This document shows, piece by piece, positions 1 through 64,000 of a DNA stretch of 64,000 bases. A program made the translations under genes and the position numbers. Each line of letters starts with the position of its first letter. The stretch's first letter is position 1. Under the pieces are notes generated by a model that did no database searches, was not told where the DNA came from, and saw only the letters and a list, made by a program, of their open reading frames with translations. The stretch is from Iodidimonas sp. SYSU 1G8 (GTDB taxonomy: Bacteria; Pseudomonadota; Alphaproteobacteria; SMXS01). The stretch covers positions 186,001 through 250,000 of the forward strand of contig NZ_JBBYXJ010000002.1 in NCBI RefSeq assembly GCF_039655775.1, in the 5' to 3' direction.

Positions 1-240
1 CACGCCCTTGGCGGACCACAGCACCATCAGATGGAACAGCAGATCGGCGGATTCGGCGACGGTGTCCGCCTTGTCCTTGGCCACGGCGGCGACGATGGTC
101 TCGACCGCTTCCTCGCCCATCTTCTCGGCGATCTTGTTCAGGCCCTTGCCGTGCAGCCGGGCCACATAGCTCTTGTCCGGATCGCCGCCCTTGCGGGCGT
201 CGATGGTGGCGAACAGGCGGTCGATCAGATGCTCGGTCAT
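1..240 (-). CDS. hisE: Phosphoribosyl-ATP pyrophosphatase HisE (C-terminus cut by window edge)
   Basis: Hydrolyses phosphoribosyl-ATP to phosphoribosyl-AMP, the second step of histidine synthesis. The 80 visible residues include the helical MazG-like core with the metal-binding acidic motif GEEAVETI and the later ADLLFHLMVLW segment, both typical of HisE. The reading frame is still open at base 1, so the last residues lie outside the window. It is the last visible gene of the leftward histidine cluster and starts 10 bases after the hisF stop, which supports co-transcription. Confidence 0.93.
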   Translation of the reverse strand, partial: MTEHLIDRLFATIDARKGGDPDKSYVARLHGKGLNKIAEKMGEEAVETIVAAVAKDKADTVAESADLLFHLMVLWSAKGV

Positions 241-250
241 GCCCGGAAGC

Positions 251-1018
251 TTATGGCCCGATGGGGCGGATGGCAACGCCGGCGGCCGCCATGTGGGCTT
301 TCGCCTCAGCCACCGAATAGGTGCCGAAATGGAAGATCGAGGCGGCCAGCACCGCCGTCGCATGGCCTTCCCGGATTCCGTCGACCAGATGATCGAGCGT
401 GCCGACGCCGCCCGAGGCGATCACCGGGATGCGCACGGCGTCGGCCACGGCGCGGGTCAGCGGAATGTTGAAGCCCGCGCCCGTGCCATCACGGTCCATG
501 GAGGTGAGCAGGATTTCGCCCGCGCCATTGGCTTCCGCCTGCCGCGCATAGTCGATGGCGTCGATGCCGGTGGCGGTGCGGCCGCCATGGGTGAAGATTT
601 CCCAGCGCCCCGGCGCGACCTGCTTGGCGTCGATGGCGACGACGATGCATTGCGAGCCGAACTTCTCGGATGCCTCGCGCACGAAATCCGGATTGTTCAC
701 CGCGGCGGTGTTGATGGAGGCCTTGTCGGCGCCGGCGAGCAACAGAGCGCGCACGTCATCGACGGTGCGGATGCCGCCGCCCACGGTCAGCGGCATGAAG
801 CATTGCTCGGCGGTGCGGCGCACCACGTCGAGGATGATGCCGCGCTTTTCATGGCTGGCGGTGATGTCGAGGAAGCACAGCTCGTCGGCGCCGGCCGCGT
901 CGTAGATCTTGGCCTGCTCCACCGGGTCGCCGGCATCGCGCAGATTGACGAAGTTGACGCCCTTGACGACCCGCCCGTCCTTGACGTCAAGGCAGGGAAT
1001 GATGCGGGCCTTCAGCAT
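251..1018 (-). CDS. hisF: Imidazole glycerol phosphate synthase subunit HisF
   Basis: Cyclase subunit of the HisFH complex: it uses ammonia delivered by HisH to turn PRFAR into imidazole glycerol phosphate and AICAR. The 255-residue (beta/alpha)8 barrel has the two catalytic aspartates, D11 in PCLDVKDG and D130 in VVAIDAK, plus the phosphate-binding TVGGGIR and ASGGVGTL loops. Length is normal for the family. Its start overlaps the end of hisA by 7 bases, so the two are translationally coupled in the order hisH-hisA-hisF-hisE. Confidence 0.97.
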
Positions 1019-1743
1019 TTCAGCAGCTCCAGCGCCGCCTTGGGATCCAGCCGTCCATCATAGAGCGCCCGGCCGGAAATCACGCCCTCGAACGGCGCGC
1101 CCGTGGCCTTCAGCGCCGTGAGGTCGTCCAGCGACGCCACGCCGCCCGAGGCGATCACGGGAATGGAGGTCGCCCGTGCCAGCATGGCGGTGGACTCCAC
1201 GTTGACGCCGGTCAGGGCGCCATCGCGGTCGATATCCGTATAGATGATCGCCGCCACGCCCGCGTCCTCGAACTGGCGGGCCAGATCGACCACGGTGATG
1301 GTTGAGGTTTCGACCCAGCCTTCGACGGCGACCATGCCGCCGCGCGCGTCGATGCCGACGACGATGCGGCCGGGAAACCGCCTGCAGGCCTGCTTCACCG
1401 TCCCCGGATCGCGCAGGGCCATGGTGCCCAGGATGACGCGGCGCACGCCCTTCTCCAGCCACATCTCGATGGTGGCCATGTCGCGGATGCCGCCGCCCAG
1501 CTGCACGGGCAGCGTGGTTTCCTTGAGGATCGCCTCGACCGCCGGCGCGTTGACCGGCCGGCCTTCGACGGCGCCGTTCAGATCGACCAGATGCAGCCAC
1601 TCGAAACCGGCATCCTGGAACGAGCGGGCCTGGGCCGCCGGGTTTTCGCCGTAGACGGTGGCCTTGTCCATGTCGCCATAGAGCAGGCGCACGCACTGGC
1701 CGTCCTTCAGGTCGATGGCGGGAAAAAGGATCACGGTTGCCAC
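1012..1743 (-). CDS. hisA: Phosphoribosylformimino-5-aminoimidazole carboxamide ribotide isomerase HisA
   Basis: Isomerises ProFAR to PRFAR, supplying the HisFH substrate. The 243-residue barrel is homologous to HisF. It carries the acid/base aspartates D11 (FPAIDLKDG) and D132 (VVGIDARGG) and the phosphate loops QLGGGIRD and IASGGVAS. It overlaps hisH by 13 bases upstream and hisF by 7 downstream. No TrpF-like replacement is apparent, so I read it as a dedicated HisA rather than a bifunctional PriA. Confidence 0.97.
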
Positions 1744-2384
1744 CTCAGGAAATTGGCGATCAGGCGCAGCCCCGCATCCTGGCTTTTCTCCGGATGGAAC
1801 TGGCTGCCGATCATGTTGTCACGCCCGACCAGCGCGGTCACCGGCCCGCCATAGTCGACGCTCGCCAGCAGGTCGGCCGGATCGGCGGGATGGAAGGCAT
1901 AGGAATGGACGAAATAGACGTGTGTCCCGGCGGCGATGCCGTCGAGGACCGGATGAGCCGCCTCGATCCGCAGATCGTTCCAGCCCATGTGGGGAATCTT
2001 CAGCGCAGGGTCGGCGGGCGCTATCGGCTCCACCGTGCCCTTCAGCCAGCCCAGCCCGGCATGGCGGCCATGCTCGTGACCCCATTCGGCCATCAGCTGC
2101 ATGCCGACGCAGATGCCGAAGAATGGCGTGCGGCGGCGGCGCACGGCATCCTCGAGCGCCTCGCCCATGCCGTCGATGGCCAGCAGGCCGCGGCGGCAAT
2201 CGGCGAAGGCGCCGACGCCCGGCAGCACGATGCGGCCGGCGGCGGCGATGGTGGCAGGATCGGCGGTGACGAAGACGTCCTGACCGGTGCCGGCCTCGGC
2301 GGCGGCACGGGCGAATGCCTTTTCGGCCGAGCGCAGATTGCCCGAGCCATAATCGATGATCGCGACGGTTTCAGCCGTGGCCAT
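1731..2384 (-). CDS. hisH: Imidazole glycerol phosphate synthase glutaminase subunit HisH
   Basis: Class I glutamine amidotransferase that releases ammonia for HisF. In the 217-residue form the nucleophile is C92 (FFGICVGMQ) and the His/Glu pair is H197/E199 in SQFHPEKS near the C-terminus. I chose the start at 2384 ([16 protein letters not shown]) because homology begins just after it. An in-frame ATG at 2420 would add 12 basic residues and has no family support. No strong ribosome-binding site is seen at either start. Confidence 0.95.
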
Positions 2385-2455
2385 GAGCCTGGTCTCGCGG
2401 GGTTTGATGTGTCGGGGCATGGATGCCCGCTTAAGGCGGGCAAGACAAGTTGAAA

Positions 2456-2866
2456 CTACGCCGGGAGCGCCGGCGCGGGGCTATGTCGCGCCTCGATCTG
2501 GGCCATGCGCTTGCCGAAATAGCGGATTTCCGCTTCCTCGACGCCGCTGCCCGTCGATACGCCCGTTTCCACGTAGCCGCGCCGGGTGAGCGAGGCGCGG
2601 TGGAAATCATGGGCGAAGATGCCCACGCCCATGCTGATCACCAGCTGGATCGCCATGTTGAGATAGAGCGGGATACCGATCACGCTCTGTCCGACGCCGA
2701 GCAGCATCAGTGCGGCGAAGACCGCCGTGCCCGCCAGCCAGGCACGGTGCGCCCAAAGCCACAGGAAGGTGAGAAAGAACGCCCAGATGCTGAAGCCCTC
2801 GCGGACGAATTCGACCTCGCCTTCCAGCCCGCCGCGTTCGTGCACCGTGTAGAGCGTCGTCGCCAT
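2456..2866 (-). CDS. DUF2628-type small membrane protein in the his operon
   Basis: A 136-residue protein with two or three hydrophobic segments (roughly residues 29-75 and 78-95), resembling DUF2628 inner-membrane proteins. Nothing in it suggests a histidine enzyme. Its ATG shares one base with the hisB stop (TGATG), so the gene is coupled to hisB and sits between hisB and hisH. The C-terminus is soluble and rich in charged residues. A longer frame reaching 3058 exists, but it runs through hisB and is not coding. Function unknown; the family assignment is by visual resemblance. Confidence 0.75.
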
Positions 2867-3465
2867 CAGAGACTCCCGCCCAGGACCCCCTTGGTCGAGG
2901 GCACGGCATCGGCCTTGCGCGGGTCGATGGCGAAGGCCTGCTTCAGGCTGCGCGCGACGCCCTTGAAGCAGCTTTCGACGATGTGGTGATTGTTCTCGCC
3001 ATAGAGATTTTCCACATGCAGCGTGCAACCGGCCGACTGGGAGAACGCCTGGAACCATTCCTTGAACAGTTCCGTGTCCATGTCGCCCAGCTTGGGCCGG
3101 GAGAAGGCCACCTTCCAGATCAGATAGGGCCGGTTCGACAGGTCGAGCGCCACGCGGGTGCAGGTCTCGTCCATGGGAATGACGGCCGAGCCGTACCGCT
3201 CGATGCCCTTGCGGTCGCCCAGCGCCAGCGACACGGCCTCGCCGATGGCGATGCCGCTGTCTTCCGTGGTGTGGTGGAAATCGATGTGCAGGTCGCCCTT
3301 GGCCCGGACCTTGAGATCCATCAGCGAGTGGCGCGACAACTGCTCCAGCATGTGATCGAGGAAGCCGATACCGGTTTCCACGTCATAGACGCCGGTGCCA
3401 TCCAGGTTCACCTCGACGGTGATCTGGGTTTCCTTGGTGTTCCGTTCGATTTTGGCGGTGCGCAT
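2866..3465 (-). CDS. hisB: Imidazoleglycerol-phosphate dehydratase HisB
   Basis: Dehydrates imidazole glycerol phosphate to imidazole acetol phosphate. At 199 residues it is the monofunctional form without a phosphatase domain. The duplicated metal-binding repeats are visible: the FLDHMLEQ and [11 protein letters not shown] motifs in the first half, and [12 protein letters not shown] in the second. It is the first gene of the leftward histidine cluster and diverges from hslV across 119 bases that should hold both promoters. Confidence 0.97.
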
Positions 3466-3547
3466 GACGCAAACTCATACCGGGATCAGTGGATATTGTG
3501 TAGTTCTGTTTTCGCCGCAGGCAATGCGCTTCAGCGCGTTTTCCGTG

Positions 3548-3576
3548 GTTGCAACCCTTCCGCAAGGTACCTATGT
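3548..3576 (+). promoter_or_regulatory. Possible heat-shock (sigma-32 type) promoter of hslVU
   Basis: A GTTG at 3548-3551 is followed after 18 bases by CCTATGT (3570-3576), which fits the alphaproteobacterial RpoH pattern CTTG-N17/18-CYTATNT except for the first base. It lies directly upstream of hslV, a classic heat-shock gene. The expected transcript start is within a few bases of the hslV ATG (3585), and no Shine-Dalgarno sequence is present, so the mRNA could be leaderless. This is inference from sequence alone. Confidence 0.4.
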
Positions 3577-3584
3577 AACCCGCC

Positions 3585-4133
3585 ATGTCCGATACACCCT
3601 CCTGGCACGGAACCACCATCCTTTCGGTCCGCAAGGCCGGTACGCTCGTCATGGCGGGCGACGGCCAGGTATCGATGGGCAACACGGTCATCAAGTCGAA
3701 CGCGCGCAAGGTGCGGCGCATCGGCGATGGCAGCATCATCGCCGGCTTCGCGGGCGCGACGGCCGATGCCTTCACGCTGTTCGAGCGGCTCGAGGGCAAG
3801 CTGGAAAAGCACGGCGGCAACCTGACCCGCGCCTGCGTCGAGCTGGCCAAGGACTGGCGCACCGACCGCTATCTGCGCCGGCTCGAGGCGCTGCTGGCGG
3901 TGGGCGACAAGGATGTCAGCCTGCTGCTGACCGGCACGGGCGACGTGCTGGAGCCGCAGGACGGCATCATCGCCATCGGCTCGGGCGGCAATTACGCGCT
4001 GGCCGCCGCCAAGGCGCTGTACGACGAGAACCTGAGCGCCGAGCAGATCGTGCGCAAGTCGATGAAGATCGCCGCCGACATCTGCGTCTTCACCAACGAG
4101 AACCTGACCGTCGAGATGCTGGAGAACGCATGA
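3585..4133 (+). CDS. hslV: ATP-dependent protease proteolytic subunit HslV
   Basis: N-terminal-nucleophile threonine peptidase that forms the proteolytic core of the HslUV (ClpQY) protease, which degrades misfolded cytoplasmic proteins. The catalytic threonine is T10 in [10 protein letters not shown], so the first nine residues would be removed on maturation. The [10 protein letters not shown] motif and GSGGNYAL segment are characteristic. At 182 residues the length is normal. The stop overlaps the hslU start (ATGA). Confidence 0.97.
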
Positions 4134-5443
4134 CCGGCTTTTCGCCCCGCGAGATCGTTTCCGAACTGGACCGCTACATCATCGGCCAGAAGGACGCCAA
4201 GCGCGCCGTGGCCATCGCCCTGCGCAATCGCTGGCGCCGGCAGCAGCTGCCCGAGGGCCTGCGCGACGAGGTGCTGCCGAAGAACATCCTGATGATCGGG
4301 CCGACCGGCGTCGGCAAGACCGAAATCTCCCGTCGCCTCGCCCGTCTGGCCGAAGCGCCATTCATGAAGGTGGAGGCGACCAAGTTCACCGAAGTCGGCT
4401 ATGTGGGCCGCGACGTGGAATCGATCATCCGCGACTTGCTGGAATCCGCCATCGTCATGGTGCGCGAGAAAAAGCGCAAGGACGTGCGGGCGCGCGCCGA
4501 ACTGGCCGCCGAGGAGCGGGTGCTGGACGCGCTGGTCGGTACCGATGCCCGGCCGGAAACCCGCGAGCGCTTTCGCCAGAAGCTGCGGGCCGGCGAGATG
4601 GATGACAAGGAAATCACCCTCAAGGTCGCCGACACGGGCGGCGCGGGCATGCCCACCTTCGACATTCCCGGCATGCCGGGCAGCCAGATGGGCATGCTCA
4701 ACCTGAACGACATGTTCGGCAAGATGATGGGCGGCCGCACCAAGGACAAGCGCACCACCGTCGCCGAGAGCCACGACCTGCTGGTGGCCGAGGAGAGCGA
4801 CAAGCTGCTGGATGACGAGGACGTCACCCGCGCGGCCATCGAGGCGGTGGAGCAGAACGGCATCGTCTTTCTGGACGAGATCGACAAGATCACCGCCCGT
4901 TCGGGCGAGCGGAGCGGCGCCGACGTGTCCCGCGAAGGCGTGCAGCGCGACTTGCTGCCGCTGATCGAGGGCACCACGGTCAGCACCAAATACGGACCGG
5001 TGCGCACCGACCATGTGCTGTTCATCGCCTCGGGCGCGTTTTCCATCGCCAAGCCGTCCGACCTCCTGCCGGAATTGCAGGGCCGCCTGCCGATCCGGGT
5101 AGAGCTGAAGCCCTTGAGCAAGGACGATTTCCGCCGCATCCTGACCGAGCCCGAAGCCTCGCTGATCAAGCAGTACCGGGCGCTGATGGCGACGGAGGAC
5201 GTGACGCTGGATTTCACCGAGGATGGCATCGACGCACTGGCCGGGATCGCGACCGACGTGAACCAGTCGGTCGAGAACATCGGTGCCCGACGCCTGCACA
5301 CCATCCTAGAACTGGTGCTGGACGAAATCAGCTTCGACGCGACCGACAAACCCGGCACGACGGTGACCGTGGACGCCGCCTATGTGGAACAGCACATCGG
5401 CGCGCTGGTGCGCAACGCCGACCTGTCCAAGCATATCCTCTGA
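4130..5443 (+). CDS. hslU: ATP-dependent protease ATPase subunit HslU
   Basis: AAA+ unfoldase partner of HslV. The 437-residue protein has Walker A GPTGVGKT (57-64), Walker [10 protein letters not shown] (about 244-252), the I-domain between them with the FDIPGMPG segment, and a C-terminal SKHIL tail, the part that docks into HslV pockets to activate it. The start at 4130 is fixed by the ATGA overlap with hslV and by family homology; the same frame extends far upstream but that extension is non-coding. Confidence 0.97.
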
Positions 5444-5949
5444 TGTCGACCGCCCGGCGCGCCACGGAAGCGGACCTGCCGGCGATCACCGAGATCTATA
5501 ATTATTTCGTTTCCAATACCGTGATCACCTTCGACACGGTGCCGTTTCGCGCGTCGGACCGGCAAGGGTGGTTCAGGCAGTTCGGCGCCAGCGGACCGCA
5601 CCAGATCTTCGTCGCCGCCGGTCCGGCCAATGTGATCATGGGCTATGCCTATTCCAGCGGATTCCGCGACAAGCCGGCCTATGACCAGACCGTCGAGGTC
5701 GCCATCTACCTGGCGCCGCACGCGGACGAACAGGGCATCGGCAGCACGCTCTATTCGGCACTGTTCGGCGCGCTGGAGCGGGAAAGCGCCGTCCACCGCG
5801 CCGTCGCCATGATCGCCCAGCCCAATCCGGGCTCGGTCGCGCTGCATGGCAAGTTCGGCTTCCGGCCCGTGGGCGAGCTGTCGGAGGCCGGTTTCAAGTT
5901 CGGCCGCTATGTGGACATCCTGATGATGGAACGGGCCTTCGGCGGCTAA
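5443..5949 (+). CDS. GNAT family N-acetyltransferase (phosphinothricin acetyltransferase-like)
   Basis: A 168-residue acetyl-CoA-dependent acetyltransferase. The N-terminal RRATEADLPAITEIYNYFV and the following TFDTVPF segment resemble the Pat/Bar subgroup, and the acetyl-CoA loop is DEQGIGSTLYSAL at about residues 107-119. The ATG overlaps the hslU stop (TGATG), so it is coupled to the protease operon. The substrate cannot be deduced; a small amino acid analogue or glutamate-like amine is typical for this subgroup. Confidence 0.85.
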   Translation: MSTARRATEADLPAITEIYNYFVSNTVITFDTVPFRASDRQGWFRQFGASGPHQIFVAAGPANVIMGYAYSSGFRDKPAYDQTVEVAIYLAPHADEQGIGSTLYSALFGALERESAVHRAVAMIAQPNPGSVALHGKFGFRPVGELSEAGFKFGRYVDILMMERAFGG

Positions 5950-5953
5950 TGCT

Positions 5954-6376
5954 TTACCGGGGTTCCTGGGCGTAGCAGGCGGTGTCGTAGAAGTCCCGGA
6001 TGGCGCAGATCCTGTCGCCGCGGAACTCCATGATGCCGCAGATGTGCGGCGTCATCAGGTCGCGCCCCTGCCCGTCCCAGTGATGATCGACCCGTTCGGT
6101 GAACACCGCGTCGCCATTGCTGGCGATATGCAAGACGTCCGCCGTGAACGACGTCATGCCCTTGAGAATGGGGATCATGGCCGCGAACCCGCCGCTGTCC
6201 ATGAGATCGAAGATCGCCTGCTGGCCATGTAAGGTGGGGATGCCGCTGTTGGCCCAGACCACATCCTCCGTGCAGGCCTCGCGCATGTGATCGCGCAGGG
6301 TGCGGTCCTCCATGGCCTTCAACAGCGCCAGGGCCGCCCGCTGGCGGTCGTCCTGCGCGAGGTCGAAATCAATCAT
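5954..6376 (-). CDS. SnoaL/NTF2-like fold protein
   Basis: A 140-residue protein with the cone-shaped NTF2-like pattern: an N-terminal helix region, the ACTEDVVWANSGIPTLHGQQ segment, and the closing GRDLMTPHICGIMEFRGDRI and RDFYDTACYA strands, as in limonene-epoxide hydrolase and ketosteroid isomerase relatives. The start at 6376 follows a strong GGGGAGG ribosome-binding site; a start at 6424 lacks one. It is convergent with the acetyltransferase gene. The substrate is not predictable. Confidence 0.75.
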   Translation of the reverse strand: MIDFDLAQDDRQRAALALLKAMEDRTLRDHMREACTEDVVWANSGIPTLHGQQAIFDLMDSGGFAAMIPILKGMTSFTADVLHIASNGDAVFTERVDHHWDGQGRDLMTPHICGIMEFRGDRICAIRDFYDTACYAQEPR

Positions 6377-6454
6377 CGGAGCCTCCCCTGCCCTTTTACC
6401 GGAACACGGTCCATTGTTGAGCACGATGAGGGGAAATTCAATCGGTACGGCGGA

Positions 6455-7027
6455 TCAGCGCAGCCGCCGGAGCACCACGTAGAGCGCGCCCTCGCCGCCA
6501 TGCTGGGGGCTGGCCGGGTGCCAGGCGACGACGCGAGCGCTGTTCTGGCCTTCCGCCAGCCATTGCGGCACGAGGCTGCGCAGCACCCCGGTGCGCGGCT
6601 CGCTCCAGTGCGCTTCCAGATCGTCCTTCCTCGGCGCGCCGCCCTTGCCGGTCACGACCAGCACCACCCGCTTGCCCATCTCCTGCGAGCGGGCGAGGAA
6701 GGGCCCGAGAGCACGATAGGCCTTGTCCTGGGTCATGCCGTGGAGATCGATACGCCCTTCCACCGGCAACTGGCCGCGCTGCAGGCGCTTGGCACGGGCA
6801 CCGTCGAGGCCGGTGAGCGACTGGGGCGCCGAGGTCAGCTGGCGCGGCGGCAGATCGAACATGGGCTCCGCCGCGTGCCGGCGGGCCGAGTGTTCCTTGA
6901 CCGGAATGTCGCGCGGGTGGCGCAGCGCGTCGAAGCGCAGCGGCTTGCTGCCCTTCAGCGGCACGATGTCCTGGGTCACCGCCGCCCAGAGGGCCGCATC
7001 CTCGGGGCGGAGCGGCTTGCGGGTCAT
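6455..7027 (-). CDS. Smr domain protein (MutS2-type nuclease domain)
   Basis: A 190-residue protein with a charged N-terminal half and a C-terminal Smr domain from about residue 88. The signature DLHG is at 94-97 and the later VTGKG and HGGEGALYVVLRR elements are present. Smr domains nick branched DNA or cut RNA; stand-alone alphaproteobacterial versions have no settled role. The stop of the gene lies close to the start of nothing on this strand, but its own start overlaps the mltA stop (ATGA), so it is co-transcribed behind mltA. Confidence 0.88.
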   Translation of the reverse strand: MTRKPLRPEDAALWAAVTQDIVPLKGSKPLRFDALRHPRDIPVKEHSARRHAAEPMFDLPPRQLTSAPQSLTGLDGARAKRLQRGQLPVEGRIDLHGMTQDKAYRALGPFLARSQEMGKRVVLVVTGKGGAPRKDDLEAHWSEPRTGVLRSLVPQWLAEGQNSARVVAWHPASPQHGGEGALYVVLRRLR

Positions 7028-8238
7028 GGCTTGGCCGGCGCGGCGGCGATACGTTCAGCAAGCGGGCGCGGCAGCAGGACATAATAGCGCCCTTTGTCCT
7101 TCATGCCCCCGGCCGAGTGTTCGGCCTGGTCGCCCTCGCCCCAGTAGAAATCGCCGCGCACCATGCCGCGAATGGCGCCGCCGGTATCCTGCGCGATCAC
7201 AAGGCTGGCGATGTGGCGGTTGCCGTCCTCGCCCACGGATTCCAGCCAGAACGGCGCGCCGAGCGGCATGTATTTCCGGTCGATGGCGAGCGAGCGTCCG
7301 CCAGTCAGGGGCACGCCCTGGGCGCCGATGGCGCCTTCGGCCTGCTGTTCCTCGAAGAAGACATAGGACTGGTTCTCGTCCATCAGCGCCGCGCCCGGCC
7401 CGGGATTGGCCGTGATCCAGTCGCGGATGCGCTGCATGCTGACCTCTTCCCGTGTCAGTTCGCCGCGCTGGATCAGCAAACGGCCCACGGGCGTGTAGGG
7501 ATGACCGTTCTGGCCCGCGTAACCGAGCCGCGCCAACCCGCCATCGGGCAGGCGCACCAGCCCCGAACCCTGGATCTGCAGGAAGAAGGCATCGACCGGG
7601 TCGGCAAGCCACATGATCTCGAGACCGCGATTGGCGAGCGCGCCCGCGACGATCTCGGCACGGGTGGCGTATGGCACGAGGCGATTGCCCTCGACCCGCC
7701 CGGCGATGCGCTCGCCTTTCATGGCGGGGCGGAACAGACCCAGATCCAGCATCACCAGCTCGGGCGGCATCCGGTAGAGCGGCACGGTATGACGCGCGTC
7801 CCGCGAGCGGCTGCCATCGACTATAGGCGCGTAGTAGCCGGTGAACAGGCCCGTCGGCTCGTTGCCGGCGGCAATGGCGACAGGCTGGAACCATTGTTCG
7901 AAAAAGGCGCGGGCGGCATTGTCGGGATGACTGACGGCGGCTTCGCAGGCCGCCCGCCAATCACCGATGGCGCCAGCGAAGCCCGCGCCGTCCAGCGGCT
8001 TTTCATCGGGCTGCTTGAGCATGGCGGCGCAGGAACGGCGGAATGCCGTCAGCGCGCCAGCCTGATCATCGTCGGTCCAGCCGCGCAGCGCGTCGTAGCC
8101 GACCACGGTCAGCGACAGCGGCGGTTCTGCGTCATCCGGTCCGGGCGTCACGGACCGAAGCCAGACAAGGTAAAGCCCGGCGGCCAACAGGGCGCCGAGC
8201 AGCAGATAGACGAGAGGAAAGGGTGACGGGGTCTTCAC
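7024..8238 (-). CDS. mltA: Membrane-bound lytic murein transglycosylase A (MltA)
   Basis: Cleaves peptidoglycan glycan strands to 1,6-anhydro-muropeptides. The 404-residue protein begins with a hydrophobic segment (about 7-26) that could be an anchor or signal; no clear lipobox cysteine follows. It then has the MltA core with GYYAPIVDGSR, MAWL-like IMWLADPVDAFFLQIQGSG and, near the C-terminus, the double-psi 3D domain VIAQDTGGAIRG with its conserved aspartates. It follows the timA-like gene in the same direction, with a 24-base gap. Confidence 0.95.
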   Translation of the reverse strand: MKTPSPFPLVYLLLGALLAAGLYLVWLRSVTPGPDDAEPPLSLTVVGYDALRGWTDDDQAGALTAFRRSCAAMLKQPDEKPLDGAGFAGAIGDWRAACEAAVSHPDNAARAFFEQWFQPVAIAAGNEPTGLFTGYYAPIVDGSRSRDARHTVPLYRMPPELVMLDLGLFRPAMKGERIAGRVEGNRLVPYATRAEIVAGALANRGLEIMWLADPVDAFFLQIQGSGLVRLPDGGLARLGYAGQNGHPYTPVGRLLIQRGELTREEVSMQRIRDWITANPGPGAALMDENQSYVFFEEQQAEGAIGAQGVPLTGGRSLAIDRKYMPLGAPFWLESVGEDGNRHIASLVIAQDTGGAIRGMVRGDFYWGEGDQAEHSAGGMKDKGRYYVLLPRPLAERIAAAPAKP

Positions 8239-8262
8239 GGTCGGCCGGCCTTCGCCGCCCGA

Positions 8263-8949
8263 TCAGTCTTTGGACTCGGTGGCGACCAGGAACCAGTTCG
8301 GGTCGCGATCCTTCACCTGGCGAGCGAACGTCCAGATGTCGGTGACCTTTTCCGTGTCCGACGGGTTGCCTTCCACGATACGGCCTTCCGCGTCGCGCAC
8401 CACGCTGATCAGCTCGGACTTGAAAGTGACAGTGACCTCGGCCGTGCCGTTTTCGAGACGCGCTTCGGTAATCTCGCTGCTGGCCACATCGACGATGGTG
8501 GTCTGCATGGTGCGGTCCTGCGCCTCGCGGTCGGCGATGGCGGCATCGAAATCAGCGTAAACCTCGGGGCTGAGAAGCGAACGCAACGTCTCGCGATCAC
8601 CCTGCGCAAAGGCTTCCGTGATCATGCCATAGGCGCTGCGGGCGCCATCGATAAAACCTTCCGGGTCGAAGGTGCGGTCGGCAACCATGATGCGAGAGAG
8701 CGTCTTGCCGAGCGGCGTGTCACGGTCGATGACCACGGCAGGACTGGAATCGGCGGCGTAAGGCTGCCTGTCCCGCCCAGCCGGATCGGCGGCCTTGGTA
8801 TCTTTCGGACCAGCCGGCGCGCGTTCGAGGCCTTGCGGATTTTCCTGCCGGCGCTCATTGCCCGTACGGCGTCCCAGGACGCTGACCAGCCGCAAGGCCA
8901 CGAAGCCCGCAAGCAAGGCCAGAAGTATGATGTCCCACATGCCGCTCAT
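8263..8949 (-). CDS. Tim44/TimA family putative adaptor protein
   Basis: A 228-residue protein with one N-terminal transmembrane helix (WDIILLALLAGFVALRLVS), a low-complexity linker (about 28-70) and a C-terminal Tim44-like domain. This is the layout of bacterial TimA, the relative of the mitochondrial Tim44 import motor subunit. I chose ATG 8949 (MSGMWD) because an AGGA precedes it; the upstream ATG at 8982 has no ribosome-binding site. It diverges from fxsA and leads the operon with mltA and smr. Confidence 0.88.
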   Translation of the reverse strand: MSGMWDIILLALLAGFVALRLVSVLGRRTGNERRQENPQGLERAPAGPKDTKAADPAGRDRQPYAADSSPAVVIDRDTPLGKTLSRIMVADRTFDPEGFIDGARSAYGMITEAFAQGDRETLRSLLSPEVYADFDAAIADREAQDRTMQTTIVDVASSEITEARLENGTAEVTVTFKSELISVVRDAEGRIVEGNPSDTEKVTDIWTFARQVKDRDPNWFLVATESKD

Positions 8950-9093
8950 GAAATTCCTGAACCCTTCCCGCCGCGCATTCATCGATTGAACCGCACTCGT
9001 CGCGGCCTTAGGTAAGAAAGGACGCGGCGACCCGCTTTCAAGGCGAAATCCGCTTCAGACCATAGATAATTCGAGGCCGACGAAAGAACAAGC

Positions 9094-9576
9094 ATGGTAT
9101 TTGCTCTGGTTTTGATATTCCTGGTGCTTCCGGCGGTGGAAATCTTTCTGTTCATCGTTGTCGGCGAAGCCATCGGAGCGCTTGCCACCATCGCCCTGGT
9201 GTTCGGCGCGGGCGCCCTCGGCATCGTCCTGGTCAGGGCTCAGGGCCTTCAGACCATGCGCCGCGCCCAGGCCAGCATCGAACGCGGCGAGGCACCGGTG
9301 CGCGAGGCCGTCGAGGGCCTTTGCCTGTTCATCGCCGGCATGCTGCTGATCGTCCCCGGCTTCTTCACCGACATCCTTGCCCTGTTGCTGTTCCTGCCCC
9401 CCACCCGCCGCATGATGGCCCGTGCCATGGCCGCCCGGATGACGGTGATGGGCGCCGCCCGGCGGGGCGGCACGGCGCGGTCGAGTGCCACTTCTGGGGT
9501 CATCGAAGGCGATTTCGAAGTGATGCCCGGCGCAAACGACAATGGGAACCCCCCGGAACCGCCGCGTCTTCCGTAG
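9094..9576 (+). CDS. fxsA: FxsA family membrane protein
   Basis: A 160-residue inner-membrane protein with about three hydrophobic helices (4-24, 27-47 and 76-100) followed by a basic, hydrophilic tail. The EIFLFIVVGEAIG and the GLQTMRRAQASIERGEAPVR segments are typical of FxsA, known in E. coli for suppressing phage T7 exclusion by the F plasmid. It diverges from timA and precedes secB, a recurring alphaproteobacterial arrangement. Confidence 0.92.
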   Translation: MVFALVLIFLVLPAVEIFLFIVVGEAIGALATIALVFGAGALGIVLVRAQGLQTMRRAQASIERGEAPVREAVEGLCLFIAGMLLIVPGFFTDILALLLFLPPTRRMMARAMAARMTVMGAARRGGTARSSATSGVIEGDFEVMPGANDNGNPPEPPRLP

Positions 9577-9669
9577 GATTTTCGCGCCCTTCGAACAGAT
9601 CGAGAAGCCGGTTGAAGCCTTCCGCCACCGCCGCTAAAGTCGCGCGCTCAAATCCAGCGAGGCATTGTG

Positions 9670-10140
9670 ATGAGTGAAGAGAACGAACAGCCGCAGGGCG
9701 ACGCCCAGGTGGTCCTGCTGACCCAGTATATCCGGGACCTGTCCTTCGAGAGCCCCAATGCCCCGTCGATCTTCCGCCTGATCGAGGAAAAGAAGCCCGC
9801 GATCAACGTGAATGTGGGCGTGCGCGTCAACCAGATGGGCGCCGAGGGCTATGAAACGGTGATGACCATCACCGTGGAAGCCAAGAGCGAAGACACGGTC
9901 GCCTTCGTGGTCGAGCTGGAATACGGCACCCTGTGGGGTATCCGCGGCGTTCCGGAACAGCACCTGCCGCCGCTGCTGCTGGTGGAATGCCCGCGCCTGA
10001 TGTTCCCGTTCGCCCGCCGCATCCTGGCCGACGCCATCCGCGATGGCGGTTTCCCTGCCGTGCTGCTCGAACCAGTGGATTTCGGCGCGCTCTATCGCGC
10101 CCAGCGCGGCGCCATGCCGGAAGGCACCAAGCCGAACTGA
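9670..10140 (+). CDS. secB: Protein-export chaperone SecB
   Basis: Cytosolic tetrameric chaperone that keeps preproteins unfolded and delivers them to SecA. The 156 residues contain the FSFESPNAP-like LSFESPNAPSIF motif, the conserved Y-T-V strand region ETVMTITVEAKSEDTVAFVVE, and the LLVECPRLMFPFARRI segment. The start is ATG 9670; a GTG three bases upstream is also possible. The C-terminal EGTKPN tail is short and lacks the basic SecA-binding tail seen in E. coli. Confidence 0.96.
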   Translation: MSEENEQPQGDAQVVLLTQYIRDLSFESPNAPSIFRLIEEKKPAINVNVGVRVNQMGAEGYETVMTITVEAKSEDTVAFVVELEYGTLWGIRGVPEQHLPPLLLVECPRLMFPFARRILADAIRDGGFPAVLLEPVDFGALYRAQRGAMPEGTKPN

Positions 10141-10178
10141 TCCCGGCGGCCGGGAGACCGGTCGCTCGTTTTCTTCCT

Positions 10179-10850
10179 CTAATCCTGCAGCCAGAGCGCG
10201 TTGGGCAGCCTGGCGATGAACGCCGCATGGGCCGCCAGTTCCTCCTCGGTCGCGGCATGCGGCCGGGCTGGCCGCTGCTGGCGTTTGACGACCACGAGCG
10301 CACGGGACGATTCCACCGACAGCACGAGACCGGGCTGACGGCCGCCGATCAACTCCAGATAAACCTCGGCCAGCAACTCGGAATCGAGCAAGGCGCCGTG
10401 CAGGGTGCGGCTGCTGTTGTCGATCTGAAACCGCCGGCACAGCGCATCGAGGCTGTTGTTGGCACCGGGAAATTTCCGCCGCGCCAGCGCCAGCGTATCG
10501 ATGACCCGGTCGCCGGGAATCATCGCCCGTTTCACCCGCGACAATTCAGCATTGAGAAAATTGACGTCGAAGGACGCGTTGTGCGCGATCAGCGTCGCAT
10601 CCTCGGTGAATGCCAGGAAATCATCGACCACTTCGCGAAAGCGCGGCTTGTCGGAGAGGAATTCCTCCGAGAGGCCGTGCACGTTGAACGCGGCGGTCGG
10701 CATGTCCCGGTCGGGATTCAGATAGACATGGAAGGTCCGGCCGGTCGGCATGTGATTGACCAGCTCGACACAACCGATTTCGACGACCCGATCCCCTTGA
10801 AGCGGATCGAAGCCGGTGGTTTCCGTATCGAGGACGATTTCCCGCGTCAT
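10179..10850 (-). CDS. dnaQ: DNA polymerase III epsilon subunit (3'-5' proofreading exonuclease)
   Basis: Proofreading subunit of the replicative polymerase. The 223-residue protein has the DEDDh set: D7/E9 in [11 protein letters not shown], the VVEIGCVE strand, [14 protein letters not shown], and [18 protein letters not shown] start at 10850 gives the normal N-terminus [13 protein letters not shown]. It overlaps the coaE stop by 4 bases and ends the leftward run ppsR-maf-aroE-coaE-dnaQ beside the origin. Confidence 0.96.
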
Positions 10851-11485
10851 TTGCGTGCCCGCCGCGTCAGGATGCGGTACGGCCACACGAGGCCGGACCG
10901 GTGCTGGACCTGGGCAATGATACGCCGCACGGCCCGGCGGGCAAAGGCCTTGCCAAGGCCCGAGGGGACGATGAAGTCAGCCTTACGCCGCTTGATCGCG
11001 TCAGGTGTCTGCAATTTCAGCACCTGATCGAGGCGTTCGGCGGTCATGCCCGGGCGCGCCAGCACGCGTTTGCGCTGCACGGCGGCCGGCGCCGAGACGA
11101 CGACGGACACGTCGACGTAGCGGTCGCCGCCGGTTTCGAACAGCAGCGGGATATCGAGCACGACGAGCCTTTCTCCGCGCCGCTGCGCCGCCTGCAGAAA
11201 CCGCCGCTGGGCCTGACCGACAAGCGGATGGATGATCTTCTCGAGCTTGCGCAGTTCCTCGGGCTTGCCGAAGACACGCTTGCCGAGCTCGGGCCGGTCG
11301 ATGGCGCCATCCTTGACCACGCCGGGAAAGGCGGCCTCCACAGGCGCGACCGCGGCGCCGCCACGGCGCATCAGTGCATGAACCGCCGCGTCGGCGTCAT
11401 AGACAGGGACGCCTTCGCGCCGAAACATGCGCGCGGTTTCCGATTTCCCCATGCCGATGGAGCCCGTCAGGCCGATCAGTATCAT
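10847..11485 (-). CDS. coaE: Dephospho-CoA kinase CoaE
   Basis: Phosphorylates dephospho-CoA in the last step of CoA synthesis. In the 212-residue form the P-loop is [11 protein letters not shown] at about residues 5-15, followed by the [16 protein letters not shown] lid/substrate region and [13 protein letters not shown]. Start 11485 (MILIGLTGS) is set by the ATGA overlap with the aroE stop. The frame continues upstream to 11554, but that part is within aroE. Confidence 0.96.
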
Positions 11486-12402
11486 TTGCCCCCCAGATCC
11501 CGCACCACGATCGCTCGCAATTCTTCCGTTACCGCCGGCCGGACGCCGAACCACGCCTCGAAACCTGGAACCGCCTGATAGAGCAGCATGCCGAGACCGT
11601 CGACGGTGATGTTTCCCTGCGCCCGCGCGGCCGCCAGCAGACCGGTTTCCAGCGGTGCATAGACGATATCGTTGACGACGGCGTCCGCCGGCAAATCGTC
11701 CAGTGCGATCTCCAGCGGCTCCTGACCATGCATTCCCATGCTGGTGGTATTGACCAGCAGCGCCGCGCCGGCCAGCGCGGCGGACCGTTCGGCCCAGTCG
11801 ATCACGGTTATCCTGCCCGCGCCCAGTTCGGCGGCCAAGTCATCGGCTCGCCCGCGCGTACGGTTCGCCAGCCTGATTTCGGGAGCACCCGCATCGAGCA
11901 GCGCCACCAGGATCGCCCGGGCGGCGCCGCCCGCGCCCAGCACCACGGACGGCCCGGAGGAGACGTTGAATTCAGGCGCGTTCAGCAGGAAGCCGGCATG
12001 ACCAGCCCCCTGACTGTCTCGTGTAAAGCGGTCTCGCAGAGCGGCGGTCGCCGACACACGAAGATTCTCCATGAACCCTTCCGCGTCCGTATTGGTGGCA
12101 TGGATCGCCCCGTCGCGGACGACCAGCGTGTTCGCCGCGCCGATCCGGCGCGCCAACGCATCGACCTCATCGGCGACGTCGAGGGCGATGATTTTGTGCG
12201 GCAGCGTGGCATTCACCCCGGCAAACCCCAGTTTCGGCAGGGCACGAATGGCGGAAGCGGCGTCCTCGGGCCGGACGGGCAGCGGAATATAGACCCCGGA
12301 AATCCGGTGCTGTTGCAGCCAGTGGCCGTGAATCAGCGGCGAGCGCGAATGGGCGATGGGCCAGCCGATCACGCCGGCGAGGATGGAAGGATTGGAAGAC
12401 AC
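11482..12402 (-). CDS. aroE: Shikimate dehydrogenase AroE
   Basis: NADP-dependent reduction of 3-dehydroshikimate to shikimate. The 306-residue protein has the substrate motif SRSPLIHG (19-26), catalytic lysine K70 in NATLPHK with its partner aspartate in NTDAEGF (about 107), the nucleotide-binding GAGGAARAI and [11 protein letters not shown] loops, and the SMGMHG motif. It is somewhat longer than E. coli AroE because of an insertion near residues 115-130. It lies 5 bases after maf and overlaps coaE. Confidence 0.96.
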
Positions 12403-12407
12403 GCGGT

Positions 12408-12998
12408 TCAGGCCTCGATGATGTCGCGGTGCCTCAGGAAAGCCAACAGCGGCAGCAAAGGCAAGCCCAGGATGGAAAAGAAGTCACCATCGACACGCTC
12501 GAACAGATGCGCGCCCCGCCCTTCCAGCTGATACGCCCCGACACTGAGCAGCGCATCGTCGCCGATCGCGGCCAGATAGGTGTCAATGAAGCGGTCGCTG
12601 AAGTCGCGCATGGTCAGAACCGGCCGTTCGGTATGCCGCCATAGGACAGTGCCGTCCTGGACAATGACCGCGGCGGTGCACAGATGGTGTGTTCGCCCGC
12701 GCAACCGTGCGAGGTGGCCGCGTGCTTCATCGAGATCGCGCGGCTTGTCGAAGAGGTCGGGGCCGCACACCAGCATCTGGTCGGCGCCGATGACCGCCGC
12801 GCCCCGATGGGTGGCTGAAATGGCCTGGGCTTTGATCTCGGCGAGACACTGGGCGATGTCCAACGGGTCCTCGCCGTTCATCGCCTCTTTCGTGGCGGCC
12901 TCATCGGCATGGGCGGGAATGATGTCGAAGTCGAGGCCGGCGGCGCGCAGCATGGTCGCGCGCACGCGGCTCGCCGACGCCAGGATCAGCCGGGTCAT
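12408..12998 (-). CDS. Maf-like nucleoside triphosphate pyrophosphatase
   Basis: A 196-residue Maf/HAM1-fold house-cleaning enzyme that hydrolyses non-canonical or modified NTPs to NMPs. The N-terminal LILASASRVRATML motif and GADQMLVC site are characteristic; the GAYQLEGRGAHLFERVDGDFFSILGLPL C-terminal block is a variant of the Maf G-x-Y-x-I-E-G motif, shown here by its key residues G, Y, E and G. It overlaps ppsR by 4 bases. It belongs to the conserved set left of the hemE-type origin. Confidence 0.93.
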   Translation of the reverse strand: MTRLILASASRVRATMLRAAGLDFDIIPAHADEAATKEAMNGEDPLDIAQCLAEIKAQAISATHRGAAVIGADQMLVCGPDLFDKPRDLDEARGHLARLRGRTHHLCTAAVIVQDGTVLWRHTERPVLTMRDFSDRFIDTYLAAIGDDALLSVGAYQLEGRGAHLFERVDGDFFSILGLPLLPLLAFLRHRDIIEA

Positions 12999-13819
12999 GA
13001 CGCCGCCAGCTCTTCCTGACGGCGCTGATAGAGGTTGTAGATCGCCGCCGCGGTTTCCTCGATCGAGCGCCGGGTGACGTCGATGATCGGCCAGCCGCGC
13101 TTGAGATACATGCGCCGCGCGTTGGTGATTTCCTCGGCAACGGCCTCGGGATCCGCATAGGCGGTATCCTCCAGATCGGACAGCGCCCGCATGCGGGTGC
13201 GCCGGATGTGGACGAGCCGGTCCGGCGACAGGGTGAGCGCGACGATCAGCGGTTTCTTGAGGCCATCCAGTTCGGCGGGCAAGGGAATGCCTGGAACAAC
13301 GGGTACGTTGGCCACCTTCAGTCCGCGATTGGCCAGATAGATCCCCGTCGGCGTCTTCGACGTCCGCGAGACACCCAGCAGGATGATATCAGCCTGATGC
13401 AGGTCGTCGGTCCGCAGCCCGTCATCATGGGCCATGGTGAAGCTCATGGCCTCGATCCGGCCGAAATATTCCGCGTTCATCTCATGTTGCTGGCCAGGAC
13501 GGCCGAGGCTTTCGGCGCCGAGATAGCGGCCGAAGGCATCCATCACCGGATCGAGCACGGCAATGGAGAGAATGCCCAGATTGCGGCAGCCTTCCTCCAG
13601 CTGGTCGCGCAGGCCGCGATCGACCAGGGTGAACATGACCAGACCGGGTGTACGCTGAATGGCCGACAGGACCAGTTCCATCTGTTTGGGTGTGCGGACC
13701 ATGGAGTGAAAATGCTCCATGGCATCGAACCCCTCAAACTGGACCAATGCGGCCTTCACCACCGAACTGAGGGTTTCGCCGGTCGCGTCGGATACCAGAT
13801 GGAGATGAAAGCGCTGCAT
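12995..13819 (-). CDS. ppsR: PEP synthetase regulatory protein (kinase/pyrophosphorylase, DUF299)
   Basis: Bifunctional serine/threonine kinase and Pi-dependent pyrophosphorylase that switches pyruvate,water dikinase or PPDK off and on. The 274-residue protein starts with LHLVSDATGETL and has the P-loop GVSRTSKT at 149-156. It is the first gene left of the origin. A parS site ends 7 bases upstream of its ATG, so ParB bound there could cover its translation start region or promoter. Its exact target enzyme is not in this window. Confidence 0.94.
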   Translation of the reverse strand: MQRFHLHLVSDATGETLSSVVKAALVQFEGFDAMEHFHSMVRTPKQMELVLSAIQRTPGLVMFTLVDRGLRDQLEEGCRNLGILSIAVLDPVMDAFGRYLGAESLGRPGQQHEMNAEYFGRIEAMSFTMAHDDGLRTDDLHQADIILLGVSRTSKTPTGIYLANRGLKVANVPVVPGIPLPAELDGLKKPLIVALTLSPDRLVHIRRTRMRALSDLEDTAYADPEAVAEEITNARRMYLKRGWPIIDVTRRSIEETAAAIYNLYQRRQEELAAS

Positions 13820-14198
13820 GTGACTCGTTTCACGTGAAACCTGTGGGCGAACTGTGCATAACCCGTCCCGCTTGGCAACCCGGCCTGTTTACGCAGAGTT
13901 AGCGGGGACAAGCGGAGCCGGTTGTGAATCCGTTGAACTGAATCGAAAAAGCCCCTGTGGATAAGTGGGACAAACAGTTGTCGGACATTTTTTATCCCCA
14001 CGTTTCTCACCGCTCAAAACCAGGGTGAGTCAGGCTTTGCGCGACTTATCCACAATCGGAGATTGATGGCTTTGGGGAAATCCCACGAGGCTGGCCATCT
14101 GGAGGACAAGTGGTGTATGAACACGTTCTCCCCATGATTCACAGGGATTCACTACCTCTACATCCCTTTAATCAATTCAGACTTAAGGTAAGGGTGGT
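13820..14198. other. oriC: Probable chromosomal replication origin (hemE-type oriC)
   Basis: A 379-base intergenic stretch between ppsR and hemE, the position of Caulobacter-type origins. Exact DnaA boxes TTATCCACA are at 14046-14054 (+) and 13956-13964 (-), with TTATGCACA at 13853-13861 (-), and one-mismatch boxes at 13992-14000 and 14135-14143. A T-rich run is at 13988-13995. A parS site marks the left edge. The maf-aroE-coaE-dnaQ-secB side and the hemE-rho side match conserved origin synteny. No TTAA-N7-TTAA CtrA site is seen. Confidence 0.82.
13827..13840. other. parS: parS centromere-like site at the origin edge
   Basis: The perfect palindrome GTTTCACGTGAAAC, the core of the bacterial parS consensus bound by ParB. 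The outermost consensus bases (T and A) are C and C here, so it matches 14 of 16. It lies between the ppsR start codon and the first DnaA-box variant. Confidence 0.88.
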
Positions 14199-15248
14199 GT
14201 GACCAAAATCGTCTCCAACAAGCGCTTCATCCAGGCCCTGACGGATTATCCGGTGGACCGCCCCCCGTTCTGGTTCATGCGCCAGGCCGGACGATACCTG
14301 CCCGAGTACCGGCAGATCCGCTCGAAGGTCGGTGATTTCCTCGAGCTCTGCTACACGCCGGAAGCCGCCGCCGAAGTGACGCTGCAGCCGATCCGGCGCT
14401 ATGGCATGGATGCCGCCATCCTGTTCGCCGATATCCTGCTGATCCCCGACGCGCTAGGTCAGAAGCTGGAATACCGCGAGGGTGAGGGCCCTGTGCTGGA
14501 TCCGATCCGGGACGGGGCCGCCGTGGCGGCGCTGACCCTGGACAAGATCGACGACAGGCTGGCCCCGGTCTACGAAACCGTCGAACGGGTGGCCGGCGCG
14601 TTGCCGGAGGAGACCGCCCTGATCGGTTTCGCGGGGTCGCCCTGGACCGTCGCCACCTACATGGTGGAAGGCCACGCCACGAAGGAGTTCCAGGAGCCCC
14701 GCCTCTGGGCGCTGCGTGATCCGCAAGGCTTCAGCGCCCTGATCGACGTACTGACGGAGGCGACGATCCACTATCTCGGTCGGCAGATCGAAGCTGGCGC
14801 CCATGCGGTGCAACTGTTCGACAGCTGGGCCGGTGTTTTGTCGGACGATCAGTTCTCGCGCTGGTGCACCGGGCCGACACGGACCATCGTGGGGCGGCTA
14901 AAGCGCCGTTTCCCCGACGTTCCCGTGATCGGCTTTCCGCGCGGCGCCGGCGTCAAGACGGCCGATTACGCGGCCGCGACGGGTGTGGACTGCGTCGGGC
15001 TCGATACCAGCATGCCGCCGCGCTGGGCGGCGCGGAGCCTGCAAGGCACGGTGGCGGTACAGGGCAATCTGGACCCGCTCGCGGTGGTCGCTGGCGGCAG
15101 GGCCATGGAAGGCCAGGCAAGGGAAATTCTGAAGGCCCTGTCCTATGGGCCTTTTGTTTTCAATCTAGGCCATGGCATTGTACCGCAGACGCCGCCCGAA
15201 CATGTGGCGGCGCTATCGGACCTGTTGCGGAACTGGCAGGGCGAATAA
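14199..15248 (+). CDS. hemE: Uroporphyrinogen decarboxylase HemE
   Basis: Decarboxylates uroporphyrinogen III to coproporphyrinogen III in haem synthesis. The 349-residue protein has the N-terminal signature RPPFWFMRQAGRYLPEYR, the catalytic FADIL aspartate region and the GFAGSPWT motif. It uses a GTG start preceded by an AAGG-type site. The gene borders the origin. Unlike many relatives, hemH does not follow: the next gene is hemJ. Confidence 0.97.
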   Translation: MTKIVSNKRFIQALTDYPVDRPPFWFMRQAGRYLPEYRQIRSKVGDFLELCYTPEAAAEVTLQPIRRYGMDAAILFADILLIPDALGQKLEYREGEGPVLDPIRDGAAVAALTLDKIDDRLAPVYETVERVAGALPEETALIGFAGSPWTVATYMVEGHATKEFQEPRLWALRDPQGFSALIDVLTEATIHYLGRQIEAGAHAVQLFDSWAGVLSDDQFSRWCTGPTRTIVGRLKRRFPDVPVIGFPRGAGVKTADYAAATGVDCVGLDTSMPPRWAARSLQGTVAVQGNLDPLAVVAGGRAMEGQAREILKALSYGPFVFNLGHGIVPQTPPEHVAALSDLLRNWQGE

Positions 15249-15264
15249 CGGCGGAGAGCGTTCG

Positions 15265-15717
15265 ATGACGGAGATTCTGGCCAGTTGGTATCCCTGGCTG
15301 CTGGGCCTGCATATCATCGCCGTGATCGCCTGGATGGCCGGCATGCTGTATCTGCCGCGGCTTTTCGTCTATCACGCCGGCACCATGCCCGGTTCGGAAA
15401 GCTCCGAGCTGTTCAAGATCATGGAGCGTCGCCTGCTGAAGGCGATCATCAACCCGGCGATGATCGCGGCCCTGATCCTGGGGATTCTCCTGCTGTGGTC
15501 CAAGGACTGGGCGCAGCTGCGCGAAGGCTGGATGCATGGCAAGCTGCTGGCGCTGTTCTTCATGTTCGGCGTTCACGGCGTGCTATCCGGCCATACCCGG
15601 CGCTTCGCCGAGGACCAGCGCGCCAAGACGGCGCGCTACTACCGCGTTCTCAACGAGATCCCGACGGTACTGATGATCGCCATCGTCCTGCTGGTCGTCG
15701 TGGGCACCCGTCTCTGA
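15265..15717 (+). CDS. hemJ: Protoporphyrinogen IX oxidase HemJ (UPF0093)
   Basis: Membrane protoporphyrinogen oxidase, the oxygen-independent-type replacement for HemG/HemY in many alphaproteobacteria. The 150-residue protein has about four transmembrane helices and the conserved histidine-bearing first helix GLHIIAVIAWMAGMLYLPRL, followed by the KLLALFFMFGVHG helix. The ATG at 15265 follows GGCGGAGAG; an in-frame upstream extension to 15172 runs into hemE and is discarded. It pairs functionally with hemE. Confidence 0.93.
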   Translation: MTEILASWYPWLLGLHIIAVIAWMAGMLYLPRLFVYHAGTMPGSESSELFKIMERRLLKAIINPAMIAALILGILLLWSKDWAQLREGWMHGKLLALFFMFGVHGVLSGHTRRFAEDQRAKTARYYRVLNEIPTVLMIAIVLLVVVGTRL

Positions 15718-15960
15718 GGCGGATCCGGCCGTTTCCACCCGCACCATTTTTGCTGGACAAGGCTTGAAGCATTGGCCATTGTGGCCATATCCCATAGACA
15801 GTTCCAAGCGCTGTCGCGCCCCTCTCCGGGGTCTCTCAGAAAACATTCCAAGAACCAGAACGGCCGATCGACCCGGTGGGACACAGTGAGTGGATTAGAC
15901 CACGCATTCCCAAGCTGATCGTCCCCGTTCCACCCTTCCAGAAGGCAATCGGACATTCCG

Positions 15961-17217
15961 ATGAATCTACAAGAACTTAAGGGCAAGTCCCCGCCTGACC
16001 TGCTGGCGTTCGCCGAAGAGCTCGAGATCGAGAACGCCTCGAACATGCGCAAGCAGGACATGATGTTCGCCATCCTGAAGCAGCTGGCTGCCCAGGGCGA
16101 GGAAATCACCGGCGTCGGCGTGCTCGAGGTGCTGCAGGACGGATTCGGCTTTCTCCGCTCGCCGGACGCCAACTATCTGCCGGGGCCCGACGACATCTAT
16201 GTGAGCCCGACCCAGATCCGCCGCTTCGGCATGCGCACCGGCGACACGATCGAAGGGCCGATCCGCGCCCCCAAGGACAGCGAGCGCTATTTCGCCCTGC
16301 TGAAGGTTAACACCATCAATTTCGAGGATACGGAAAAGGCCCGTCACAAGGTCAATTTCGATAACCTCACGCCGCTCTATCCCGACGAGCGCCTCGTCCT
16401 CGACCGCGATGATCCGCGTGTGGACGATCTCAGCTCGCGCATCATCGACATCGTCGCGCCGCTCGGCAAAGGCCAGCGCGCCCTGGTCGTGGCGCCGCCG
16501 CGGACCGGCAAGACCGTGCTGCTGCAGAACATCGCGCACTCGATCACCACCAATCATCCGGAAGTGTATCTGATCGTTCTGCTGATCGACGAGCGCCCGG
16601 AAGAAGTCACCGATATGGCCCGCTCGGTGAAGGGCGAGGTCATCAGCTCGACTTTCGACGAGCCGGCGACGCGCCATGTGGCCGTGACCGAAATGGTCAT
16701 CGAGAAGGCCAAGCGCCTCGTCGAGCACAAGCGCGACGTGGTCATCCTGCTGGATTCCATTACCCGTCTCGCCCGCGCTTACAACACCGTCGTGCCCTCT
16801 TCCGGCAAGGTGCTGACCGGCGGCGTGGACGCCAACGCCCTGCAGCGCCCCAAGCGCTTCTTTGGCGCGGCCCGCAACATCGAGGAAGGCGGTTCGCTGA
16901 CCATCATCGCCACGGCGCTGATCGACACCGGCAGCCGCATGGACGAAGTGATCTTCGAAGAGTTCAAGGGTACGGGCAATTCGGAAATCATTCTCGACCG
17001 CAAGGTCGCCGACAAGCGTGTCTTCCCGGCCATCGACATCCTGAAGTCTGGCACCCGCAAGGAAGAACTGCTGGTCAACAAGGGCACCCTGTCCAAGATG
17101 TGGGTGCTGCGGCGTATTCTCAACCCGATGGGCACGGTCGACGCCATCGAGTTCCTGGCCAGCAAGGTCAAGGACAGCAAGAACAACGCCGATTTCTTCG
17201 AATCGATGAATACCTGA
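15961..17217 (+). CDS. rho: Transcription termination factor Rho
   Basis: Hexameric RNA helicase that terminates transcription. In 418 residues: the N-terminal helix bundle ([19 protein letters not shown]), the cold-shock-like RNA-binding domain with DGFGFLRSP (60-68), Walker A PPRTGKTV (179-186), Walker [14 protein letters not shown]-loop [14 protein letters not shown] and R-loop KGTGNSEI. The 243 bases before it (15718-15960) carry no gene and probably form a long leader, common for autoregulated rho; I see no clear attenuator there. Confidence 0.98.
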
Positions 17218-17259
17218 GGTCGTTGCCGCGCCGTGGGGCGCGGCGGCAATCCAGAAGGA

Positions 17260-18207
17260 TCAGGCGCCCCGGAGCGAGACCGCTTCGGTGGCGTGATCAT
17301 GTCCCTTGCGCAGGATGAGATCGGCCCGCTGCCGCGTCGGCAGGATGTTGGTGCGCAGATTGACCAGATTGATGGCTTCCCAGATCGACGTCGCCGTCTC
17401 GCGCGCCTCGCCGTCGCTGAGAACGGCATAGCGGTGGAAGTAGGACTGCGGGTCGCGGAACGCGGTTTCGCGCAGCCGCAGAAAGCGCTCCACGTACCAT
17501 TTATGCAGGTCTTCCTCGCTGGCGTCGATATAGATCGAGAAGTCGAAGAAATCGGACACGTAAGGCATGGGATCGGCGGATGCCGGGCTGGTCTGGAGCA
17601 CGTTCAGGCCTTCGACGATCAGGATATCCGGCCGGTCGATGGTCAGCACCTTGTCGGGCTGGACGTTGTAGACCAGATGGGAATAGGTGGGCGCCGTGAC
17701 GTTGTGCTTTCCCCCCTTCACATCGGCCATGAAGGCGAGCATGGCCGGCAGGTCGTAGCTTTCGGGAAAGCCCTTCCGGTTCATGATGCCGCGCCGTTCC
17801 ATTTCCTCGTTGGGGAGCAGGAAGCCGTCCGTCGGCACCAGATCGACCCGGGGATGATCGGCCCAGCGGCTGAGCAGGGTGCGCAGGATGCGGGCCGTGG
17901 TGCTTTTGCCGACCGAGACACTGCCCGCCATGCCGATGATGTACGGCACCTTGCGCTTTTGGAGGCCCAGGAACTCGTTAGTGGCCCGGAACAGCTGCTG
18001 CGAGGCGGCGTAGTGCAGGTTGATCAGGCGCGAGAGCGGCAGGTAGATCTCGACGACCTCGCTCATGGAGACCGGTTCGTTGAGACCTTTCAGCGTATCC
18101 AGTTCGGCGTCGGACAGGTTCAGCGGCGTGTCTTCACGCAGCCGCGACCATTCGGAGCGCGAGAATTCCCGGTACGGTGAGATGGCGATGTGCGTCTTGC
18201 GGATCAT
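17260..18207 (-). CDS. coaA: Type I pantothenate kinase CoaA
   Basis: First and regulated step of CoA synthesis, phosphorylating pantothenate. The 315-residue protein has the P-loop GSVSVGKST at 95-103, the [13 protein letters not shown] segment and SRHLVYN-like [12 protein letters not shown], all typical of the bacterial type I enzyme. It converges with rho; the intervening 42 bases contain a GC-rich inverted repeat (17225-17232 with 17237-17244) without a clear T-run. coaE of the same pathway lies on the other side of the origin. Confidence 0.97.
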
Positions 18208-18252
18208 GGGGCCTGCGGCCTGGAAAGTTTCGGGCGGTCGTCAGGCCGGTCG

Positions 18253-19227
18253 TTACGGCAGGATGACAGTGGAGCCGGTATGTTTGCGGTCTTCCGCGTC
18301 CCGATGCAACTGAACGATGTCGTCTAACGGGTAGGTCTGGTTGATTTCGATGCGAACGGCATCGCTGCGGATGACATTGAACAAGGCATTCACGGCCTCG
18401 TCGCGCTCCGCCGGATCGGAAATGTAGGCGTTGAGGCCGGGCCGGGTGACGTAGAGCGAGCCCTTGGCGGCGAGAATGCCCAGATCGACGCCGGCGACGG
18501 CGCCCGAGGAATTCCCGAACGAGACCATCAGGCCGCGTGGGCGCAGACAATCCAGCGAAGCAAGCCAGGTATCCTTGCCGATGGAATCATAGACAACCGG
18601 CACCATGGCGCCCTGTGTGATCTCGCGGACCCGGGAAGGAATGGCTTCCCGGGAAGTGACGATGACATGGTCACAGCCATGATCGAGGGCGGTCTGGACC
18701 TTGGCATCGCTGCCCACGGTGCCGATCACCACCGCACCCAGCGATTGGGCCCATTGACAGGCGATCAGTCCGACACCGCCTGCGGCGGCATGGAACAGGA
18801 TCGGCTCGCCCGGCGAGACCTTGTAGGTTCGGCGCAGCAGATACTCGGCGGTCAGCCCCTTGAGCATGGCGGCCGCGGCAACCTGATCGGGAATGTCATC
18901 GGGCAGAGGGACGACTGAACGGGCATCCACCAGCCACGCCTGGGCATAGGCGCCGAGCGCGCCGACGATCGTCGCGACCCGGTCGCCGGGCTTCAGATGG
19001 CCGACACCCTCGCCCACCGCTTCCACCGTACCGGCCGCTTCGCCGCCCAGGCCGGTGGGCATGGGCAGCGGATAGAGGCCGGAGCGGTGGTAGGTGTCGA
19101 GAAAATTGAAGCCGATGGCCGTGTTCCGCATGACGATCTGTCCCGGCCCTGGCGCGGGCAGATCCTGATCGACGATTTCCATCATTTCGGGTCCGCCCTG
19201 GCGGGCGATGCGGACGGCCTTCACCAT
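18253..19227 (-). CDS. Zinc-free NADPH:quinone oxidoreductase (QorA-like, MDR superfamily)
   Basis: A 324-residue medium-chain reductase without zinc-ligand cysteines, matching quinone oxidoreductase: IGFNFLDTYHRSGLYPLP near the N-terminus, GLGGEAAGTVEAVG, and the nucleotide-binding AAAGGVGLIACQWA motif. It probably reduces quinones with NADPH. Start 19227 (MVKAVRIARQGGP) fits the family; the ORF extends 36 codons further with no homology. It is 4 bases downstream of the dienelactone hydrolase gene, in the same operon. Confidence 0.92.
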   Translation of the reverse strand: MVKAVRIARQGGPEMMEIVDQDLPAPGPGQIVMRNTAIGFNFLDTYHRSGLYPLPMPTGLGGEAAGTVEAVGEGVGHLKPGDRVATIVGALGAYAQAWLVDARSVVPLPDDIPDQVAAAAMLKGLTAEYLLRRTYKVSPGEPILFHAAAGGVGLIACQWAQSLGAVVIGTVGSDAKVQTALDHGCDHVIVTSREAIPSRVREITQGAMVPVVYDSIGKDTWLASLDCLRPRGLMVSFGNSSGAVAGVDLGILAAKGSLYVTRPGLNAYISDPAERDEAVNALFNVIRSDAVRIEINQTYPLDDIVQLHRDAEDRKHTGSTVILP

Positions 19228-19231
19228 CGTC

Positions 19232-19930
19232 CTAGCGCAGGTTTTCAGCGAAGAAATCCAGCGTGCGCTGGTTCGCCAGATCGGCATCTTCCTTGTGATA
19301 ATGCTCGCCGCCCGTGCGGGCGAATGCGTGGTCACGGCCCTGATAATCCTTCAGGGTGACGTGCGGGTTGCCGTCCAGCGCGTCGTGCATCGCCTTCTGG
19401 GCGTCCTTGGAGACGAAACCGTCCTCGGTCGCCACGTGCAGCAGCAGCGGCTTGCGGATATTACCCGCCTCGCCGACCCGGTCGTTGATGGATACGCCGT
19501 AATAGCCGACCGAGGCGTCGATGCTGGTGCGGGCCGAGGTAAGATAGGCGAGCAGGCCGCCGAGGCAGTAGCCGACGGCGCCGACCTTGCCCGAGCAGCC
19601 ATCCATGTTGCGCAGCGCCTCGATGGTCGCCTCGATGTCCTCGATGCCCTTGTCCACATCGAAGCCGTTGAACAGCTCGAATGCCCGTGCCCAGTCGGCT
19701 TCGGTCTTGTCGGTGAGCTGGATGCCGGGTTCCTGGCGCCAGAACAGGTCCGGCGCCAGCGCCATGTAACCCTGCGAGGCAAGCCAGTCGGCGATTTCAC
19801 GCACGAAGCCGTTGACGCCGAAGATTTCCTGGATGACGACGATCCCGGGCCCCTTGCCGCTCGCCGGCTTGGCCAGATAGCCCATGAAAGTGCCGCTGCC
19901 GTCCTTGGCCTGGATGTTGATTTCGCTCAT
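19232..19930 (-). CDS. Dienelactone hydrolase family protein
   Basis: A 232-residue alpha/beta hydrolase with the cysteine nucleophile of dienelactone hydrolases: C122 in GYCLGG, E36 in VIQEIFGVN, the acid in ATEDGFV (about D171) and histidine in RDHAF (about 202). The family hydrolyses dienelactones or other esters in aromatic degradation, but many members are general esterases, and no aromatic pathway genes lie nearby. The start at 19930 gives the family N-terminus MSEINI. Confidence 0.92.
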   Translation of the reverse strand: MSEINIQAKDGSGTFMGYLAKPASGKGPGIVVIQEIFGVNGFVREIADWLASQGYMALAPDLFWRQEPGIQLTDKTEADWARAFELFNGFDVDKGIEDIEATIEALRNMDGCSGKVGAVGYCLGGLLAYLTSARTSIDASVGYYGVSINDRVGEAGNIRKPLLLHVATEDGFVSKDAQKAMHDALDGNPHVTLKDYQGRDHAFARTGGEHYHKEDADLANQRTLDFFAENLR

Positions 19931-19986
19931 GCGTCCGCTCCTGCTGTCCTGGGGTCTCTGGACTCTAGTGGCAGCAGGGACGACCC

Positions 19987-20439
19987 TCAAGGTGCAATGG
20001 CTCGTTCAAGCCGCAGGAGGACCCGCTTGGTTTCCGCGCCGCCATCGCCCGAATATCCGCCCAATCCGCCATTGGATGCCAGGACCCTGTGGCACGGAAT
20101 CAGGATGGGGATCGGGTTGGCGCCGCAGGCGCCGCCTATGGCGCGCGGCGCTGATCCCAAGGCATCGGCCATTTCGCCATAAGTCATTGTATGACCGTAG
20201 GGAATCTGGCTCATCAAGGTCCAGACCCTGGACCTGAAAGGCGTTCCATGAGGCCGGAGCGGCAGATCGAACTGCTCCAGTTCGCCATCGAAGTAGTGGT
20301 GCAGCTGCCGCCGGGCCGCGCATAACAGCGGCGTTTCGTTCTGCCACGCGCTCCAGCCCCAATCGACCGAGACGATGGCGCCGTCATCCTCGCTGACCGT
20401 CAGGTCGCCGACCGGCGTGTGCAGGGAGAGCTGTGACAT
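19987..20439 (-). CDS. ogt: Methylated-DNA--protein-cysteine methyltransferase
   Basis: Suicide repair protein that removes alkyl groups from O6-alkylguanine. The acceptor is C116 in IPCHRVL, preceded by the helix-turn-helix TPFRSRVWTLMSQIPYGHTMTYGE and followed by GGYSGDGGAETKRVLLRLE, as in Ogt/MGMT. At 150 residues it lacks an Ada domain. Its start overlaps the stop of the YyaL-type gene by one base, so it is co-transcribed with it. Confidence 0.95.
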   Translation of the reverse strand: MSQLSLHTPVGDLTVSEDDGAIVSVDWGWSAWQNETPLLCAARRQLHHYFDGELEQFDLPLRPHGTPFRSRVWTLMSQIPYGHTMTYGEMADALGSAPRAIGGACGANPIPILIPCHRVLASNGGLGGYSGDGGAETKRVLLRLERAIAP

Positions 20440-22469
20440 CAGAAGGCCTCGAGCATGTCGCGAAGGACATTCACTTCGGTGATGGGGAGCGAACAGGTCT
20501 TTCCGTGGCAGATATACACCGTCGCCGTGCCGTCGATGGCAGTCTTGCCATGGGCGGGATGGTCCTGGTGCAATTGCGCGCCCGCGGCGACGACCTGAAC
20601 CAGCCGGTTGGGCAGCGATGCTGCAAAAATGCTGCGCAACATGGACTGCGTGGCGGACGCGTCACGATCACCGACGATGACGATGAGATCGGTGTTCAGC
20701 ATGAAGTCGAAACCGCAGAGCAGCGCGGCGTGACCGGGCGCCTGGGTGGCGACCGCGCTCGCGAAGGCGGCGACCAGATCCTCCGCCAGATCCCGGTAAT
20801 ACGACTGCCCGGTCAGCAGGGCGAGACGGGCGAAGCTGTCCACCAGCAGACCGTTGCCGGCGGGCACGGCGCTGTCGGCGGCCGATTTGCTGCGCACAAT
20901 CAGCGCTTCGGCATCGCGGGCGGTCAGGAAATAGCCGCCATTCTCGCTGTCGCTGAACCAGGCCTCGACCGCGTCGCTCCAGAGAGCCGCCTGCTCCAGA
21001 TAGATCGCCGAGCCGGTGATCTCGTGCAGGACCAACGCGGCGCGGATCATGTTGGCGTAGTCGTCCAGCATGCCCTCGTGCTGCGCCCGGCCGCTGCGCC
21101 AGGCATGGTGCAGTCGCTCTGGCGTGTCCGGCCGCGTCAGATCGCGCGCGATGGCCGTAAAGGCGCGCTCGGCGGCCGCGAGCCAGCCCGGTTCATCGAA
21201 CGCGGCGGCGGCATGCGCGAGGGCGGCGATCATCATGCCATTCCAGTCCGCCAGGACCTTGTCGTCCCAACCGGGATGAACACGCTCCTCACGGGCGGTA
21301 AACAGGATATCGCGCAGGGAAGCGAGCAGCTGCTCCTGTTCGGTGTCAGGTTTCTCCTGCAATGTCAGACGGTTGAGGATATTGTGGCCCTCGAAATTGC
21401 CGGTCGCGGTCACATCGTAGGTGCTGGCGAACAGGTCGGCATTGGTGCCGAGCAGTTGCTGGATCTCGCCGGCACTCCAGACATAGAACTTGCCTTCCTC
21501 GCCTTCGCTGTCGGCATCCTGCGTGGACGCGAACGCGCCATTCTCGGCCACCATTTCCCGGAGCAGCCAGCCGATGGTTTCGCGGATGCGCTGTTCGAAC
21601 AGGGCGTTTCCGCCGTGTTGCCACGCCAGGGTCATCAGCTCCAGAAGCTGGGCATTGTCGTACAGCATCTTTTCGAAATGCGGGACCAACCAGCGGTCGT
21701 CGACCGAGTAACGCGCATAGCCGCCGCCGAGATGGTCGTAGATGCCGCCTTCCGACATGCGCTCCAGAAGGAGCTCCACGGCGCGGCCATAGCTGGGCTC
21801 GCCTGTCTTGCGGAATGCCTGCCAGAACAGGCGGAAGATGGGCGGATTGGGAAACTTCGGCGTACCGGCGAGACCGCCCCTGTTCCAGTCGACGCTGTTG
21901 ACCAGCTTGGCGGCCAGCTGCTCCACGGAATCCTCGCGCAGCGTCGCGCCATCGCGCGCGGTGTCGGCCATCGCTTCCAGCCGCTGCAGCAGGGCGAGAC
22001 GATTCTGCTCGATTGTGTCGCGTTCCTCGCGCCAGACCGTGTCGATGCGGTGAAGCACGTCAAGGAACCCGGGCCTGCCCCATTGCGAACGTGGGGGAAA
22101 ATAGGTGCCGCCCCAGAACGGCTCTCCGTCCGGCGTCAGGAACATGGTCAGCGGCCATCCTCCCTGCTGTCCCAGCAGATGCAGCGCGTTCATGTAGATC
22201 GTGTCGATGTCCGGGCGCTCTTCGCGATCCACCTTGATATTGACGAAGAGCTGGTTCATCACGGCGGCGATTTCGGCGTCTTCGAAGCTCTCATGGGCCA
22301 TGACGTGGCACCAGTGACAGGCGGCATAGCCGATGGAGAGAAGGATCGGTTTACCGCTCGACCTGGCTGCGGCCAGGGCGTCGGGCCCCCAGGGACGCCA
22401 ATGGACCGGGTTGTCCTTGTGCTGAAGCAGATAGGGGCTGGTTTCCTGGTCTAGCAGGTTTCGCGTCAT
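20439..22469 (-). CDS. YyaL/DUF255-type thioredoxin-domain protein with alpha/alpha toroid
   Basis: A 676-residue protein with an N-terminal thioredoxin-like DUF255 domain that holds the GYAACHWCHVM motif (C51, C54), then a long (alpha/alpha)6 glycosidase-like domain, as in the spermatogenesis-associated protein 20/YyaL family. The first line NLLDQETSPYLLQHKDNPV is a strong family signature. Function is unsettled; a redox or sugar-epimerase role has been suggested for relatives. It leads the ogt-containing operon. Confidence 0.93.
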   Translation of the reverse strand: MTRNLLDQETSPYLLQHKDNPVHWRPWGPDALAAARSSGKPILLSIGYAACHWCHVMAHESFEDAEIAAVMNQLFVNIKVDREERPDIDTIYMNALHLLGQQGGWPLTMFLTPDGEPFWGGTYFPPRSQWGRPGFLDVLHRIDTVWREERDTIEQNRLALLQRLEAMADTARDGATLREDSVEQLAAKLVNSVDWNRGGLAGTPKFPNPPIFRLFWQAFRKTGEPSYGRAVELLLERMSEGGIYDHLGGGYARYSVDDRWLVPHFEKMLYDNAQLLELMTLAWQHGGNALFEQRIRETIGWLLREMVAENGAFASTQDADSEGEEGKFYVWSAGEIQQLLGTNADLFASTYDVTATGNFEGHNILNRLTLQEKPDTEQEQLLASLRDILFTAREERVHPGWDDKVLADWNGMMIAALAHAAAAFDEPGWLAAAERAFTAIARDLTRPDTPERLHHAWRSGRAQHEGMLDDYANMIRAALVLHEITGSAIYLEQAALWSDAVEAWFSDSENGGYFLTARDAEALIVRSKSAADSAVPAGNGLLVDSFARLALLTGQSYYRDLAEDLVAAFASAVATQAPGHAALLCGFDFMLNTDLIVIVGDRDASATQSMLRSIFAASLPNRLVQVVAAGAQLHQDHPAHGKTAIDGTATVYICHGKTCSLPITEVNVLRDMLEAF

Positions 22470-22550
22470 AGAATTTCCGGGTCGGGGACCGAGTGGTGTA
22501 CGGTTCGAGGTCAGTCCCTTCCGTCCCGGTCAGTTGCAAGAGGTACGCCG

Positions 22551-22820
22551 ATGAAGATCACGATAGACGTAGACTGTACGCCCGAGGAAGCCAGAACCTT
22601 CCTGGGATTACCCGATGTGAAGCCTTTCCAGGACGCGATGATGGAAAAGATGCAGCATCAGGTCGGCACGACCATCGACACGCTGGGGCCCGAGGCGATC
22701 ATGAAGGCATTCTTCCCCACCGGCATTCCCGGCCTGGAGGAACTGCAGGGCATGTTCTGGCGCATGGCCACGGGCGGCGGGAATCGTGAAAAGTCGGATA
22801 AGCCGAAGGATAACAAGTAG
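22551..22820 (+). CDS. Small DUF6489-like protein
   Basis: An 89-residue acidic protein with the N-terminal MKITIDVDCTPEEARTFLGL motif and a later helical region that ends in a lysine-rich tail. It resembles the alphaproteobacterial DUF6489 family, often found just before a ferredoxin-like gene and mnmE. An AGAGG sequence precedes the ATG. It is 3 bases from the next gene. No catalytic residues are evident, and function is unknown. Confidence 0.78.
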   Translation: MKITIDVDCTPEEARTFLGLPDVKPFQDAMMEKMQHQVGTTIDTLGPEAIMKAFFPTGIPGLEELQGMFWRMATGGGNREKSDKPKDNK

Positions 22821-22823
22821 ATA

Positions 22824-23171
22824 ATGAACGAGGATCCCCCGCTTTACTTTGCTTGCCATGTCTTCTGTTGCGTCAACGAGCGCGCTGAAGGTCATCCCCG
22901 CTCGTCGTGCAAGGCCAAGGGCGCGGAACCGCTGCGCGACTATATGAAGAAGCGGGCCAAGGAACTGAAGATCAAGGGCGTGCGCGTCAACCAGAGCGGG
23001 TGCCTCGACCGGTGCGAGCTCGGGCCGACCCTGGTGATTTACCCGGATGGAGTCTGGTATCACTACGAGACCCAAGCGGATGTGGACGAAATCCTGCAAC
23101 GTCACCTGATCGACGGCGAACGGGTCGAGCGGCTCATGCTGCGACCGGACCAGATTCGCCTGGATCCATGA
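22824..23171 (+). CDS. Thioredoxin-like [2Fe-2S] ferredoxin-domain protein
   Basis: A 115-residue protein with the four iron-sulfur ligands of the thioredoxin-fold ferredoxins: C16 in FCCVNERAEGHP, C29 in PRSSCKAKG, and C60/C64 in SGCLDRCELGP. The VIYPDGVWYHY strand completes the fold. Stand-alone proteins of this kind are probable electron carriers without a known partner. Its stop overlaps the mnmE start (ATGA), so it is coupled to a GTPase that works with FAD- and redox-dependent MnmG. Confidence 0.9.
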   Translation: MNEDPPLYFACHVFCCVNERAEGHPRSSCKAKGAEPLRDYMKKRAKELKIKGVRVNQSGCLDRCELGPTLVIYPDGVWYHYETQADVDEILQRHLIDGERVERLMLRPDQIRLDP

Positions 23172-24469
23172 CGACGATCTTCGCCCTGGCCTCGGCCCGC
23201 GGACGCGCCGGGGTCGCCGTGATGCGGCTGTCCGGACCGCGGGCCGGCGCCGCGCTGGAGCAGATCACAGGCCAGGATCTGCCGCCCGCGCGGCGCGCCG
23301 TCTTTCGGAGCTTTTCGGATCCGGCGACTGGCGCACCGATCGATCGCGGCCTCGCCTTGTGGTTTCCTGGCCCCGCCAGTTTCACCGGCGAGGACGTCGC
23401 CGAGTTGCACCTTCATGGCGGCCCCGCCGTCGTGGCCGCCATGGTCGGGGTTCTCGACCGGGTAGACGGACTGGTCCCGGCGGCGCCCGGGGAATTCACC
23501 CGCCGGGCCTTCGAGAACGGCAAGATGGATCTCACGGAGGTCGAGGGGCTCGCGGATCTGATCGACGCCGAGACCGAAGCCCAGCGCGCGCAGGCCCTGC
23601 GTCAGATGGAAGGCGCGCTCGGCGCGATCTATGAAGGCTGGCGCGCCGATCTGGTTCACGCACTGGCGCTGCTGGAGGCCGATCTCGATTTCCCGGACGA
23701 AGATCTGCCAGACGGCCTGGAGGCGCAGGCAGCGCCGGCCTTGCGCATACTGGCGCGAGAAATGCGCGAGCATCTGGCGGATGACGGACGCGGCGAGGTC
23801 CTTCGCAGCGGCTTCCAGATTGTCATCCTCGGCGCGCCAAATGTCGGGAAGTCCAGTCTTCTCAATAGTTTGGCGCGGCGCGACGTGGCGATCGTCTCGG
23901 ATGTCGCCGGGACGACGCGAGACATGATCGAGGTCCGGCTCGATCTCGGAGGCTATCCGGTCATGCTAGTCGATACGGCGGGTCTGCGGGACTCGGTGGA
24001 TGCCATTGAACAGGAAGGTGTTCGGCGCGCGCTGGAACGGGCGGAACGGGCCGATCTCCGGCTTCGCCTTTTCGCTCCCGGCGAGGACGTCACCACGGCG
24101 CCCGGCGAATTGGCGGTGTTGAACAAATCCGACATGGCGCTCGCCGAGACCAGACCGGACGTCCTGCGGATATCGGTCAGGACGGGTGCGGGCATCGCGG
24201 CGCTGCTGGAGCGTCTCGAGGCCATCGTGGTCGAGCGCATGTCGTTGCGCGACGTCCCTGCCCTGACGCGGGCGCGTCACCGCCGTGCCCTCGAGGATGC
24301 ATTGGGACACCTGAACCGCGCGCTGGATGGTATCGAGCGGCGTGCCGAGGCAGAACTGGTTGCTGAGGACGTCCGGCTTGCCGCACGGGCGCTGGGCCGG
24401 ATCACCGGGCGGGTCGACGTGGAGGAGATTCTCGACGTGGTGTTCAGCGCCTTCTGTATCGGAAAGTGA
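23168..24469 (+). CDS. mnmE: tRNA uridine-5-carboxymethylaminomethyl(34) GTPase MnmE
   Basis: With MnmG it installs the xm5 group on wobble U34 of tRNAs. The 433-residue protein has the N-terminal tetrahydrofolate-binding domain (TIFALASARGRAGVAVMRLS), the GTPase domain with GAPNVGKSS, the G2/G3 region AGTTRD and DTAGLRD, and the C-terminal CIGK, whose cysteine is conserved. The start at 23168 is fixed by overlap with the ferredoxin-like gene; the same frame runs upstream through that gene and is non-coding. Confidence 0.97.
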   Translation: MTTIFALASARGRAGVAVMRLSGPRAGAALEQITGQDLPPARRAVFRSFSDPATGAPIDRGLALWFPGPASFTGEDVAELHLHGGPAVVAAMVGVLDRVDGLVPAAPGEFTRRAFENGKMDLTEVEGLADLIDAETEAQRAQALRQMEGALGAIYEGWRADLVHALALLEADLDFPDEDLPDGLEAQAAPALRILAREMREHLADDGRGEVLRSGFQIVILGAPNVGKSSLLNSLARRDVAIVSDVAGTTRDMIEVRLDLGGYPVMLVDTAGLRDSVDAIEQEGVRRALERAERADLRLRLFAPGEDVTTAPGELAVLNKSDMALAETRPDVLRISVRTGAGIAALLERLEAIVVERMSLRDVPALTRARHRRALEDALGHLNRALDGIERRAEAELVAEDVRLAARALGRITGRVDVEEILDVVFSAFCIGK

Positions 24470-24481
24470 GCGACTTAAAGT

Positions 24482-24501
24482 GGTGTTTCACGTGAAACAC
24501 C
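24482..24501. other. parS: parS site between mnmE and mnmG
   Basis: A 20-base perfect palindrome, GGTGTTTCACGTGAAACACC, containing the full 16-base parS consensus TGTTTCACGTGAAACA (24484-24499). It lies 12 bases after the mnmE stop, about 10.6 kb from the origin-edge parS. Confidence 0.95.
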
Positions 24502-24571
24502 GGCCTGTCGCGCCCTGACACCTTGCCCCTTCCTTGTTCACGGCATAGATTGCCGGCAAACCGGAGAGAGC

Positions 24572-26458
24572 ATGTACGACGTTATTGTCATCGGGGGCGG
24601 ACACGCGGGCTGCGAAGCGGCGGCGGCGTCCGCACGGCTTGGCGCCCGAACCCTACTGCTGACCCATAAGGTCGAAACCATCGGCCTGATGTCCTGCAAT
24701 CCGGCCATCGGCGGCCTCGGCAAGGGACACCTTGTGCGCGAAATCGATGCGCTGGACGGCGTCATGGGCCGTGTCGCCGATGCCGCGGGCATCCAGTTCC
24801 GTCTGCTGAACCGGCGAAAGGGTCCCGCGGTGCGTGGTCCCCGGGCGCAGGCGGACCGCAAACTATACCGGCAGGCCATGCAGTCGATGCTGCTGGATTA
24901 TCCCAACCTGACGGTGAAGGCGGGCGCGGTCGAGGACCTGCTCCTGGATTATGGTCATTTCGGCCCGGGGCGGCTGGCGCGCGTCCGGGGGGTCGTTTGC
25001 GGCGATGGCGAGCAAATCCTTGCCGGGCGCGTCATTCTGACCACCGGAACGTTTCTCAGCGGTATCATCCATATGGGTGAGGAGAAGACAGCGGGCGGCC
25101 GGATCGGCGAGGCGCCGTCGCTGGGCCTGTCGCGGACGCTTCGGAGCGCCGGCTTCGAGGTCGGCCGGCTGAAGACCGGGACGCCTGCGCGCCTCGATGG
25201 CAGCACCATCGATTGGTCCGGGCTCGAGGTGCAGCCCGGTGATGATCCGCCCGTGCCATTTTCGTTTCTCACGACCCGGATCGATACGCCGCAGGTCGAT
25301 TGCCACATCACCTATACCAATGACGCGACGCACGCGGTCATTCGGGCCAATCTTCACCGTGCGCCGATGTATTCCGGGCAGATCGAATCGAGCGGGCCGC
25401 GATATTGCCCGTCGATCGAGGACAAGGTCGTCCGTTTCGGCGAGCGCGAGCGCCATCAGATATTCCTGGAGCCGGAGGGTCTGGACGATGATACCATCTA
25501 CCCGAACGGCATCTCCACGTCCCTGCCGCGCGACGTGCAGAGCGCGCTGCTGAAGACCATACCCGGATTGGAAAACGCCGTCATGCGCCAGCCCGGCTAT
25601 GCCATCGAGTATGATTTCGTTGATCCTCGCGAGTTGTCCAACACCTTGGAAACACGCAGGATTTCAGGTCTTTACTTCGCCGGGCAGATCAACGGCACGA
25701 CCGGGTACGAGGAAGCGGCCGCGCAGGGCCTGATGGCGGGCCTGAACGCCGCCCGGTCGGCCGGTCAGGCCGATGCTGTCGTACTGGACCGGGCTGAGGC
25801 CTACATCGGGGTGATGATCGACGATCTGGTGACGCGCGGAACGCAGGAGCCGTACCGCATGTTCACCTCGCGGGCGGAATATCGGCTGACGCTGCGCGCC
25901 GACAATGCGGATCAGCGGCTTACCTCGCGCGGCATCGCGATCGGTTGCGTCGGCAACGAACGCGCCATGGCGTTTGCGCAGAAGACCGAAGCGCTCGAGC
26001 GCGCCCGTGGTCTGACGCGGTCCCTCGCCATGACGCCGAACGAAGCCGCTGGACACGGCCTGGCGATCAATCATGATGGCCGCCGCCGCAGCGCTCACGA
26101 TCTTCTCGGTTATCCGGATGTAACCGTGGAGCGGCTTGGCCAAATCTGGCCCGAGTTGCTCGATTTCGTGCCCGCTGTTCGCGAGCAGCTGGAAATCGAT
26201 GGCCGGTATGCGGGCTACATGGACCGTCAGGAAGCGGATGTGGTCGCATTCCGGCGCGATGAGTCGTTGCTGATTCCCAAGGATCTGGACTATGGCGCTG
26301 TCGGCGGTCTCTCGAACGAGATCCGCGAGAAGTTTTCGCGCGTACGTCCGGATACGCTGGGCGCCGCGGCGCGGATCGCGGGGGTAACCCCGGCCGCGGT
26401 GACGCTTCTGCTCGGCCATGTCAGGCGGGCACGTGAGTTGCGAAAGCAGACGGCGTGA
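24572..26458 (+). CDS. mnmG: tRNA uridine-5-carboxymethylaminomethyl(34) synthesis enzyme MnmG
   Basis: FAD- and NADH-dependent partner of MnmE. The 628-residue protein has the Rossmann FAD motif [12 protein letters not shown] near the N-terminus, the signatures [20 protein letters not shown] and [16 protein letters not shown], and the conserved C-terminal domain involved in MnmE binding. Length is normal. The stop overlaps the rsmG GTG start by three bases. Clustered with mnmE, it gives the complete modification complex. Confidence 0.98.
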
Positions 26459-27078
26459 TCGCATTCTATGACGATGGCAGCTTCCACCAGGCCACCGGTG
26501 TTTCACGTGAAACATTAGATAAGCTTCGGGCTTACGCGGCTCTCCTCGAAAAATGGCAGCGTTCCATCAATCTCGTGTCCTCCGCCACGCTCCCTGAGCT
26601 CTGGCGCAGGCATTTCGCCGACTCCGCCCAGCTGGCGCCGTTGATCGGCACGGAAACGAGCACTCTTCGCTGCGTAGACCTTGGCAGCGGCGCGGGCTTT
26701 CCGGGTCTCGTTCTGGCGATCATGGGGATCGGCCAATGGACATTGATCGACAGTGATCGCCGCAAGCTGACATTCCTTCAGGAAGCCGCCCGCATCACGC
26801 GGACATCTGTTACATTGCTTCCTGCCCGGCTCGAACAGGTGACGGGCTTGACGGCGGATATCGTCACGGCGCGCGCGTGTGCGTCTCTCGAGACCCTGCT
26901 GGGCTATGCCACGCCCTTATTGGAGCCGTCGGGAAAGGCGCTTTTTCTCAAGGGTCGTGATGCAGCCCGCGAGATCGATGAGGCCAGGAAGACGTGGAAT
27001 TTCGAGGTTCGGCGCATTCCGAGCCAGACCGATCCGGAAGCGAGTATCGTGGAAATACGCAATGTCTCAAGTACTTAG
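26455..27078 (+). CDS. rsmG: 16S rRNA (guanine(527)-N7)-methyltransferase RsmG
   Basis: Methylates G527 in the 530 loop of 16S rRNA. The 207-residue protein has the SAM-binding motif [16 protein letters not shown] (about 76-91) and the NLVS segment before it. It uses a GTG start overlapping the mnmG stop (GTGA). A parS site lies inside the coding sequence and spells the residues VSRET at about 16-20. The gene overlaps parA by 17 bases, so it is coupled to the partition genes. Confidence 0.96.
26499..26514. other. parS: parS site embedded in the rsmG coding sequence
   Basis: An exact 16-base parS consensus, TGTTTCACGTGAAACA, within rsmG. In the rsmG frame it encodes V-S-R-E-T. It is 548 bases upstream of the parA start and 2 kb from the parS between mnmE and mnmG. 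Confidence 0.95.
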
Positions 27079-27925
27079 CCTCGGACGCGATGTGAAGAGA
27101 TCCCGCGGCGGGGCAGGCCGAATCATCGCCGTCGCCAATCAGAAAGGCGGCGTGGGCAAGACGACGACCACAATCAACCTGGCGACCGCGCTTGCCGCGA
27201 CCCGCAAGTCCGTTCTGGTGATCGATCTCGATCCGCAAGGTAACGCCAGTACAGGTCTGGGCGTCCCACGTTCGGCGCGGACCGTCAGTATCTACGATGT
27301 GCTGATGCGCGACCATGATCTCGGTTCCGCGCTGATCGACACCGCGATCCCCAAATTGCGGCTGATCGCGTCCACCGTCGATCTCGCCGGCGCCGAGCTC
27401 GAGCTGGTATCGGCGGAAGAGAGGGCGGAACGGCTGCGCCAAGCGCTGCGCAATCCCGAGTCGGGTGAGGTTCTCGAGGCGTTCGATTACGTGCTGATCG
27501 ATTCGCCGCCGTCGCTCGGGCTTCTCACGCTGAACGCCCTGGTGGCCGCCGATTCCGTCCTGGTGCCGCTGCAATGTGAGTTCTTCGCGCTCGAAGGACT
27601 GAGCATGCTCATGAAAACCGTCGAACGCGTGCGCGGCGCGTTCAACCCCGATCTGAGGATGGAGGGCGTGGTGCTGACCATGTTCGATCGGCGCAATCGC
27701 CTGTCGGGGCAAGTGGAGGAAGATGTGCGTTCTTTCATGGGTGATACGGTGTTCAACACGGTCATTCCGCGCAATGTGCGCTTGTCGGAGGCGCCCAGCC
27801 ACGGCAAACCGGCGCTTGTTTACGATATGCGCTGTCCCGGCAGCATGGCCTATATCAAGCTGGCTTCCGAACTTCTCAAACGCGAAAAGAAGCAGAAAGC
27901 CGCGTTAAACCAAGGGGTTGAATGA
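27062..27925 (+). CDS. parA: Chromosome partitioning ATPase ParA (Soj)
   Basis: Walker-type ATPase that moves ParB-parS complexes along the nucleoid. The 287-residue protein has the deviant Walker A KGGVGKTTTTIN, the VIDLDPQGNAST motif and VLIDSPPSLGLLT. The start at 27062 (MSQVLSLG) lies within the end of rsmG; the reading frame is open much further upstream through rsmG, which is not coding. There is no N-terminal DNA-binding domain, as expected for a chromosomal Soj-type protein. Its stop overlaps parB by 4 bases. Confidence 0.97.
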   Translation: MSQVLSLGRDVKRSRGGAGRIIAVANQKGGVGKTTTTINLATALAATRKSVLVIDLDPQGNASTGLGVPRSARTVSIYDVLMRDHDLGSALIDTAIPKLRLIASTVDLAGAELELVSAEERAERLRQALRNPESGEVLEAFDYVLIDSPPSLGLLTLNALVAADSVLVPLQCEFFALEGLSMLMKTVERVRGAFNPDLRMEGVVLTMFDRRNRLSGQVEEDVRSFMGDTVFNTVIPRNVRLSEAPSHGKPALVYDMRCPGSMAYIKLASELLKREKKQKAALNQGVE

Positions 27926-28809
27926 TGGCAGGCGACGACAAGGCAAGCAAGCGCCGCCCCGGCGGCCTGGGACGTGGCCTCTCCGCGCTGCTTGGCGAGG
28001 ATACCGTCCCTGAGGCGGCGCCGCGGAACGCCCGTGAGTTGCCGATCGAGAAGCTTCATCCCAACCGCTATCAGCCCCGCACTCACTTCGACGAGGCGGC
28101 CATCGAGGATCTGGCCAGTTCAATCCGGGCGCGAGGCATTTTGCAGCCCATTCTGGTAAGGCCCCTGCCGGGCCGGCCGGGCGAATACGAGATCGTCGCG
28201 GGCGAGCGCCGCTGGCGCGCCGCCCAGCGCGCCAGGCTCCATGCGGTTCCGGTGGTCGAAAAGGCGCTCAGCGACACGGAATCGCTGGAAATCGCCATCG
28301 TCGAAAACGTGCAGCGGCAGGACCTGTCGCCGATCGACGAGGCGCGTGGCTATCGCCGTCTCGTGGACGAATTCGGCCACAGCCAGCAGAACGTCGCCGA
28401 GGTGGTCGGCAAGAGCCGGCCGCACGTGGCGAACATGATGCGGTTGCTGACCCTGCCGGAAAAAGTTCAGGGGATGCTCGATAATGGTGCGCTGTCCATG
28501 GGTCATGCCCGGGCGCTCGTCACCTCCGATAACGCGGAGTGGCTCGCCGGTGAAATCGTCGAAAAGGGCCTGAACGTGCGTCAGGCCGAAGAGCTGGCAC
28601 GCGAAACGCCGCGTAGCGGCGGCAGAGGCCCGCTGAAGCCCATGAAGGATGCGGACACCCGCGCCCTGGAAAAACAGCTCAGTGCGGCTCTCGGGCTTCC
28701 TGTGGCGGTCGACCACAAAGGACCCGCCGGCGGCAGCCTGACGATTCGCTACAAAACGCTCGATCAGCTCGACGAAATCACGGCGAAGCTGGCCGCCCGA
28801 GGTCGCTGA
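27922..28809 (+). CDS. parB: Chromosome partitioning CTPase ParB (Spo0J)
   Basis: Binds parS and spreads as a CTP-dependent clamp. The 295-residue protein has an N-terminal ParA-contact peptide (GGLGRGLSALLGED), the ParB N-domain with IEKLHPNRYQPR and the CTP-binding GERRWRAAQRA motif, the helix-turn-helix TSQQNVAEVVGKSRPHVANMM region shown here as S-Q-Q-N-V-A-E to K-S-R-P-H-V-A-N, and a C-terminal dimerisation domain. A second ATG follows immediately at 27925. Three parS sites in the window are its likely targets. Confidence 0.97.
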   Translation: MMAGDDKASKRRPGGLGRGLSALLGEDTVPEAAPRNARELPIEKLHPNRYQPRTHFDEAAIEDLASSIRARGILQPILVRPLPGRPGEYEIVAGERRWRAAQRARLHAVPVVEKALSDTESLEIAIVENVQRQDLSPIDEARGYRRLVDEFGHSQQNVAEVVGKSRPHVANMMRLLTLPEKVQGMLDNGALSMGHARALVTSDNAEWLAGEIVEKGLNVRQAEELARETPRSGGRGPLKPMKDADTRALEKQLSAALGLPVAVDHKGPAGGSLTIRYKTLDQLDEITAKLAARGR

Positions 28810-28872
28810 GAGGCCTCTTCCACCGCGTGCCGGGCGGCAGGCCGACGGTCGGAATCCTGCTTATGTTAAATG

Positions 28873-29898
28873 TCAGTTGCGCCGCGCCGCGACGGCGAGG
28901 CGCATCATGGCACGGGCCGTGATGGCGTCGGCGGGCATGCCGGTGGTCTTGCACATCATTTCGGCTTCCAGCAGCAGCGCCAGGGCATCGGCCAGCTTGC
29001 GCACTGTCCAACGGTTGAGCAGCTGGCGCATCTCATTGCCTTCCCGCTGAAACGCCGGCGGCTTCAGCGCCTTGAATGCCGCGTCCAGCGGCGTGCCCCG
29101 CTCGGCCATGCTGGCGACCAGATGCAGGCGCTGCAGGCGGCGGGTGGTCAGGCGGATCAGGCCGACGGAACTTTCCCCGGTCTCCTCGGCCTTGGCGAGC
29201 GCGGCGATCAGCCCTTTCAGGTCGCCGCGCGCGGCGGCATTGCCGACCGCGTCGAAGGCTTCCGCCGATGAATCTCCCACACAGGCGCGGGCATCCTCCA
29301 GGCTGATGCTGGTTCCCTCCCCCTGCATGTAGAGCGCCAGCTTTTCCAGCTCCTGACGGCTGATCATGCGGTCGCCGCCCAGACTGGCGCGCAGGTGCAT
29401 GCGTGCCTCCTCGCTCACCGTCAGGCCATGGGGCGCCAGAACATGGTCGATCAGTCCGTCTACGGTCTCGGCGCTGTCATAGCCGCACTCGATCACCGCC
29501 GAATTCGGGGCCTCCTCGAATGCCTTGCGCAAGCTGCTGGTCCGGCCCAAATCATCGGCGGTCACGAGGATAAAGCCGTCACCGGGCGGATTGGCGAGGA
29601 ACTCCTTGAACAGGCCGGACATGCGGTCGCCGGCGCGCGATATCCGCACGAGACGCCTGCCGCCGATCATGGAAATGGCGGCGGCTTCATCCGCCAGCCG
29701 CGCCGGGTCGGCGGTCAGCCCGGCGGCCTCCAGCTCGGTCACGCGAAAAGGGTCCTTGGGGTCGTCCACGATCGCGCGCGCGACCGCCGTGGCCCGTTCG
29801 CGCACCAGTCCCTCGTCGGCGCCGAAAATGAGCAGCGCGCGCAGGGTGTCGTCTGGTTTGTCGGTAAAGCGCTTGAGCTGGGCGGGGGTGAACTTCAT
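28873..29898 (-). CDS. holA: DNA polymerase III delta subunit HolA
   Basis: Clamp-loader subunit that opens the beta clamp. The 341-residue protein begins KFTPAQLKRF, has the AAA+-like LLIFGADEGLVRERA N-terminal strand with no functional Walker A, and the family C-terminal helical domain with LTTRRLQRLHLVASMAERG. It is convergent with parB and the last gene of the leuS-lptE-holA run, a common alphaproteobacterial arrangement. A gap of 33 bases separates it from lptE. Confidence 0.95.
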   Translation of the reverse strand: MKFTPAQLKRFTDKPDDTLRALLIFGADEGLVRERATAVARAIVDDPKDPFRVTELEAAGLTADPARLADEAAAISMIGGRRLVRISRAGDRMSGLFKEFLANPPGDGFILVTADDLGRTSSLRKAFEEAPNSAVIECGYDSAETVDGLIDHVLAPHGLTVSEEARMHLRASLGGDRMISRQELEKLALYMQGEGTSISLEDARACVGDSSAEAFDAVGNAAARGDLKGLIAALAKAEETGESSVGLIRLTTRRLQRLHLVASMAERGTPLDAAFKALKPPAFQREGNEMRQLLNRWTVRKLADALALLLEAEMMCKTTGMPADAITARAMMRLAVAARRN

Positions 29899-29931
29899 GG
29901 CGCCAATGATACCGCGCCGCGCGGCAAAAGC

Positions 29932-30435
29932 CTATTTGCCCCGGTCGAAATAAACGGCGATCCGGGTGCGGATTTCCTCGGCCAGATCGACGGCAAGGCG
30001 CTTTTGCGCATCCTGCTGGGCAATCACCGTGGGATAGTCCTGCTGCACGATGTCAAACGCGGTTTCGGCCCAGGTCGTCCCCGTCAGCACCACCTGATCC
30101 GTGGCGATCTCGCGCAATTCGAACCGGGCGCTCATGCGATAGTTGGCTCGCGTCGAGGAAGAATTCTCGCGCAGGCCGACGTCTTCCCGCTCCTCGCCGA
30201 CCAGCAGGCCCAACTCGTAACGGGGCTGTTCCGGTTTGCCCGCAGGCGTGATCACGTCGAGCAGCTGGTTACGCACGACCTGTCCCAGACGATCGGGAAT
30301 GGGCCGGATATCGATCGTCGCCATTTTCTCGGTGATAGCCGGCCTGTCGGCCGTGCCCCGAGCGCCATACATGGGCTTGAAGCCGCAGGCGGGCAGCGTC
30401 AGACAGATCAGAACGATGGCGAGGGCACGAAGCAT
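29932..30435 (-). CDS. lptE: LPS-assembly lipoprotein LptE
   Basis: Outer-membrane lipoprotein that plugs LptD and helps insert lipopolysaccharide. The 167-residue protein has a signal peptide with lipobox LPAC (C17) followed by GFKPMYG, typical of LptE, and the later SSSTRANYRMSARFEL strands. The start at 30435 (MLRALAIV) lies 8 bases after the leuS stop. The frame is open upstream, but only through leuS in another frame. Placement between leuS and holA is the classic lptE position. Confidence 0.94.
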   Translation of the reverse strand: MLRALAIVLICLTLPACGFKPMYGARGTADRPAITEKMATIDIRPIPDRLGQVVRNQLLDVITPAGKPEQPRYELGLLVGEEREDVGLRENSSSTRANYRMSARFELREIATDQVVLTGTTWAETAFDIVQQDYPTVIAQQDAQKRLAVDLAEEIRTRIAVYFDRGK

Positions 30436-30443
30436 GAGACCCA

Positions 30444-33002
30444 CTATGCCACAATATTGACGATACGGCCCGGTACGACGATGACCTTGCGGATTTCCTT
30501 GCCGTCGATGGCCGCGAGCACCTTGGCATCGGCAAAGGCGGCTTGCTCGGCATCTTCCTTGCTGGCGTCGCGGGCAAGCTCGATGGTCGCCCGCAGCTTG
30601 CCGTTGACCTGCACGGCGACCTTGACGGTCGTATCCACCACCAGCGACTCGTCGGCGTGCGGCCACGGCGTTTCGGCCAGCGCCGTGGCGTGGCCCAGCG
30701 CCTCCCAGGCCTCCTCGGCCAGATGCGGCATCATGGGCTCGCTCAGGCGGACCAGAATCTCCAGCGCTTCGCGCAGGGCCCAGGCATCGCCTTCGTCGGA
30801 CGGCTTGAAGCCGTTGACGGCGTTGGTCAGTTCATAAAGCTGGGCCACGGCGGTGTTGAACCGGAAGCTGTCAATGCCGTCGGTGACCGCCTTGATGGCT
30901 TTGTGGGTCGCCCGGCGCAAGGCCAGCGCGTTCTCGCTCGGCGTTGCCGGCGCCGGCGATCCCGCATCGGGCAGCGCCGTCGCCGGTTCGCTGACCAAAC
31001 GCCAGATTCGCTGCGAATGGCGCCAGGCGCCTTCGATACCGTTCTCCGACCAGTCCAGATCGCGCTCGGGCGGGCTGTCCGACAGCATGTACCAGCGCGC
31101 CGTATCGACCCCGTAGGTGTCGATGATATCGGTGGGATCGACGGTGTTCTTCTTGGACTTGCTCATCTTTTCCGAGCGTCCGACGGTGACGGCGCCGCCG
31201 TCCCTGGTCTTCCATCCCTCGACGTCGCGCACGATGTCCTCGGGCGACAGCCACTTGCCGTCCGCACCCTTGTAGGTCTCGTGATTGACCATGCCTTGGG
31301 TGAACAGGCCCTGGAACGGCTCGGCGATGGAGACCAGACCGCATTTCTGCAATGCCCGGGTGAAGAAGCGAGCATAGAGCAGGTGCAGCACCGCGTGCTC
31401 GACACCGCCAATATATTGATCGACCGGCATCCAGCGGTCGACGGCGGCACGGTCGAGCGGCTGATCCGGGTCGAGGCCGCAGAAACGCAGGAAATACCAC
31501 GACGAATCCACGAAGGTGTCGCAAGTATCGGTCTCGCGCCGCGCCGGCTTGCCGCAGGACGGACAGTCCACATGCTTCCACGTGGGATGACGCTCCAGCG
31601 GATTGCCCGGCACGTCGAAGGTGACGTCGTCGGGCAGCAACACGGGCAACTGTTCACGCGGCACCGGCACGACGCCGCAGGCCTCGCAATGAATGACCGG
31701 AATCGGGCAGCCCCAATAGCGCTGCCGCGACACGCCCCAATCACGCAGGCGATAGTTCACCTCGCGGGTGCCGGCGCCCAGGCGCTCCAGCTCGTCGAGA
31801 ACCCGCGCCTTGGCTTCCGGCACGGTCATGCCGTCCATGAAGCGGGAATTGCCCAGCCGGCCATCGCCGTCATAGGCCTTGGCGCCGACGGTGAAGCTCT
31901 CCGCCGCCTCGCCCTCGGGCACGACAACGGGCGTGACCGGCAGGCCGTATTTGCGGGCGAAATCCAGGTCGCGCTGGTCATGGGCCGGGCAGCCGAAGAT
32001 AGCGCCGGTGCCGTATTCCATCAGCACGAAATTGGCGATGTAGATGGGCAAGGTCCAGTCGGGATCGAACGGATGCACGACGCGCAGGCCGGTGTCGAAC
32101 CCCAGCTTTTCCGCCGTCTCGATTTCGGCTTCGCTGGTGCCGGTGCGCTTGCAGGCTTCGATGAAGTCGGTCACCGCGGGATTGTCCCGCGCCAGACGCT
32201 GGGCGATGGGGTGGTCGGCGGCGATGGCGCAGAAACTGGCGCCGAACAGCGTGTCGGGACGGGTCGTGTAGACCTCGAGGAGGTCATCCGTGCCGGCGAG
32301 CCGGAAGTGGACGCGCGCGCCTTCTGACCGGCCGATCCAGTTGCGCTGCATGATGCGCACCTTCTCGGGCCAGCGGTCCAGCGTGTCGAGGCCGGCCAGA
32401 AGATCCTCGGCGAAATCGGTGATCTTGAAGAACCACTGAGACAGCTTGCGGCGCTCGACCGGCGCGCCGGACCGCCAGCCCTTGCCGTCGATCACCTGCT
32501 CGTTGGCCAGCACCGTATGGTCGACCGGATCCCAGTTGACGTAGGACTCCTTGCGCTCGACCAGTCCGTTCTGCAGGAACGCCAGGAACAACGCCTGTTC
32601 GTGCCGGTAATAGTCCGGGCTGCAGGTGGCGAACTCGCGGCTCCAGTCGATGGCGAGACCAAGGCTCTTGAGCTGGCCGCGCATGGTGTCGATGTTCTGG
32701 TAGGTCCAGGCCGCCGGATGCACCTTGCGCTCCATGGCGGCGTTCTCCGCCGGCATGCCGAAGGCGTCCCAGCCCATGGGATGCAGGACGTTGAAGCCAC
32801 GCGCGCGTTTGTAACGGGCGACGACGTCGCCCATGGTGTAGTTGCGCACATGGCCCATATGGATGCGGCCCGACGGATAGGGGAACATCTCCAACACGTA
32901 GTACTTGGGCTTGCCCTCGTCCTCACGCGTGGCGAAGCTGTCTCGCTCCGCCCAGATGTCCTGCCACTTCCGCTCGGCGACCTTGGCGTTATAGCGGCTC
33001 AT
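30444..33002 (-). CDS. leuS: Leucyl-tRNA synthetase LeuS
   Basis: Class I aminoacyl-tRNA synthetase for leucine, 852 residues. Features: the HIGH-type motif [10 protein letters not shown] after MFPYPSG, the CP1 editing domain with [10 protein letters not shown], the zinc-like insert with CEACG and CPSCG, and [10 protein letters not shown] (KMSKS). The start at 33002 ([13 protein letters not shown]) is the family start; 143 further upstream codons are open but run through the DUF3576 gene. It stops 26 bases or so downstream of that gene in the same operon. Confidence 0.97.
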
Positions 33003-33028
33003 TCGACTCGGTTCTTTGGAAAAAGCGT

Positions 33029-33487
33029 CTAGTCTTCGTTCTTGGTGACGGTGCCGATGCGAATCTGGCGCGCCTTGACGAGAATGGCGTCCTCGAGGCC
33101 GGCGATCGTGGTCTGCTGCACGGGGACGTCGATCCATTCGCCGTTGGCGGCGCGCTGCTGGCGGTTGACCACCACCTTCAGGGCGTCGGCGCGTAGCCGC
33201 GAATCCATGATGTTGACGCGCACCTTGGTCCGTTCGTTCGGCGTGGCCGGGTTGTTGTACCAGTCGGTGAGGATGACGCCGCCGGTGGCATCGGTGGACG
33301 CCATCGGCATGAATTCCAGGGTTTCCAGCGCTGCCTGCCACAGGTAGCCATTGACCCTCATCGCCTCGGCCTGTTGCAGCTGGATGGGCCGATACCGGTC
33401 GGCGACTTCCTTGCTGCCGCCGCCGCCGCAAGCCGTCACGGCCGCGGCACCCGCCAACACGATGATTCGAAAAGCTATCCTCGGCAT
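33029..33487 (-). CDS. DUF3576 lipoprotein
   Basis: A 152-residue exported protein with a signal peptide and lipobox AVTAC (C20), followed by a glycine-rich linker. The body ([40 protein letters not shown]) matches the alphaproteobacterial DUF3576 family, usually found just before leuS. It would be an outer-membrane-anchored periplasmic protein. No enzymatic residues are recognisable. It leads the leuS-lptE-holA operon. Confidence 0.9.
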
Positions 33488-33831
33488 ATGTTCGCCTCAG
33501 TCTGATGAAGGGTACGCGGGGCGTGCCGCCGCGCCTTTATACAAGCCGGGTAAGCGATAGAACAACCGGTTTGAGGGCGCAAGCCGCCGATAGCGCGGGT
33601 TTCACGCCGCTTTCTTGCCGGCTCGCCTGTGGAAACGCCCGTAACCGGCCACGGTGTCAGCATTCTGTCGCGGACTCTTCTTGATTTGCCATGAATGTTG
33701 GAGTGGAATATATCGAGATCAATACCAGATAGGTTGTGGCGGACGCGGAAACCGTTTATCACCCGGCGCGTTACGCCAAGAGGAAACGAACAAGGAGCAC
33801 GCCTCCCCGAAACGGGCGGCGGAGCAAGAAG
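33488..33831. other. Intergenic region between divergent genes
   Basis: A 344-base stretch without a gene, between the DUF3576 lipoprotein (leftward) and the barrel-like protein (rightward). It must hold both promoters. I see no recognisable operator, repeat or RNA. A short AT-rich patch at about 33700-33725 could hold the rightward promoter. Open frames crossing it continue into the barrel gene out of frame and are not credible. Confidence 0.6.
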
Positions 33832-34860
33832 ATGGGCAGGCTGACTCGGACTGCAGTTGTATCGCTGATGGCGCTCGCCTTCGGGCAGCAAGCGGTCGCG
33901 CAGGATTCGATCAAGTTCATCGACGGTGGCGATCTCCAGATGCTGGAGCCCAATACGCCGCTGCCTACTCCTTCCCTCGTCAAGGACAAGCCAGCGGCGC
34001 CAGCCGTGATCACGCCTCCCGCCGAGTCCCGGGCGGTGCGTATCCAGGCCGATCCCAAGCAGGAAAATATCCGCGTCGGCGTCGACATCAAACTCGAGGA
34101 ATCCGACCGCATCGAACTGCGCGAGGCCGGGCGTCTTTCGTTCCAGAGCGATATCGGCTCCGTCACCGGCTTTTCGTCCGCCGCCACCGCTGGTCCGTTC
34201 GGCACGCGCGGCGGTCCGGTCGATCAGGGTCTCGATACGCGCAGCCTGTTCAGCAAGGCCGCTTCGGTCAATCCGGGCAAGGCGCTGACAGGCGCCGCCG
34301 TCCGTGATCCCGGCGCGGTTTCGCCGCGCTTCGCCGGTTTCCGCATCGGCTATGCCGACGGCTTCTCAGCCGACGACCCGCGCGGCGTCGCCCCCTCCGA
34401 GCGGGGCTTCGAGGTCTATATCAGTTCCGCGGTTGTCGGACAGGGCCTGCGCAGCGGCGCCTACCTGTCTGAATCCAGCCTCGTCTATGAGACCCCGGCC
34501 TATAATTTCGGCCTCAACCTGGGCTATCGCGGCTTCACCGTAGCGGCGTCCTTCCTGCATGGCGGCGGCGGCTCGGTCGTGGGGTACGATGCCTATGATC
34601 TGGGCGTGAGCTATGATTTCGGCAACTGGATCACCAGCGTCGCCGTGGGCGGCTATTTCGCCGACCGGTCGCCGATGATGCTGGCCATGGTTGATGTGGA
34701 CCAGCTGTACAGCGTCGAAATCGGCGCGGCCTATGAACTCCGCCCCGGCATCCGTCTGCTCGGCCGCCTGAAAGTCTTCGATTCGCGCAGCCTGCTGCGT
34801 ACCGGCCCGCTTGATGGCATGGGCGGCAGCTTCTATTTCGGCACCAGCTTCGGCTTCTGA
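33832..34860 (+). CDS. Predicted outer-membrane beta-barrel protein of unknown function
   Basis: A 342-residue protein with a signal peptide (MGRLTRTAVVSLMALAFGQQAVA, cleavage probably after AQA or AVA near residue 24; quoted here only for its basic start, hydrophobic core and AxA end). It then has a proline-rich linker and, from about residue 170, repeated amphipathic strands rich in Y/F/G (e.g. GFNLGYRG, DLGVSYDFG), ending in GTSFGF with the C-terminal phenylalanine used by the Bam machinery. The start at 33832 follows GGAG. No family is recognised. Confidence 0.7.
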   Translation: MGRLTRTAVVSLMALAFGQQAVAQDSIKFIDGGDLQMLEPNTPLPTPSLVKDKPAAPAVITPPAESRAVRIQADPKQENIRVGVDIKLEESDRIELREAGRLSFQSDIGSVTGFSSAATAGPFGTRGGPVDQGLDTRSLFSKAASVNPGKALTGAAVRDPGAVSPRFAGFRIGYADGFSADDPRGVAPSERGFEVYISSAVVGQGLRSGAYLSESSLVYETPAYNFGLNLGYRGFTVAASFLHGGGGSVVGYDAYDLGVSYDFGNWITSVAVGGYFADRSPMMLAMVDVDQLYSVEIGAAYELRPGIRLLGRLKVFDSRSLLRTGPLDGMGGSFYFGTSFGF

Positions 34861-34878
34861 CGCCGCGGTCGTCGCGAC

Positions 34879-35508
34879 CTAGTCGCTCAAGCCCTCCGCC
34901 ACCGCGCCGATCACCCCTACTCCCGCCACGCCCATACCACGCAATCGCCGCACCGACTCCGTGTCCACGCCGCCCAGCGCATAGACAGGTATTCCGCTGC
35001 CCCGCACCAGCGCCGAAAGCTTGGCCGGGCCGAGATAGGGGGCGCCGGGATGGCTGGCGGTGGAAAATACCGGCGAAACGAAGGCCGCATGGGCGCCGGC
35101 GGACGCGGCGCGCCGAAGCGCCTTGCGGTCATGGGCCGCAGCCGTCAGCAGCCAGCGTGGATGGCGCCGCCGTATCATGCCGGCCCGGGGAATCAGCCAT
35201 TGCGGCAGATGCACGCCATCGGCCCCGACGGCCTCGGCCAGCGACACATCTCCCGCCACCAGGACGAGCAGGCCCCGTTTCCGCGACAGACGCACCAGCC
35301 GCGTCGCCAGATCTGCCCGGCCGGGCGCGTCGTAATCCCGCAAGATCACGCCCGCGCCGCGCGGCAATGCCCCGGCGGCCGCGATCGGATCGGGGACGCG
35401 CCTCGCGTCGGTCATGAACCACAGGGGGGGCAGGCCATCGTCGCCTCCCGCGCGGCGGTGCAGGGCGCTCGCGGCACGCCACAGGGATATGAGCTTGGTA
35501 CTGGCCAT
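34879..35508 (-). CDS. Thiamine phosphate synthase-like (ThiE/TenI) protein
   Basis: A 209-residue TIM-barrel protein of the ThiE/TenI type. The phosphate and substrate loops are visible: LAEAVGADGVHLPQ, SPVFSTASHPGAPYLGP and VYALGGVD. ThiE joins HMP-PP and thiazole phosphate. The N-terminus is divergent from true ThiE, and no other thi gene or thiamine riboswitch is seen nearby, so it may be a TenI-like paralogue. It converges with the barrel gene and diverges from yggS. Confidence 0.75.
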   Translation of the reverse strand: MASTKLISLWRAASALHRRAGGDDGLPPLWFMTDARRVPDPIAAAGALPRGAGVILRDYDAPGRADLATRLVRLSRKRGLLVLVAGDVSLAEAVGADGVHLPQWLIPRAGMIRRRHPRWLLTAAAHDRKALRRAASAGAHAAFVSPVFSTASHPGAPYLGPAKLSALVRGSGIPVYALGGVDTESVRRLRGMGVAGVGVIGAVAEGLSD

Positions 35509-35562
35509 GAACCGGTGACGCTAATATACCAGCACCCAGTCTGACCAGCCGATTGAACCAGG

Positions 35563-36246
35563 ATGCCCGCCCAGCCCACCCTCTCGCAGATTACCGCCCA
35601 TCTTGCCGAAATCCGCGCCCGTATCGATCAGGCCGCCCGTGCAGGTGGCCGCTCCGGCGCCGACGTGACCCTGATCGCGGTCTCCAAGACCCATCCGGCC
35701 GAGACCATCGAGCTGGCGCTGGCGGCGGGCCAGCGGCATTTCGGTGAAAACCGGGTGCAGGAGGCCGAGGCGAAGTGGCCGGCGTTGAAGGAGCGGTTTC
35801 CCGATGTGGTGCTGCATCTGATCGGTGGCCTGCAGACCAACAAGGTCAAGGACGCGCTCACCCTGTTCGACGTGATCCATACGGTGGATCGGCCCAGACT
35901 GGCTGCCTCCATCGCCCAGCATGCGGGGGAGCTGGGTGTGCGTCCGGCCTGTTTCATCCAGGTCAATACAGGCGAGGAAGAGCAGAAGGGCGGCATCCCG
36001 CCGCTGGAGACCGACGGCTTCGTGGCCGAATGCCGCGATGTGCACGGCCTCGATCTGGCGGGCCTGATGTGTATCCCGCCGGTCGGCGACCCACCCGCGC
36101 CGCATTTCGCCCTGCTGAAGAAATTCGCCCGCCGCAACGGCCTCGCCGGGCTCAGCATGGGCATGAGCGGCGACTACGAATGCGCGGCGGAGATGGGCGC
36201 CACGCATGTGCGCGTGGGATCGGCCATTTTCGGCGTGAGAGCATGA
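35563..36246 (+). CDS. YggS/PLPBP family pyridoxal-phosphate homeostasis protein
   Basis: A 227-residue single-domain PLP-binding barrel related to alanine racemase. The PLP lysine is in LIAVSKTHPAE (about residue 45), followed by HFGENRVQEAEAKW and LIGGLQTNKVKDAL, and the phosphate-binding SMGMSGDYECA and VRVGSAIFG near the C-terminus. It buffers free PLP rather than catalysing. It shares a 54-base divergent region with the ThiE-like gene. The AT-rich orphan starts 60 bases downstream. Confidence 0.95.
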   Translation: MPAQPTLSQITAHLAEIRARIDQAARAGGRSGADVTLIAVSKTHPAETIELALAAGQRHFGENRVQEAEAKWPALKERFPDVVLHLIGGLQTNKVKDALTLFDVIHTVDRPRLAASIAQHAGELGVRPACFIQVNTGEEEQKGGIPPLETDGFVAECRDVHGLDLAGLMCIPPVGDPPAPHFALLKKFARRNGLAGLSMGMSGDYECAAEMGATHVRVGSAIFGVRA

Positions 36247-36306
36247 GTTAATCGGCGCTGGCTACTATTATGGTATTCTCGTGTGAGCCACTTGGGGTGC
36301 TACGAT

Positions 36307-37257
36307 ATGGAGCCGACCAACAAGACGGATAGGTTTTGCTCGGACTGCGGGCTTAGTTTAATTCCATTGCCAAGCCCTCATATTTCCAAAAACTGCGAAA
36401 CGTGCAATCGACAAATTTTTTTTACTAGAATAAATAAAGATGGGATTAAGGTTGAGAAAGGAGAGAGGTTAACCATTCCAAGCGGATTTATCAGACTATC
36501 TTTAGATCCATCAGATGGAGGAAAGCTATTTAGGCCAGGACTATCCTTTCTTATAAAGAAAATGTTTTTATCGGGTCACCCTAAGAATGGCGAAGAGTTA
36601 GACGGATTTTTAAGATTAGTAACGGAAGATACAGATAATCACCTTAGTAATCTACCTGAATTATCCGGCCTAGATTTAAAAATAGAAGAGGATGCAAATA
36701 AAGCTTTTAAGATACTAGAAGATAAGAGTAATTCATCTTACTATAGAGTGGTTCAGGCCTCTTTTGCAGAGATTGTCAAAAAATTTGTCGGTGCATCGGA
36801 TGCTACAAACGCTGCATGGGCAGGCTACATGCTCGGAACTTTTCGAGGCCTATCGCTTGTTTCCGAACCACTTTTCGAGCAAACGCTTTGGAGGGGATAC
36901 CTCGCAAACCAGATTGTTTATGAGGCAGCCGCCGCTGCCGCGCAAACGCCAGCAGAGGCTGAAGCGATTAAAAAGCTTGAGCCACTATTCCGTCGACTCG
37001 ATGAAGCCACACTCTTTATATGGATTGAGAGCAACCTTCCAATTGGACCGAGGCTGGGTGTTAAGTCTTTGCCAGAAGAGGTATTAAGGAGCTTGGCAAA
37101 GTGGCATTTAGCATCATATCAGCGAGAGAGGGAGGGAATAGCACGAACGGCCGTTGAGAAGCGCGCAGAACGTGAATTAAAGATTAAGTGGATCTCGGCA
37201 GGAGTAGCTGTAACTACTTGCGTATTTGGCGCATTAAAGGCGGTTGGCTTATTTTGA
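36307..37257 (+). CDS. Orphan protein: N-terminal zinc ribbon, C-terminal membrane helix, atypical AT-rich composition
   Basis: A 316-residue protein I do not recognise. Residues about 10-37 form a CxxC...CxxC zinc ribbon (FCSDCG and CETCNR). The middle is acidic and helical. The last 22 residues (WISAGVAVTTCVFGALKAVG core) look like a single membrane anchor after a basic helix (KRAERELKIKW). The DNA is clearly richer in A and T, with codons such as TTA, AGA and ATA, than both neighbours, which suggests acquisition. I prefer ATG 36307 over GTG 36283; neither has a strong ribosome-binding site. Confidence 0.72.
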   Translation: MEPTNKTDRFCSDCGLSLIPLPSPHISKNCETCNRQIFFTRINKDGIKVEKGERLTIPSGFIRLSLDPSDGGKLFRPGLSFLIKKMFLSGHPKNGEELDGFLRLVTEDTDNHLSNLPELSGLDLKIEEDANKAFKILEDKSNSSYYRVVQASFAEIVKKFVGASDATNAAWAGYMLGTFRGLSLVSEPLFEQTLWRGYLANQIVYEAAAAAAQTPAEAEAIKKLEPLFRRLDEATLFIWIESNLPIGPRLGVKSLPEEVLRSLAKWHLASYQREREGIARTAVEKRAERELKIKWISAGVAVTTCVFGALKAVGLF

Positions 37258-37283
37258 ACTTTCCTGCTACTGTAAATATTCAT

Positions 37284-37928
37284 CTAGAATGCCAACCGGC
37301 CCCGCAGTTCCTCGAATGGGACCATGACGTGTTCGCGGTAGGCGGACCGTTCTTGCAGTCGTTCGAACCAGGCTTCCACATGGGCAAAACGAGGTTTGGC
37401 CAGATCCAGCGAGTACCAGCGGTGAATGGTGCAGGCGGCGGGGATATCTCCCATGGTGAGCCGTTCGCCGCTTAGCCAGGGCTGACGCGACAACACCTCG
37501 TCCATCAGACCGAACAGATGGATGGTCCGGTCCAGCGCGCTGTTGATGAATGCCCAGTCACGTTGTTCGGGCGGGGTGCGAAAATATCCCCAGAACAAAT
37601 CCATGAAGGCGGGCTGCAAGGCTGTAGCGCACCAGTCAGTCCAGCGATCGACCAGAGCGCGTTCCGCCGGATCCCCGGGCCAGAACGTGCCTGCTCCGTA
37701 GCGGGCAGACAGATATCGAAGGATGGAATGGGATTCCCACAGCACCAGCTCGCCATCTTTGATCACCGGCACTTTGCGATTGGGATTCATCGCGCCGAAT
37801 TCCGGCGTGTCGAGACCACCATAGCGACCGCCGGTGTCGATACGGCGGTGCGGCAGGTCTAACTCGGCCAGCAGCCACATGACCTTGAACACGTTCTGGG
37901 AAGTTTTCCGGCCCCAGACCGTGATCAT
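37284..37928 (-). CDS. Glutathione S-transferase family protein
   Basis: A 214-residue cytosolic GST. The thioredoxin-like N-domain starts VWGRKTSQNVFKVMWLL, with the cis-proline motif KVPVIKDG and the gamma-glutamyl-binding WESHSILRYL; the all-helical C-domain carries the N-capping GERLTMGDIPAA. The active-site residue is probably S10 or nearby. The substrate is unknown. It is convergent with the orphan gene and one base downstream of the L,D-transpeptidase stop codon's own gene start region, in the same direction. Confidence 0.93.
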   Translation of the reverse strand: MITVWGRKTSQNVFKVMWLLAELDLPHRRIDTGGRYGGLDTPEFGAMNPNRKVPVIKDGELVLWESHSILRYLSARYGAGTFWPGDPAERALVDRWTDWCATALQPAFMDLFWGYFRTPPEQRDWAFINSALDRTIHLFGLMDEVLSRQPWLSGERLTMGDIPAACTIHRWYSLDLAKPRFAHVEAWFERLQERSAYREHVMVPFEELRGRLAF

Positions 37929-37929
37929 C

Positions 37930-38373
37930 CTAAAGCACCTCGATCTCGGCGCCCTTGCGCGCTTCGCGGAGGATGGCGAGCAGGTCCTCGACCGCCACCG
38001 CCACGCAGCCTTCCGTCGGGCTATAGCCCGGCGCGGCCACGTGCAGGAAGATGGCGCTGCCGGCGCCGGGGACCACGGGCGCGTCGTTATGGCCGAGCAC
38101 GACGATCACGTCATAGAGATGATCGTTCCGCCACAAGGGCTCGGTGCGGGCCGGATAGGGCGTAATCACCTTGGAATTGTAGGTCGGATAATCCGGATCG
38201 TCGCACCAGGCATCGTCCGGATACAGCTTGATCACCGGCAGCCGGGTGTAGGGTGTCTCGATGCGGTCTGGTCGGAAATAGACCCGGCGCAGTGGAAAGC
38301 GGCCCACGGGCGTCGCGCCGTCGCCTTCCTTCTTGTCCTCGCGCACGCCGCCCTTGCCCAGCGCGCAGCGCAC
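37930..38373 (-). CDS. L,D-transpeptidase (YkuD) family protein, true start probably upstream
   Basis: A YkuD-fold enzyme that crosslinks peptidoglycan or attaches lipoprotein. The catalytic histidine and cysteine are in FLHVAAPGYSPTEGCVAVA. The first ATG/GTG/TTG start is GTG 38373, but the frame upstream (T-V-T-R-D-G-T-L-S-W-G-D-R) looks like the family N-terminus, giving about 19 more residues from a CTG at 38430 that overlaps the ribA stop as CTGA. There is no signal peptide, so export is unclear. Confidence 0.82.
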   Translation of the reverse strand: MRCALGKGGVREDKKEGDGATPVGRFPLRRVYFRPDRIETPYTRLPVIKLYPDDAWCDDPDYPTYNSKVITPYPARTEPLWRNDHLYDVIVVLGHNDAPVVPGAGSAIFLHVAAPGYSPTEGCVAVAVEDLLAILREARKGAEIEVL

Positions 38374-38426
38374 CGTCCGGTCTCCCCATGACAGGGTGCC
38401 GTCGCGGGTGACGGTGAGATGCAGGC

Positions 38427-39575
38427 TCAGCTCTTGCTCCGGGCCTTCAGGCCCGGTCCCGACAGATAGTGGCCGCTGCGCTTGGCCTTGGTGGCCAGAT
38501 ACAGTTCGTTGTGGGCGTTGGACGGAAATTCGTGCGGTACCCGTTCGACCACTTCGATACCAAAGCGCGCCAGCGAATCCACCTTGTCCGGATTGTTGGT
38601 CATCAGACGCACCCGGTCGAAGCCCAGATTGCGCAGCATTTCCGCCGCGGGCAGGAACAGACGCTCGTCCGCGTCGAAGCCCAGCCGTTCATTGGCCTCT
38701 ACCGTATCGAAGCCGTCATCCTGCAGATGATAGGCGCGCAGCTTGTTGATCAGGCCGATGCCGCGGCCTTCCTGCGCCAGATACAGGAGGATGCCGCTTC
38801 CCGCCGCGCCGATGGCCGCGATGGCGCCCTGGAGTTGCTGGCCGCAATCGCATTTCAGCGAGCCGAGCAGATCGCCCGTGAAGCATTCGGAATGCAGCCG
38901 GATCAGCACGGGCTCGTCGGGCGGCGGATCGCCGATCACGATCGCCAGATGCTCCACGCCGCCATCCTCTGGCCGGAACGCGATCACACGGGTGTTTTCG
39001 GCGCCGTGCAGCGGCACGCGGGCGGACGATACCGGACGCAAGCTGATCGCCGCGACCTCGTCATAGGCCTCGATGTCTTCCGCGCTGACGCTGGGGATGG
39101 AGTCGGAATCCACCATGTCCACAGGCACCGTCACCACCGCCGGCAACAATTGGCCTAACTTGCACAATTTGATGGCGGCGCGCACGGCGGCGGGCACGGC
39201 ATCCCATGACCGGGCGAAGGGCCCCCGCATGGGATTGTCCAGATCATGGGTCGGATCCGCCAGCGAGCGGATCAGCCGGGCGTTGAAATGAGTGGCGACA
39301 GGCATGCGAATGATGTCCGCGCCTGTCGGGTTGATGCGTAGAACGGCAGCCCGGTTGGCGGTCAGCGCCACCATGGGCGTTTCGCTGGACCGGCGCTTGA
39401 TGTCGACCATTGTTTCCGGCGTCACCGACTCCGCGGCAAGGCACAGGATGGAGCGCTCGCCATCGGTCACCGCCGCCAGTCGTCCGCGGCGCAGCGCGGC
39501 GAATGCATCATCGACCCGCCGCAGCAACGCATGCCGCGCGTCGGCGTCCCGGGCAAATGTCGGCTTCCAGTTCAT
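38427..39575 (-). CDS. ribA: GTP cyclohydrolase II with degenerate RibB-like N-terminal domain
   Basis: The C-terminal half (about 185-382) is GTP cyclohydrolase II, the first step of riboflavin synthesis: zinc ligands in SECFTGDLLGSLKCDCG, then the QEGRGIGLINKLRAY motif. The N-terminal half resembles DHBP synthase (RibB) in layout but lacks the acidic DRENEGD and RTGHTE-type active-site motifs, so it is probably inactive. Start 39575 (MNWKPT) has no ribosome-binding site and lies 10 bases from an AT-rich TATATAAG, so the mRNA may be leaderless. Confidence 0.92.
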   Translation of the reverse strand: MNWKPTFARDADARHALLRRVDDAFAALRRGRLAAVTDGERSILCLAAESVTPETMVDIKRRSSETPMVALTANRAAVLRINPTGADIIRMPVATHFNARLIRSLADPTHDLDNPMRGPFARSWDAVPAAVRAAIKLCKLGQLLPAVVTVPVDMVDSDSIPSVSAEDIEAYDEVAAISLRPVSSARVPLHGAENTRVIAFRPEDGGVEHLAIVIGDPPPDEPVLIRLHSECFTGDLLGSLKCDCGQQLQGAIAAIGAAGSGILLYLAQEGRGIGLINKLRAYHLQDDGFDTVEANERLGFDADERLFLPAAEMLRNLGFDRVRLMTNNPDKVDSLARFGIEVVERVPHEFPSNAHNELYLATKAKRSGHYLSGPGLKARSKS

Positions 39576-39583
39576 GGGACTTA

Positions 39584-39607
39584 TATACGGCGACCAGAAG
39601 CCGTATA
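39584..39607. promoter_or_regulatory. Inverted repeat in the ribA/response-regulator divergent promoter
   Basis: TATACGGC and GCCGTATA, a perfect 8-base inverted repeat with an 8-base spacer, 9 bases upstream of the ribA start and 42 upstream of the response-regulator start. Its size suits a dimeric regulator. No known family consensus is recognised. Confidence 0.5.
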
Positions 39608-39648
39608 ACAGAGGAATAGAGAATACGGTACAGCGAGGGGGTCTCGAT

Positions 39649-40338
39649 ATGTCCGTGCATAGACACGTGCTGCTGATCGACGATGACGCCGATCTGCGGC
39701 GCACGCTCGCCGATCAGTTGACACTGATCGACGACTTCACCGTCGAGGAAGTCTCGACCGGCACCGAGGGCCTGAAGAAGGTTCGTGGCGGTGACTACAA
39801 TCTCGTGCTGCTCGATATCGGCCTGCCGGATCTGGATGGGCGCGAAGTCTGCCGCCTCATCCGCCGCGCCGGGATGAAGATGCCCATCATCCTGCTCACG
39901 GCCGCCGCGACGGATGCGGACACCATTCTGGGCCTGGAGTCGGGGGCCAATGATTATGTGGTGAAACCGTTCAATTTCGCCGTGTTGCTCGCCCGCATGC
40001 GCGCCCAGCTCCGCCAGTTCGAGCAAAGCGAGGACGCTGTGTTCCGCATGGGACCCTACACCTTCCGTCCCAGCCAGAAGCTGCTGGTGGACGAGGAACG
40101 GGGCAGCCAGAAGGTCCGCCTGACCGGCAAGGAAACCGACATCCTGAAATATCTCTACCGCGCCGCCGGCTCGGTCAGTCGAGAGGTCCTTCTGGACCAG
40201 GTGTGGGGATACAATGCCAGCGTCAGCACGCATACGCTCGAAACCCATATCTACCGGCTGCGGCAGAAACTGGAACGGGACCCCGCGAACGCGACCATCC
40301 TGATCACCGAGGGCGGCGGCTACCGCCTGCGGCCCTGA
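39649..40338 (+). CDS. OmpR/PhoB-type response regulator
   Basis: A 229-residue two-domain transcription factor. The receiver domain has D11-D13, phosphorylation site D56 (LLDIGLPD), the threonine in ILLTAA and lysine in VVKPFN. The winged-helix DNA-binding domain ends with SVSTHTLETHIYRLRQKL and GGGYRLRP. The start at 39649 follows GAGGGGG. No histidine kinase gene is adjacent; the gene is followed 2 bases later by an MBL-fold gene. An inverted repeat in front of it could be an autoregulatory site. Confidence 0.94.
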   Translation: MSVHRHVLLIDDDADLRRTLADQLTLIDDFTVEEVSTGTEGLKKVRGGDYNLVLLDIGLPDLDGREVCRLIRRAGMKMPIILLTAAATDADTILGLESGANDYVVKPFNFAVLLARMRAQLRQFEQSEDAVFRMGPYTFRPSQKLLVDEERGSQKVRLTGKETDILKYLYRAAGSVSREVLLDQVWGYNASVSTHTLETHIYRLRQKLERDPANATILITEGGGYRLRP

Positions 40339-40340
40339 GG

Positions 40341-41162
40341 ATGTCCGCGCCGTTCGAGGTCACGTTCTGGGGCGTGCGCGGGTCGATCCCGTGTTCCGGG
40401 CCGGCGACCGCGCGCTATGGCGGCAACTCGTCCTGCGTGGAAATGCGATGCGGCGACCGGCGACTGGTGTTCGACGCGGGCTCCGGTATCCGCCAGCTGG
40501 CCGCGACCATGACCGGTCCGCAGGAGTTCGACCTGCTGTTCAGCCATTTTCACTACGATCACGTGATCGGGCTTCCCTTTTGCGCGCCGCTCTACCGGCC
40601 GCATACCCGCTGCCGCCTCTGGGGCGGGCGCACGGGAATGGAAACGGGCGTGCGCCAGGTGCTGTCGGACTTCATGGCCGCGCCGCTGTTTCCGCTGCGG
40701 CTGGATTTCTTCGCGGGCAACCTCAGCTTCCACGATTTCCGCCCCGGGGAATCCATCGATCTGGGCGACGGTATCCGGCTACAAACGGCGGCCTTGAACC
40801 ATCAGGACGGGGCAACGGGATACCGTGTGGAGTTCGCTGGCCGTGCCGCCTGCTACGTGACCGACACCGAACAGCCCGAAGGCCGGCTCGATCCGGGCAT
40901 CCTCCGGCTGATCGACGGCGCGGATCTGTTTATCTACGATTGCACCTACACCGACGAGGAATATCCGGCGCACAAGGGCTGGAGCCATTCCACCTGGCAG
41001 GAAGGCATGCGCCTCGCCGACGCGGCCGGGGTCGGCACCTTCGCCATTTTCCACCACGATCCCGGGCATGACGACGACTTCATGGATGGCGTGGCGGCCC
41101 AGGCCGAGCAGGCCCGGCCCGGAACGATCGTCTCCCGCGACGGTATGTCGCTGATGCTCTGA
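40341..41162 (+). CDS. MBL-fold metallo-hydrolase
   Basis: A 273-residue metallo-beta-lactamase-fold hydrolase. The N-terminus FEVTFWGVRGSIPCSG and GGNSSCVEM are typical of the tRNase Z/phosphodiesterase-like branch. The metal ligands include HFHYDH and later the D in YVTDTEQ, D in FIYDCTYTDEE and H in FAIFHHDPGHDD. It is 2 bases downstream of the response regulator, a pairing that suggests a signalling role, possibly cyclic nucleotide or phosphodiester hydrolysis, but the substrate is not determined. Confidence 0.88.
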   Translation: MSAPFEVTFWGVRGSIPCSGPATARYGGNSSCVEMRCGDRRLVFDAGSGIRQLAATMTGPQEFDLLFSHFHYDHVIGLPFCAPLYRPHTRCRLWGGRTGMETGVRQVLSDFMAAPLFPLRLDFFAGNLSFHDFRPGESIDLGDGIRLQTAALNHQDGATGYRVEFAGRAACYVTDTEQPEGRLDPGILRLIDGADLFIYDCTYTDEEYPAHKGWSHSTWQEGMRLADAAGVGTFAIFHHDPGHDDDFMDGVAAQAEQARPGTIVSRDGMSLML

Positions 41163-41178
41163 ACGGCGGCCTCCGGGT

Positions 41179-41973
41179 TCAGACCTCCAGATCCACCGTA
41201 ACCGGGACGTGATCCGAGGCGCGTTCCCAGCCGCGAGCCTCGTCGAGGATATGGACGGACCGCAGGCTGGATTTCAGCTCGGGCGTCACCCAGATGTGAT
41301 CCAGCCGTCGGCCCCGGTTTGACTCGCGCCAGTCCTTCGCGCGATAGCTCCACCAGCTGTAGAGCTTCTCCGGCTCGGGATGAAACTCGCGGATGGCATC
41401 GATCCAGCCGGTCTTGAGCAGCGCCGTGAGCTTTTCCACCTCGACTGGGGTGTGAGAGACCACGTTGAGCAGCTGCTTGTGCGACCAGACATCGAATTCC
41501 GACGGCGCCACGTTCAGGTCGCCGACCAGGATCATCCTCCCGTCCGGACGGCACCGGCCGGTGAACCAGTCGGTTGCCTCGTCGAGAAACATCAGCTTGT
41601 GGGCGAACTTCTCGTTCACCGACGGATCCGGCTCGTCGCCGCCGGCGGGGATGTAGAAATTGTGCACCTCGATGCCGCCGCGCAGCGTCGCGTGGACGTG
41701 GCGGGCATCTTCCTTGCCGCACCAGTTGCGCCGCTCCGAGGCCTCGAACGGCCAGCGCGACAGAATGGCGACGCCGTGATAGCCCTTTTGTCCGGCGACC
41801 ACATGATGGGTATAGCCAAGCTTTTCGAACGGCTTCAGCGGGAACATGGGGTCGGGAACCTTGGTTTCCTGCAGACAGATCACGTCAGGCTGCAGGCGTT
41901 CGATCAGCGCGGTAGCCAGATTGATGCGCAGGCGCACCGAATTGATGTTCCACGTCGTCAGCCGAAGGCTCAT
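41179..41973 (-). CDS. xth: Exodeoxyribonuclease III (AP endonuclease)
   Basis: Repair nuclease that cuts at abasic sites and degrades 3' ends. The 264-residue EEP-fold protein has TWNINSVR (N at about 8), VICLQETKV (catalytic E at about 35), GDLNVAPSEFD, RLDHIW and the C-terminal ERASDHVPV (catalytic H). Start 41973 gives the family N-terminus; the longer frame to 42171 is the antisense-free extension through the neighbouring gene. It lies 11 bases downstream of a hypothetical gene, likely co-transcribed with it. Confidence 0.96.
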   Translation of the reverse strand: MSLRLTTWNINSVRLRINLATALIERLQPDVICLQETKVPDPMFPLKPFEKLGYTHHVVAGQKGYHGVAILSRWPFEASERRNWCGKEDARHVHATLRGGIEVHNFYIPAGGDEPDPSVNEKFAHKLMFLDEATDWFTGRCRPDGRMILVGDLNVAPSEFDVWSHKQLLNVVSHTPVEVEKLTALLKTGWIDAIREFHPEPEKLYSWWSYRAKDWRESNRGRRLDHIWVTPELKSSLRSVHILDEARGWERASDHVPVTVDLEV

Positions 41974-41984
41974 GCGGATTCCGT

Positions 41985-42578
41985 CTAGAAGATGTTGAAG
42001 GTGCGGCCGCTGAGGCCGATCGGCCAGCGCCCACGCTCGAACAGCCGGAACTTCAGGCCGAAGGGATGATCCTCCACCGCCTGGGCGGCCAGCACCAGCG
42101 CCGCCTGATAACAGGCCTGGACTGCAGCGCCAGTGGCGGCCTCGATCACCTCCGGCTCCTCGATCGGCCACAGCGAGGCGGCGTTGGCCGTCGCTTCGAC
42201 GATCTGCGGTCCAGCGGCCTCGGCGATGAAGGACAACGTGTCGCTCAGGCTTTCCTCGTCGAACTGCATCAGCGCCTCGCGGCTCAGATCGGCGCGTAAT
42301 TGTTCCTCGACTTCCCAGGCTTCGCTGTTCAGGTCCGTACTGCTGGCGGCATCGCCGGCTTCGGCCCAGTCCATGACCGGCACGGGTGTCGCGTCGGGAA
42401 AGCCCAGCATGTCCAGATAGCGCTGGGCCAGTGCCCGGTCGGTCTCGTCCAGGGGCTCGCCGATCCGGCTGAACCAGGGCATGCGCTCGACCACTTCGCC
42501 GAGGCGGCGGATGGCGGTCAGCGCGGCCAGCTGGTCTTCGTCCAAGCCGTCCAGATCGTCGTCGTCATCATGATCCAT
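41985..42578 (-). CDS. Hypothetical acidic protein upstream of xth
   Basis: A 197-residue protein starting with a run of aspartates (MDHDDDDDLDGLDEDQ). The middle is helical with acidic stretches, and the C-terminus FGLKFRLFERGRWPIGLSGRTFNIF is basic and aromatic. No signal peptide, membrane segment or known motif is visible. Its start follows GGATGACCC with a GGAGG-like AGGATG. The gene is followed closely by xth. Family not recognised; it is probably a lineage-specific cytosolic protein. Confidence 0.72.
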   Translation of the reverse strand: MDHDDDDDLDGLDEDQLAALTAIRRLGEVVERMPWFSRIGEPLDETDRALAQRYLDMLGFPDATPVPVMDWAEAGDAASSTDLNSEAWEVEEQLRADLSREALMQFDEESLSDTLSFIAEAAGPQIVEATANAASLWPIEEPEVIEAATGAAVQACYQAALVLAAQAVEDHPFGLKFRLFERGRWPIGLSGRTFNIF

Positions 42579-42978
42579 GGGTCATCCTCCGCGCCCTTTG
42601 TAGGTCCCGGGGGCCCGGACGTCGAGCCCCAGACATGAATAAGCCCGGCCAAGAGAAAATACTTGGCCGGGCTCTGCGCTGTTACGCAAGGTACCAGGAG
42701 GGGGGTCCGGTACCGGCAACGCGAGACGCAGAACACCAAGGGAGGGGATGTGATACTGCGTCTGTAGGGCGTCGCTGTGCGTGTATTTGGTTGCGTCGTC
42801 ACAAAAATTCAACAGTCTTTTTGCCTATTTTTGCACCACAGATATGCAAATCCAATTCAAGTTGGAACGTCAAAGCCTTAAGCTTGCGCAGAAATGACCC
42901 AGCACTGCCCATAAAGCAGGCTACATGCGGTAAAGAAACAGCCCTGACGACGAATCACCGACAGAAAAACCGGTTTTT
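42579..42978. other. Long intergenic region with hairpins and a possible small RNA
   Basis: A 400-base stretch without a credible gene, between lolA's end and the acidic hypothetical gene's start, both leftward. It holds a perfect 12-bp hairpin (42642-42673), two GGTACC palindromes (42690-42695, 42709-42714) and an AT-rich section at about 42785-42860 that could be a leftward promoter. A leftward transcript from there to the hairpin would be about 140-160 nt. Confidence 0.45.
42642..42673 (-). terminator. Strong hairpin, possible leftward terminator
   Basis: AGCCCGGCCAAG and CTTGGCCGGGCT form a perfect 12-bp stem with an 8-base loop (42654-42661). On the minus strand TTATTC follows, a weak T-rich tail. 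It could end transcription from lolA or from a small RNA in the same gap, or it could precede the hypothetical gene as an attenuator. Confidence 0.55.
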
Positions 42979-43641
42979 CTATTTGGTGGGTGGGCCGCCG
43001 CGCTGTGGCCTCGGGTCCTTGAAGCTCCAGAGACTCTTGGACAGATCGACGTTGGTCTCCAGATCATCAAGCGCCACGATGGTCGAGGCGCCGCGTTCAT
43101 CGACGACCTCCCATTCCGTCAGCTTCAACGGGTTGCGAGAGAAGGTCAGCATCATGGTGCCCTCGTCGCGCTTCTTGGGGTCGACGATGGCAACGTTGAT
43201 CCGGTCGGCGTTGCGGCGCATCCGCAGGACCTGAACATCCTGGCCGAAGATGATGTCGCTGCGCACCAGCGCCCGGAGAGGCGTGTCGTTGATCGGCCAC
43301 CGGGTCACCTGCTTGAGATCATAGTCGACCAGGGTGATGATCTTGCCGTCCGCGACGACGAGCAGCGGCGATGGCGGTTCGTATTCGAAGCGCAACTTGC
43401 CAGGTTTCTCCAGCGACAGGGTGCCGCTGGAGACGGCCATGTTGGGCGCGACCTGGTTGAAACGGGCCCGAAGGGACTTGATGTTCTTCAGATAGGCCTG
43501 CACTGCGGCCATGTCCTGTGCCTCGGTGGTCGAGAGCGCGGGAGCCGCGGTTTTCGCAGGCGGGGCGGCAACGGCCGTGGTCACGGCGGCGCCGGCGACG
43601 AGGCCCATCAGGGCAAGGGCGGATACAGCGTGTCGAATCAT
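42979..43641 (-). CDS. lolA: Outer-membrane lipoprotein carrier protein LolA
   Basis: Periplasmic chaperone that carries lipoproteins from LolCDE to the outer membrane. The 220-residue protein has a signal peptide (hydrophobic core SALALMGLVAGAAVTTAVA), then the LolA fold with VQAYLKNIKSLRARFNQVAP, GTLSLEKPGKLRFEYEPP and LVVADGKIITLVDYDLKQ. The stop overlaps an 18-bp palindrome (42963-42980). It lies downstream of ftsK, a recurrent ftsK-lolA pairing. Confidence 0.93.
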   Translation of the reverse strand: MIRHAVSALALMGLVAGAAVTTAVAAPPAKTAAPALSTTEAQDMAAVQAYLKNIKSLRARFNQVAPNMAVSSGTLSLEKPGKLRFEYEPPSPLLVVADGKIITLVDYDLKQVTRWPINDTPLRALVRSDIIFGQDVQVLRMRRNADRINVAIVDPKKRDEGTMMLTFSRNPLKLTEWEVVDERGASTIVALDDLETNVDLSKSLWSFKDPRPQRGGPPTK

Positions 43642-43708
43642 GGGGGCAGCCTATCTGGGGAAACCTGACTTTACCATGAACGCGATCACCGAGTGGGGGT
43701 TCGGCCGG

Positions 43709-46093
43709 TCAGCCGCTGTGATCGCCGATGAGCACCTCGCGCTTGCCCACATGGTTCGCGCCGCTGACCACGCCTTCCTTTTCCATGCGTTCGATGATGC
43801 GGGCGGCCCGGTTGTATCCGATCTGCAGATGGCGCTGCACGAAGCTGGTCGACGCCTTGCCCTCGCGCGCCACCAGCGCGACCGCCTGATCATACAGCTG
43901 GTCCTCGCTGCCGCCCTCGCCGCCGCCGCCGGCCATGTCCAAAATGGTCTCGAACCCGCCTTCCGGCTCCTCCGTGACGCTGGTCATGTAATCGGGCGCG
44001 CCCTGCGCCTTCAGGAAGCGGACCACATCCTCGACCTCGCCATCGGTGACGAACGGGCCGTGGACGCGGGTGACCTTGCCGCCCGCCGCCATGTAGAGCA
44101 TGTCGCCCTTGCCCAGCAGCTGCTCGGCGCCCTGCTCGCCCAAAATGGTGCGGCTGTCGATCTTGGAGGTCACCTGGAAGCTGATCCGTGTGGGGAAGTT
44201 CGCCTTGATGGTGCCGGTGATGACGTCGACCGAGGGTCGCTGCGTCGCCATGATCAGGTGAATGCCGGCGGCGCGAGCCATCTGCGCCAGCCGCTGGATC
44301 GAGCCTTCCACATCCTTGCCGGCGACCATCATAAGATCGGCCATCTCATCGACGATGATGACGATCAGCGGCAGACGCGTCAGCTCCAGCGGCTGGTCCT
44401 CGTAGACCGGGCGGCCGGTTTCCGGGTCGAAGCCGGTCTGCACCGTGCGCGCGAGCTGCTCGCCCTTGTTCAGCGCTTCCACGACGCGGTCGTTATAGGC
44501 GGCCAGATTGCGCACGCCGAGCTTCGACATGGCCTTGTAGCGGTCTTCCATCTCGCGCACGGCCCATTTCAGGGCCACCACGGCCTTGCGCGGATCGGTC
44601 ACCACCGGCGTCAGCAGGTGGGGAATGTCGTCATAGACCGACAGCTCCAGCATCTTCGGGTCGATCATGATGAAACGGCATTCCTGCGGCGGCAGTTTGT
44701 ACAGCAGCGACAGGATCATGGTATTGATGCCGACCGACTTGCCCGAGCCGGTCGTGCCCGCGATCAGCAGATGCGGCATCGCCGCCAGGTCGGCGACGAC
44801 CGGCGTGCCACCGATATCCTTGCCCAGCACCATGGGCAGGCGTGCCTTCGACTTGTCGTAGGAAGTATCGCCGAGCAATTCCCGCAGCAACACGGTTTCC
44901 CGGCTGGCGTTGGGCAATTCGATGCCGATGGCGTTGCGGCCGGGAACCACGGCGACGCGTGCCGAAATGGCGCTCATGGATCGGGCGATGTCGTCGGCAA
45001 GGCCGATGACGCGCGACGATTTGGTGCCGGGCGCCGGCTCAAGTTCGTACAGGGTCACCACCGGACCGGGGCGAACCTGGATGATCTTGCCCTGGACGCC
45101 GAAATCGTCGAGCACGGTCTCGAGCAGCCGGGCGTTCTGCTCGAGCGCCTCTTCGTTGATCCGTGTCGTCTTGTGCGCGGGCGTGGGTTCTTCCAGCAGC
45201 GCCAGCGGCGGCAGGCTGAACGTGGACGAGCCGGGCATGAACTCCAGTGTCGGCTGCTTTTCTTCCTCGGCCCGACGGCTTTCCTTGGCTTTTTTCGGCT
45301 CGCGCTGGACGATGGTCGGCTTGTCGCGCACCGGCGGAGCGTCGTCGGTCTCGTGCGTCTCCGGCACCTCGGCAGCCTGACGCTTCAGGCGCGGCGCGGC
45401 GCGTTCCCGGGGCGCGTCGGCGACCGGATCGGGCTCCCACGCGGGCTCCCGCTCGTCGCTCTCGGCCCTGGCGCGCAGGACGTAGCCAATGGGCGCATAC
45501 AGGAAGCGGCCCACATTGCGCCAGTGACGGATGCTGAAGCCCATGGTCGGCAGCAACACCATCATCGCCAGAACCCCAAGCACCAGGCCGGGAATGAACG
45601 ACGGGACGAAGGAGGGCAGCACCGATCCCAGCAGGCTGTCATGCAGCAGCCGGCCCATCATCCCGCCTGGCCCCGCTTGCAGCGGCCATTCAAGCGCCGG
45701 CGCGATGGCCGTGGCGGCGAAGGCGGCCAGCACCAGGCACAGCGGCAGCAGGGCCAGATAGAACCATATGGAGCGAAGGCCTTGGTGCGTCATGATCCGC
45801 CAGCCCCAGCCCAGCAGCGCCAGGGCGATGGCGTAGCCCGCCAAGCCAACGGCCTGAATCAGCAGATCGGCGATCCATGCGCCCGCGCCGCCCATCCAGT
45901 TGGTGGCGATCGCGTCCGTTTCCGTGTTCAGGCTCGGGTCGGCGGGATTGAAACTGAACAGGGCCAGCGCGAAGACCACCGCCAGTCCGATGACGGCCAA
46001 GCCGCCCAGCTCGATCAGCCGGCGCTGCATGAAGGCGACGAAGGCCGCCGGCAGAAACGAGCTGCGCGTCGACGCGGTGCTTGTCCGTGCCAT
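43709..46093 (-). CDS. ftsK: DNA translocase FtsK
   Basis: Septal DNA pump that clears chromosome ends and activates XerCD at dif. The 794-residue protein has four N-terminal transmembrane helices (about 20-175), a short proline/charged linker, the RecA-like motor with GTTGSGKSVGINTM (Walker A) and VIIVDEMADLM (Walker B), and the C-terminal winged-helix gamma domain LYDQAVALVAREGKAS that reads KOPS. Its ATG shares a base with the stop of the aminotransferase gene. Confidence 0.97.
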   Translation of the reverse strand: MARTSTASTRSSFLPAAFVAFMQRRLIELGGLAVIGLAVVFALALFSFNPADPSLNTETDAIATNWMGGAGAWIADLLIQAVGLAGYAIALALLGWGWRIMTHQGLRSIWFYLALLPLCLVLAAFAATAIAPALEWPLQAGPGGMMGRLLHDSLLGSVLPSFVPSFIPGLVLGVLAMMVLLPTMGFSIRHWRNVGRFLYAPIGYVLRARAESDEREPAWEPDPVADAPRERAAPRLKRQAAEVPETHETDDAPPVRDKPTIVQREPKKAKESRRAEEEKQPTLEFMPGSSTFSLPPLALLEEPTPAHKTTRINEEALEQNARLLETVLDDFGVQGKIIQVRPGPVVTLYELEPAPGTKSSRVIGLADDIARSMSAISARVAVVPGRNAIGIELPNASRETVLLRELLGDTSYDKSKARLPMVLGKDIGGTPVVADLAAMPHLLIAGTTGSGKSVGINTMILSLLYKLPPQECRFIMIDPKMLELSVYDDIPHLLTPVVTDPRKAVVALKWAVREMEDRYKAMSKLGVRNLAAYNDRVVEALNKGEQLARTVQTGFDPETGRPVYEDQPLELTRLPLIVIIVDEMADLMMVAGKDVEGSIQRLAQMARAAGIHLIMATQRPSVDVITGTIKANFPTRISFQVTSKIDSRTILGEQGAEQLLGKGDMLYMAAGGKVTRVHGPFVTDGEVEDVVRFLKAQGAPDYMTSVTEEPEGGFETILDMAGGGGEGGSEDQLYDQAVALVAREGKASTSFVQRHLQIGYNRAARIIERMEKEGVVSGANHVGKREVLIGDHSG

Positions 46094-47313
46094 CAGGGTG
46101 TCCCGCCTTCCAGCGTGTCGCGGATGCTATGCAGGGCCAGTTCCGTAACCTCCAGCGAATTCACCAGGGCGACCCGGATATAGGCCGCGCCGGGATTATA
46201 ACCCGAAGCATCGGGCCGCGCCAAATATGCTCCGGGCAGCACGCGCACGCCGGCCTTGCCCCACAAGTCGCGGCAGGCCGCCTCGCCGTCGCCGACATCG
46301 AGCCACAGATAGAAACCGCCGCCGGGCCGGTAGGCGCCGAAGCGGCCCTCGAGAATCCGCTCGGCGGCATCGAACTTGGCCCGGTAGAGGACGCGGTTTT
46401 CCTCCACATGCGCCTCGTCGCTCCACGCGGCGGCGGCGGCGGCATAAACCGGCAGCGGCGACGGCGCGCCCGCGTAGGAGCGCAGCTCGCGGTAGGCGGC
46501 GATCAGCCGCGGATCACCGGCGACGAAGCCCGAGCGCAGGCCCGGCACGTTCGATCGCTTGGACAAGGATTGGAAACTCAGCACGTTCGCATAGGGATCC
46601 GCGGGATCCCCCAGGCCGCGGCGCGCCATGCTCAGGCAGGCCTCCAGCGCGCCGACCGGCGGCGCGTCCGGGTAAATCTCGCCGTAGCATTCGTCCACCA
46701 CCAGGGTGATGTCGTGTGCGCGGCACAGGCCGATGACCGAGTCGAAATAGGCCTGATCGGCGACGGTGCCCTGCGGATTGGCGGGCGTGCACAGGTAGAT
46801 CAGCGCCGTTCGTGCCAGCACGGCCGGATCGAGACCGGCGAAATCCGGCAGGAACCCGGTGGAAGCGGTGGCCGGCACGTAGAACGGCTCGGCGCCGGCC
46901 GCCAGCGCGGCGGCGGCATAGCACTGGTAGAACGGGTTGGGCATCAGCACCAGCGGGCGCTGGCCGCTCTTGCTGTCCGGTATGGCGATGAAGGCGACGT
47001 TGAACAGACCCTCGCGCGTGCCCGAGACCGGCAGAACATGCTGGTCCGGATCCATCGCGGGCAGACCGTAGCGCCGCTCCAGCCATCCGGCGACCGCCTG
47101 CTGCCAGGCGGGCGTGCCCTGGATCGGCGGATATTTGGCGTATCCGACGCTGTTGGCTTCCAGCACCTCGTTGATGAAGGCTGGCATGGGATGGCGCGGC
47201 TCGCCGATGGTCAGGTCGAGCGGCGCGTTGCGGCCGGCCGGCACCTTGTCGAGCAGGGCGCGCAGCTGGGTCCATGTATGGGCGGGAAGTTGCTGGAAAC
47301 GGGGATTGAGCAC
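46093..47313 (-). CDS. Class I/II aminotransferase, DapC-like (N-succinyldiaminopimelate)
   Basis: A 406-residue fold-type I PLP enzyme. The PLP lysine is in SFQSLSKRSNVPGLRSGF; nucleotide of PLP contacts are in TPANPQGTV and VVDECYGEIY. The N-terminus MLNPRFQQLPAHTWTQLR and TIGEPRHPMP resemble proteobacterial succinyldiaminopimelate transaminase (DapC), which would place it in lysine and peptidoglycan synthesis. Related LL-DAP or aspartate aminotransferases remain possible. Coupled to ftsK by one base. Confidence 0.87.
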   Translation of the reverse strand: MLNPRFQQLPAHTWTQLRALLDKVPAGRNAPLDLTIGEPRHPMPAFINEVLEANSVGYAKYPPIQGTPAWQQAVAGWLERRYGLPAMDPDQHVLPVSGTREGLFNVAFIAIPDSKSGQRPLVLMPNPFYQCYAAAALAAGAEPFYVPATASTGFLPDFAGLDPAVLARTALIYLCTPANPQGTVADQAYFDSVIGLCRAHDITLVVDECYGEIYPDAPPVGALEACLSMARRGLGDPADPYANVLSFQSLSKRSNVPGLRSGFVAGDPRLIAAYRELRSYAGAPSPLPVYAAAAAAWSDEAHVEENRVLYRAKFDAAERILEGRFGAYRPGGGFYLWLDVGDGEAACRDLWGKAGVRVLPGAYLARPDASGYNPGAAYIRVALVNSLEVTELALHSIRDTLEGGTP

Positions 47314-47386
47314 CGGTCACCGGAACAAAAGAAAAACGCGCCGCACTGTACCGGGCGGCGCGTTGATCGACAAGGTGCAGCCTGTT

Positions 47387-48616
47387 CTACCGTCCCGTGA
47401 CGTCCTCCTCGGGCGTCGCGCCGATCTGGTGGATCGACAGGTCGGCGCCGCGGAACTCCTGTTCCTGGGTCAGCCGGATGCCGATGGTCGCCTTGATCGC
47501 GCCGTAAATGGCAAGGCCGGCGGCGAACGCGAACAGCGCGCCGCCGATGCTGCCGACCAGCTGGCTCATGACGCTCACGCCGCCCATGCCGCCCAGAGCG
47601 GTCTGACCGAAGATGCCGCAGGCGATGCCGCCCCACAGGCCGCACAGGCCATGCAGCGGCCAGACACCGAGCACGTCGTCGATCTTCCATTTGTTCTGGC
47701 ACCAGGTGAAGGCATAGACGAACAGCACGCCCGCCGCGCCGCCCACCGCCAGCGACCCCAGCGGATGCATGACGTTGGACCCGGCGCACACCGCCACCAG
47801 CCCGGCCAGCGCGCCATTATGGGCGAAGCCGGGATCGTTGCGGCCGACCAGCCACGAGGTCAGGATACCGCCGGCCATGGCCATCAGCGAATTGATCGCC
47901 ACCAGTCCGTTGATCGCGGCGACGCTCTGGGCGCTCATCACGTTGAAGCCGAACCAGCCGATGCACAGCAGCCACGAGCCCAGCGACAGGAACGGGATGT
48001 TCGACGGCGGGATGCCGACCACGGTGCCGTCCTTGCGATAGCGGCCATGGCGCGCGCCCAGCATGAGCACGGCGCCGAGCGCGACCCAGCCGCCGAAGGC
48101 GTGGACGACGACCGAACCGGCGAAATCGTTCATCTTCGCGCCGAACTGGGCCTCGAGAAACGTCTGAACGCCGTAGTTGCCGTTCCAGAACACGCCCTCC
48201 ACCAGCGGATAGGCGACGCCGACGATCACGGCGGTCGCCATCAGCTGCGGCGCGAAACGGGCGCGCTCGGCGATACCGCCCGAAATGATGGCGGGGATTG
48301 CGGCCGCGAAGGTCAGCAGGAAGAAGAACTTCACCAGATCATAGCCGTTGGCCGCGAAGGCCGAACCTGGCGCGGTCCCGGAGATGGTGGCGGCATCCTG
48401 CAGGAAGGACACGCCATAGGCGACACCATAACCGACGAAAAAATAGGCAATGGTCGACATGGCGAAATCGACCAGGATCTTCATCAGGCCGTTGACCTGG
48501 TTCTTCTTGCGCACGGTGCCGACTTCGAGAAACCCGAAACCCGCATGCATGGCAAAGACGAGGATGGCCCCCATCAGCACGAAAAAGACGTCAGCTTCCC
48601 GACCGGACGCGTCCAT
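47387..48616 (-). CDS. Ammonium transporter (Amt family)
   Basis: A 409-residue membrane channel with 11 predicted helices and no signal peptide. The N-terminus reads VFFVLMGAILVFAMHAGFGFLEVGTVRKKN. The twin pore histidines are in SVVVHAFGGWVALG and WPLHGLCGLWGG. It differs clearly from the second Amt at 48936-50231, so the two are paralogues, not a recent duplication. A sigma-54-type promoter lies 75 bases upstream, implying induction under nitrogen limitation. Confidence 0.95.
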   Translation of the reverse strand: MDASGREADVFFVLMGAILVFAMHAGFGFLEVGTVRKKNQVNGLMKILVDFAMSTIAYFFVGYGVAYGVSFLQDAATISGTAPGSAFAANGYDLVKFFFLLTFAAAIPAIISGGIAERARFAPQLMATAVIVGVAYPLVEGVFWNGNYGVQTFLEAQFGAKMNDFAGSVVVHAFGGWVALGAVLMLGARHGRYRKDGTVVGIPPSNIPFLSLGSWLLCIGWFGFNVMSAQSVAAINGLVAINSLMAMAGGILTSWLVGRNDPGFAHNGALAGLVAVCAGSNVMHPLGSLAVGGAAGVLFVYAFTWCQNKWKIDDVLGVWPLHGLCGLWGGIACGIFGQTALGGMGGVSVMSQLVGSIGGALFAFAAGLAIYGAIKATIGIRLTQEQEFRGADLSIHQIGATPEEDVTGR

Positions 48617-48690
48617 TTGCTCTCTCCCTTTTTCTCTCTCCCGCGATCAAAGCGTGAGCACGCCGACCGCATTGACGGCAAAAGGGAAAC

Positions 48691-48704
48691 CAAGAACCGT
48701 GCCA
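48691..48704 (-). promoter_or_regulatory. Sigma-54-type promoter of amt
   Basis: TGGCACGGTTCTTG on the minus strand, followed by G: the -24 GG and -12 region are exactly 10 bases apart. The -12 dinucleotide is GG instead of the usual GC. The same 14 bases occur upstream of glnK. It lies 75 bases before the amt start. Confidence 0.7.
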
Positions 48705-48796
48705 ATCGACGACAGCTTTGTCGATTTACAGGAAAATCAACAGGTTACGGGCGTCAGGACGTTGGCTGCGCCGCCGCTAAAGAACAGAGCGACTGC

Positions 48797-48848
48797 TTAA
48801 AAAACGAGCCGGGCCCGCCCGGAACGATTAAATTCTGGGCAGGCCCGG
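48797..48848 (-). terminator. Rho-independent terminator after amtB
   Basis: On the minus strand CCGGGCCTGCCC (48848-48837) and GGGCGGGCCCGG (48820-48809) form a 12-bp stem with one wobble-like mismatch and a 16-base loop, followed by CTCGTTTTTT. It separates the glnK-amtB operon from amt. The rest of the 319-base gap (48617-48935) holds the amt promoter and no gene. Confidence 0.75.
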
Positions 48849-48935
48849 TGGAGAGACCGGCTGGGAGGAGCCGGGGAGAGATCGTCGCGGAAGGGCCCGT
48901 CCGGGAGAGAGACGGCCGGGCCCCGCCCGCGATGA

Positions 48936-50231
48936 TTACTGCAGCGATTCGCCGTGCAGGCTGACGTCGAGGCCTTCGACCTCCTGTTCCTTCGTCACGC
49001 GGATGCCCATGACCATGTCGATGAGCTTGAGCAGGATGAAGGTGACGATGCCGCTCCACAGCACGGTGGCGACGATGCCCTCGAGCTGCTTGACGACCTG
49101 GCCGATGCTGCCGGCGGTACCGCCGATGGCTTCGACCGCGAACAGGCCGGTCAGCGCGGCGCCGACGATGCCGCCCACGCCGTGAACGCCCCAGACGTCC
49201 AGGCTGTCGTCATAGCCCAGCGCCTTCTTCAGGCTGGTGGCGGCGAAGAAGCAGATCACGCCGGAAGCCAGGCCGATGATCAACGCGCCCATCGGGCCGA
49301 CGAAACCGGAAGCCGGGGTGATGGCGACCAGACCGGCGACGGCGCCGGAGATGATGCCGAGCACGCTGGGCTTCTTGTGGACGATCCATTCGACGAACAT
49401 CCAGGCCAGCGCCGCGGCCGCGGTGGCGACCTGGGTGACCAGCATGGCCATGCCGGCACGGAAGTCGGCGGCGACGGCGGAACCGGCGTTGAAGCCGAAC
49501 CAGCCGACCCACAGCATGGACGCGCCGATCAGGGCGAGGGCCAGGTTGTACGGGGCCATGTTTTCCTGACGGTAGCCATGACGCTTGCCGAGGACGATAC
49601 AGGCGACCAGGCCGGCGATACCCGCGTTGATGTGAACGACGGTGCCGCCCGCGTAATCGAGGACGCCTTCACCGGCGAGGAAACCGCCGCCCCACACCCA
49701 GTGACAGACCGGCGCGTAGACGATCAGGCTCCACAGGGTCATGAACACCAGCATGGACGAGAACTTCATGCGGTCGGCGAACGCGCCGGTGATCAGGGCC
49801 GGGGTGATGATCGCGAAGGTCATCTGGAAGGTGATGAAGACGCTTTCCGGCACCGCATAGGACAGCGCGTCGAGCGTCAGATGGTTGAGAAACGCCTTGT
49901 CCAGGCCGCCCCAGAAGGCGTTGAGCCCGCCGCCGTCACCGAAGGCGATGCTGTAGCCGGCGACCATCCACACGATGGACATCACGCAGCAGATGGCGAA
50001 GCTCTGCATCAGCGTCGCGAGAATGTTCTTCTTGCGAACCATGCCGGCATAGAACAGGGCTAGGCCGGGGATCGTCATGAACAGGACCAGCGCGGTGGCG
50101 GTCAGCATCCATGCCGTGTCGCCCGCACTCAGGGTCGGCGGCGGCGCGTCCTGCGCGAAAGCAGGGACGGCGGCGGCGCAAAAGGCGGCGAGGACGGATC
50201 CTGCTGCCACAAGGGTCGATTTCATTCGCAT
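48936..50231 (-). CDS. amtB: Ammonium transporter AmtB
   Basis: A 431-residue ammonium channel with a signal peptide (core AAGSVLAAFCAAAVPAFA) and 11 transmembrane helices, the standard layout of proteobacterial AmtB. The FYAGMVRKKN loop, the first pore histidine in VCHWVWGGGFL and the second in DVWGVHGVGGIVG are present. It lies 26 bases downstream of glnK; GlnK blocks AmtB when nitrogen is plentiful. Confidence 0.97.
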   Translation of the reverse strand: MRMKSTLVAAGSVLAAFCAAAVPAFAQDAPPPTLSAGDTAWMLTATALVLFMTIPGLALFYAGMVRKKNILATLMQSFAICCVMSIVWMVAGYSIAFGDGGGLNAFWGGLDKAFLNHLTLDALSYAVPESVFITFQMTFAIITPALITGAFADRMKFSSMLVFMTLWSLIVYAPVCHWVWGGGFLAGEGVLDYAGGTVVHINAGIAGLVACIVLGKRHGYRQENMAPYNLALALIGASMLWVGWFGFNAGSAVAADFRAGMAMLVTQVATAAAALAWMFVEWIVHKKPSVLGIISGAVAGLVAITPASGFVGPMGALIIGLASGVICFFAATSLKKALGYDDSLDVWGVHGVGGIVGAALTGLFAVEAIGGTAGSIGQVVKQLEGIVATVLWSGIVTFILLKLIDMVMGIRVTKEQEVEGLDVSLHGESLQ

Positions 50232-50257
50232 TGGGTTATTTCTCCCTAGGTCTTGTT

Positions 50258-50677
<420 letters not shown>

Positions 50678-50686
50678 TCACAGAGT

Positions 50687-50700
50687 CAAGAACCGTGCCA
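50687..50700 (-). promoter_or_regulatory. Sigma-54-type promoter of glnK-amtB
   Basis: TGGCACGGTTCTTG on the minus strand followed by A: -24 GG and -12 GA spaced by 10 bases. The core is identical to the element before amt. The usual -12 GC is not present in either copy. It lies 91 bases before the glnK start. Confidence 0.68.
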
Positions 50701-50723
50701 GTTGCGGGATTATTATCTAAATC

Positions 50724-50748
50724 ATTGATATAAAAAAGAAATATCAAT
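50724..50748. promoter_or_regulatory. Inverted repeat upstream of the glnK promoter
   Basis: ATTGATAT and ATATCAAT, a perfect 8-base inverted repeat with a 9-base A-rich spacer, 24 bases upstream of the -24 element. It is at a distance where an activator such as NtrC could act, but it does not look like the NtrC consensus. An AT-rich stretch continues to about 50845. Confidence 0.5.
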
Positions 50749-50882
50749 TATGGCAGACTCGTGGTGGGCTGTGCGCGAAGTTTCATCACTGTCTATTATT
50801 TGTGCAAATATGTTTATATGCCTCTAATTTGATCGAAAATCGCTGATCCATATGGGCTGGACAACGTATTGTCCCACCGGCC

Positions 50883-52133
50883 ATGGTTACACATATGACC
50901 CAGTCCCCTGCAGCCATCCGGTCTGCCCTGCGCACCGATGTCCTCATCGTCGGCGGCGGCCTCGCCGGCCTCAGCCTCGCCGTCGCCCTCGGCCGCGCCG
51001 GCCTCGACGTGACCGTTGCGGAACGCTCGGACCTGAGCACGATGGTGGTGCCGGAATTCGACGGTCGGGTGACCGCCGTGGCCTATGCTTCATGGCGGCT
51101 GCTCGATGCCATCGGCGCCTGGCGGTACATGGAAGAGTACGCACAACCGATCCTCGATATCCGCGTCACCGATGGCGACGCGCCGGTCTTCCTGAATTTC
51201 GATCACCGGGCGCTGGGCAACGAGCCTTTCGGCTATCTGGTGGAGAACCGGCATCTTCGCCTCGGTCTTCTGCGCGCTCTCGCCGATCTGGGCACGGTCA
51301 GGCTCGTCCACCCGGCCGAAATCGACGGCATGGACGTGGTCCCCGGCGGCGTGAACGCGCGGCTGACTGGCAGCGGCGGAATCCGCGCCGCGTTGGCCGT
51401 CGCGGCCGACGGTCGGCAATCGCCGCTGCGCGAGGCGGCGGGCATCGGGCTCGTGGGACACCGGTATGCCGAAACCGGAATCGTCACCACGATCGAGCAT
51501 GAGCATGACCATCGTGGCATCGCCCATGAACGGTTCCTGCCGGCCGGACCGTTCGCCATCCTGCCGCTCACGGGCAACCGGTCATCGCTGGTCTGGAGTG
51601 AAAAGCACGCCGTGGCCAAGGCGCTTCTGGCGCTCGACGACGCTGCCTTCAATGCCGAGATCATGCGCCGGATGGACGGCTTTCTCGGCGAGGTCCGGGC
51701 CGTCGGGCCACGGTTCAGTTATCCCTATGCGGTGCATGTGGCGGAGAAATTCGCTGGCGACCGGCTGGCGCTGGTGGGCGATGCCGCGCACGGCATTCAC
51801 CCCATCGCGGGGCAAGGGTTGAATTTGGGCTGGCGCGACGTGGCGGCGTTGGCCGAACTCGTGGTCGATGCCGCCCGCCTAGGGCTCGATGTGGGGTCGC
51901 CGCTGCTCTTGGAACGCTATGATCGCTGGCGCCGCGTCGATACCCTGACGCTGGCGGCCGTGACCGACGCGTTGAACACGCTGTTCACCAATGACGTCGC
52001 GCCGGTCCGGCTGGCCCGCGACGCGGGCCTCGCCCTGGTGAATCGTATCGATCCGCTCAAGCGGTTTTTCATGCAGCATGCGCGGGGAACGGTCGGTGAG
52101 CTACCGCGCCTCTTGAAGGGCGACGCGCTCTAG
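50883..52133 (+). CDS. UbiH/UbiF-type FAD-dependent monooxygenase
   Basis: A 416-residue flavoprotein hydroxylase of the ubiquinone branch. It has the FAD motif VLIVGGGLAGLSLAVALGR, the VAADGRQSPLREAAGI segment and the LVGDAAHGIHPIAGQGLNLG motif that binds the flavin ribityl and pyrophosphate. It probably hydroxylates the ring of a ubiquinone precursor; which position cannot be told. An in-frame ATG at 50895 is an equally good start. It is divergent from the glnK region. Confidence 0.93.
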   Translation: MVTHMTQSPAAIRSALRTDVLIVGGGLAGLSLAVALGRAGLDVTVAERSDLSTMVVPEFDGRVTAVAYASWRLLDAIGAWRYMEEYAQPILDIRVTDGDAPVFLNFDHRALGNEPFGYLVENRHLRLGLLRALADLGTVRLVHPAEIDGMDVVPGGVNARLTGSGGIRAALAVAADGRQSPLREAAGIGLVGHRYAETGIVTTIEHEHDHRGIAHERFLPAGPFAILPLTGNRSSLVWSEKHAVAKALLALDDAAFNAEIMRRMDGFLGEVRAVGPRFSYPYAVHVAEKFAGDRLALVGDAAHGIHPIAGQGLNLGWRDVAALAELVVDAARLGLDVGSPLLLERYDRWRRVDTLTLAAVTDALNTLFTNDVAPVRLARDAGLALVNRIDPLKRFFMQHARGTVGELPRLLKGDAL

Positions 52134-52142
52134 CACCCCGCG

Positions 52143-52394
52143 TCACGGCATGGTGATATGCCGTGCACGATCCTGCGCGCCGGCGCCATTGGCCAGGTCG
52201 CGGGCTTTCACGATGCGATGTTCGACGGTGCCGAGCGCCTCGAGATCCTCGCGCGAGTAGAGGCAGTGGCGGGCATCGCGCAGGAATTCGGCGGCCAGCG
52301 CGAGGGTTTCCGCATCACGTCTTCCAAGGGCGGGACCACGGCCCACATTCTGGTCCAGCCACATACGGCAATAAGTCTGTATCGAATCCGACAT
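52143..52394 (-). CDS. Small hypothetical protein (83 aa)
   Basis: An 83-residue protein, helical and rich in A, L, R and E (ETLALAAEFLRDARHCLYSREDLEALG), with no recognisable motif, signal or membrane segment. Its ATG follows a good GGAGAG site, and the frame has the local coding bias, so it is probably real. It is convergent with the UbiH-like gene. Function unknown. Confidence 0.55.
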   Translation of the reverse strand: MSDSIQTYCRMWLDQNVGRGPALGRRDAETLALAAEFLRDARHCLYSREDLEALGTVEHRIVKARDLANGAGAQDRARHITMP

Positions 52395-52483
52395 TCATCT
52401 CTCCGGCGTTTACTCATCGCCCGGCCCAGGGGGCGACCGCCGCAGGATCGTTTCCGGATGCCGGTCGAACATTGATCCGGCGC

Positions 52484-52515
52484 AAAAAAAAGGCCGCCAG
52501 CGACAGCTTGCGGCC
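52484..52515 (-). terminator. Rho-independent terminator
   Basis: On the minus strand GGCCGCAAGC and GCTGGCGGCC form a 10-bp stem with one mismatch around a 4-base loop, followed by eight T. It should end transcription coming from the DUF1192 gene. Confidence 0.85.
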
Positions 52516-52628
52516 CAAGGTTTGGGGGAGTCATCCGGCCGGTTAAGGGAGGGGAAAAACCGACCGAACATGACCTTTATAGAGGGTCCAACATTAACGC
52601 CGGATTAACGGCTTTCAGAAATCACGCC

Positions 52629-52820
52629 TCATTTGAAAAGTTTCGCGGCCGCCGACTGGCTGGATTCCTTGGACTCCATCAGTTTTCGGGTGCGCACGAT
52701 CTCCGCCTCCAGCAGCTGGACGCGTTCCTTCAGTTCATAGACCGACATGTCATCGAGCGATTCCTTGGCCAGGGCCGCGGCGCCGGCCGGGCGCTGCCGG
52801 GGCAGGTCGTCCAAATCCAC
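52629..52820 (-). CDS. DUF1192 family protein
   Basis: A 63-residue protein with the alphaproteobacterial DUF1192 pattern: MDLDDLP start, LDDMSVYELKERVQLLEAEI heptad-like coiled coil and a basic tail ending in KLFK. It uses a GTG start at 52820, preceded by AGGAGG five bases away. Longer frames to 53024 run through the promoter of the divergent quinone reductase gene and are not credible. Likely a small coiled-coil protein; function unknown. Confidence 0.82.
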   Translation of the reverse strand: MDLDDLPRQRPAGAAALAKESLDDMSVYELKERVQLLEAEIVRTRKLMESKESSQSAAAKLFK

Positions 52821-52884
52821 CTTGTCCTCCTTCGTCTCACTGCTATGGTTCGGCCAACTGTACTTTAAATCGGGGATTTCCAGA

Positions 52885-53886
52885 ATGACCGACCTGCCCA
52901 TGACCGCGCCGGCCATCGTCGTCACCCAGCCGGGCGGTCCGGAAAACATGGTGCTCCGGGACATTCCGGTGGACGCGCCCAAGGCGGGCGAGATCCTGAT
53001 CCGCGTCCGCGCCGCCGGCATCAACCGGGCCGACGCGGTGCAGCGCGAAGGTCATTATCCGCCGCCCAAGGGCTCGTCGGAGATCATGGGCCTGGAATGC
53101 GCGGGCGAGGTCGCCGCGCTGGGCGAAGGCGTCACCGAGTTCAAGATTGGTGACAGGGTCTGCGCGCTGCTGGCCGGCGGCGGCTACGCCACCTACTGCG
53201 CCGTCCCCGCCGTTCAGGCGCTGCCGCTGCCGAAGGGCTATAGTTTCGAGCAGGGCGCCGCGATCATGGAGACCTTCTGCACGGTATGGACCAATGTGTT
53301 CGAGCGCGGTCGGCTGCAGGCGGGCGAGCGCCTGCTGGTGCATGGCGGCTCGTCGGGCATCGGTACCGCCGCCGTCGCCCTTGCCGCGGCGCGCGGGGCG
53401 GAAGTCTACGCGACCGCCGGAACGGCCGAGAAATGCGCCGCCTGCGCCGATCTGGGTGCCAAGCGGGCGATCAACTACAAGACCGAGGACTATGTCGAGG
53501 TCATCAAGGCGGAAACCGGCAAGGAAGGTGTCGATGTCGTTCTCGACATGGTCGGCGGCGATTATCTGACCCGCGACATCTCGATCATGCGGCTCGAAGG
53601 CCGGCATGTCAGCATCGCGACCCTGGGCGGCCACACGGCCGAAATCCCGATCATGCAGATCATGCTCAAACGCCTGACCATCACCGGCTCGACGCTGCGC
53701 ACGCGCACCCCCGAACAGAAGGGGTCCGTGGTACGCGGCGTTCACGAGAATGTCTGGCCGCTGTTCGAGAGCGGGCGCATCGCCCCGGTAATCGATTCGG
53801 TCATGCCGCTCGCCGCCGCGGCCGATGCCCATCGCCGCATCGAATCAAGCGCCCATATCGGCAAGATCATCCTGAAGGTGGATTAG
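52885..53886 (+). CDS. NAD(P)H quinone oxidoreductase (PIG3/TED2-like MDR)
   Basis: A 333-residue zinc-free MDR reductase of the TP53I3/PIG3-type quinone oxidoreductase family. It has AGINRADAVQREGHYPPP, GLECAGEVAALG, GGSSGIGTAAVALA (nucleotide-binding) and a C-terminal HIGKIILKV. It differs from the paralogue at 18253-19227 in these motifs. ATG 52885 is the family start; the frame is open upstream. It diverges from the DUF1192 gene and probably reduces quinones with NADPH. Confidence 0.93.
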   Translation: MTDLPMTAPAIVVTQPGGPENMVLRDIPVDAPKAGEILIRVRAAGINRADAVQREGHYPPPKGSSEIMGLECAGEVAALGEGVTEFKIGDRVCALLAGGGYATYCAVPAVQALPLPKGYSFEQGAAIMETFCTVWTNVFERGRLQAGERLLVHGGSSGIGTAAVALAAARGAEVYATAGTAEKCAACADLGAKRAINYKTEDYVEVIKAETGKEGVDVVLDMVGGDYLTRDISIMRLEGRHVSIATLGGHTAEIPIMQIMLKRLTITGSTLRTRTPEQKGSVVRGVHENVWPLFESGRIAPVIDSVMPLAAAADAHRRIESSAHIGKIILKVD

Positions 53887-53983
53887 CAATTTCTTTTCAT
53901 CCCGGGGGCCAGCGCCTATATAGGAGCGAACATCCGAGCCTTGACTTCAGGTCGGCGCCAGTACGGCGCGCAGGAGACTATTG

Positions 53984-54607
53984 ATGAACCTACCGTTGAT
54001 GCCGAAGGCAACCGCCGTCTGGCTGGTCGACAACACCAAGCTGACGTTCCGTCAGATCGCCGATTTCTGCGGCCTGCACGAGCTGGAAGTCCAGGGCATC
54101 GCCGACGGTGAAGTGGCGCAGAACATCGTCGGCCTGGACCCGGTCGGCAATGGCCAGCTGACCAAGGAAGAGATCGCCCGCTGCGAAGCCCACCCGACGG
54201 GTGTGCTGAAGCTGAACCAGCCGGTCATCCCGGAAGCCAAGAAGCGCAAGGGCCCGCGTTATACGCCGGTGTCCAAGCGTCAGGATCGCCCGGACGCCAT
54301 CGCCTGGCTGGTGAAGTTCCATCCGGAACTGACCGATGCGCAGGTTGGCAAGCTCATCGGCACCACCAAGCCGACCATTGCCTCGATCCGCAACCGGACG
54401 CACTGGAACATGGCCAATCTGAAGCCGACCGACCCGGTGACGCTGGGTCTGTGCAGTCAGGTCGAGCTGGACGAGGCCATCCGTTCGGCGGCGGCGCGTC
54501 TGGAAAAGCTCCGCCCGGCGCAGCCGGAGGGTACGCCCGCCGGCATGGGCGAGCAGCCCTATGTGGATCTGGGATCCCTGCCGCAGCCCGACATCAACTT
54601 CGACTGA
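53984..54607 (+). CDS. Cell-cycle transcriptional regulator TrcR-like (DUF1013)
   Basis: A 207-residue alphaproteobacterial DUF1013 protein, the family of TrcR. It has a helix-turn-helix-like N-terminal region (KLTFRQIADFCGLHELEVQGIADG) quoted by its LTFRQIADFC core, a central KKRKGPRYTPVSKRQDRPDA segment and a second HTH-like LTDAQVGKLIGTTKPTIASI. The ATG follows AGGAG. A CCTATATAGG palindrome at 53915-53924 lies in its promoter region. Regulatory targets cannot be seen. Confidence 0.9.
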   Translation: MNLPLMPKATAVWLVDNTKLTFRQIADFCGLHELEVQGIADGEVAQNIVGLDPVGNGQLTKEEIARCEAHPTGVLKLNQPVIPEAKKRKGPRYTPVSKRQDRPDAIAWLVKFHPELTDAQVGKLIGTTKPTIASIRNRTHWNMANLKPTDPVTLGLCSQVELDEAIRSAAARLEKLRPAQPEGTPAGMGEQPYVDLGSLPQPDINFD

Positions 54608-54716
54608 GCCGTCGTAACCCGCGACGCGGCTGCCCGAAGGAAGCCGCGCGGCGGGCAAGACGATACGCCGCCTGTCAGGGGCGAGACTGCCGAAGCACGG
54701 GCTTCGGCGGACCCTC

Positions 54717-54881
54717 CTAGTCCTGGAGGCGGGAGATTTCTTCCTTGATACGGAGTTTTTCTCGCTTCAGCGAGGTGAGCCGGGATTGGTCCGGCGAGGG
54801 GCGATGGAGTTCGCCATCGATCTGGGTCTCGAGACGGTGATGCTTTGATTCGAGTGCCGAAACGTGCGCCTCTGTGGTCAT
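54717..54881 (-). CDS. YdcH/DUF465-like small coiled-coil protein
   Basis: A 54-residue helical-hairpin protein: MTTEAHVSALESKHHRLETQI then LTSLKREKLRIKEEISRLQD, the YdcH/DUF465 pattern. The start at 54881 follows AAGGAG. Other in-frame ATGs up to 55004 lack support. It converges with trcR and diverges from ubiX. A paralogue lies at 56096-56296. The intervening 109 bases to trcR contain GC-rich repeats but no clear terminator. Confidence 0.85.
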   Translation of the reverse strand: MTTEAHVSALESKHHRLETQIDGELHRPSPDQSRLTSLKREKLRIKEEISRLQD

Positions 54882-54984
54882 CAAAAGCTCCTTCTGTTCG
54901 ATACAACCCGTATAGTACAGCACGGCTTTCATCGAAGAGTCACGGAAGAACGATTCTAATCTTCGCCTAGGGCGGGAGCGTGCG

Positions 54985-55569
54985 TTGTCCAGTCCAGATC
55001 GCAAACTCGTGGTGGGAATCAGCGGCGCGTCGGGCGTGATCTACGGCGTCACCCTGCTGCGGGCGCTGCGCACCGCCGACGTCGAATCCCATCTGGTCAT
55101 GTCCCGGGCGGCGGAGATGACGCTGGGATACGAGACCGAACTCAAACCCGCCGATGTGCGTGCCCTCGCCGACCGGCACTACCCCGTCGCCGATGTGGGC
55201 GCGGCCATCGCCTCCGGCTCGTTCCGGTCCATGGGCATGGCCATCGCGCCCTGTTCGGTCCGGTCCATGTCCGAGATCGCCACCGGTGTCACCTCGAGCC
55301 TGCTGACCCGCGCCGCCGATGTGGTGCTGAAGGAACGCCGCCGCCTCGTGCTGCTGGTGCGCGAATCGCCGCTGCATCTGGGCCATCTGCGCACCATGGC
55401 GGCGCTGGCCGAGATGGGCGCGGTGATCGCGCCGCCCTTGCCGGCGTTCTATCCCGGGCCTTTGAGCGTTCAGGACATCGTCGATCATTCCGTGGGCCGA
55501 TTGCTCGACCTGTTCGGGATCGACAACGATCTGGCCCATCGCTGGCGCGACGGGTCCACGACTTCCTAA
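54985..55569 (+). CDS. ubiX: Flavin prenyltransferase UbiX
   Basis: Makes prenylated FMN, the cofactor of the decarboxylase UbiD in ubiquinone synthesis. The 194-residue flavoprotein has VVGISGASGVIYGVTLLRAL, the SRAAEMTLGYE region, APCSVRSMSEIATGV and ERRRLVLLVRESPLH. It starts with TTG, preceded by GGGAG. No ubiD is in the window. It converges with the TIGR02444-type gene with a 4-base overlap. Confidence 0.94.
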   Translation: MSSPDRKLVVGISGASGVIYGVTLLRALRTADVESHLVMSRAAEMTLGYETELKPADVRALADRHYPVADVGAAIASGSFRSMGMAIAPCSVRSMSEIATGVTSSLLTRAADVVLKERRRLVLLVRESPLHLGHLRTMAALAEMGAVIAPPLPAFYPGPLSVQDIVDHSVGRLLDLFGIDNDLAHRWRDGSTTS

Positions 55570-56036
55570 AGCGCGGCCAGCAAGGGGGCCGCCGCGGCGA
55601 GGAATGCCGTCCGGTCGGCCCGCAGACGCTCCGCGTACAGCGCCAGATTGTCCCGGGCGGCCGCCGGGTCCGGCGGAGTATCGTCCGGTACGGTCGCGGC
55701 CAGCCTTGCCTGCGCCAGCCGTTCCGCCTCCAGTTCGGCCGCCTTGACGGCCCGGCGCAGCGCCGCCTCGTCGCCGTCCCGCGACAGCGCCCGGCGCAGG
55801 CGGCGCAGCGGGACTACGCACCCCTCGCGTACCGGACGCGCCGCCGCCAGCGCGTCGTCCAGCGCGGCGACGCTGAGCGGGCCGCGCCACAGGCAGAACA
55901 GCACCATGTTGACGTCGGCGCCAAAGTCATCCTGCAGGCTCAGGCAGGCGTCCTCGACGCCGGGGCGCCCGTATAATCGGACCGAAAAGTCCCAAAAGCG
56001 CGAAGCGGCGGTCATGGGCGCGCTAAATCCTCTCAT
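55566..56036 (-). CDS. TIGR02444/DUF2390 family protein
   Basis: A 156-residue (or 149 from ATG 56015) protein with the family signature SRFWDFSVRLYGRPGVEDACLSLQD and FGADVNMVLFCLWRG in the N-terminal half; the rest is an alanine-rich helical region. Members are found next to ABC or unrelated genes and have no known function. The upstream start has a weak GGGGAA site and the downstream one none. It overlaps the ubiX end by 4 bases. Confidence 0.85.
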   Translation of the reverse strand: MRGFSAPMTAASRFWDFSVRLYGRPGVEDACLSLQDDFGADVNMVLFCLWRGPLSVAALDDALAAARPVREGCVVPLRRLRRALSRDGDEAALRRAVKAAELEAERLAQARLAATVPDDTPPDPAAARDNLALYAERLRADRTAFLAAAAPLLAAL

Positions 56037-56095
56037 ATTTGCCGTTCCCCTGTTATCATAGCGGGGAACGGGACCTCTCAGACATTACCGGCACG

Positions 56096-56296
56096 ATGAT
56101 CGATCGAACGGCGCTGGAAGCCAAACTGGCCCAGTTGGAGATTGAACACAGCGATCTGGACGCATCGATCCTGGCCCTGCAAGCGCAGGCCCATGTGGAT
56201 CAGATTCGCGTACAGCGGCTGAAGAAGCGCAAGCTTGCCCTCAAGGACCAGATATCGAAAGTCCGCAGCGAGCTCATGCCCGATATCATCGCATGA
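56096..56296 (+). CDS. YdcH/DUF465-like small coiled-coil protein (second copy)
   Basis: A 66-residue helical-hairpin protein: ALEAKLAQLEIEHSDLDASI then IRVQRLKKRKLALKDQISKV. It shares layout and the L-K-R/K-K-L-x-x-K-[DE]-[EQ]-I-S pattern with the copy at 54717-54881. ATG 56096 is chosen; the frame is open to 56039 without homology. It precedes purE by 68 bases in the same direction. Function unknown. Confidence 0.82.
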   Translation: MIDRTALEAKLAQLEIEHSDLDASILALQAQAHVDQIRVQRLKKRKLALKDQISKVRSELMPDIIA

Positions 56297-56364
56297 CCAT
56301 GGCGTGCTTGCCCCCGGCGGATTCCCGCCTATAATCCCGCGCTTTTCCGGAGGAAGGCAACGCG

Positions 56365-56859
56365 ATGGCGGACACGCCGCAGGTCGGTATCATCATGGGC
56401 AGCCAGTCGGACTGGCCCACCATGAAACATGCCGCCGACATCCTCGACGTGCTGGGCGTCGCCTTTGAAACCCGCATCGTCTCGGCGCACCGCACGCCGG
56501 ACCGCCTGGTGGATTACGCCAAGTCGGCGCGCAGCCGCGGCCTGAAGGCGATCATCGCCGGCGCGGGTGGTGCGGCGCACCTGCCGGGCATGGCGGCGGC
56601 AATGACCATCCTTCCCGTGTTCGGCGTCCCGGTCGAATCGAAGATGCTGAAGGGCCTCGACAGTCTGCTGTCGATCGTCCAGATGCCCGGCGGCGTGCCG
56701 GTCGGCACCCTGGCCATCGGCCCCGCGGGCGCCAAGAACGCCGGCCTGCTGTCGGCCAGCGTCGTCGCCCTGCTGGACGTCGAGGTTGCCCGCAAGCTCG
56801 AGGCGTGGCGCCAGGCGCAGACCCAGTCCGTCGCGTTCGAACCCACCGACGAGGCCTGA
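56365..56859 (+). CDS. purE: N5-carboxyaminoimidazole ribonucleotide mutase PurE
   Basis: Moves the carboxylate from N5-CAIR to form CAIR in purine synthesis. The 164-residue protein has the class I signature [18 protein letters not shown], the SAHRTPDRL loop and [11 protein letters not shown]. It starts after GGAGG. It sits 4 bases upstream of purK, forming the standard purEK pair. Confidence 0.97.
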
Positions 56860-56863
56860 ACCG

Positions 56864-57937
56864 ATGCGCATCGCTCCCGGCGGCACGGTCGGCATCCTGG
56901 GCGGCGGCCAGCTTGGCCGCATGCTGGCCCAGGCCGCGAAGAAACTGGGCTACCGCACCGTCGTCCTGACGCCCGAAACCGATAGCCCCGCCTCGCAGGT
57001 GGCCGACGAGACCATTGTCGCGCCCTACAAGCGGGAAGAGGCGCTGAAGGAATTCGCGGACAAGGTCGACGTGATGACCTACGAGTTCGAGAACATCCCG
57101 ATCCAGACCGTGCTGTTCGCCAGCAAGGACAAGCCGGTGCAGCCATCGGCCCCGGCGCTCAAGACCTCGCAGAACCGGCTGGACGAAAAGACCTTCCTCA
57201 ACCGCATTGGCGTGCCGACCACGCCCTTCGCCGCCGTGCAGCTGCTTGACGATCTGGTCGCCGAGGCGCCCCTGCTGGGCTTTCCGTGCGTGCTCAAGAC
57301 CCAGCGCGGCGGCTATGACGGCAAGGGACAGGTGCTGATCCGCGAGCGGCGCGAGATGGGCCGCGCCCACGCGGAAATGATGGGCCAGCCCTCGATCATC
57401 GAGGCCTTCGTCGAATTTACCCGCGAGCTGTCGATCATCTGCGTGCGCGGCGCCTCCGGCGCGATCCTGTTCTATCCGGTGGTCGAGAACGAACACCGCA
57501 ACCACATCCTGTTCCGCACCCTCGCCCCGGCCGAGATTTCCGACCGGCTGGAGCAGCGCGCCCAGACCATCGCCAGCAAGATCGCCGAGGGACTAGACTA
57601 TATCGGCGTGCTGACGGTGGAGATGTTCGAGACGGTCGATGGCGGACTTCTGGTCAACGAGATCGCGCCGCGCGTCCACAATTCGGGCCACTGGACCATC
57701 GAGGCGTGCAAGACCAGCCAGTTCGAGAATCACATCCGCGCCATCTGCGGTCTGCCGCTGGGCCAGACGACCCAGACGCACCGGGCGGTGATGACCAATC
57801 TGATCGGCGATGACATCGACAAGGTGCCGGAATGGGAGGCGCAGCCTCAGACCACCGTGCATCTTTACGGCAAGGCCGAAGCCCGGCCAGGCCGCAAGAT
57901 GGGCCATGTCACCCAGATCTTCCCGCTCGACGACTGA
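56864..57937 (+). CDS. purK: N5-carboxyaminoimidazole ribonucleotide synthase PurK
   Basis: ATP-grasp enzyme that makes N5-CAIR from AIR, bicarbonate and ATP. The 357-residue protein has the N-terminal VGILGGGQLGRMLAQAA, YEFENIP, the ATP-grasp loop LKTQRGGYDGKGQ and the EIAPRVHNSGHWTIEAC catalytic block. ATG 56864 gives the family start; a longer frame to 56786 runs through the purE end. Confidence 0.97.
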   Translation: MRIAPGGTVGILGGGQLGRMLAQAAKKLGYRTVVLTPETDSPASQVADETIVAPYKREEALKEFADKVDVMTYEFENIPIQTVLFASKDKPVQPSAPALKTSQNRLDEKTFLNRIGVPTTPFAAVQLLDDLVAEAPLLGFPCVLKTQRGGYDGKGQVLIRERREMGRAHAEMMGQPSIIEAFVEFTRELSIICVRGASGAILFYPVVENEHRNHILFRTLAPAEISDRLEQRAQTIASKIAEGLDYIGVLTVEMFETVDGGLLVNEIAPRVHNSGHWTIEACKTSQFENHIRAICGLPLGQTTQTHRAVMTNLIGDDIDKVPEWEAQPQTTVHLYGKAEARPGRKMGHVTQIFPLDD

Positions 57938-57940
57938 GGC

Positions 57941-58615
57941 TCAGGGCTTCATCCGGGCCTCGCCCGGATAGCGCAGGCGCGCCAGCAGCGACGCCAGGCT
58001 CGGCGTGTCCTTCAGCCGCGCTCTGGCGCGGGCCTTGGCCTTCTCCACAGTCATCACGTCCTCGATCCGCCGGTCGAGGAACGCCCAGGTTTCGGCGCTG
58101 TCCTCGGACGAATCGGCCATCCAGTACAGCATGGTGCTGGAATAGACGCCGGCCAGCGTGGCTCGCTTGGTGTAGAAGCTGAAATCGGTCGATATGTCGC
58201 CCGCCGCGCGCCACATCAGATCCACGGTACGCATCAGCATGCGCGCGCCCTGCGGCGCGTTCTGCGGCAGGGCCACGAAGCCCAAGGCGCGGCGCTCGGC
58301 CTCCCTGTGCTCGGCCACCGCGTCGAAGCGGGCGCGCACCACGGCGCGGATGCGGTCGCGCATGCGCATCGAGGCAATGTCGAGGGACTCGGCCTGCGCC
58401 AGCATGCGCGAATCGGCCTCGCGGGCATGGAGGTCGAGCAGATCGGCCGGGCCGCCGGGAAAGGCCATGGCGGCCGCGCCAGGCTCGATGCCCAGATCGC
58501 GGGCGGCCTTGTTCAGGCTGATCAGGCTCCATCCGTCGAACGGAATGTGGGGCAGCGCGGCGGCCAGCAGGCTGGCGCGGGTGGCGTCGAGGGGATGGGG
58601 GGCTGTCTCGGTCAT
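57941..58615 (-). CDS. COQ9 family ubiquinone-synthesis protein
   Basis: A 224-residue helical protein of the COQ9 family, a lipid-binding fold derived from TetR. The N-terminus ARASLLAAALPHIPFDGWS and the C-terminal YWMADSSEDSAETWAFLDRRIEDVMTV (core W-x-D-S-S-x-D and FLDRRI) are typical. In eukaryotes COQ9 helps COQ7 hydroxylate the quinone ring. It converges with purK with a 3-base gap. ATG 58615 is chosen; the frame upstream to 59056 is non-coding. Confidence 0.93.
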   Translation of the reverse strand: MTETAPHPLDATRASLLAAALPHIPFDGWSLISLNKAARDLGIEPGAAAMAFPGGPADLLDLHAREADSRMLAQAESLDIASMRMRDRIRAVVRARFDAVAEHREAERRALGFVALPQNAPQGARMLMRTVDLMWRAAGDISTDFSFYTKRATLAGVYSSTMLYWMADSSEDSAETWAFLDRRIEDVMTVEKAKARARARLKDTPSLASLLARLRYPGEARMKP

Positions 58616-58764
58616 GATTTCAATATGGTTCCTGCGGCTTTCCGGGTCAAAGGGCTTCACAAGGCAATTGCGAAGTGCTACATACGCGCCACCTTGCTGG
58701 CTGGAAGATGCTGGCGAAAAACCTATATGCCGGCCTATCGGTCGCAACAGCCACAGGAGAGAAC

Positions 58765-58971
58765 GTGCAGGTTTCCGTTCGTGACAATAACGTCGATCAG
58801 GCGCTGCGCGCCCTGAAGAAGAAGATGCAGCGCGAAGGTATCTACCGCGAGATGAAGCTGCGCCGTTTCTACGAAAAGCCGTCCGAGCGCCGCGCCCGCG
58901 AGCACGCCACGGCCATCCGCCGCGCCCGCAAGCTGGAGCGCAAGCGCGCCGAGCGCGACGGTTCGGTATAA
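58765..58971 (+). CDS. rpsU: 30S ribosomal protein S21
   Basis: Small basic ribosomal protein near the mRNA platform, 68 residues: [21 protein letters not shown], then [20 protein letters not shown] and a lysine/arginine-rich tail. It uses a GTG start at 58765, preceded by AGGAGA. An apparent upstream extension to 58675 is not supported. A terminator hairpin follows 24 bases after the stop, so it is probably a single-gene unit. Confidence 0.96.
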
Positions 58972-58994
58972 GCCGTCGCCTCACGGCGAATCGA

Positions 58995-59017
58995 AAAGCC
59001 GCCCGATGGGCGGCTTT
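58995..59017 (+). terminator. Terminator after rpsU
   Basis: AAAGCCGCCC and GGGCGGCTTT form a perfect 10-bp stem around a 3-base loop, followed by CGTGTTTCT. It lies 24 bases after the rpsU stop. Confidence 0.85.
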
Positions 59018-59134
59018 CGTGTTTCTGGGGTCCGCGACATCGACGGCGAAGCGCACGGCAAAAGCGCGAACGCGTGATGTCAGTCCTCGATCGGCCGGCC
59101 CGCTTGCGACCGGCCGATCAGGGTGTACATGTCG

Positions 59135-59590
59135 TCAGGGCTTTGCCTTGACCGGTAGACGAAACGGCGCGCCAAGCCGGTTGAAGGCATTCATCGTCGC
59201 GATCGTGATGGTAAGGTCGACCAGATCCTTCGGCTCGAACGCTGCGGCGGCCGCGGCATACGCCTCGTCCGATGCATGAGTCGCGCTGATCAGCGTGACC
59301 TCCTCGGCCCAGGCGAGCGCCGCGCGATATTGATCGGGGAACAGGTGGGGCACTTCCGCCCATACCGGTACGAGCGCAACCTTGTCGGCGGCCATGGTCT
59401 TGAGCAGGTCGCGGGTATGCATATCGATACAATGCGCGCAGCCATTGATCTGCGAGACGCGCAGGAAGACGAGATGGATCAACTCCTCGGGCAGACCAGT
59501 CTCATGGGTAATGTAGCGGTGAACGGCGAATAGCGCTTTCGCGCCATCGGGTGCCAGGTCAGTCCAGTTTAGACGTACGGTCGCGGTCAT
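59135..59590 (-). CDS. Carboxymuconolactone decarboxylase/AhpD-like protein (ECF41 partner)
   Basis: A 151-residue AhpD-fold protein with the peroxidase-type CxxC in INGCAHCIDMH (C51, C54), preceded by the LIHLVFLRVSQ helix. Such proteins are reductases or peroxidase-like disulfide enzymes, usually of unknown substrate. It is divergent from an ECF41 sigma factor and has its own ECF41-type promoter, as in the COE (carboxymuconolactone decarboxylase, oxidoreductase or epimerase) pairings known for this sigma family. Start is after GAGGAAAG. Confidence 0.93.
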   Translation of the reverse strand: MTATVRLNWTDLAPDGAKALFAVHRYITHETGLPEELIHLVFLRVSQINGCAHCIDMHTRDLLKTMAADKVALVPVWAEVPHLFPDQYRAALAWAEEVTLISATHASDEAYAAAAAAFEPKDLVDLTITIATMNAFNRLGAPFRLPVKAKP

Positions 59591-59621
59591 GATGCTTTCC
59601 TCGATAGGCGCCTCCGTGAAT

Positions 59622-59648
59622 GACGAGGCAACAGGTTCGGGTGTGACA
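59622..59648 (-). promoter_or_regulatory. ECF41-type promoter of the CxxC protein
   Basis: Minus-strand TGTCACA (59648-59642), 16-base spacer, CGTC (59625-59622). This fits the ECF41 consensus TGTCACA-N16-CGTC and lies 31 bases upstream of the gene's ATG. Confidence 0.85.
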
Positions 59649-59679
59649 TGGGAAAGTTTCTTCCAGCCGCTTTCGGTGA

Positions 59680-59706
59680 TGTCACATCAGGGCCGCCTGG
59701 CTCGTC
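59680..59706 (+). promoter_or_regulatory. ECF41-type promoter of the sigma factor
   Basis: Plus-strand TGTCACA (59680-59686), 16-base spacer, CGTC (59703-59706), 34 bases upstream of the sigma factor ATG. It is the mirror-like counterpart of the promoter at 59622-59648 and suggests autoregulation. Confidence 0.85.
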
Positions 59707-59740
59707 ACCCGCCTGGATGGCGGCGATATGGGATGTTTAG

Positions 59741-60619
59741 ATGGAGCAGGATCAGAGAATCGCTGATTTCGAGCGCGAGCGCAGACGCCTCGAAAGGCTC
59801 GGCTACAGGATGCTCGGGTCGATCAGCGACGCACAAGATGTCGTGCAGGACGCCTGGTTACGCTTCGCGACCGCCAAAGCCAGCATCGATACGCCGGCGG
59901 CCTATCTCACGCGCGTGGTCACGCGCCTCTGCCTCGACCGGCTGAAGTCCGCCCGCGCGCGGCGCGAGACCTACATAGGCCCCTGGTTGCCGGAGCCGCT
60001 GATCGATGCGGTCGAGCCTGCCGAGATGATCGCCGACGACATCACCACGACTCTCATGCTCGCGATGGAACGGCTTTCGCCGCTCGAGCGCGCTGCCTTC
60101 CTGCTCCACGACATCTTCGGCGTGGCGCTCGGTGACGTCGCCGGGGCGCTCGGTCGCGAGCCCGCCGCCGTGCGCCAGTTGGCCTCACGTGCTCGCAAGC
60201 ACGTCCAAGATTCGCGTCCGAGGTACGTCATTGAAGCTGCTGAAGCCGAACGGCTTGCACGCGCCTTCTTCGCGGCGGCGCGCGATGGCGATACCGCCGC
60301 GCTTTCAGAGCTGTTGGCCCGGGACGTGGAAATTCATGCTGACGGCGGCGGCAAAGTGCTCGCCGCCCGCAACGTCATTCGCGGAGTCGAGCGCGCGCTG
60401 CGCCTGTTTACCGGCGTGAGGCGCAAGGCCGTTCGGCCTGCGACCCTGCTTCGGACCGCGACCATCGACGGTCTTCCGGGCTATATCAGTATCGAGCGTG
60501 GGGACGTGCTGCAGACGACCGCCCTTGATATCCGCAACGGCCGGATCCGTGCGATCTACATCGTCAGAAATCCAGATAAGCTGACGCATATCGAAGAACT
60601 TAAATCGCCGGCAGCGTGA
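59741..60619 (+). CDS. ECF41 family RNA polymerase sigma factor with SnoaL-like C-terminal domain
   Basis: A 292-residue sigma-70 family protein. Sigma2 has GYRMLGSISDAQDVVQDAWLR; the linker holds WLPEP (82-86), the ECF41 signature; sigma4 spans about 105-155 with FGVALGDVAGALGREPAAVRQ. A C-terminal SnoaL-like domain (165-292) contains DGGGK at 201-205, the second ECF41 signature, thought to modulate activity in place of a classic anti-sigma factor. It diverges from its CxxC partner and probably autoregulates. Confidence 0.95.
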   Translation: MEQDQRIADFERERRRLERLGYRMLGSISDAQDVVQDAWLRFATAKASIDTPAAYLTRVVTRLCLDRLKSARARRETYIGPWLPEPLIDAVEPAEMIADDITTTLMLAMERLSPLERAAFLLHDIFGVALGDVAGALGREPAAVRQLASRARKHVQDSRPRYVIEAAEAERLARAFFAAARDGDTAALSELLARDVEIHADGGGKVLAARNVIRGVERALRLFTGVRRKAVRPATLLRTATIDGLPGYISIERGDVLQTTALDIRNGRIRAIYIVRNPDKLTHIEELKSPAA

Positions 60620-60798
60620 CAGGTCCGCCCGGCATCCCCGAAGCGCTGTTTCACGAGCTAAGGCGGGTAGCTGAAGGCTTACGCAATGAGGCGATCGCGT
60701 TTGCAGGGCGCACTGAAGCGTGTTTGGAAATGGCGAATTGGCTTGATGCTCACCGGATACCTCTCTCGGAAAGTAGCAGCCGGCCCGTGTCTCAATGA
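60616..60798 (+). CDS. Possible small protein downstream of the ECF41 sigma gene
   Basis: A 60-residue frame starting with GTG that overlaps the sigma stop codon (GTGA): PGIPEALFHELRRVAEGLRN, then FAGRTEACLEMANWLDAHRI. The coupled start and helical composition suggest it could be translated with the sigma factor, but no family is recognised and the local base bias is weak. It may be spurious. Confidence 0.3.
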   Translation: MTGPPGIPEALFHELRRVAEGLRNEAIAFAGRTEACLEMANWLDAHRIPLSESSSRPVSQ

Positions 60799-60808
60799 AT
60801 GCTGAGGG

Positions 60809-61360
60809 TCAGGTATGGCGATGGATTAACGATATAACTGGGGCTTGAGCATCCATGAACAGGTATGCTCGGCCTAAAAGAGCTTGCTTACCAAAGTCAT
60901 CGAACTTGTTCGGCCCGAGGGGAGTATACAGAATCTCGGACTCTGTAAGCCCGTCGAGATGCCGATCTTCAATCTCCGTCCAGTGCGCTTTTGCCACATC
61001 CAGAAGAACCACGTTAGCGGCCGGATGGTTGTAGCTAACGAGAATGTTGCCATCATCCATCGGCGTAGGGCTCATGTCAGGATGATAATTTAAAATATCT
61101 GACAGCACCTTTAGTGAAACCGCTTTAGCTTCAGCGTCAGACAACCCATCTTCTAAGATCACAGAGGTACCATTGCTAAAAACAACAAAGTCTCTCTCTC
61201 GATCTGAGTAGTATGAGATTCGATCGACAACTCGATCAAGGGGCTGGCTAAAGGATGGTTGCCAAGCAGGCATCGGTGGAAACTTTGCAGTCGCTGCCAC
61301 GGCACCCACTTTTCGGATGCCGAATACAGCCAATAATCCAGCAATAAATGAGCGTCTCAT
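60809..61360 (-). CDS. Hypothetical exported protein
   Basis: A 183-residue protein with an N-terminal signal-like segment (MRRSFIAGLLAVFGIRKVGAVAATA, basic start, hydrophobic core). The mature part has DRISYYSDRERDFVVFSNGTSVIL, then an acidic/helical stretch and LVSYNHPAANVVLLDVAKAHW. No family is recognised. Composition is lower in G+C than the neighbours. I chose ATG 61360 over upstream ATGs because the export signal starts there. It stands alone between the sigma gene and tRNA-Val. Confidence 0.6.
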   Translation of the reverse strand: MRRSFIAGLLAVFGIRKVGAVAATAKFPPMPAWQPSFSQPLDRVVDRISYYSDRERDFVVFSNGTSVILEDGLSDAEAKAVSLKVLSDILNYHPDMSPTPMDDGNILVSYNHPAANVVLLDVAKAHWTEIEDRHLDGLTESEILYTPLGPNKFDDFGKQALLGRAYLFMDAQAPVISLIHRHT

Positions 61361-61560
61361 CAACTGCGATCTCCGTAACTGAGCACAGTCAACCTGCCAC
61401 AGAAAATGGCCGCTTTCCACTCGTAGCGAAGCCTCACAGTCAGGCCGCAAGCATCTACCAAAAACTGTGAGCTTTACTGGCTTGCGATCCGGTTACGACC
61501 CCAAAACGCATCGATCTTCGTAGAGGAAGATGAACTATGCAGCGATGTCAGGGGGAAGAT

Positions 61561-61634
61561 GGTGGGCGCAGCAAGGTTCGAACTTGCGACCCCTACGATG
61601 TCAACGTAGTGCTCTACCACTGAGCTATGCGCCC
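61561..61634 (-). tRNA. tRNA-Val (anticodon GAC)
   Basis: The minus strand folds into a full cloverleaf: acceptor stem GGGCGCA with TGCGCCC, D-arm GCTC-loop-GAGC, anticodon stem CTACG/CGTAG around loop TTGACAT (anticodon GAC), T-arm GCAAG-TTCGAAC-CTTGC, discriminator A and encoded CCA. No integrase or repeated 3' end of the tRNA is seen in the window. Confidence 0.97.
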
Positions 61635-61795
61635 CCGGGTCGGCGCGGACTATAAGCAAAAAGCCTGACGGTGCAAGGGTTCTGTTACAGCCATCGCGGT
61701 GAAATTCGCATCGGTTGCCCGGCGGACAAAAAGCGTCATAATTACCGACCGTCGTGTCTTGCCGGAGGCACGCCCCTCAGCCGGATGACAGACCG

Positions 61796-62716
61796 ATGAC
61801 CCCGAGCGAACCCGCCCTGAAAACCCTGGACGCCGCGCCGGACACCGCGCTTCCGGCCTGCGTCGTCGCCGAACCGGCGCGGCAGACCCTGCCGCTGGTG
61901 TTTTCCTCGCCGCACAGCGGCCGCCACTATCCGGCCGATTTCATCGCCGCCTCGCAGCTCGATCCGCACACCCTGCGCGCGTCCGAAGACGCGTATGTGG
62001 ACGAGCTGTTCGCGGCCGCGCCCGGCCATGGCGCGCCGCTGTTGCAGGCCGTCTACGCCCGCGCCTATCTGGACGTGAACCGCGAGGCGTGGGAGCTGGA
62101 CCCGGACATGTTCGATGGCCCGCTGCCCGACTTCGTCAACGCCCGATCGGGCCGCGTCGCGGCCGGGCTGGGCACCATCGCCCGCGTCGTCGCCAGCGGC
62201 ACCGCCATCTACCGCGACCGCCTGCCGTTCACCGAGGCGGAACGGCGTGTGGCCATGGTCTACACCCCCTATCACCAGACGCTGAGCCGCCTGCTCGAGC
62301 GCACGCGGGACCAGTTCGGCTGCGCCGTGCTGATCGACTGCCATTCCATGCCATCCAGCGGCGCCAGCTGGGGCGACATGCCGCTGAAGACCGGCGGCCC
62401 CGCGCCCGACTTCATCCTCGGCGACCGCTATGGCCGAAGCTGCAGCATGGAAGTGGTGGCCGCCGCCCAGGAGGCGCTGAGCGGGGAAGGCTACCGCGTG
62501 GTGCGCAACGATCCCTATTCCGGCGGCTACAACACCCGCCATTACGGCGTGCCGCGCGAGGGGCGCCACGCGCTGCAGATCGAGATCAGCCGCGCGCTGT
62601 ACATGGACGAGACGACCATGGGCCGTGCCGACGGCTTCGACCGGCTGCGCGACGCCATCGGCGTGCTGATCAATGCGCTGTCGCGCCTGCCGCTGGACGT
62701 GCTTCGCCCGCTCTGA
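61796..62716 (+). CDS. N-formylglutamate amidohydrolase family protein
   Basis: A 306-residue zinc amidohydrolase: SSPHSGRHYP (metal-binding H), VLIDCHSMPSSG and NDPYSGGYNTRHYG are the family motifs. The family includes HutG of histidine degradation, which releases formate from N-formylglutamate, but no hut genes are nearby, so the real substrate is open. ATG 61796 is the chosen start; the frame is open to 61754. A terminator lies 10 bases after the stop. Confidence 0.92.
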   Translation: MTPSEPALKTLDAAPDTALPACVVAEPARQTLPLVFSSPHSGRHYPADFIAASQLDPHTLRASEDAYVDELFAAAPGHGAPLLQAVYARAYLDVNREAWELDPDMFDGPLPDFVNARSGRVAAGLGTIARVVASGTAIYRDRLPFTEAERRVAMVYTPYHQTLSRLLERTRDQFGCAVLIDCHSMPSSGASWGDMPLKTGGPAPDFILGDRYGRSCSMEVVAAAQEALSGEGYRVVRNDPYSGGYNTRHYGVPREGRHALQIEISRALYMDETTMGRADGFDRLRDAIGVLINALSRLPLDVLRPL

Positions 62717-62725
62717 AGACAAGAA

Positions 62726-62748
62726 AAAGGGGCCGCGCAGGCCCCTTT
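62726..62748. terminator. Bidirectional terminator between convergent genes
   Basis: AAAGGGGCC and GGCCCCTTT form a perfect 9-bp stem with a 5-base loop (62735-62739). On the minus strand TTTTTC follows, so it ends the SDR gene best; on the plus strand it ends the amidohydrolase gene less strongly. Confidence 0.85.
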
Positions 62749-62770
62749 CCCATCGGATGATCTCAGCCGG

Positions 62771-63535
62771 TCACTTCGGCGCCATGCGCAGCGCGCCGTC
62801 GAGACGGATGGTCTCGCCATTGACCATGGGATTGTCGCAGATGAACAGCACGGTCTTGGCATATTCGGACGGATCGCCCAGACGCGAGGGGAACGGCACG
62901 GTGGCGCCCAGCGAATCCTGGACGGCCTGCGGCAGGCCCTTCAGCATCGGGGTGATGAACAGGCCCGGCGCGATGGTGCAGCAGCGCACGCCGTCGCGTG
63001 ACAGGTCGCGGGCCACGGTCAGGGTCATGGACACCACGCCGCCCTTGGACGAGGCATAGGCGACCTGGCCGATCTGGCCCTCGAACGCGGCGACGGAGGC
63101 GGTGTTGACGATCACGCCGCGCTCGCCATCGGTCAGCGGCTCCATCTGGGTCATGCGCGCGGCCGCCAGGCGGATGCAGTTGAACGTGCCGATCAGGTTG
63201 ATGTTGATGACCTTGGTATAGACGGCCAGCGAATGGGGCTCGCCCTTGGCGACGGTCTTGCCCGCGTCGGCCACGCCGGCGCAGTTGATCAGGATGCGGG
63301 CGTCCTGGCCGTGCGCGGCCTTGCCCTTGTCGAGACCGGCGATGACGCTTTCCTCGCTGGTCACGTCGACCTTGGCGAAGACGGCGCCGATTTCCTTGGC
63401 GGCGGCTTCACCGGCGGCTTCGTTCACGTCGAAAATGGTGACCTTGGCGCCCTTGGCGATCAGCGCTTCGGCGGTCGCGCGGCCCAGACCAGACGCGCCG
63501 CCGGTGATGATGGCGGCAACCCCGTTCACATCCAT
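62771..63535 (-). CDS. Short-chain dehydrogenase/reductase (3-hydroxyacyl-CoA dehydrogenase type 2-like)
   Basis: A 254-residue SDR with the NAD-binding [16 protein letters not shown]-x-N type IFDVNEAAG acidic loop suggesting NAD, N-C-A-G ([12 protein letters not shown]), and the catalytic YASSKGG (Y and K) after a serine-bearing [10 protein letters not shown]. The overall pattern resembles HSD17B10-type 3-hydroxyacyl-CoA dehydrogenase. Fatty acid or branched-chain amino acid breakdown is plausible. It is convergent with the amidohydrolase. Confidence 0.93.
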
Positions 63536-63621
63536 TCTCTCATCCTCTTTTTTTGATTGGGTATCGGTGCGGAAGGCGATTTAGCACAGGGTGCGGGCGG
63601 AGTCGAGGCGCGGGGCGGCCG

Positions 63622-64000
63622 CTATTCCGCCGCTTTCGGGGCCGTTGCCGCCGCCTTGCGCTGGCGTGCCTCGCGCCGGGCGATATAGACCGTGCTGGCC
63701 AGGATCAGGCCGGCGCCCGCCCAGGTCAGCGCGTCGGGGGTTTCGTCGAACAGCATCACGCCCAGCAGGGTGACGAACACGAGGCGCAGGAAATCCATGG
63801 GCAGCACCGCGCCCGCGTCGGCCAGGGTGAGCGCCCGGGTCAGGAAGGTCTGCGCCGTGGTCGACAGCACGCCGATCACCGCCAGCACGCCGAAATTGTG
63901 CCAGGTCATGGGCTGCCAGTGGTTCAGCGCCAGCAGCAGTCCGATGGGCAGGCAGAGGGTGTTGCCATAGAAGATGATGGTGGGCGTGGACTCCGTGGCC
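63622..64000 (-). CDS. EamA/DMT superfamily transporter (N-terminus beyond window)
   Basis: The C-terminal 125 residues of a drug/metabolite transporter. The visible part has about four hydrophobic helices, including LAVIGVLSTTAQTFLTRAL, LRLVFVTLLGVMLFDETPD and WAGAGLILASTVYIARRE, the typical EamA tail, ending in a basic/alanine-rich cytoplasmic segment. The frame stays open to base 64000, so the N-terminal half lies outside. Substrate not predictable. The 86-base gap to the SDR gene shows nothing. Confidence 0.88.
   Translation of the reverse strand, partial: ATESTPTIIFYGNTLCLPIGLLLALNHWQPMTWHNFGVLAVIGVLSTTAQTFLTRALTLADAGAVLPMDFLRLVFVTLLGVMLFDETPDALTWAGAGLILASTVYIARREARQRKAAATAPKAAE

Follow-up and report, generated by a model that had tools for sequence, protein, structure and literature searches.

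Does the short gap between the divergent genes ppsR and hemE of Iodidimonas sp. SYSU 1G8 serve as its chromosomal origin of replication, and how might DNA opening and initiation be controlled there? The gap has 379 bp (positions 13820 to 14198 of the window, i.e., the whole 64,000-nucleotide stretch that was analysed), and an original prediction made from the letters had called it a probable oriC. In Caulobacter, an origin between hemE and COG1806 (ppsR) is established, and the same location has been proposed for Rickettsia and others (PMC1914354). Because 47 of 52 further alphaproteobacterial genomes carry the same divergent pair (median gap, 429 bp), this location is in itself familiar and ordinary, and the Iodidimonas gap joins the known hemE-type oriCs. 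We put the probability that the gap is the oriC of a single chromosome at about 0.93, as the prediction agrees with the gene context, the DnaA-box cluster, the nearness of parS and parAB, and the location of the gap across the circle from dif and the KOPS/skew switch. The features discussed below are the following.

12995 to 13819, minus strand: ppsR, kinase/pyrophosphorylase (COG1806/DUF299), the "RP001"-type flank; Kinase-PPPase, Pfam PF03618, 299 bits; NF003742, 323 bits
13827 to 13840, unstranded: parS core GTTTCACGTGAAAC, exact palindrome at the edge of the putative origin
13853 to 13861, minus strand: DnaA box 1, TTATGCACA; 8 of 9 positions invariant in six congeners
13903 to 13911, minus strand: DnaA box 2, weak, TTGTCCCCG (TTATCCCCG in congeners); 8 of 9 invariant
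13956 to 13964, minus strand: DnaA box 3, exact TTATCCACA, in Iodidimonas sp. SYSU 1G8 only
13992 to 14000, plus strand: DnaA box 4, TTATCCCCA, one mismatch; 7 of 9 invariant
14046 to 14054, plus strand: DnaA box 5, exact TTATCCACA, degenerate in congeners
14126 to 14134, plus strand: tandem weak DnaA box A, TTCTCCCCA, of the unwinding-type module
14135 to 14143, plus strand: tandem weak DnaA box B, TGATTCACA, with a GANTC inside (14136 to 14140); 8 of 9 invariant in the genus
14144 to 14149, plus strand: spacer GGGATT (second GANTC, 14146 to 14150)
14150 to 14161, plus strand: triplet (DnaA-trio-like) array CAC-TAC-CTC-TAC, the complement being the strand that would be bound; a class-wide array, in the same place in held-out gaps
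14162 to 14187, plus strand: AT-rich stretch up to the hemE ribosome-binding site, probable start of melting; class-wide AT peak
14199 to 15248, plus strand: hemE (uroporphyrinogen decarboxylase); TIGR01464, 403 bits, cut-off 303
24485 to 24498, unstranded: second parS, just 5' of mnmG/gidA
26500 to 26513, unstranded: third parS, 5' end of rsmG/gidB
26879 to 27925, plus strand: parA; Pfam AAA_31, 200 bits, and CbiA, 105 bits
27922 to 28809, plus strand: parB; TIGR00180, 197 bits; ParB_N, HTH_ParB and ParB_C

Most of the parts named in the original prediction were recovered, namely, the flanking genes of a hemE-type origin, two exact TTATCCACA boxes on opposite strands, the T-rich run (T6 at 13988 to 13993) and the exact palindromic parS core at the gap edge. 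It had also listed TTATGCACA with two one-mismatch boxes; TTATGCACA is there, but TTATCCCCA is the single one-mismatch box besides it. Overlooked were the weak box TTGTCCCCG, the tandem weak boxes, the triplet array, the AT-rich stretch and six GANTC sites. The exact TTATCCACA occurs seven times in the 3,918,757-bp genome, and two of the seven copies fall inside the gap (Poisson p of about 2e-7 for at least two in 379 bp by chance). When a DnaA-box matrix derived from the hemE-ppsR gaps of other families was applied to about 1.64 Mb of sampled sequence (42% of the genome), the gap scored 80 to 102 and no other place more than 61; a better cluster in another place, which the prediction had said would count against it, did not appear in the scanned sequence. 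Gap GC is 0.51 versus about 0.65 in the sampled genome stretches, and A+T is thus above the genome average. An Rfam search of the gap matched neither a CcnA-like nor any other known RNA. The second-best box cluster of the sampled genome (score 61, about C1:2234700-2235000) consists of TTATCCACA, TTATCCACC and a weaker box, and immediately precedes a gene for an NrdJ-type ribonucleotide reductase with an apparent intein (residues about 270 to 600 match intein-bearing protein models).

Comparison with six species of the genus, the gaps of which measure 377 to 380 bp, showed box positions that are nearly fixed (about 33 [-], 83 [-], 172 [+] and 226 [+] bp into the gap), while the letters drift. 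Both perfect TTATCCACA boxes are peculiar to Iodidimonas sp. SYSU 1G8 and are not kept in the congeners. Conservation is highest not at these perfect boxes but in a 20-bp segment from 14135 onwards, where 17 of 20 positions are invariant (versus 28% over the whole gap); it covers TGATTCACA, the spacer GGGATT and the beginning of CACTACCTCTAC. Box strand polarity was 37:1 and then 45:10 in the first set, and replicated weakly in the held-out set (48 of 74 concordant, p of about 0.007), so that strict polarity is claimed for the genus only, and elsewhere as a tendency.

The conserved segment belongs to a module (14126 to 14187) made up, in this order, of tandem weak boxes, spacer, triplet array and AT-rich stretch. 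The triplet pattern was first seen in about 24 families and then tested on 47 held-out gaps. There, the strand with the longer maximal run of HAY triplets was the hemE-sense strand in 33 gaps and the opposite one in 2, and runs of at least four triplets were placed mostly at 75 to 89% of the gap. Against local shuffles, the array on the hemE-sense strand in that third of the gap gave, over the held-out set, a combined Fisher p of 2e-19, while other parts of the gap and the opposite strand were not significant. Boxes with at most two mismatches stood directly upstream of the array in 26 of 56 modules compared to 95 of 694 control positions (p 2e-8), and A+T peaked class-wide at 0.77 to 0.78 between +18 and +30 bp from the array start. 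A DNA hairpin in the AT-rich stretch, seen in the discovery set, did not hold in the held-out set (mean z of -0.61 versus -0.24) and was discarded.

These data make it probable that melting takes place next to hemE. A different reading, which we regard as unlikely, takes 14126 to 14187 as the promoter or leader of hemE, with GANTC sites serving GcrA/CcrM-dependent transcription. The block runs up to the start codon of hemE, Caulobacter promoters under GcrA/CcrM control work through GANTC sites (PMC3973325, PMC11514494) and AT-rich stretches mark promoters as well; a promoter, however, does not predict period-3 arrays on one strand, following a DnaA-box-like sequence, at 75 to 89% of the held-out gaps. 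Promoter and unwinding element may also overlap in this block. If the module does act in unwinding, it predicts precisely where the origins of Alphaproteobacteria would melt: at the hemE end, beside a conserved one-strand triplet array.

At the scale of the genome, the assembly has two contigs that share 99 bp, at the end of C2 and the start of C1; C1 and C2 are therefore one chromosome. KOPS-like GGGNAGGG octamers are divided 82:26 on one half of the genome versus 24:83 on the other, and the terminus switch of both KOPS and GC skew is sharp, near C1:700 kb. The dif core CATAATGTATATTATGTTAA, the sole zero-mismatch match in the genome, is found at this switch (C1:702555-702574), 2.10 Mb from the gap or 53.6% of the circle. 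On the origin side, polarity is mixed over about -140 to +220 kb from the gap, with best-fit origins at -59 to +400 kb for skew, +80 to +180 kb for KOPS and about +140 to +180 kb for coding strand. This blurred switch is consistent with the gap as origin without proving the exact place. The gap thus passes only weakly the refuting condition named in the original prediction, a skew minimum elsewhere: the switch is sharp at the terminus and blurred on the origin side. GC skew within the 64-kb window alone was uninformative, and the two halves of the genome could not be told apart by third-codon-position skew. Two local anomalies were also seen. To either side of the contig junction (C2:1576739-end and C1:1-20000), GC skew rises above +0.10, far more than in any other sampled stretch; a recent island or an rRNA region may lie there and may be the reason for the assembly break as well. 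Positions 46001 to 50000 of the window have an AT skew of +0.17 over 4 kb at normal GC content, unlike the remainder of the window.

Segregation genes are concentrated in the same area. The genome has three exact parS copies, all within 13 kb (13827, 24485 and 26500) and standing around mnmG-rsmG-parA-parB, with parAB 13 kb from the gap; a one-mismatch copy is located at C2:167815. A parS inside the gap was found in Iodidimonas sp. SYSU 1G8 and one congener (L006) only. These observations bear on whether the origin lies elsewhere, at dnaA (C2:83388, 116 kb left of the gap) or 80 to 180 kb to the right, the gap being a DnaA-regulated promoter region of hemE and ppsR. Such a displacement would suit the blurred skew and the best fits by KOPS and coding strand (+80 to +180 kb), and DnaA-box clusters can be promoters, the runner-up adjoining the NrdJ-type gene. 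We consider it very improbable all the same: the matrix scan covered C2:1-420,000 unbroken (-200 to +220 kb around the gap) and found no comparable box cluster, so there is no hidden rival where skew puts the origin, hemE/ppsR is a conserved origin setting and parS and parAB are located here.

With the gap taken as the origin, its control appears to differ from that of Caulobacter. The original prediction noted that a CtrA site of the TTAA-N7-TTAA type was missing, and none is present in the gap, the nearest arrangement being TTAA-N11-TTAA at 14168/14183. Its suggestion that initiation might be controlled differently is strengthened, since the CtrA gene is missing across the whole family. We used a Caulobacter CtrA sequence as probe, validated by its score of 410 bits against the CtrA equivalog model (whose cut-off is 350), and found no ortholog in any of 10 genomes of this bacterial family, which explains the lack of the site in the gap; the same probe found CtrA in 33 of 50 other alphaproteobacteria, at identities of 52 to 82% and mostly 60 to 82%. 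The CtrA model gives the best match in the Iodidimonas genome a score of 187, and this protein is a better fit to PmrA/PhoP. ChpT was not found in 9 of the 10 family genomes; it was full length and over the cut-off in one (G002), possibly on a stray contig. A diverged CtrA that escaped the search and binds TTAA half-sites near hemE is hardly credible: two congeners (L008 and L009) have TTAA-N7-TTAA there, but on the CtrA model the best hit in this genome stays at 187 versus 410 for the probe, the search recovers CtrA at 52 to 82% identity in 33 other genomes, and ChpT has gone as well in nine genomes. The TTAA-N7-TTAA sequences of L008 and L009 were rejected as CtrA sites, both genomes being without CtrA. 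Several near-complete alphaproteobacterial genomes (G035, G038, G043 and G044, among others) also lack a CtrA ortholog, and the loss thus probably happened more than once. With no CtrA in the family, CtrA cannot be the brake, and timing would have to rest on DnaA, possibly with GcrA/CcrM. GcrA is present in the Iodidimonas genome, and CcrM is full length (626 bits on NF050803, under the model cut-off of 830). The family would thus start replication with no CtrA brake, a loss backed by genome-wide searches in 10 genomes.

GANTC, the CcrM site, is concentrated in the module. Two of the sites in the gap are here, one inside box B (14136) and the other across the spacer and the first base of the triplets (14146). 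Within the 80 bp that surround the array, we counted 19 GANTC in the first set and 31 in the held-out set, versus 0 to 4 and 1 to 8, respectively, for seven palindromes of the same composition, an enrichment of about 7-fold in the held-out gaps. At least one GANTC was present in 22 of 35 held-out modules, and the difference between module and remainder of the gap gave a Fisher p of 5e-7. GANTC sites have been reported in Caulobacter Cori and close relatives (PMC3973325), and we found no report in the open-access literature of their concentration in an unwinding module. It is tempting, if rather doubtful, to see GANTC as built into the hemE-type opening module, where hemimethylation after fork passage would tune DnaA loading or melting and might be the main cell-cycle gate of initiation in lineages that lost CtrA, such as this family. 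Overexpression of CcrM leads to extra chromosomes (PMC3973325), and in Agrobacterium methylation acts on a second, RepC-driven origin (PMC11514494). Caulobacter genetics argues against methylation gating, as cells without CcrM control initiation normally (PMC3973325). The class-wide enrichment makes the link between CcrM and initiation testable at defined bases. Elsewhere in the genome, eight GANTC lie in 379 bp directly 5' of ccrM (C1:1325956-1327183; 361 amino acids, between rnhB-like and mutY-like open reading frames), the densest cluster in the sampled genome, which suggests methylation feedback on ccrM. Another intergenic region, upstream of uvrC (C2:1017160-1017540), has six GANTC and one of the seven exact TTATCCACA.

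DnaA binding, melting and control can be inferred as follows from what the sequence shows directly (the sites and how well they are conserved, the gene context, the polarity of the genome and the absence of CtrA). DnaA would occupy the boxes in two groups that face outward, with three minus-strand boxes at the ppsR side followed by two plus-strand boxes, and also the tandem weak boxes (14126 to 14143). From the latter, a DnaA filament would extend across the GGGATT spacer onto the triplet array and melt the AT-rich stretch beside hemE (14162 to 14187), where the replicative helicase would be loaded. Forks would proceed both ways to dif (C1:702555), and ParB on the adjacent parS would separate the copies. 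Timing would depend on DnaA itself, possibly with GcrA/CcrM acting via GANTC.

Among known systems, E. coli oriC has oppositely oriented groups of DnaA sites, and a site for an orphan adenine methylase is part of the origin. The gap is similar in its opposed DnaA-site groups and adenine-methylation sites; GANTC/CcrM is unrelated to Dam/SeqA. In Caulobacter, CcrM is not needed for control of initiation, a point of difference from the E. coli system (PMC3973325).

The module resembles the basal unwinding system (BUS), described in Bacillus subtilis and predicted in most bacterial origins, in its tandem DnaA-type boxes, short spacer, triplet array and AT-rich stretch (PMC8287927, PMC8235120). The BUS rule allows the DnaA box two mismatches at most and places it no farther than 16 bp from the trios; TGATTCACA, with two mismatches and 6 bp ahead of the array, agrees with this. 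The rule also asks for at least three consecutive NAN trios; unlike this, the complement of the array reads 3'-GAT GGA GAT GTA-5', with only two, nonconsecutive middle-A trios (3'-GAT-5'), and we therefore do not file the module as a BUS but only as one that would work like it. The class-wide arrays likewise differ from the BUS consensus, being (HAY)n on the hemE strand with a different base constant.

The closest relatives of the gap are the hemE-type origins themselves. Unlike Caulobacter Cori, the gap has no CtrA sites and the genome no CtrA gene; the gap also carries strong consensus DnaA boxes in contrast to the Caulobacter G- and W-boxes (PMC4468827) and has a parS inside its edge. It shares with Cori and other hemE-COG1806 origins the DnaA boxes and A+T above that of the genome (PMC1914354), with Cori and close relatives GANTC sites (PMC3973325), and with the Caulobacter crescentus Cori and Rickettsia RP001 origins the same flanks in the same divergent arrangement (PMC1914354).
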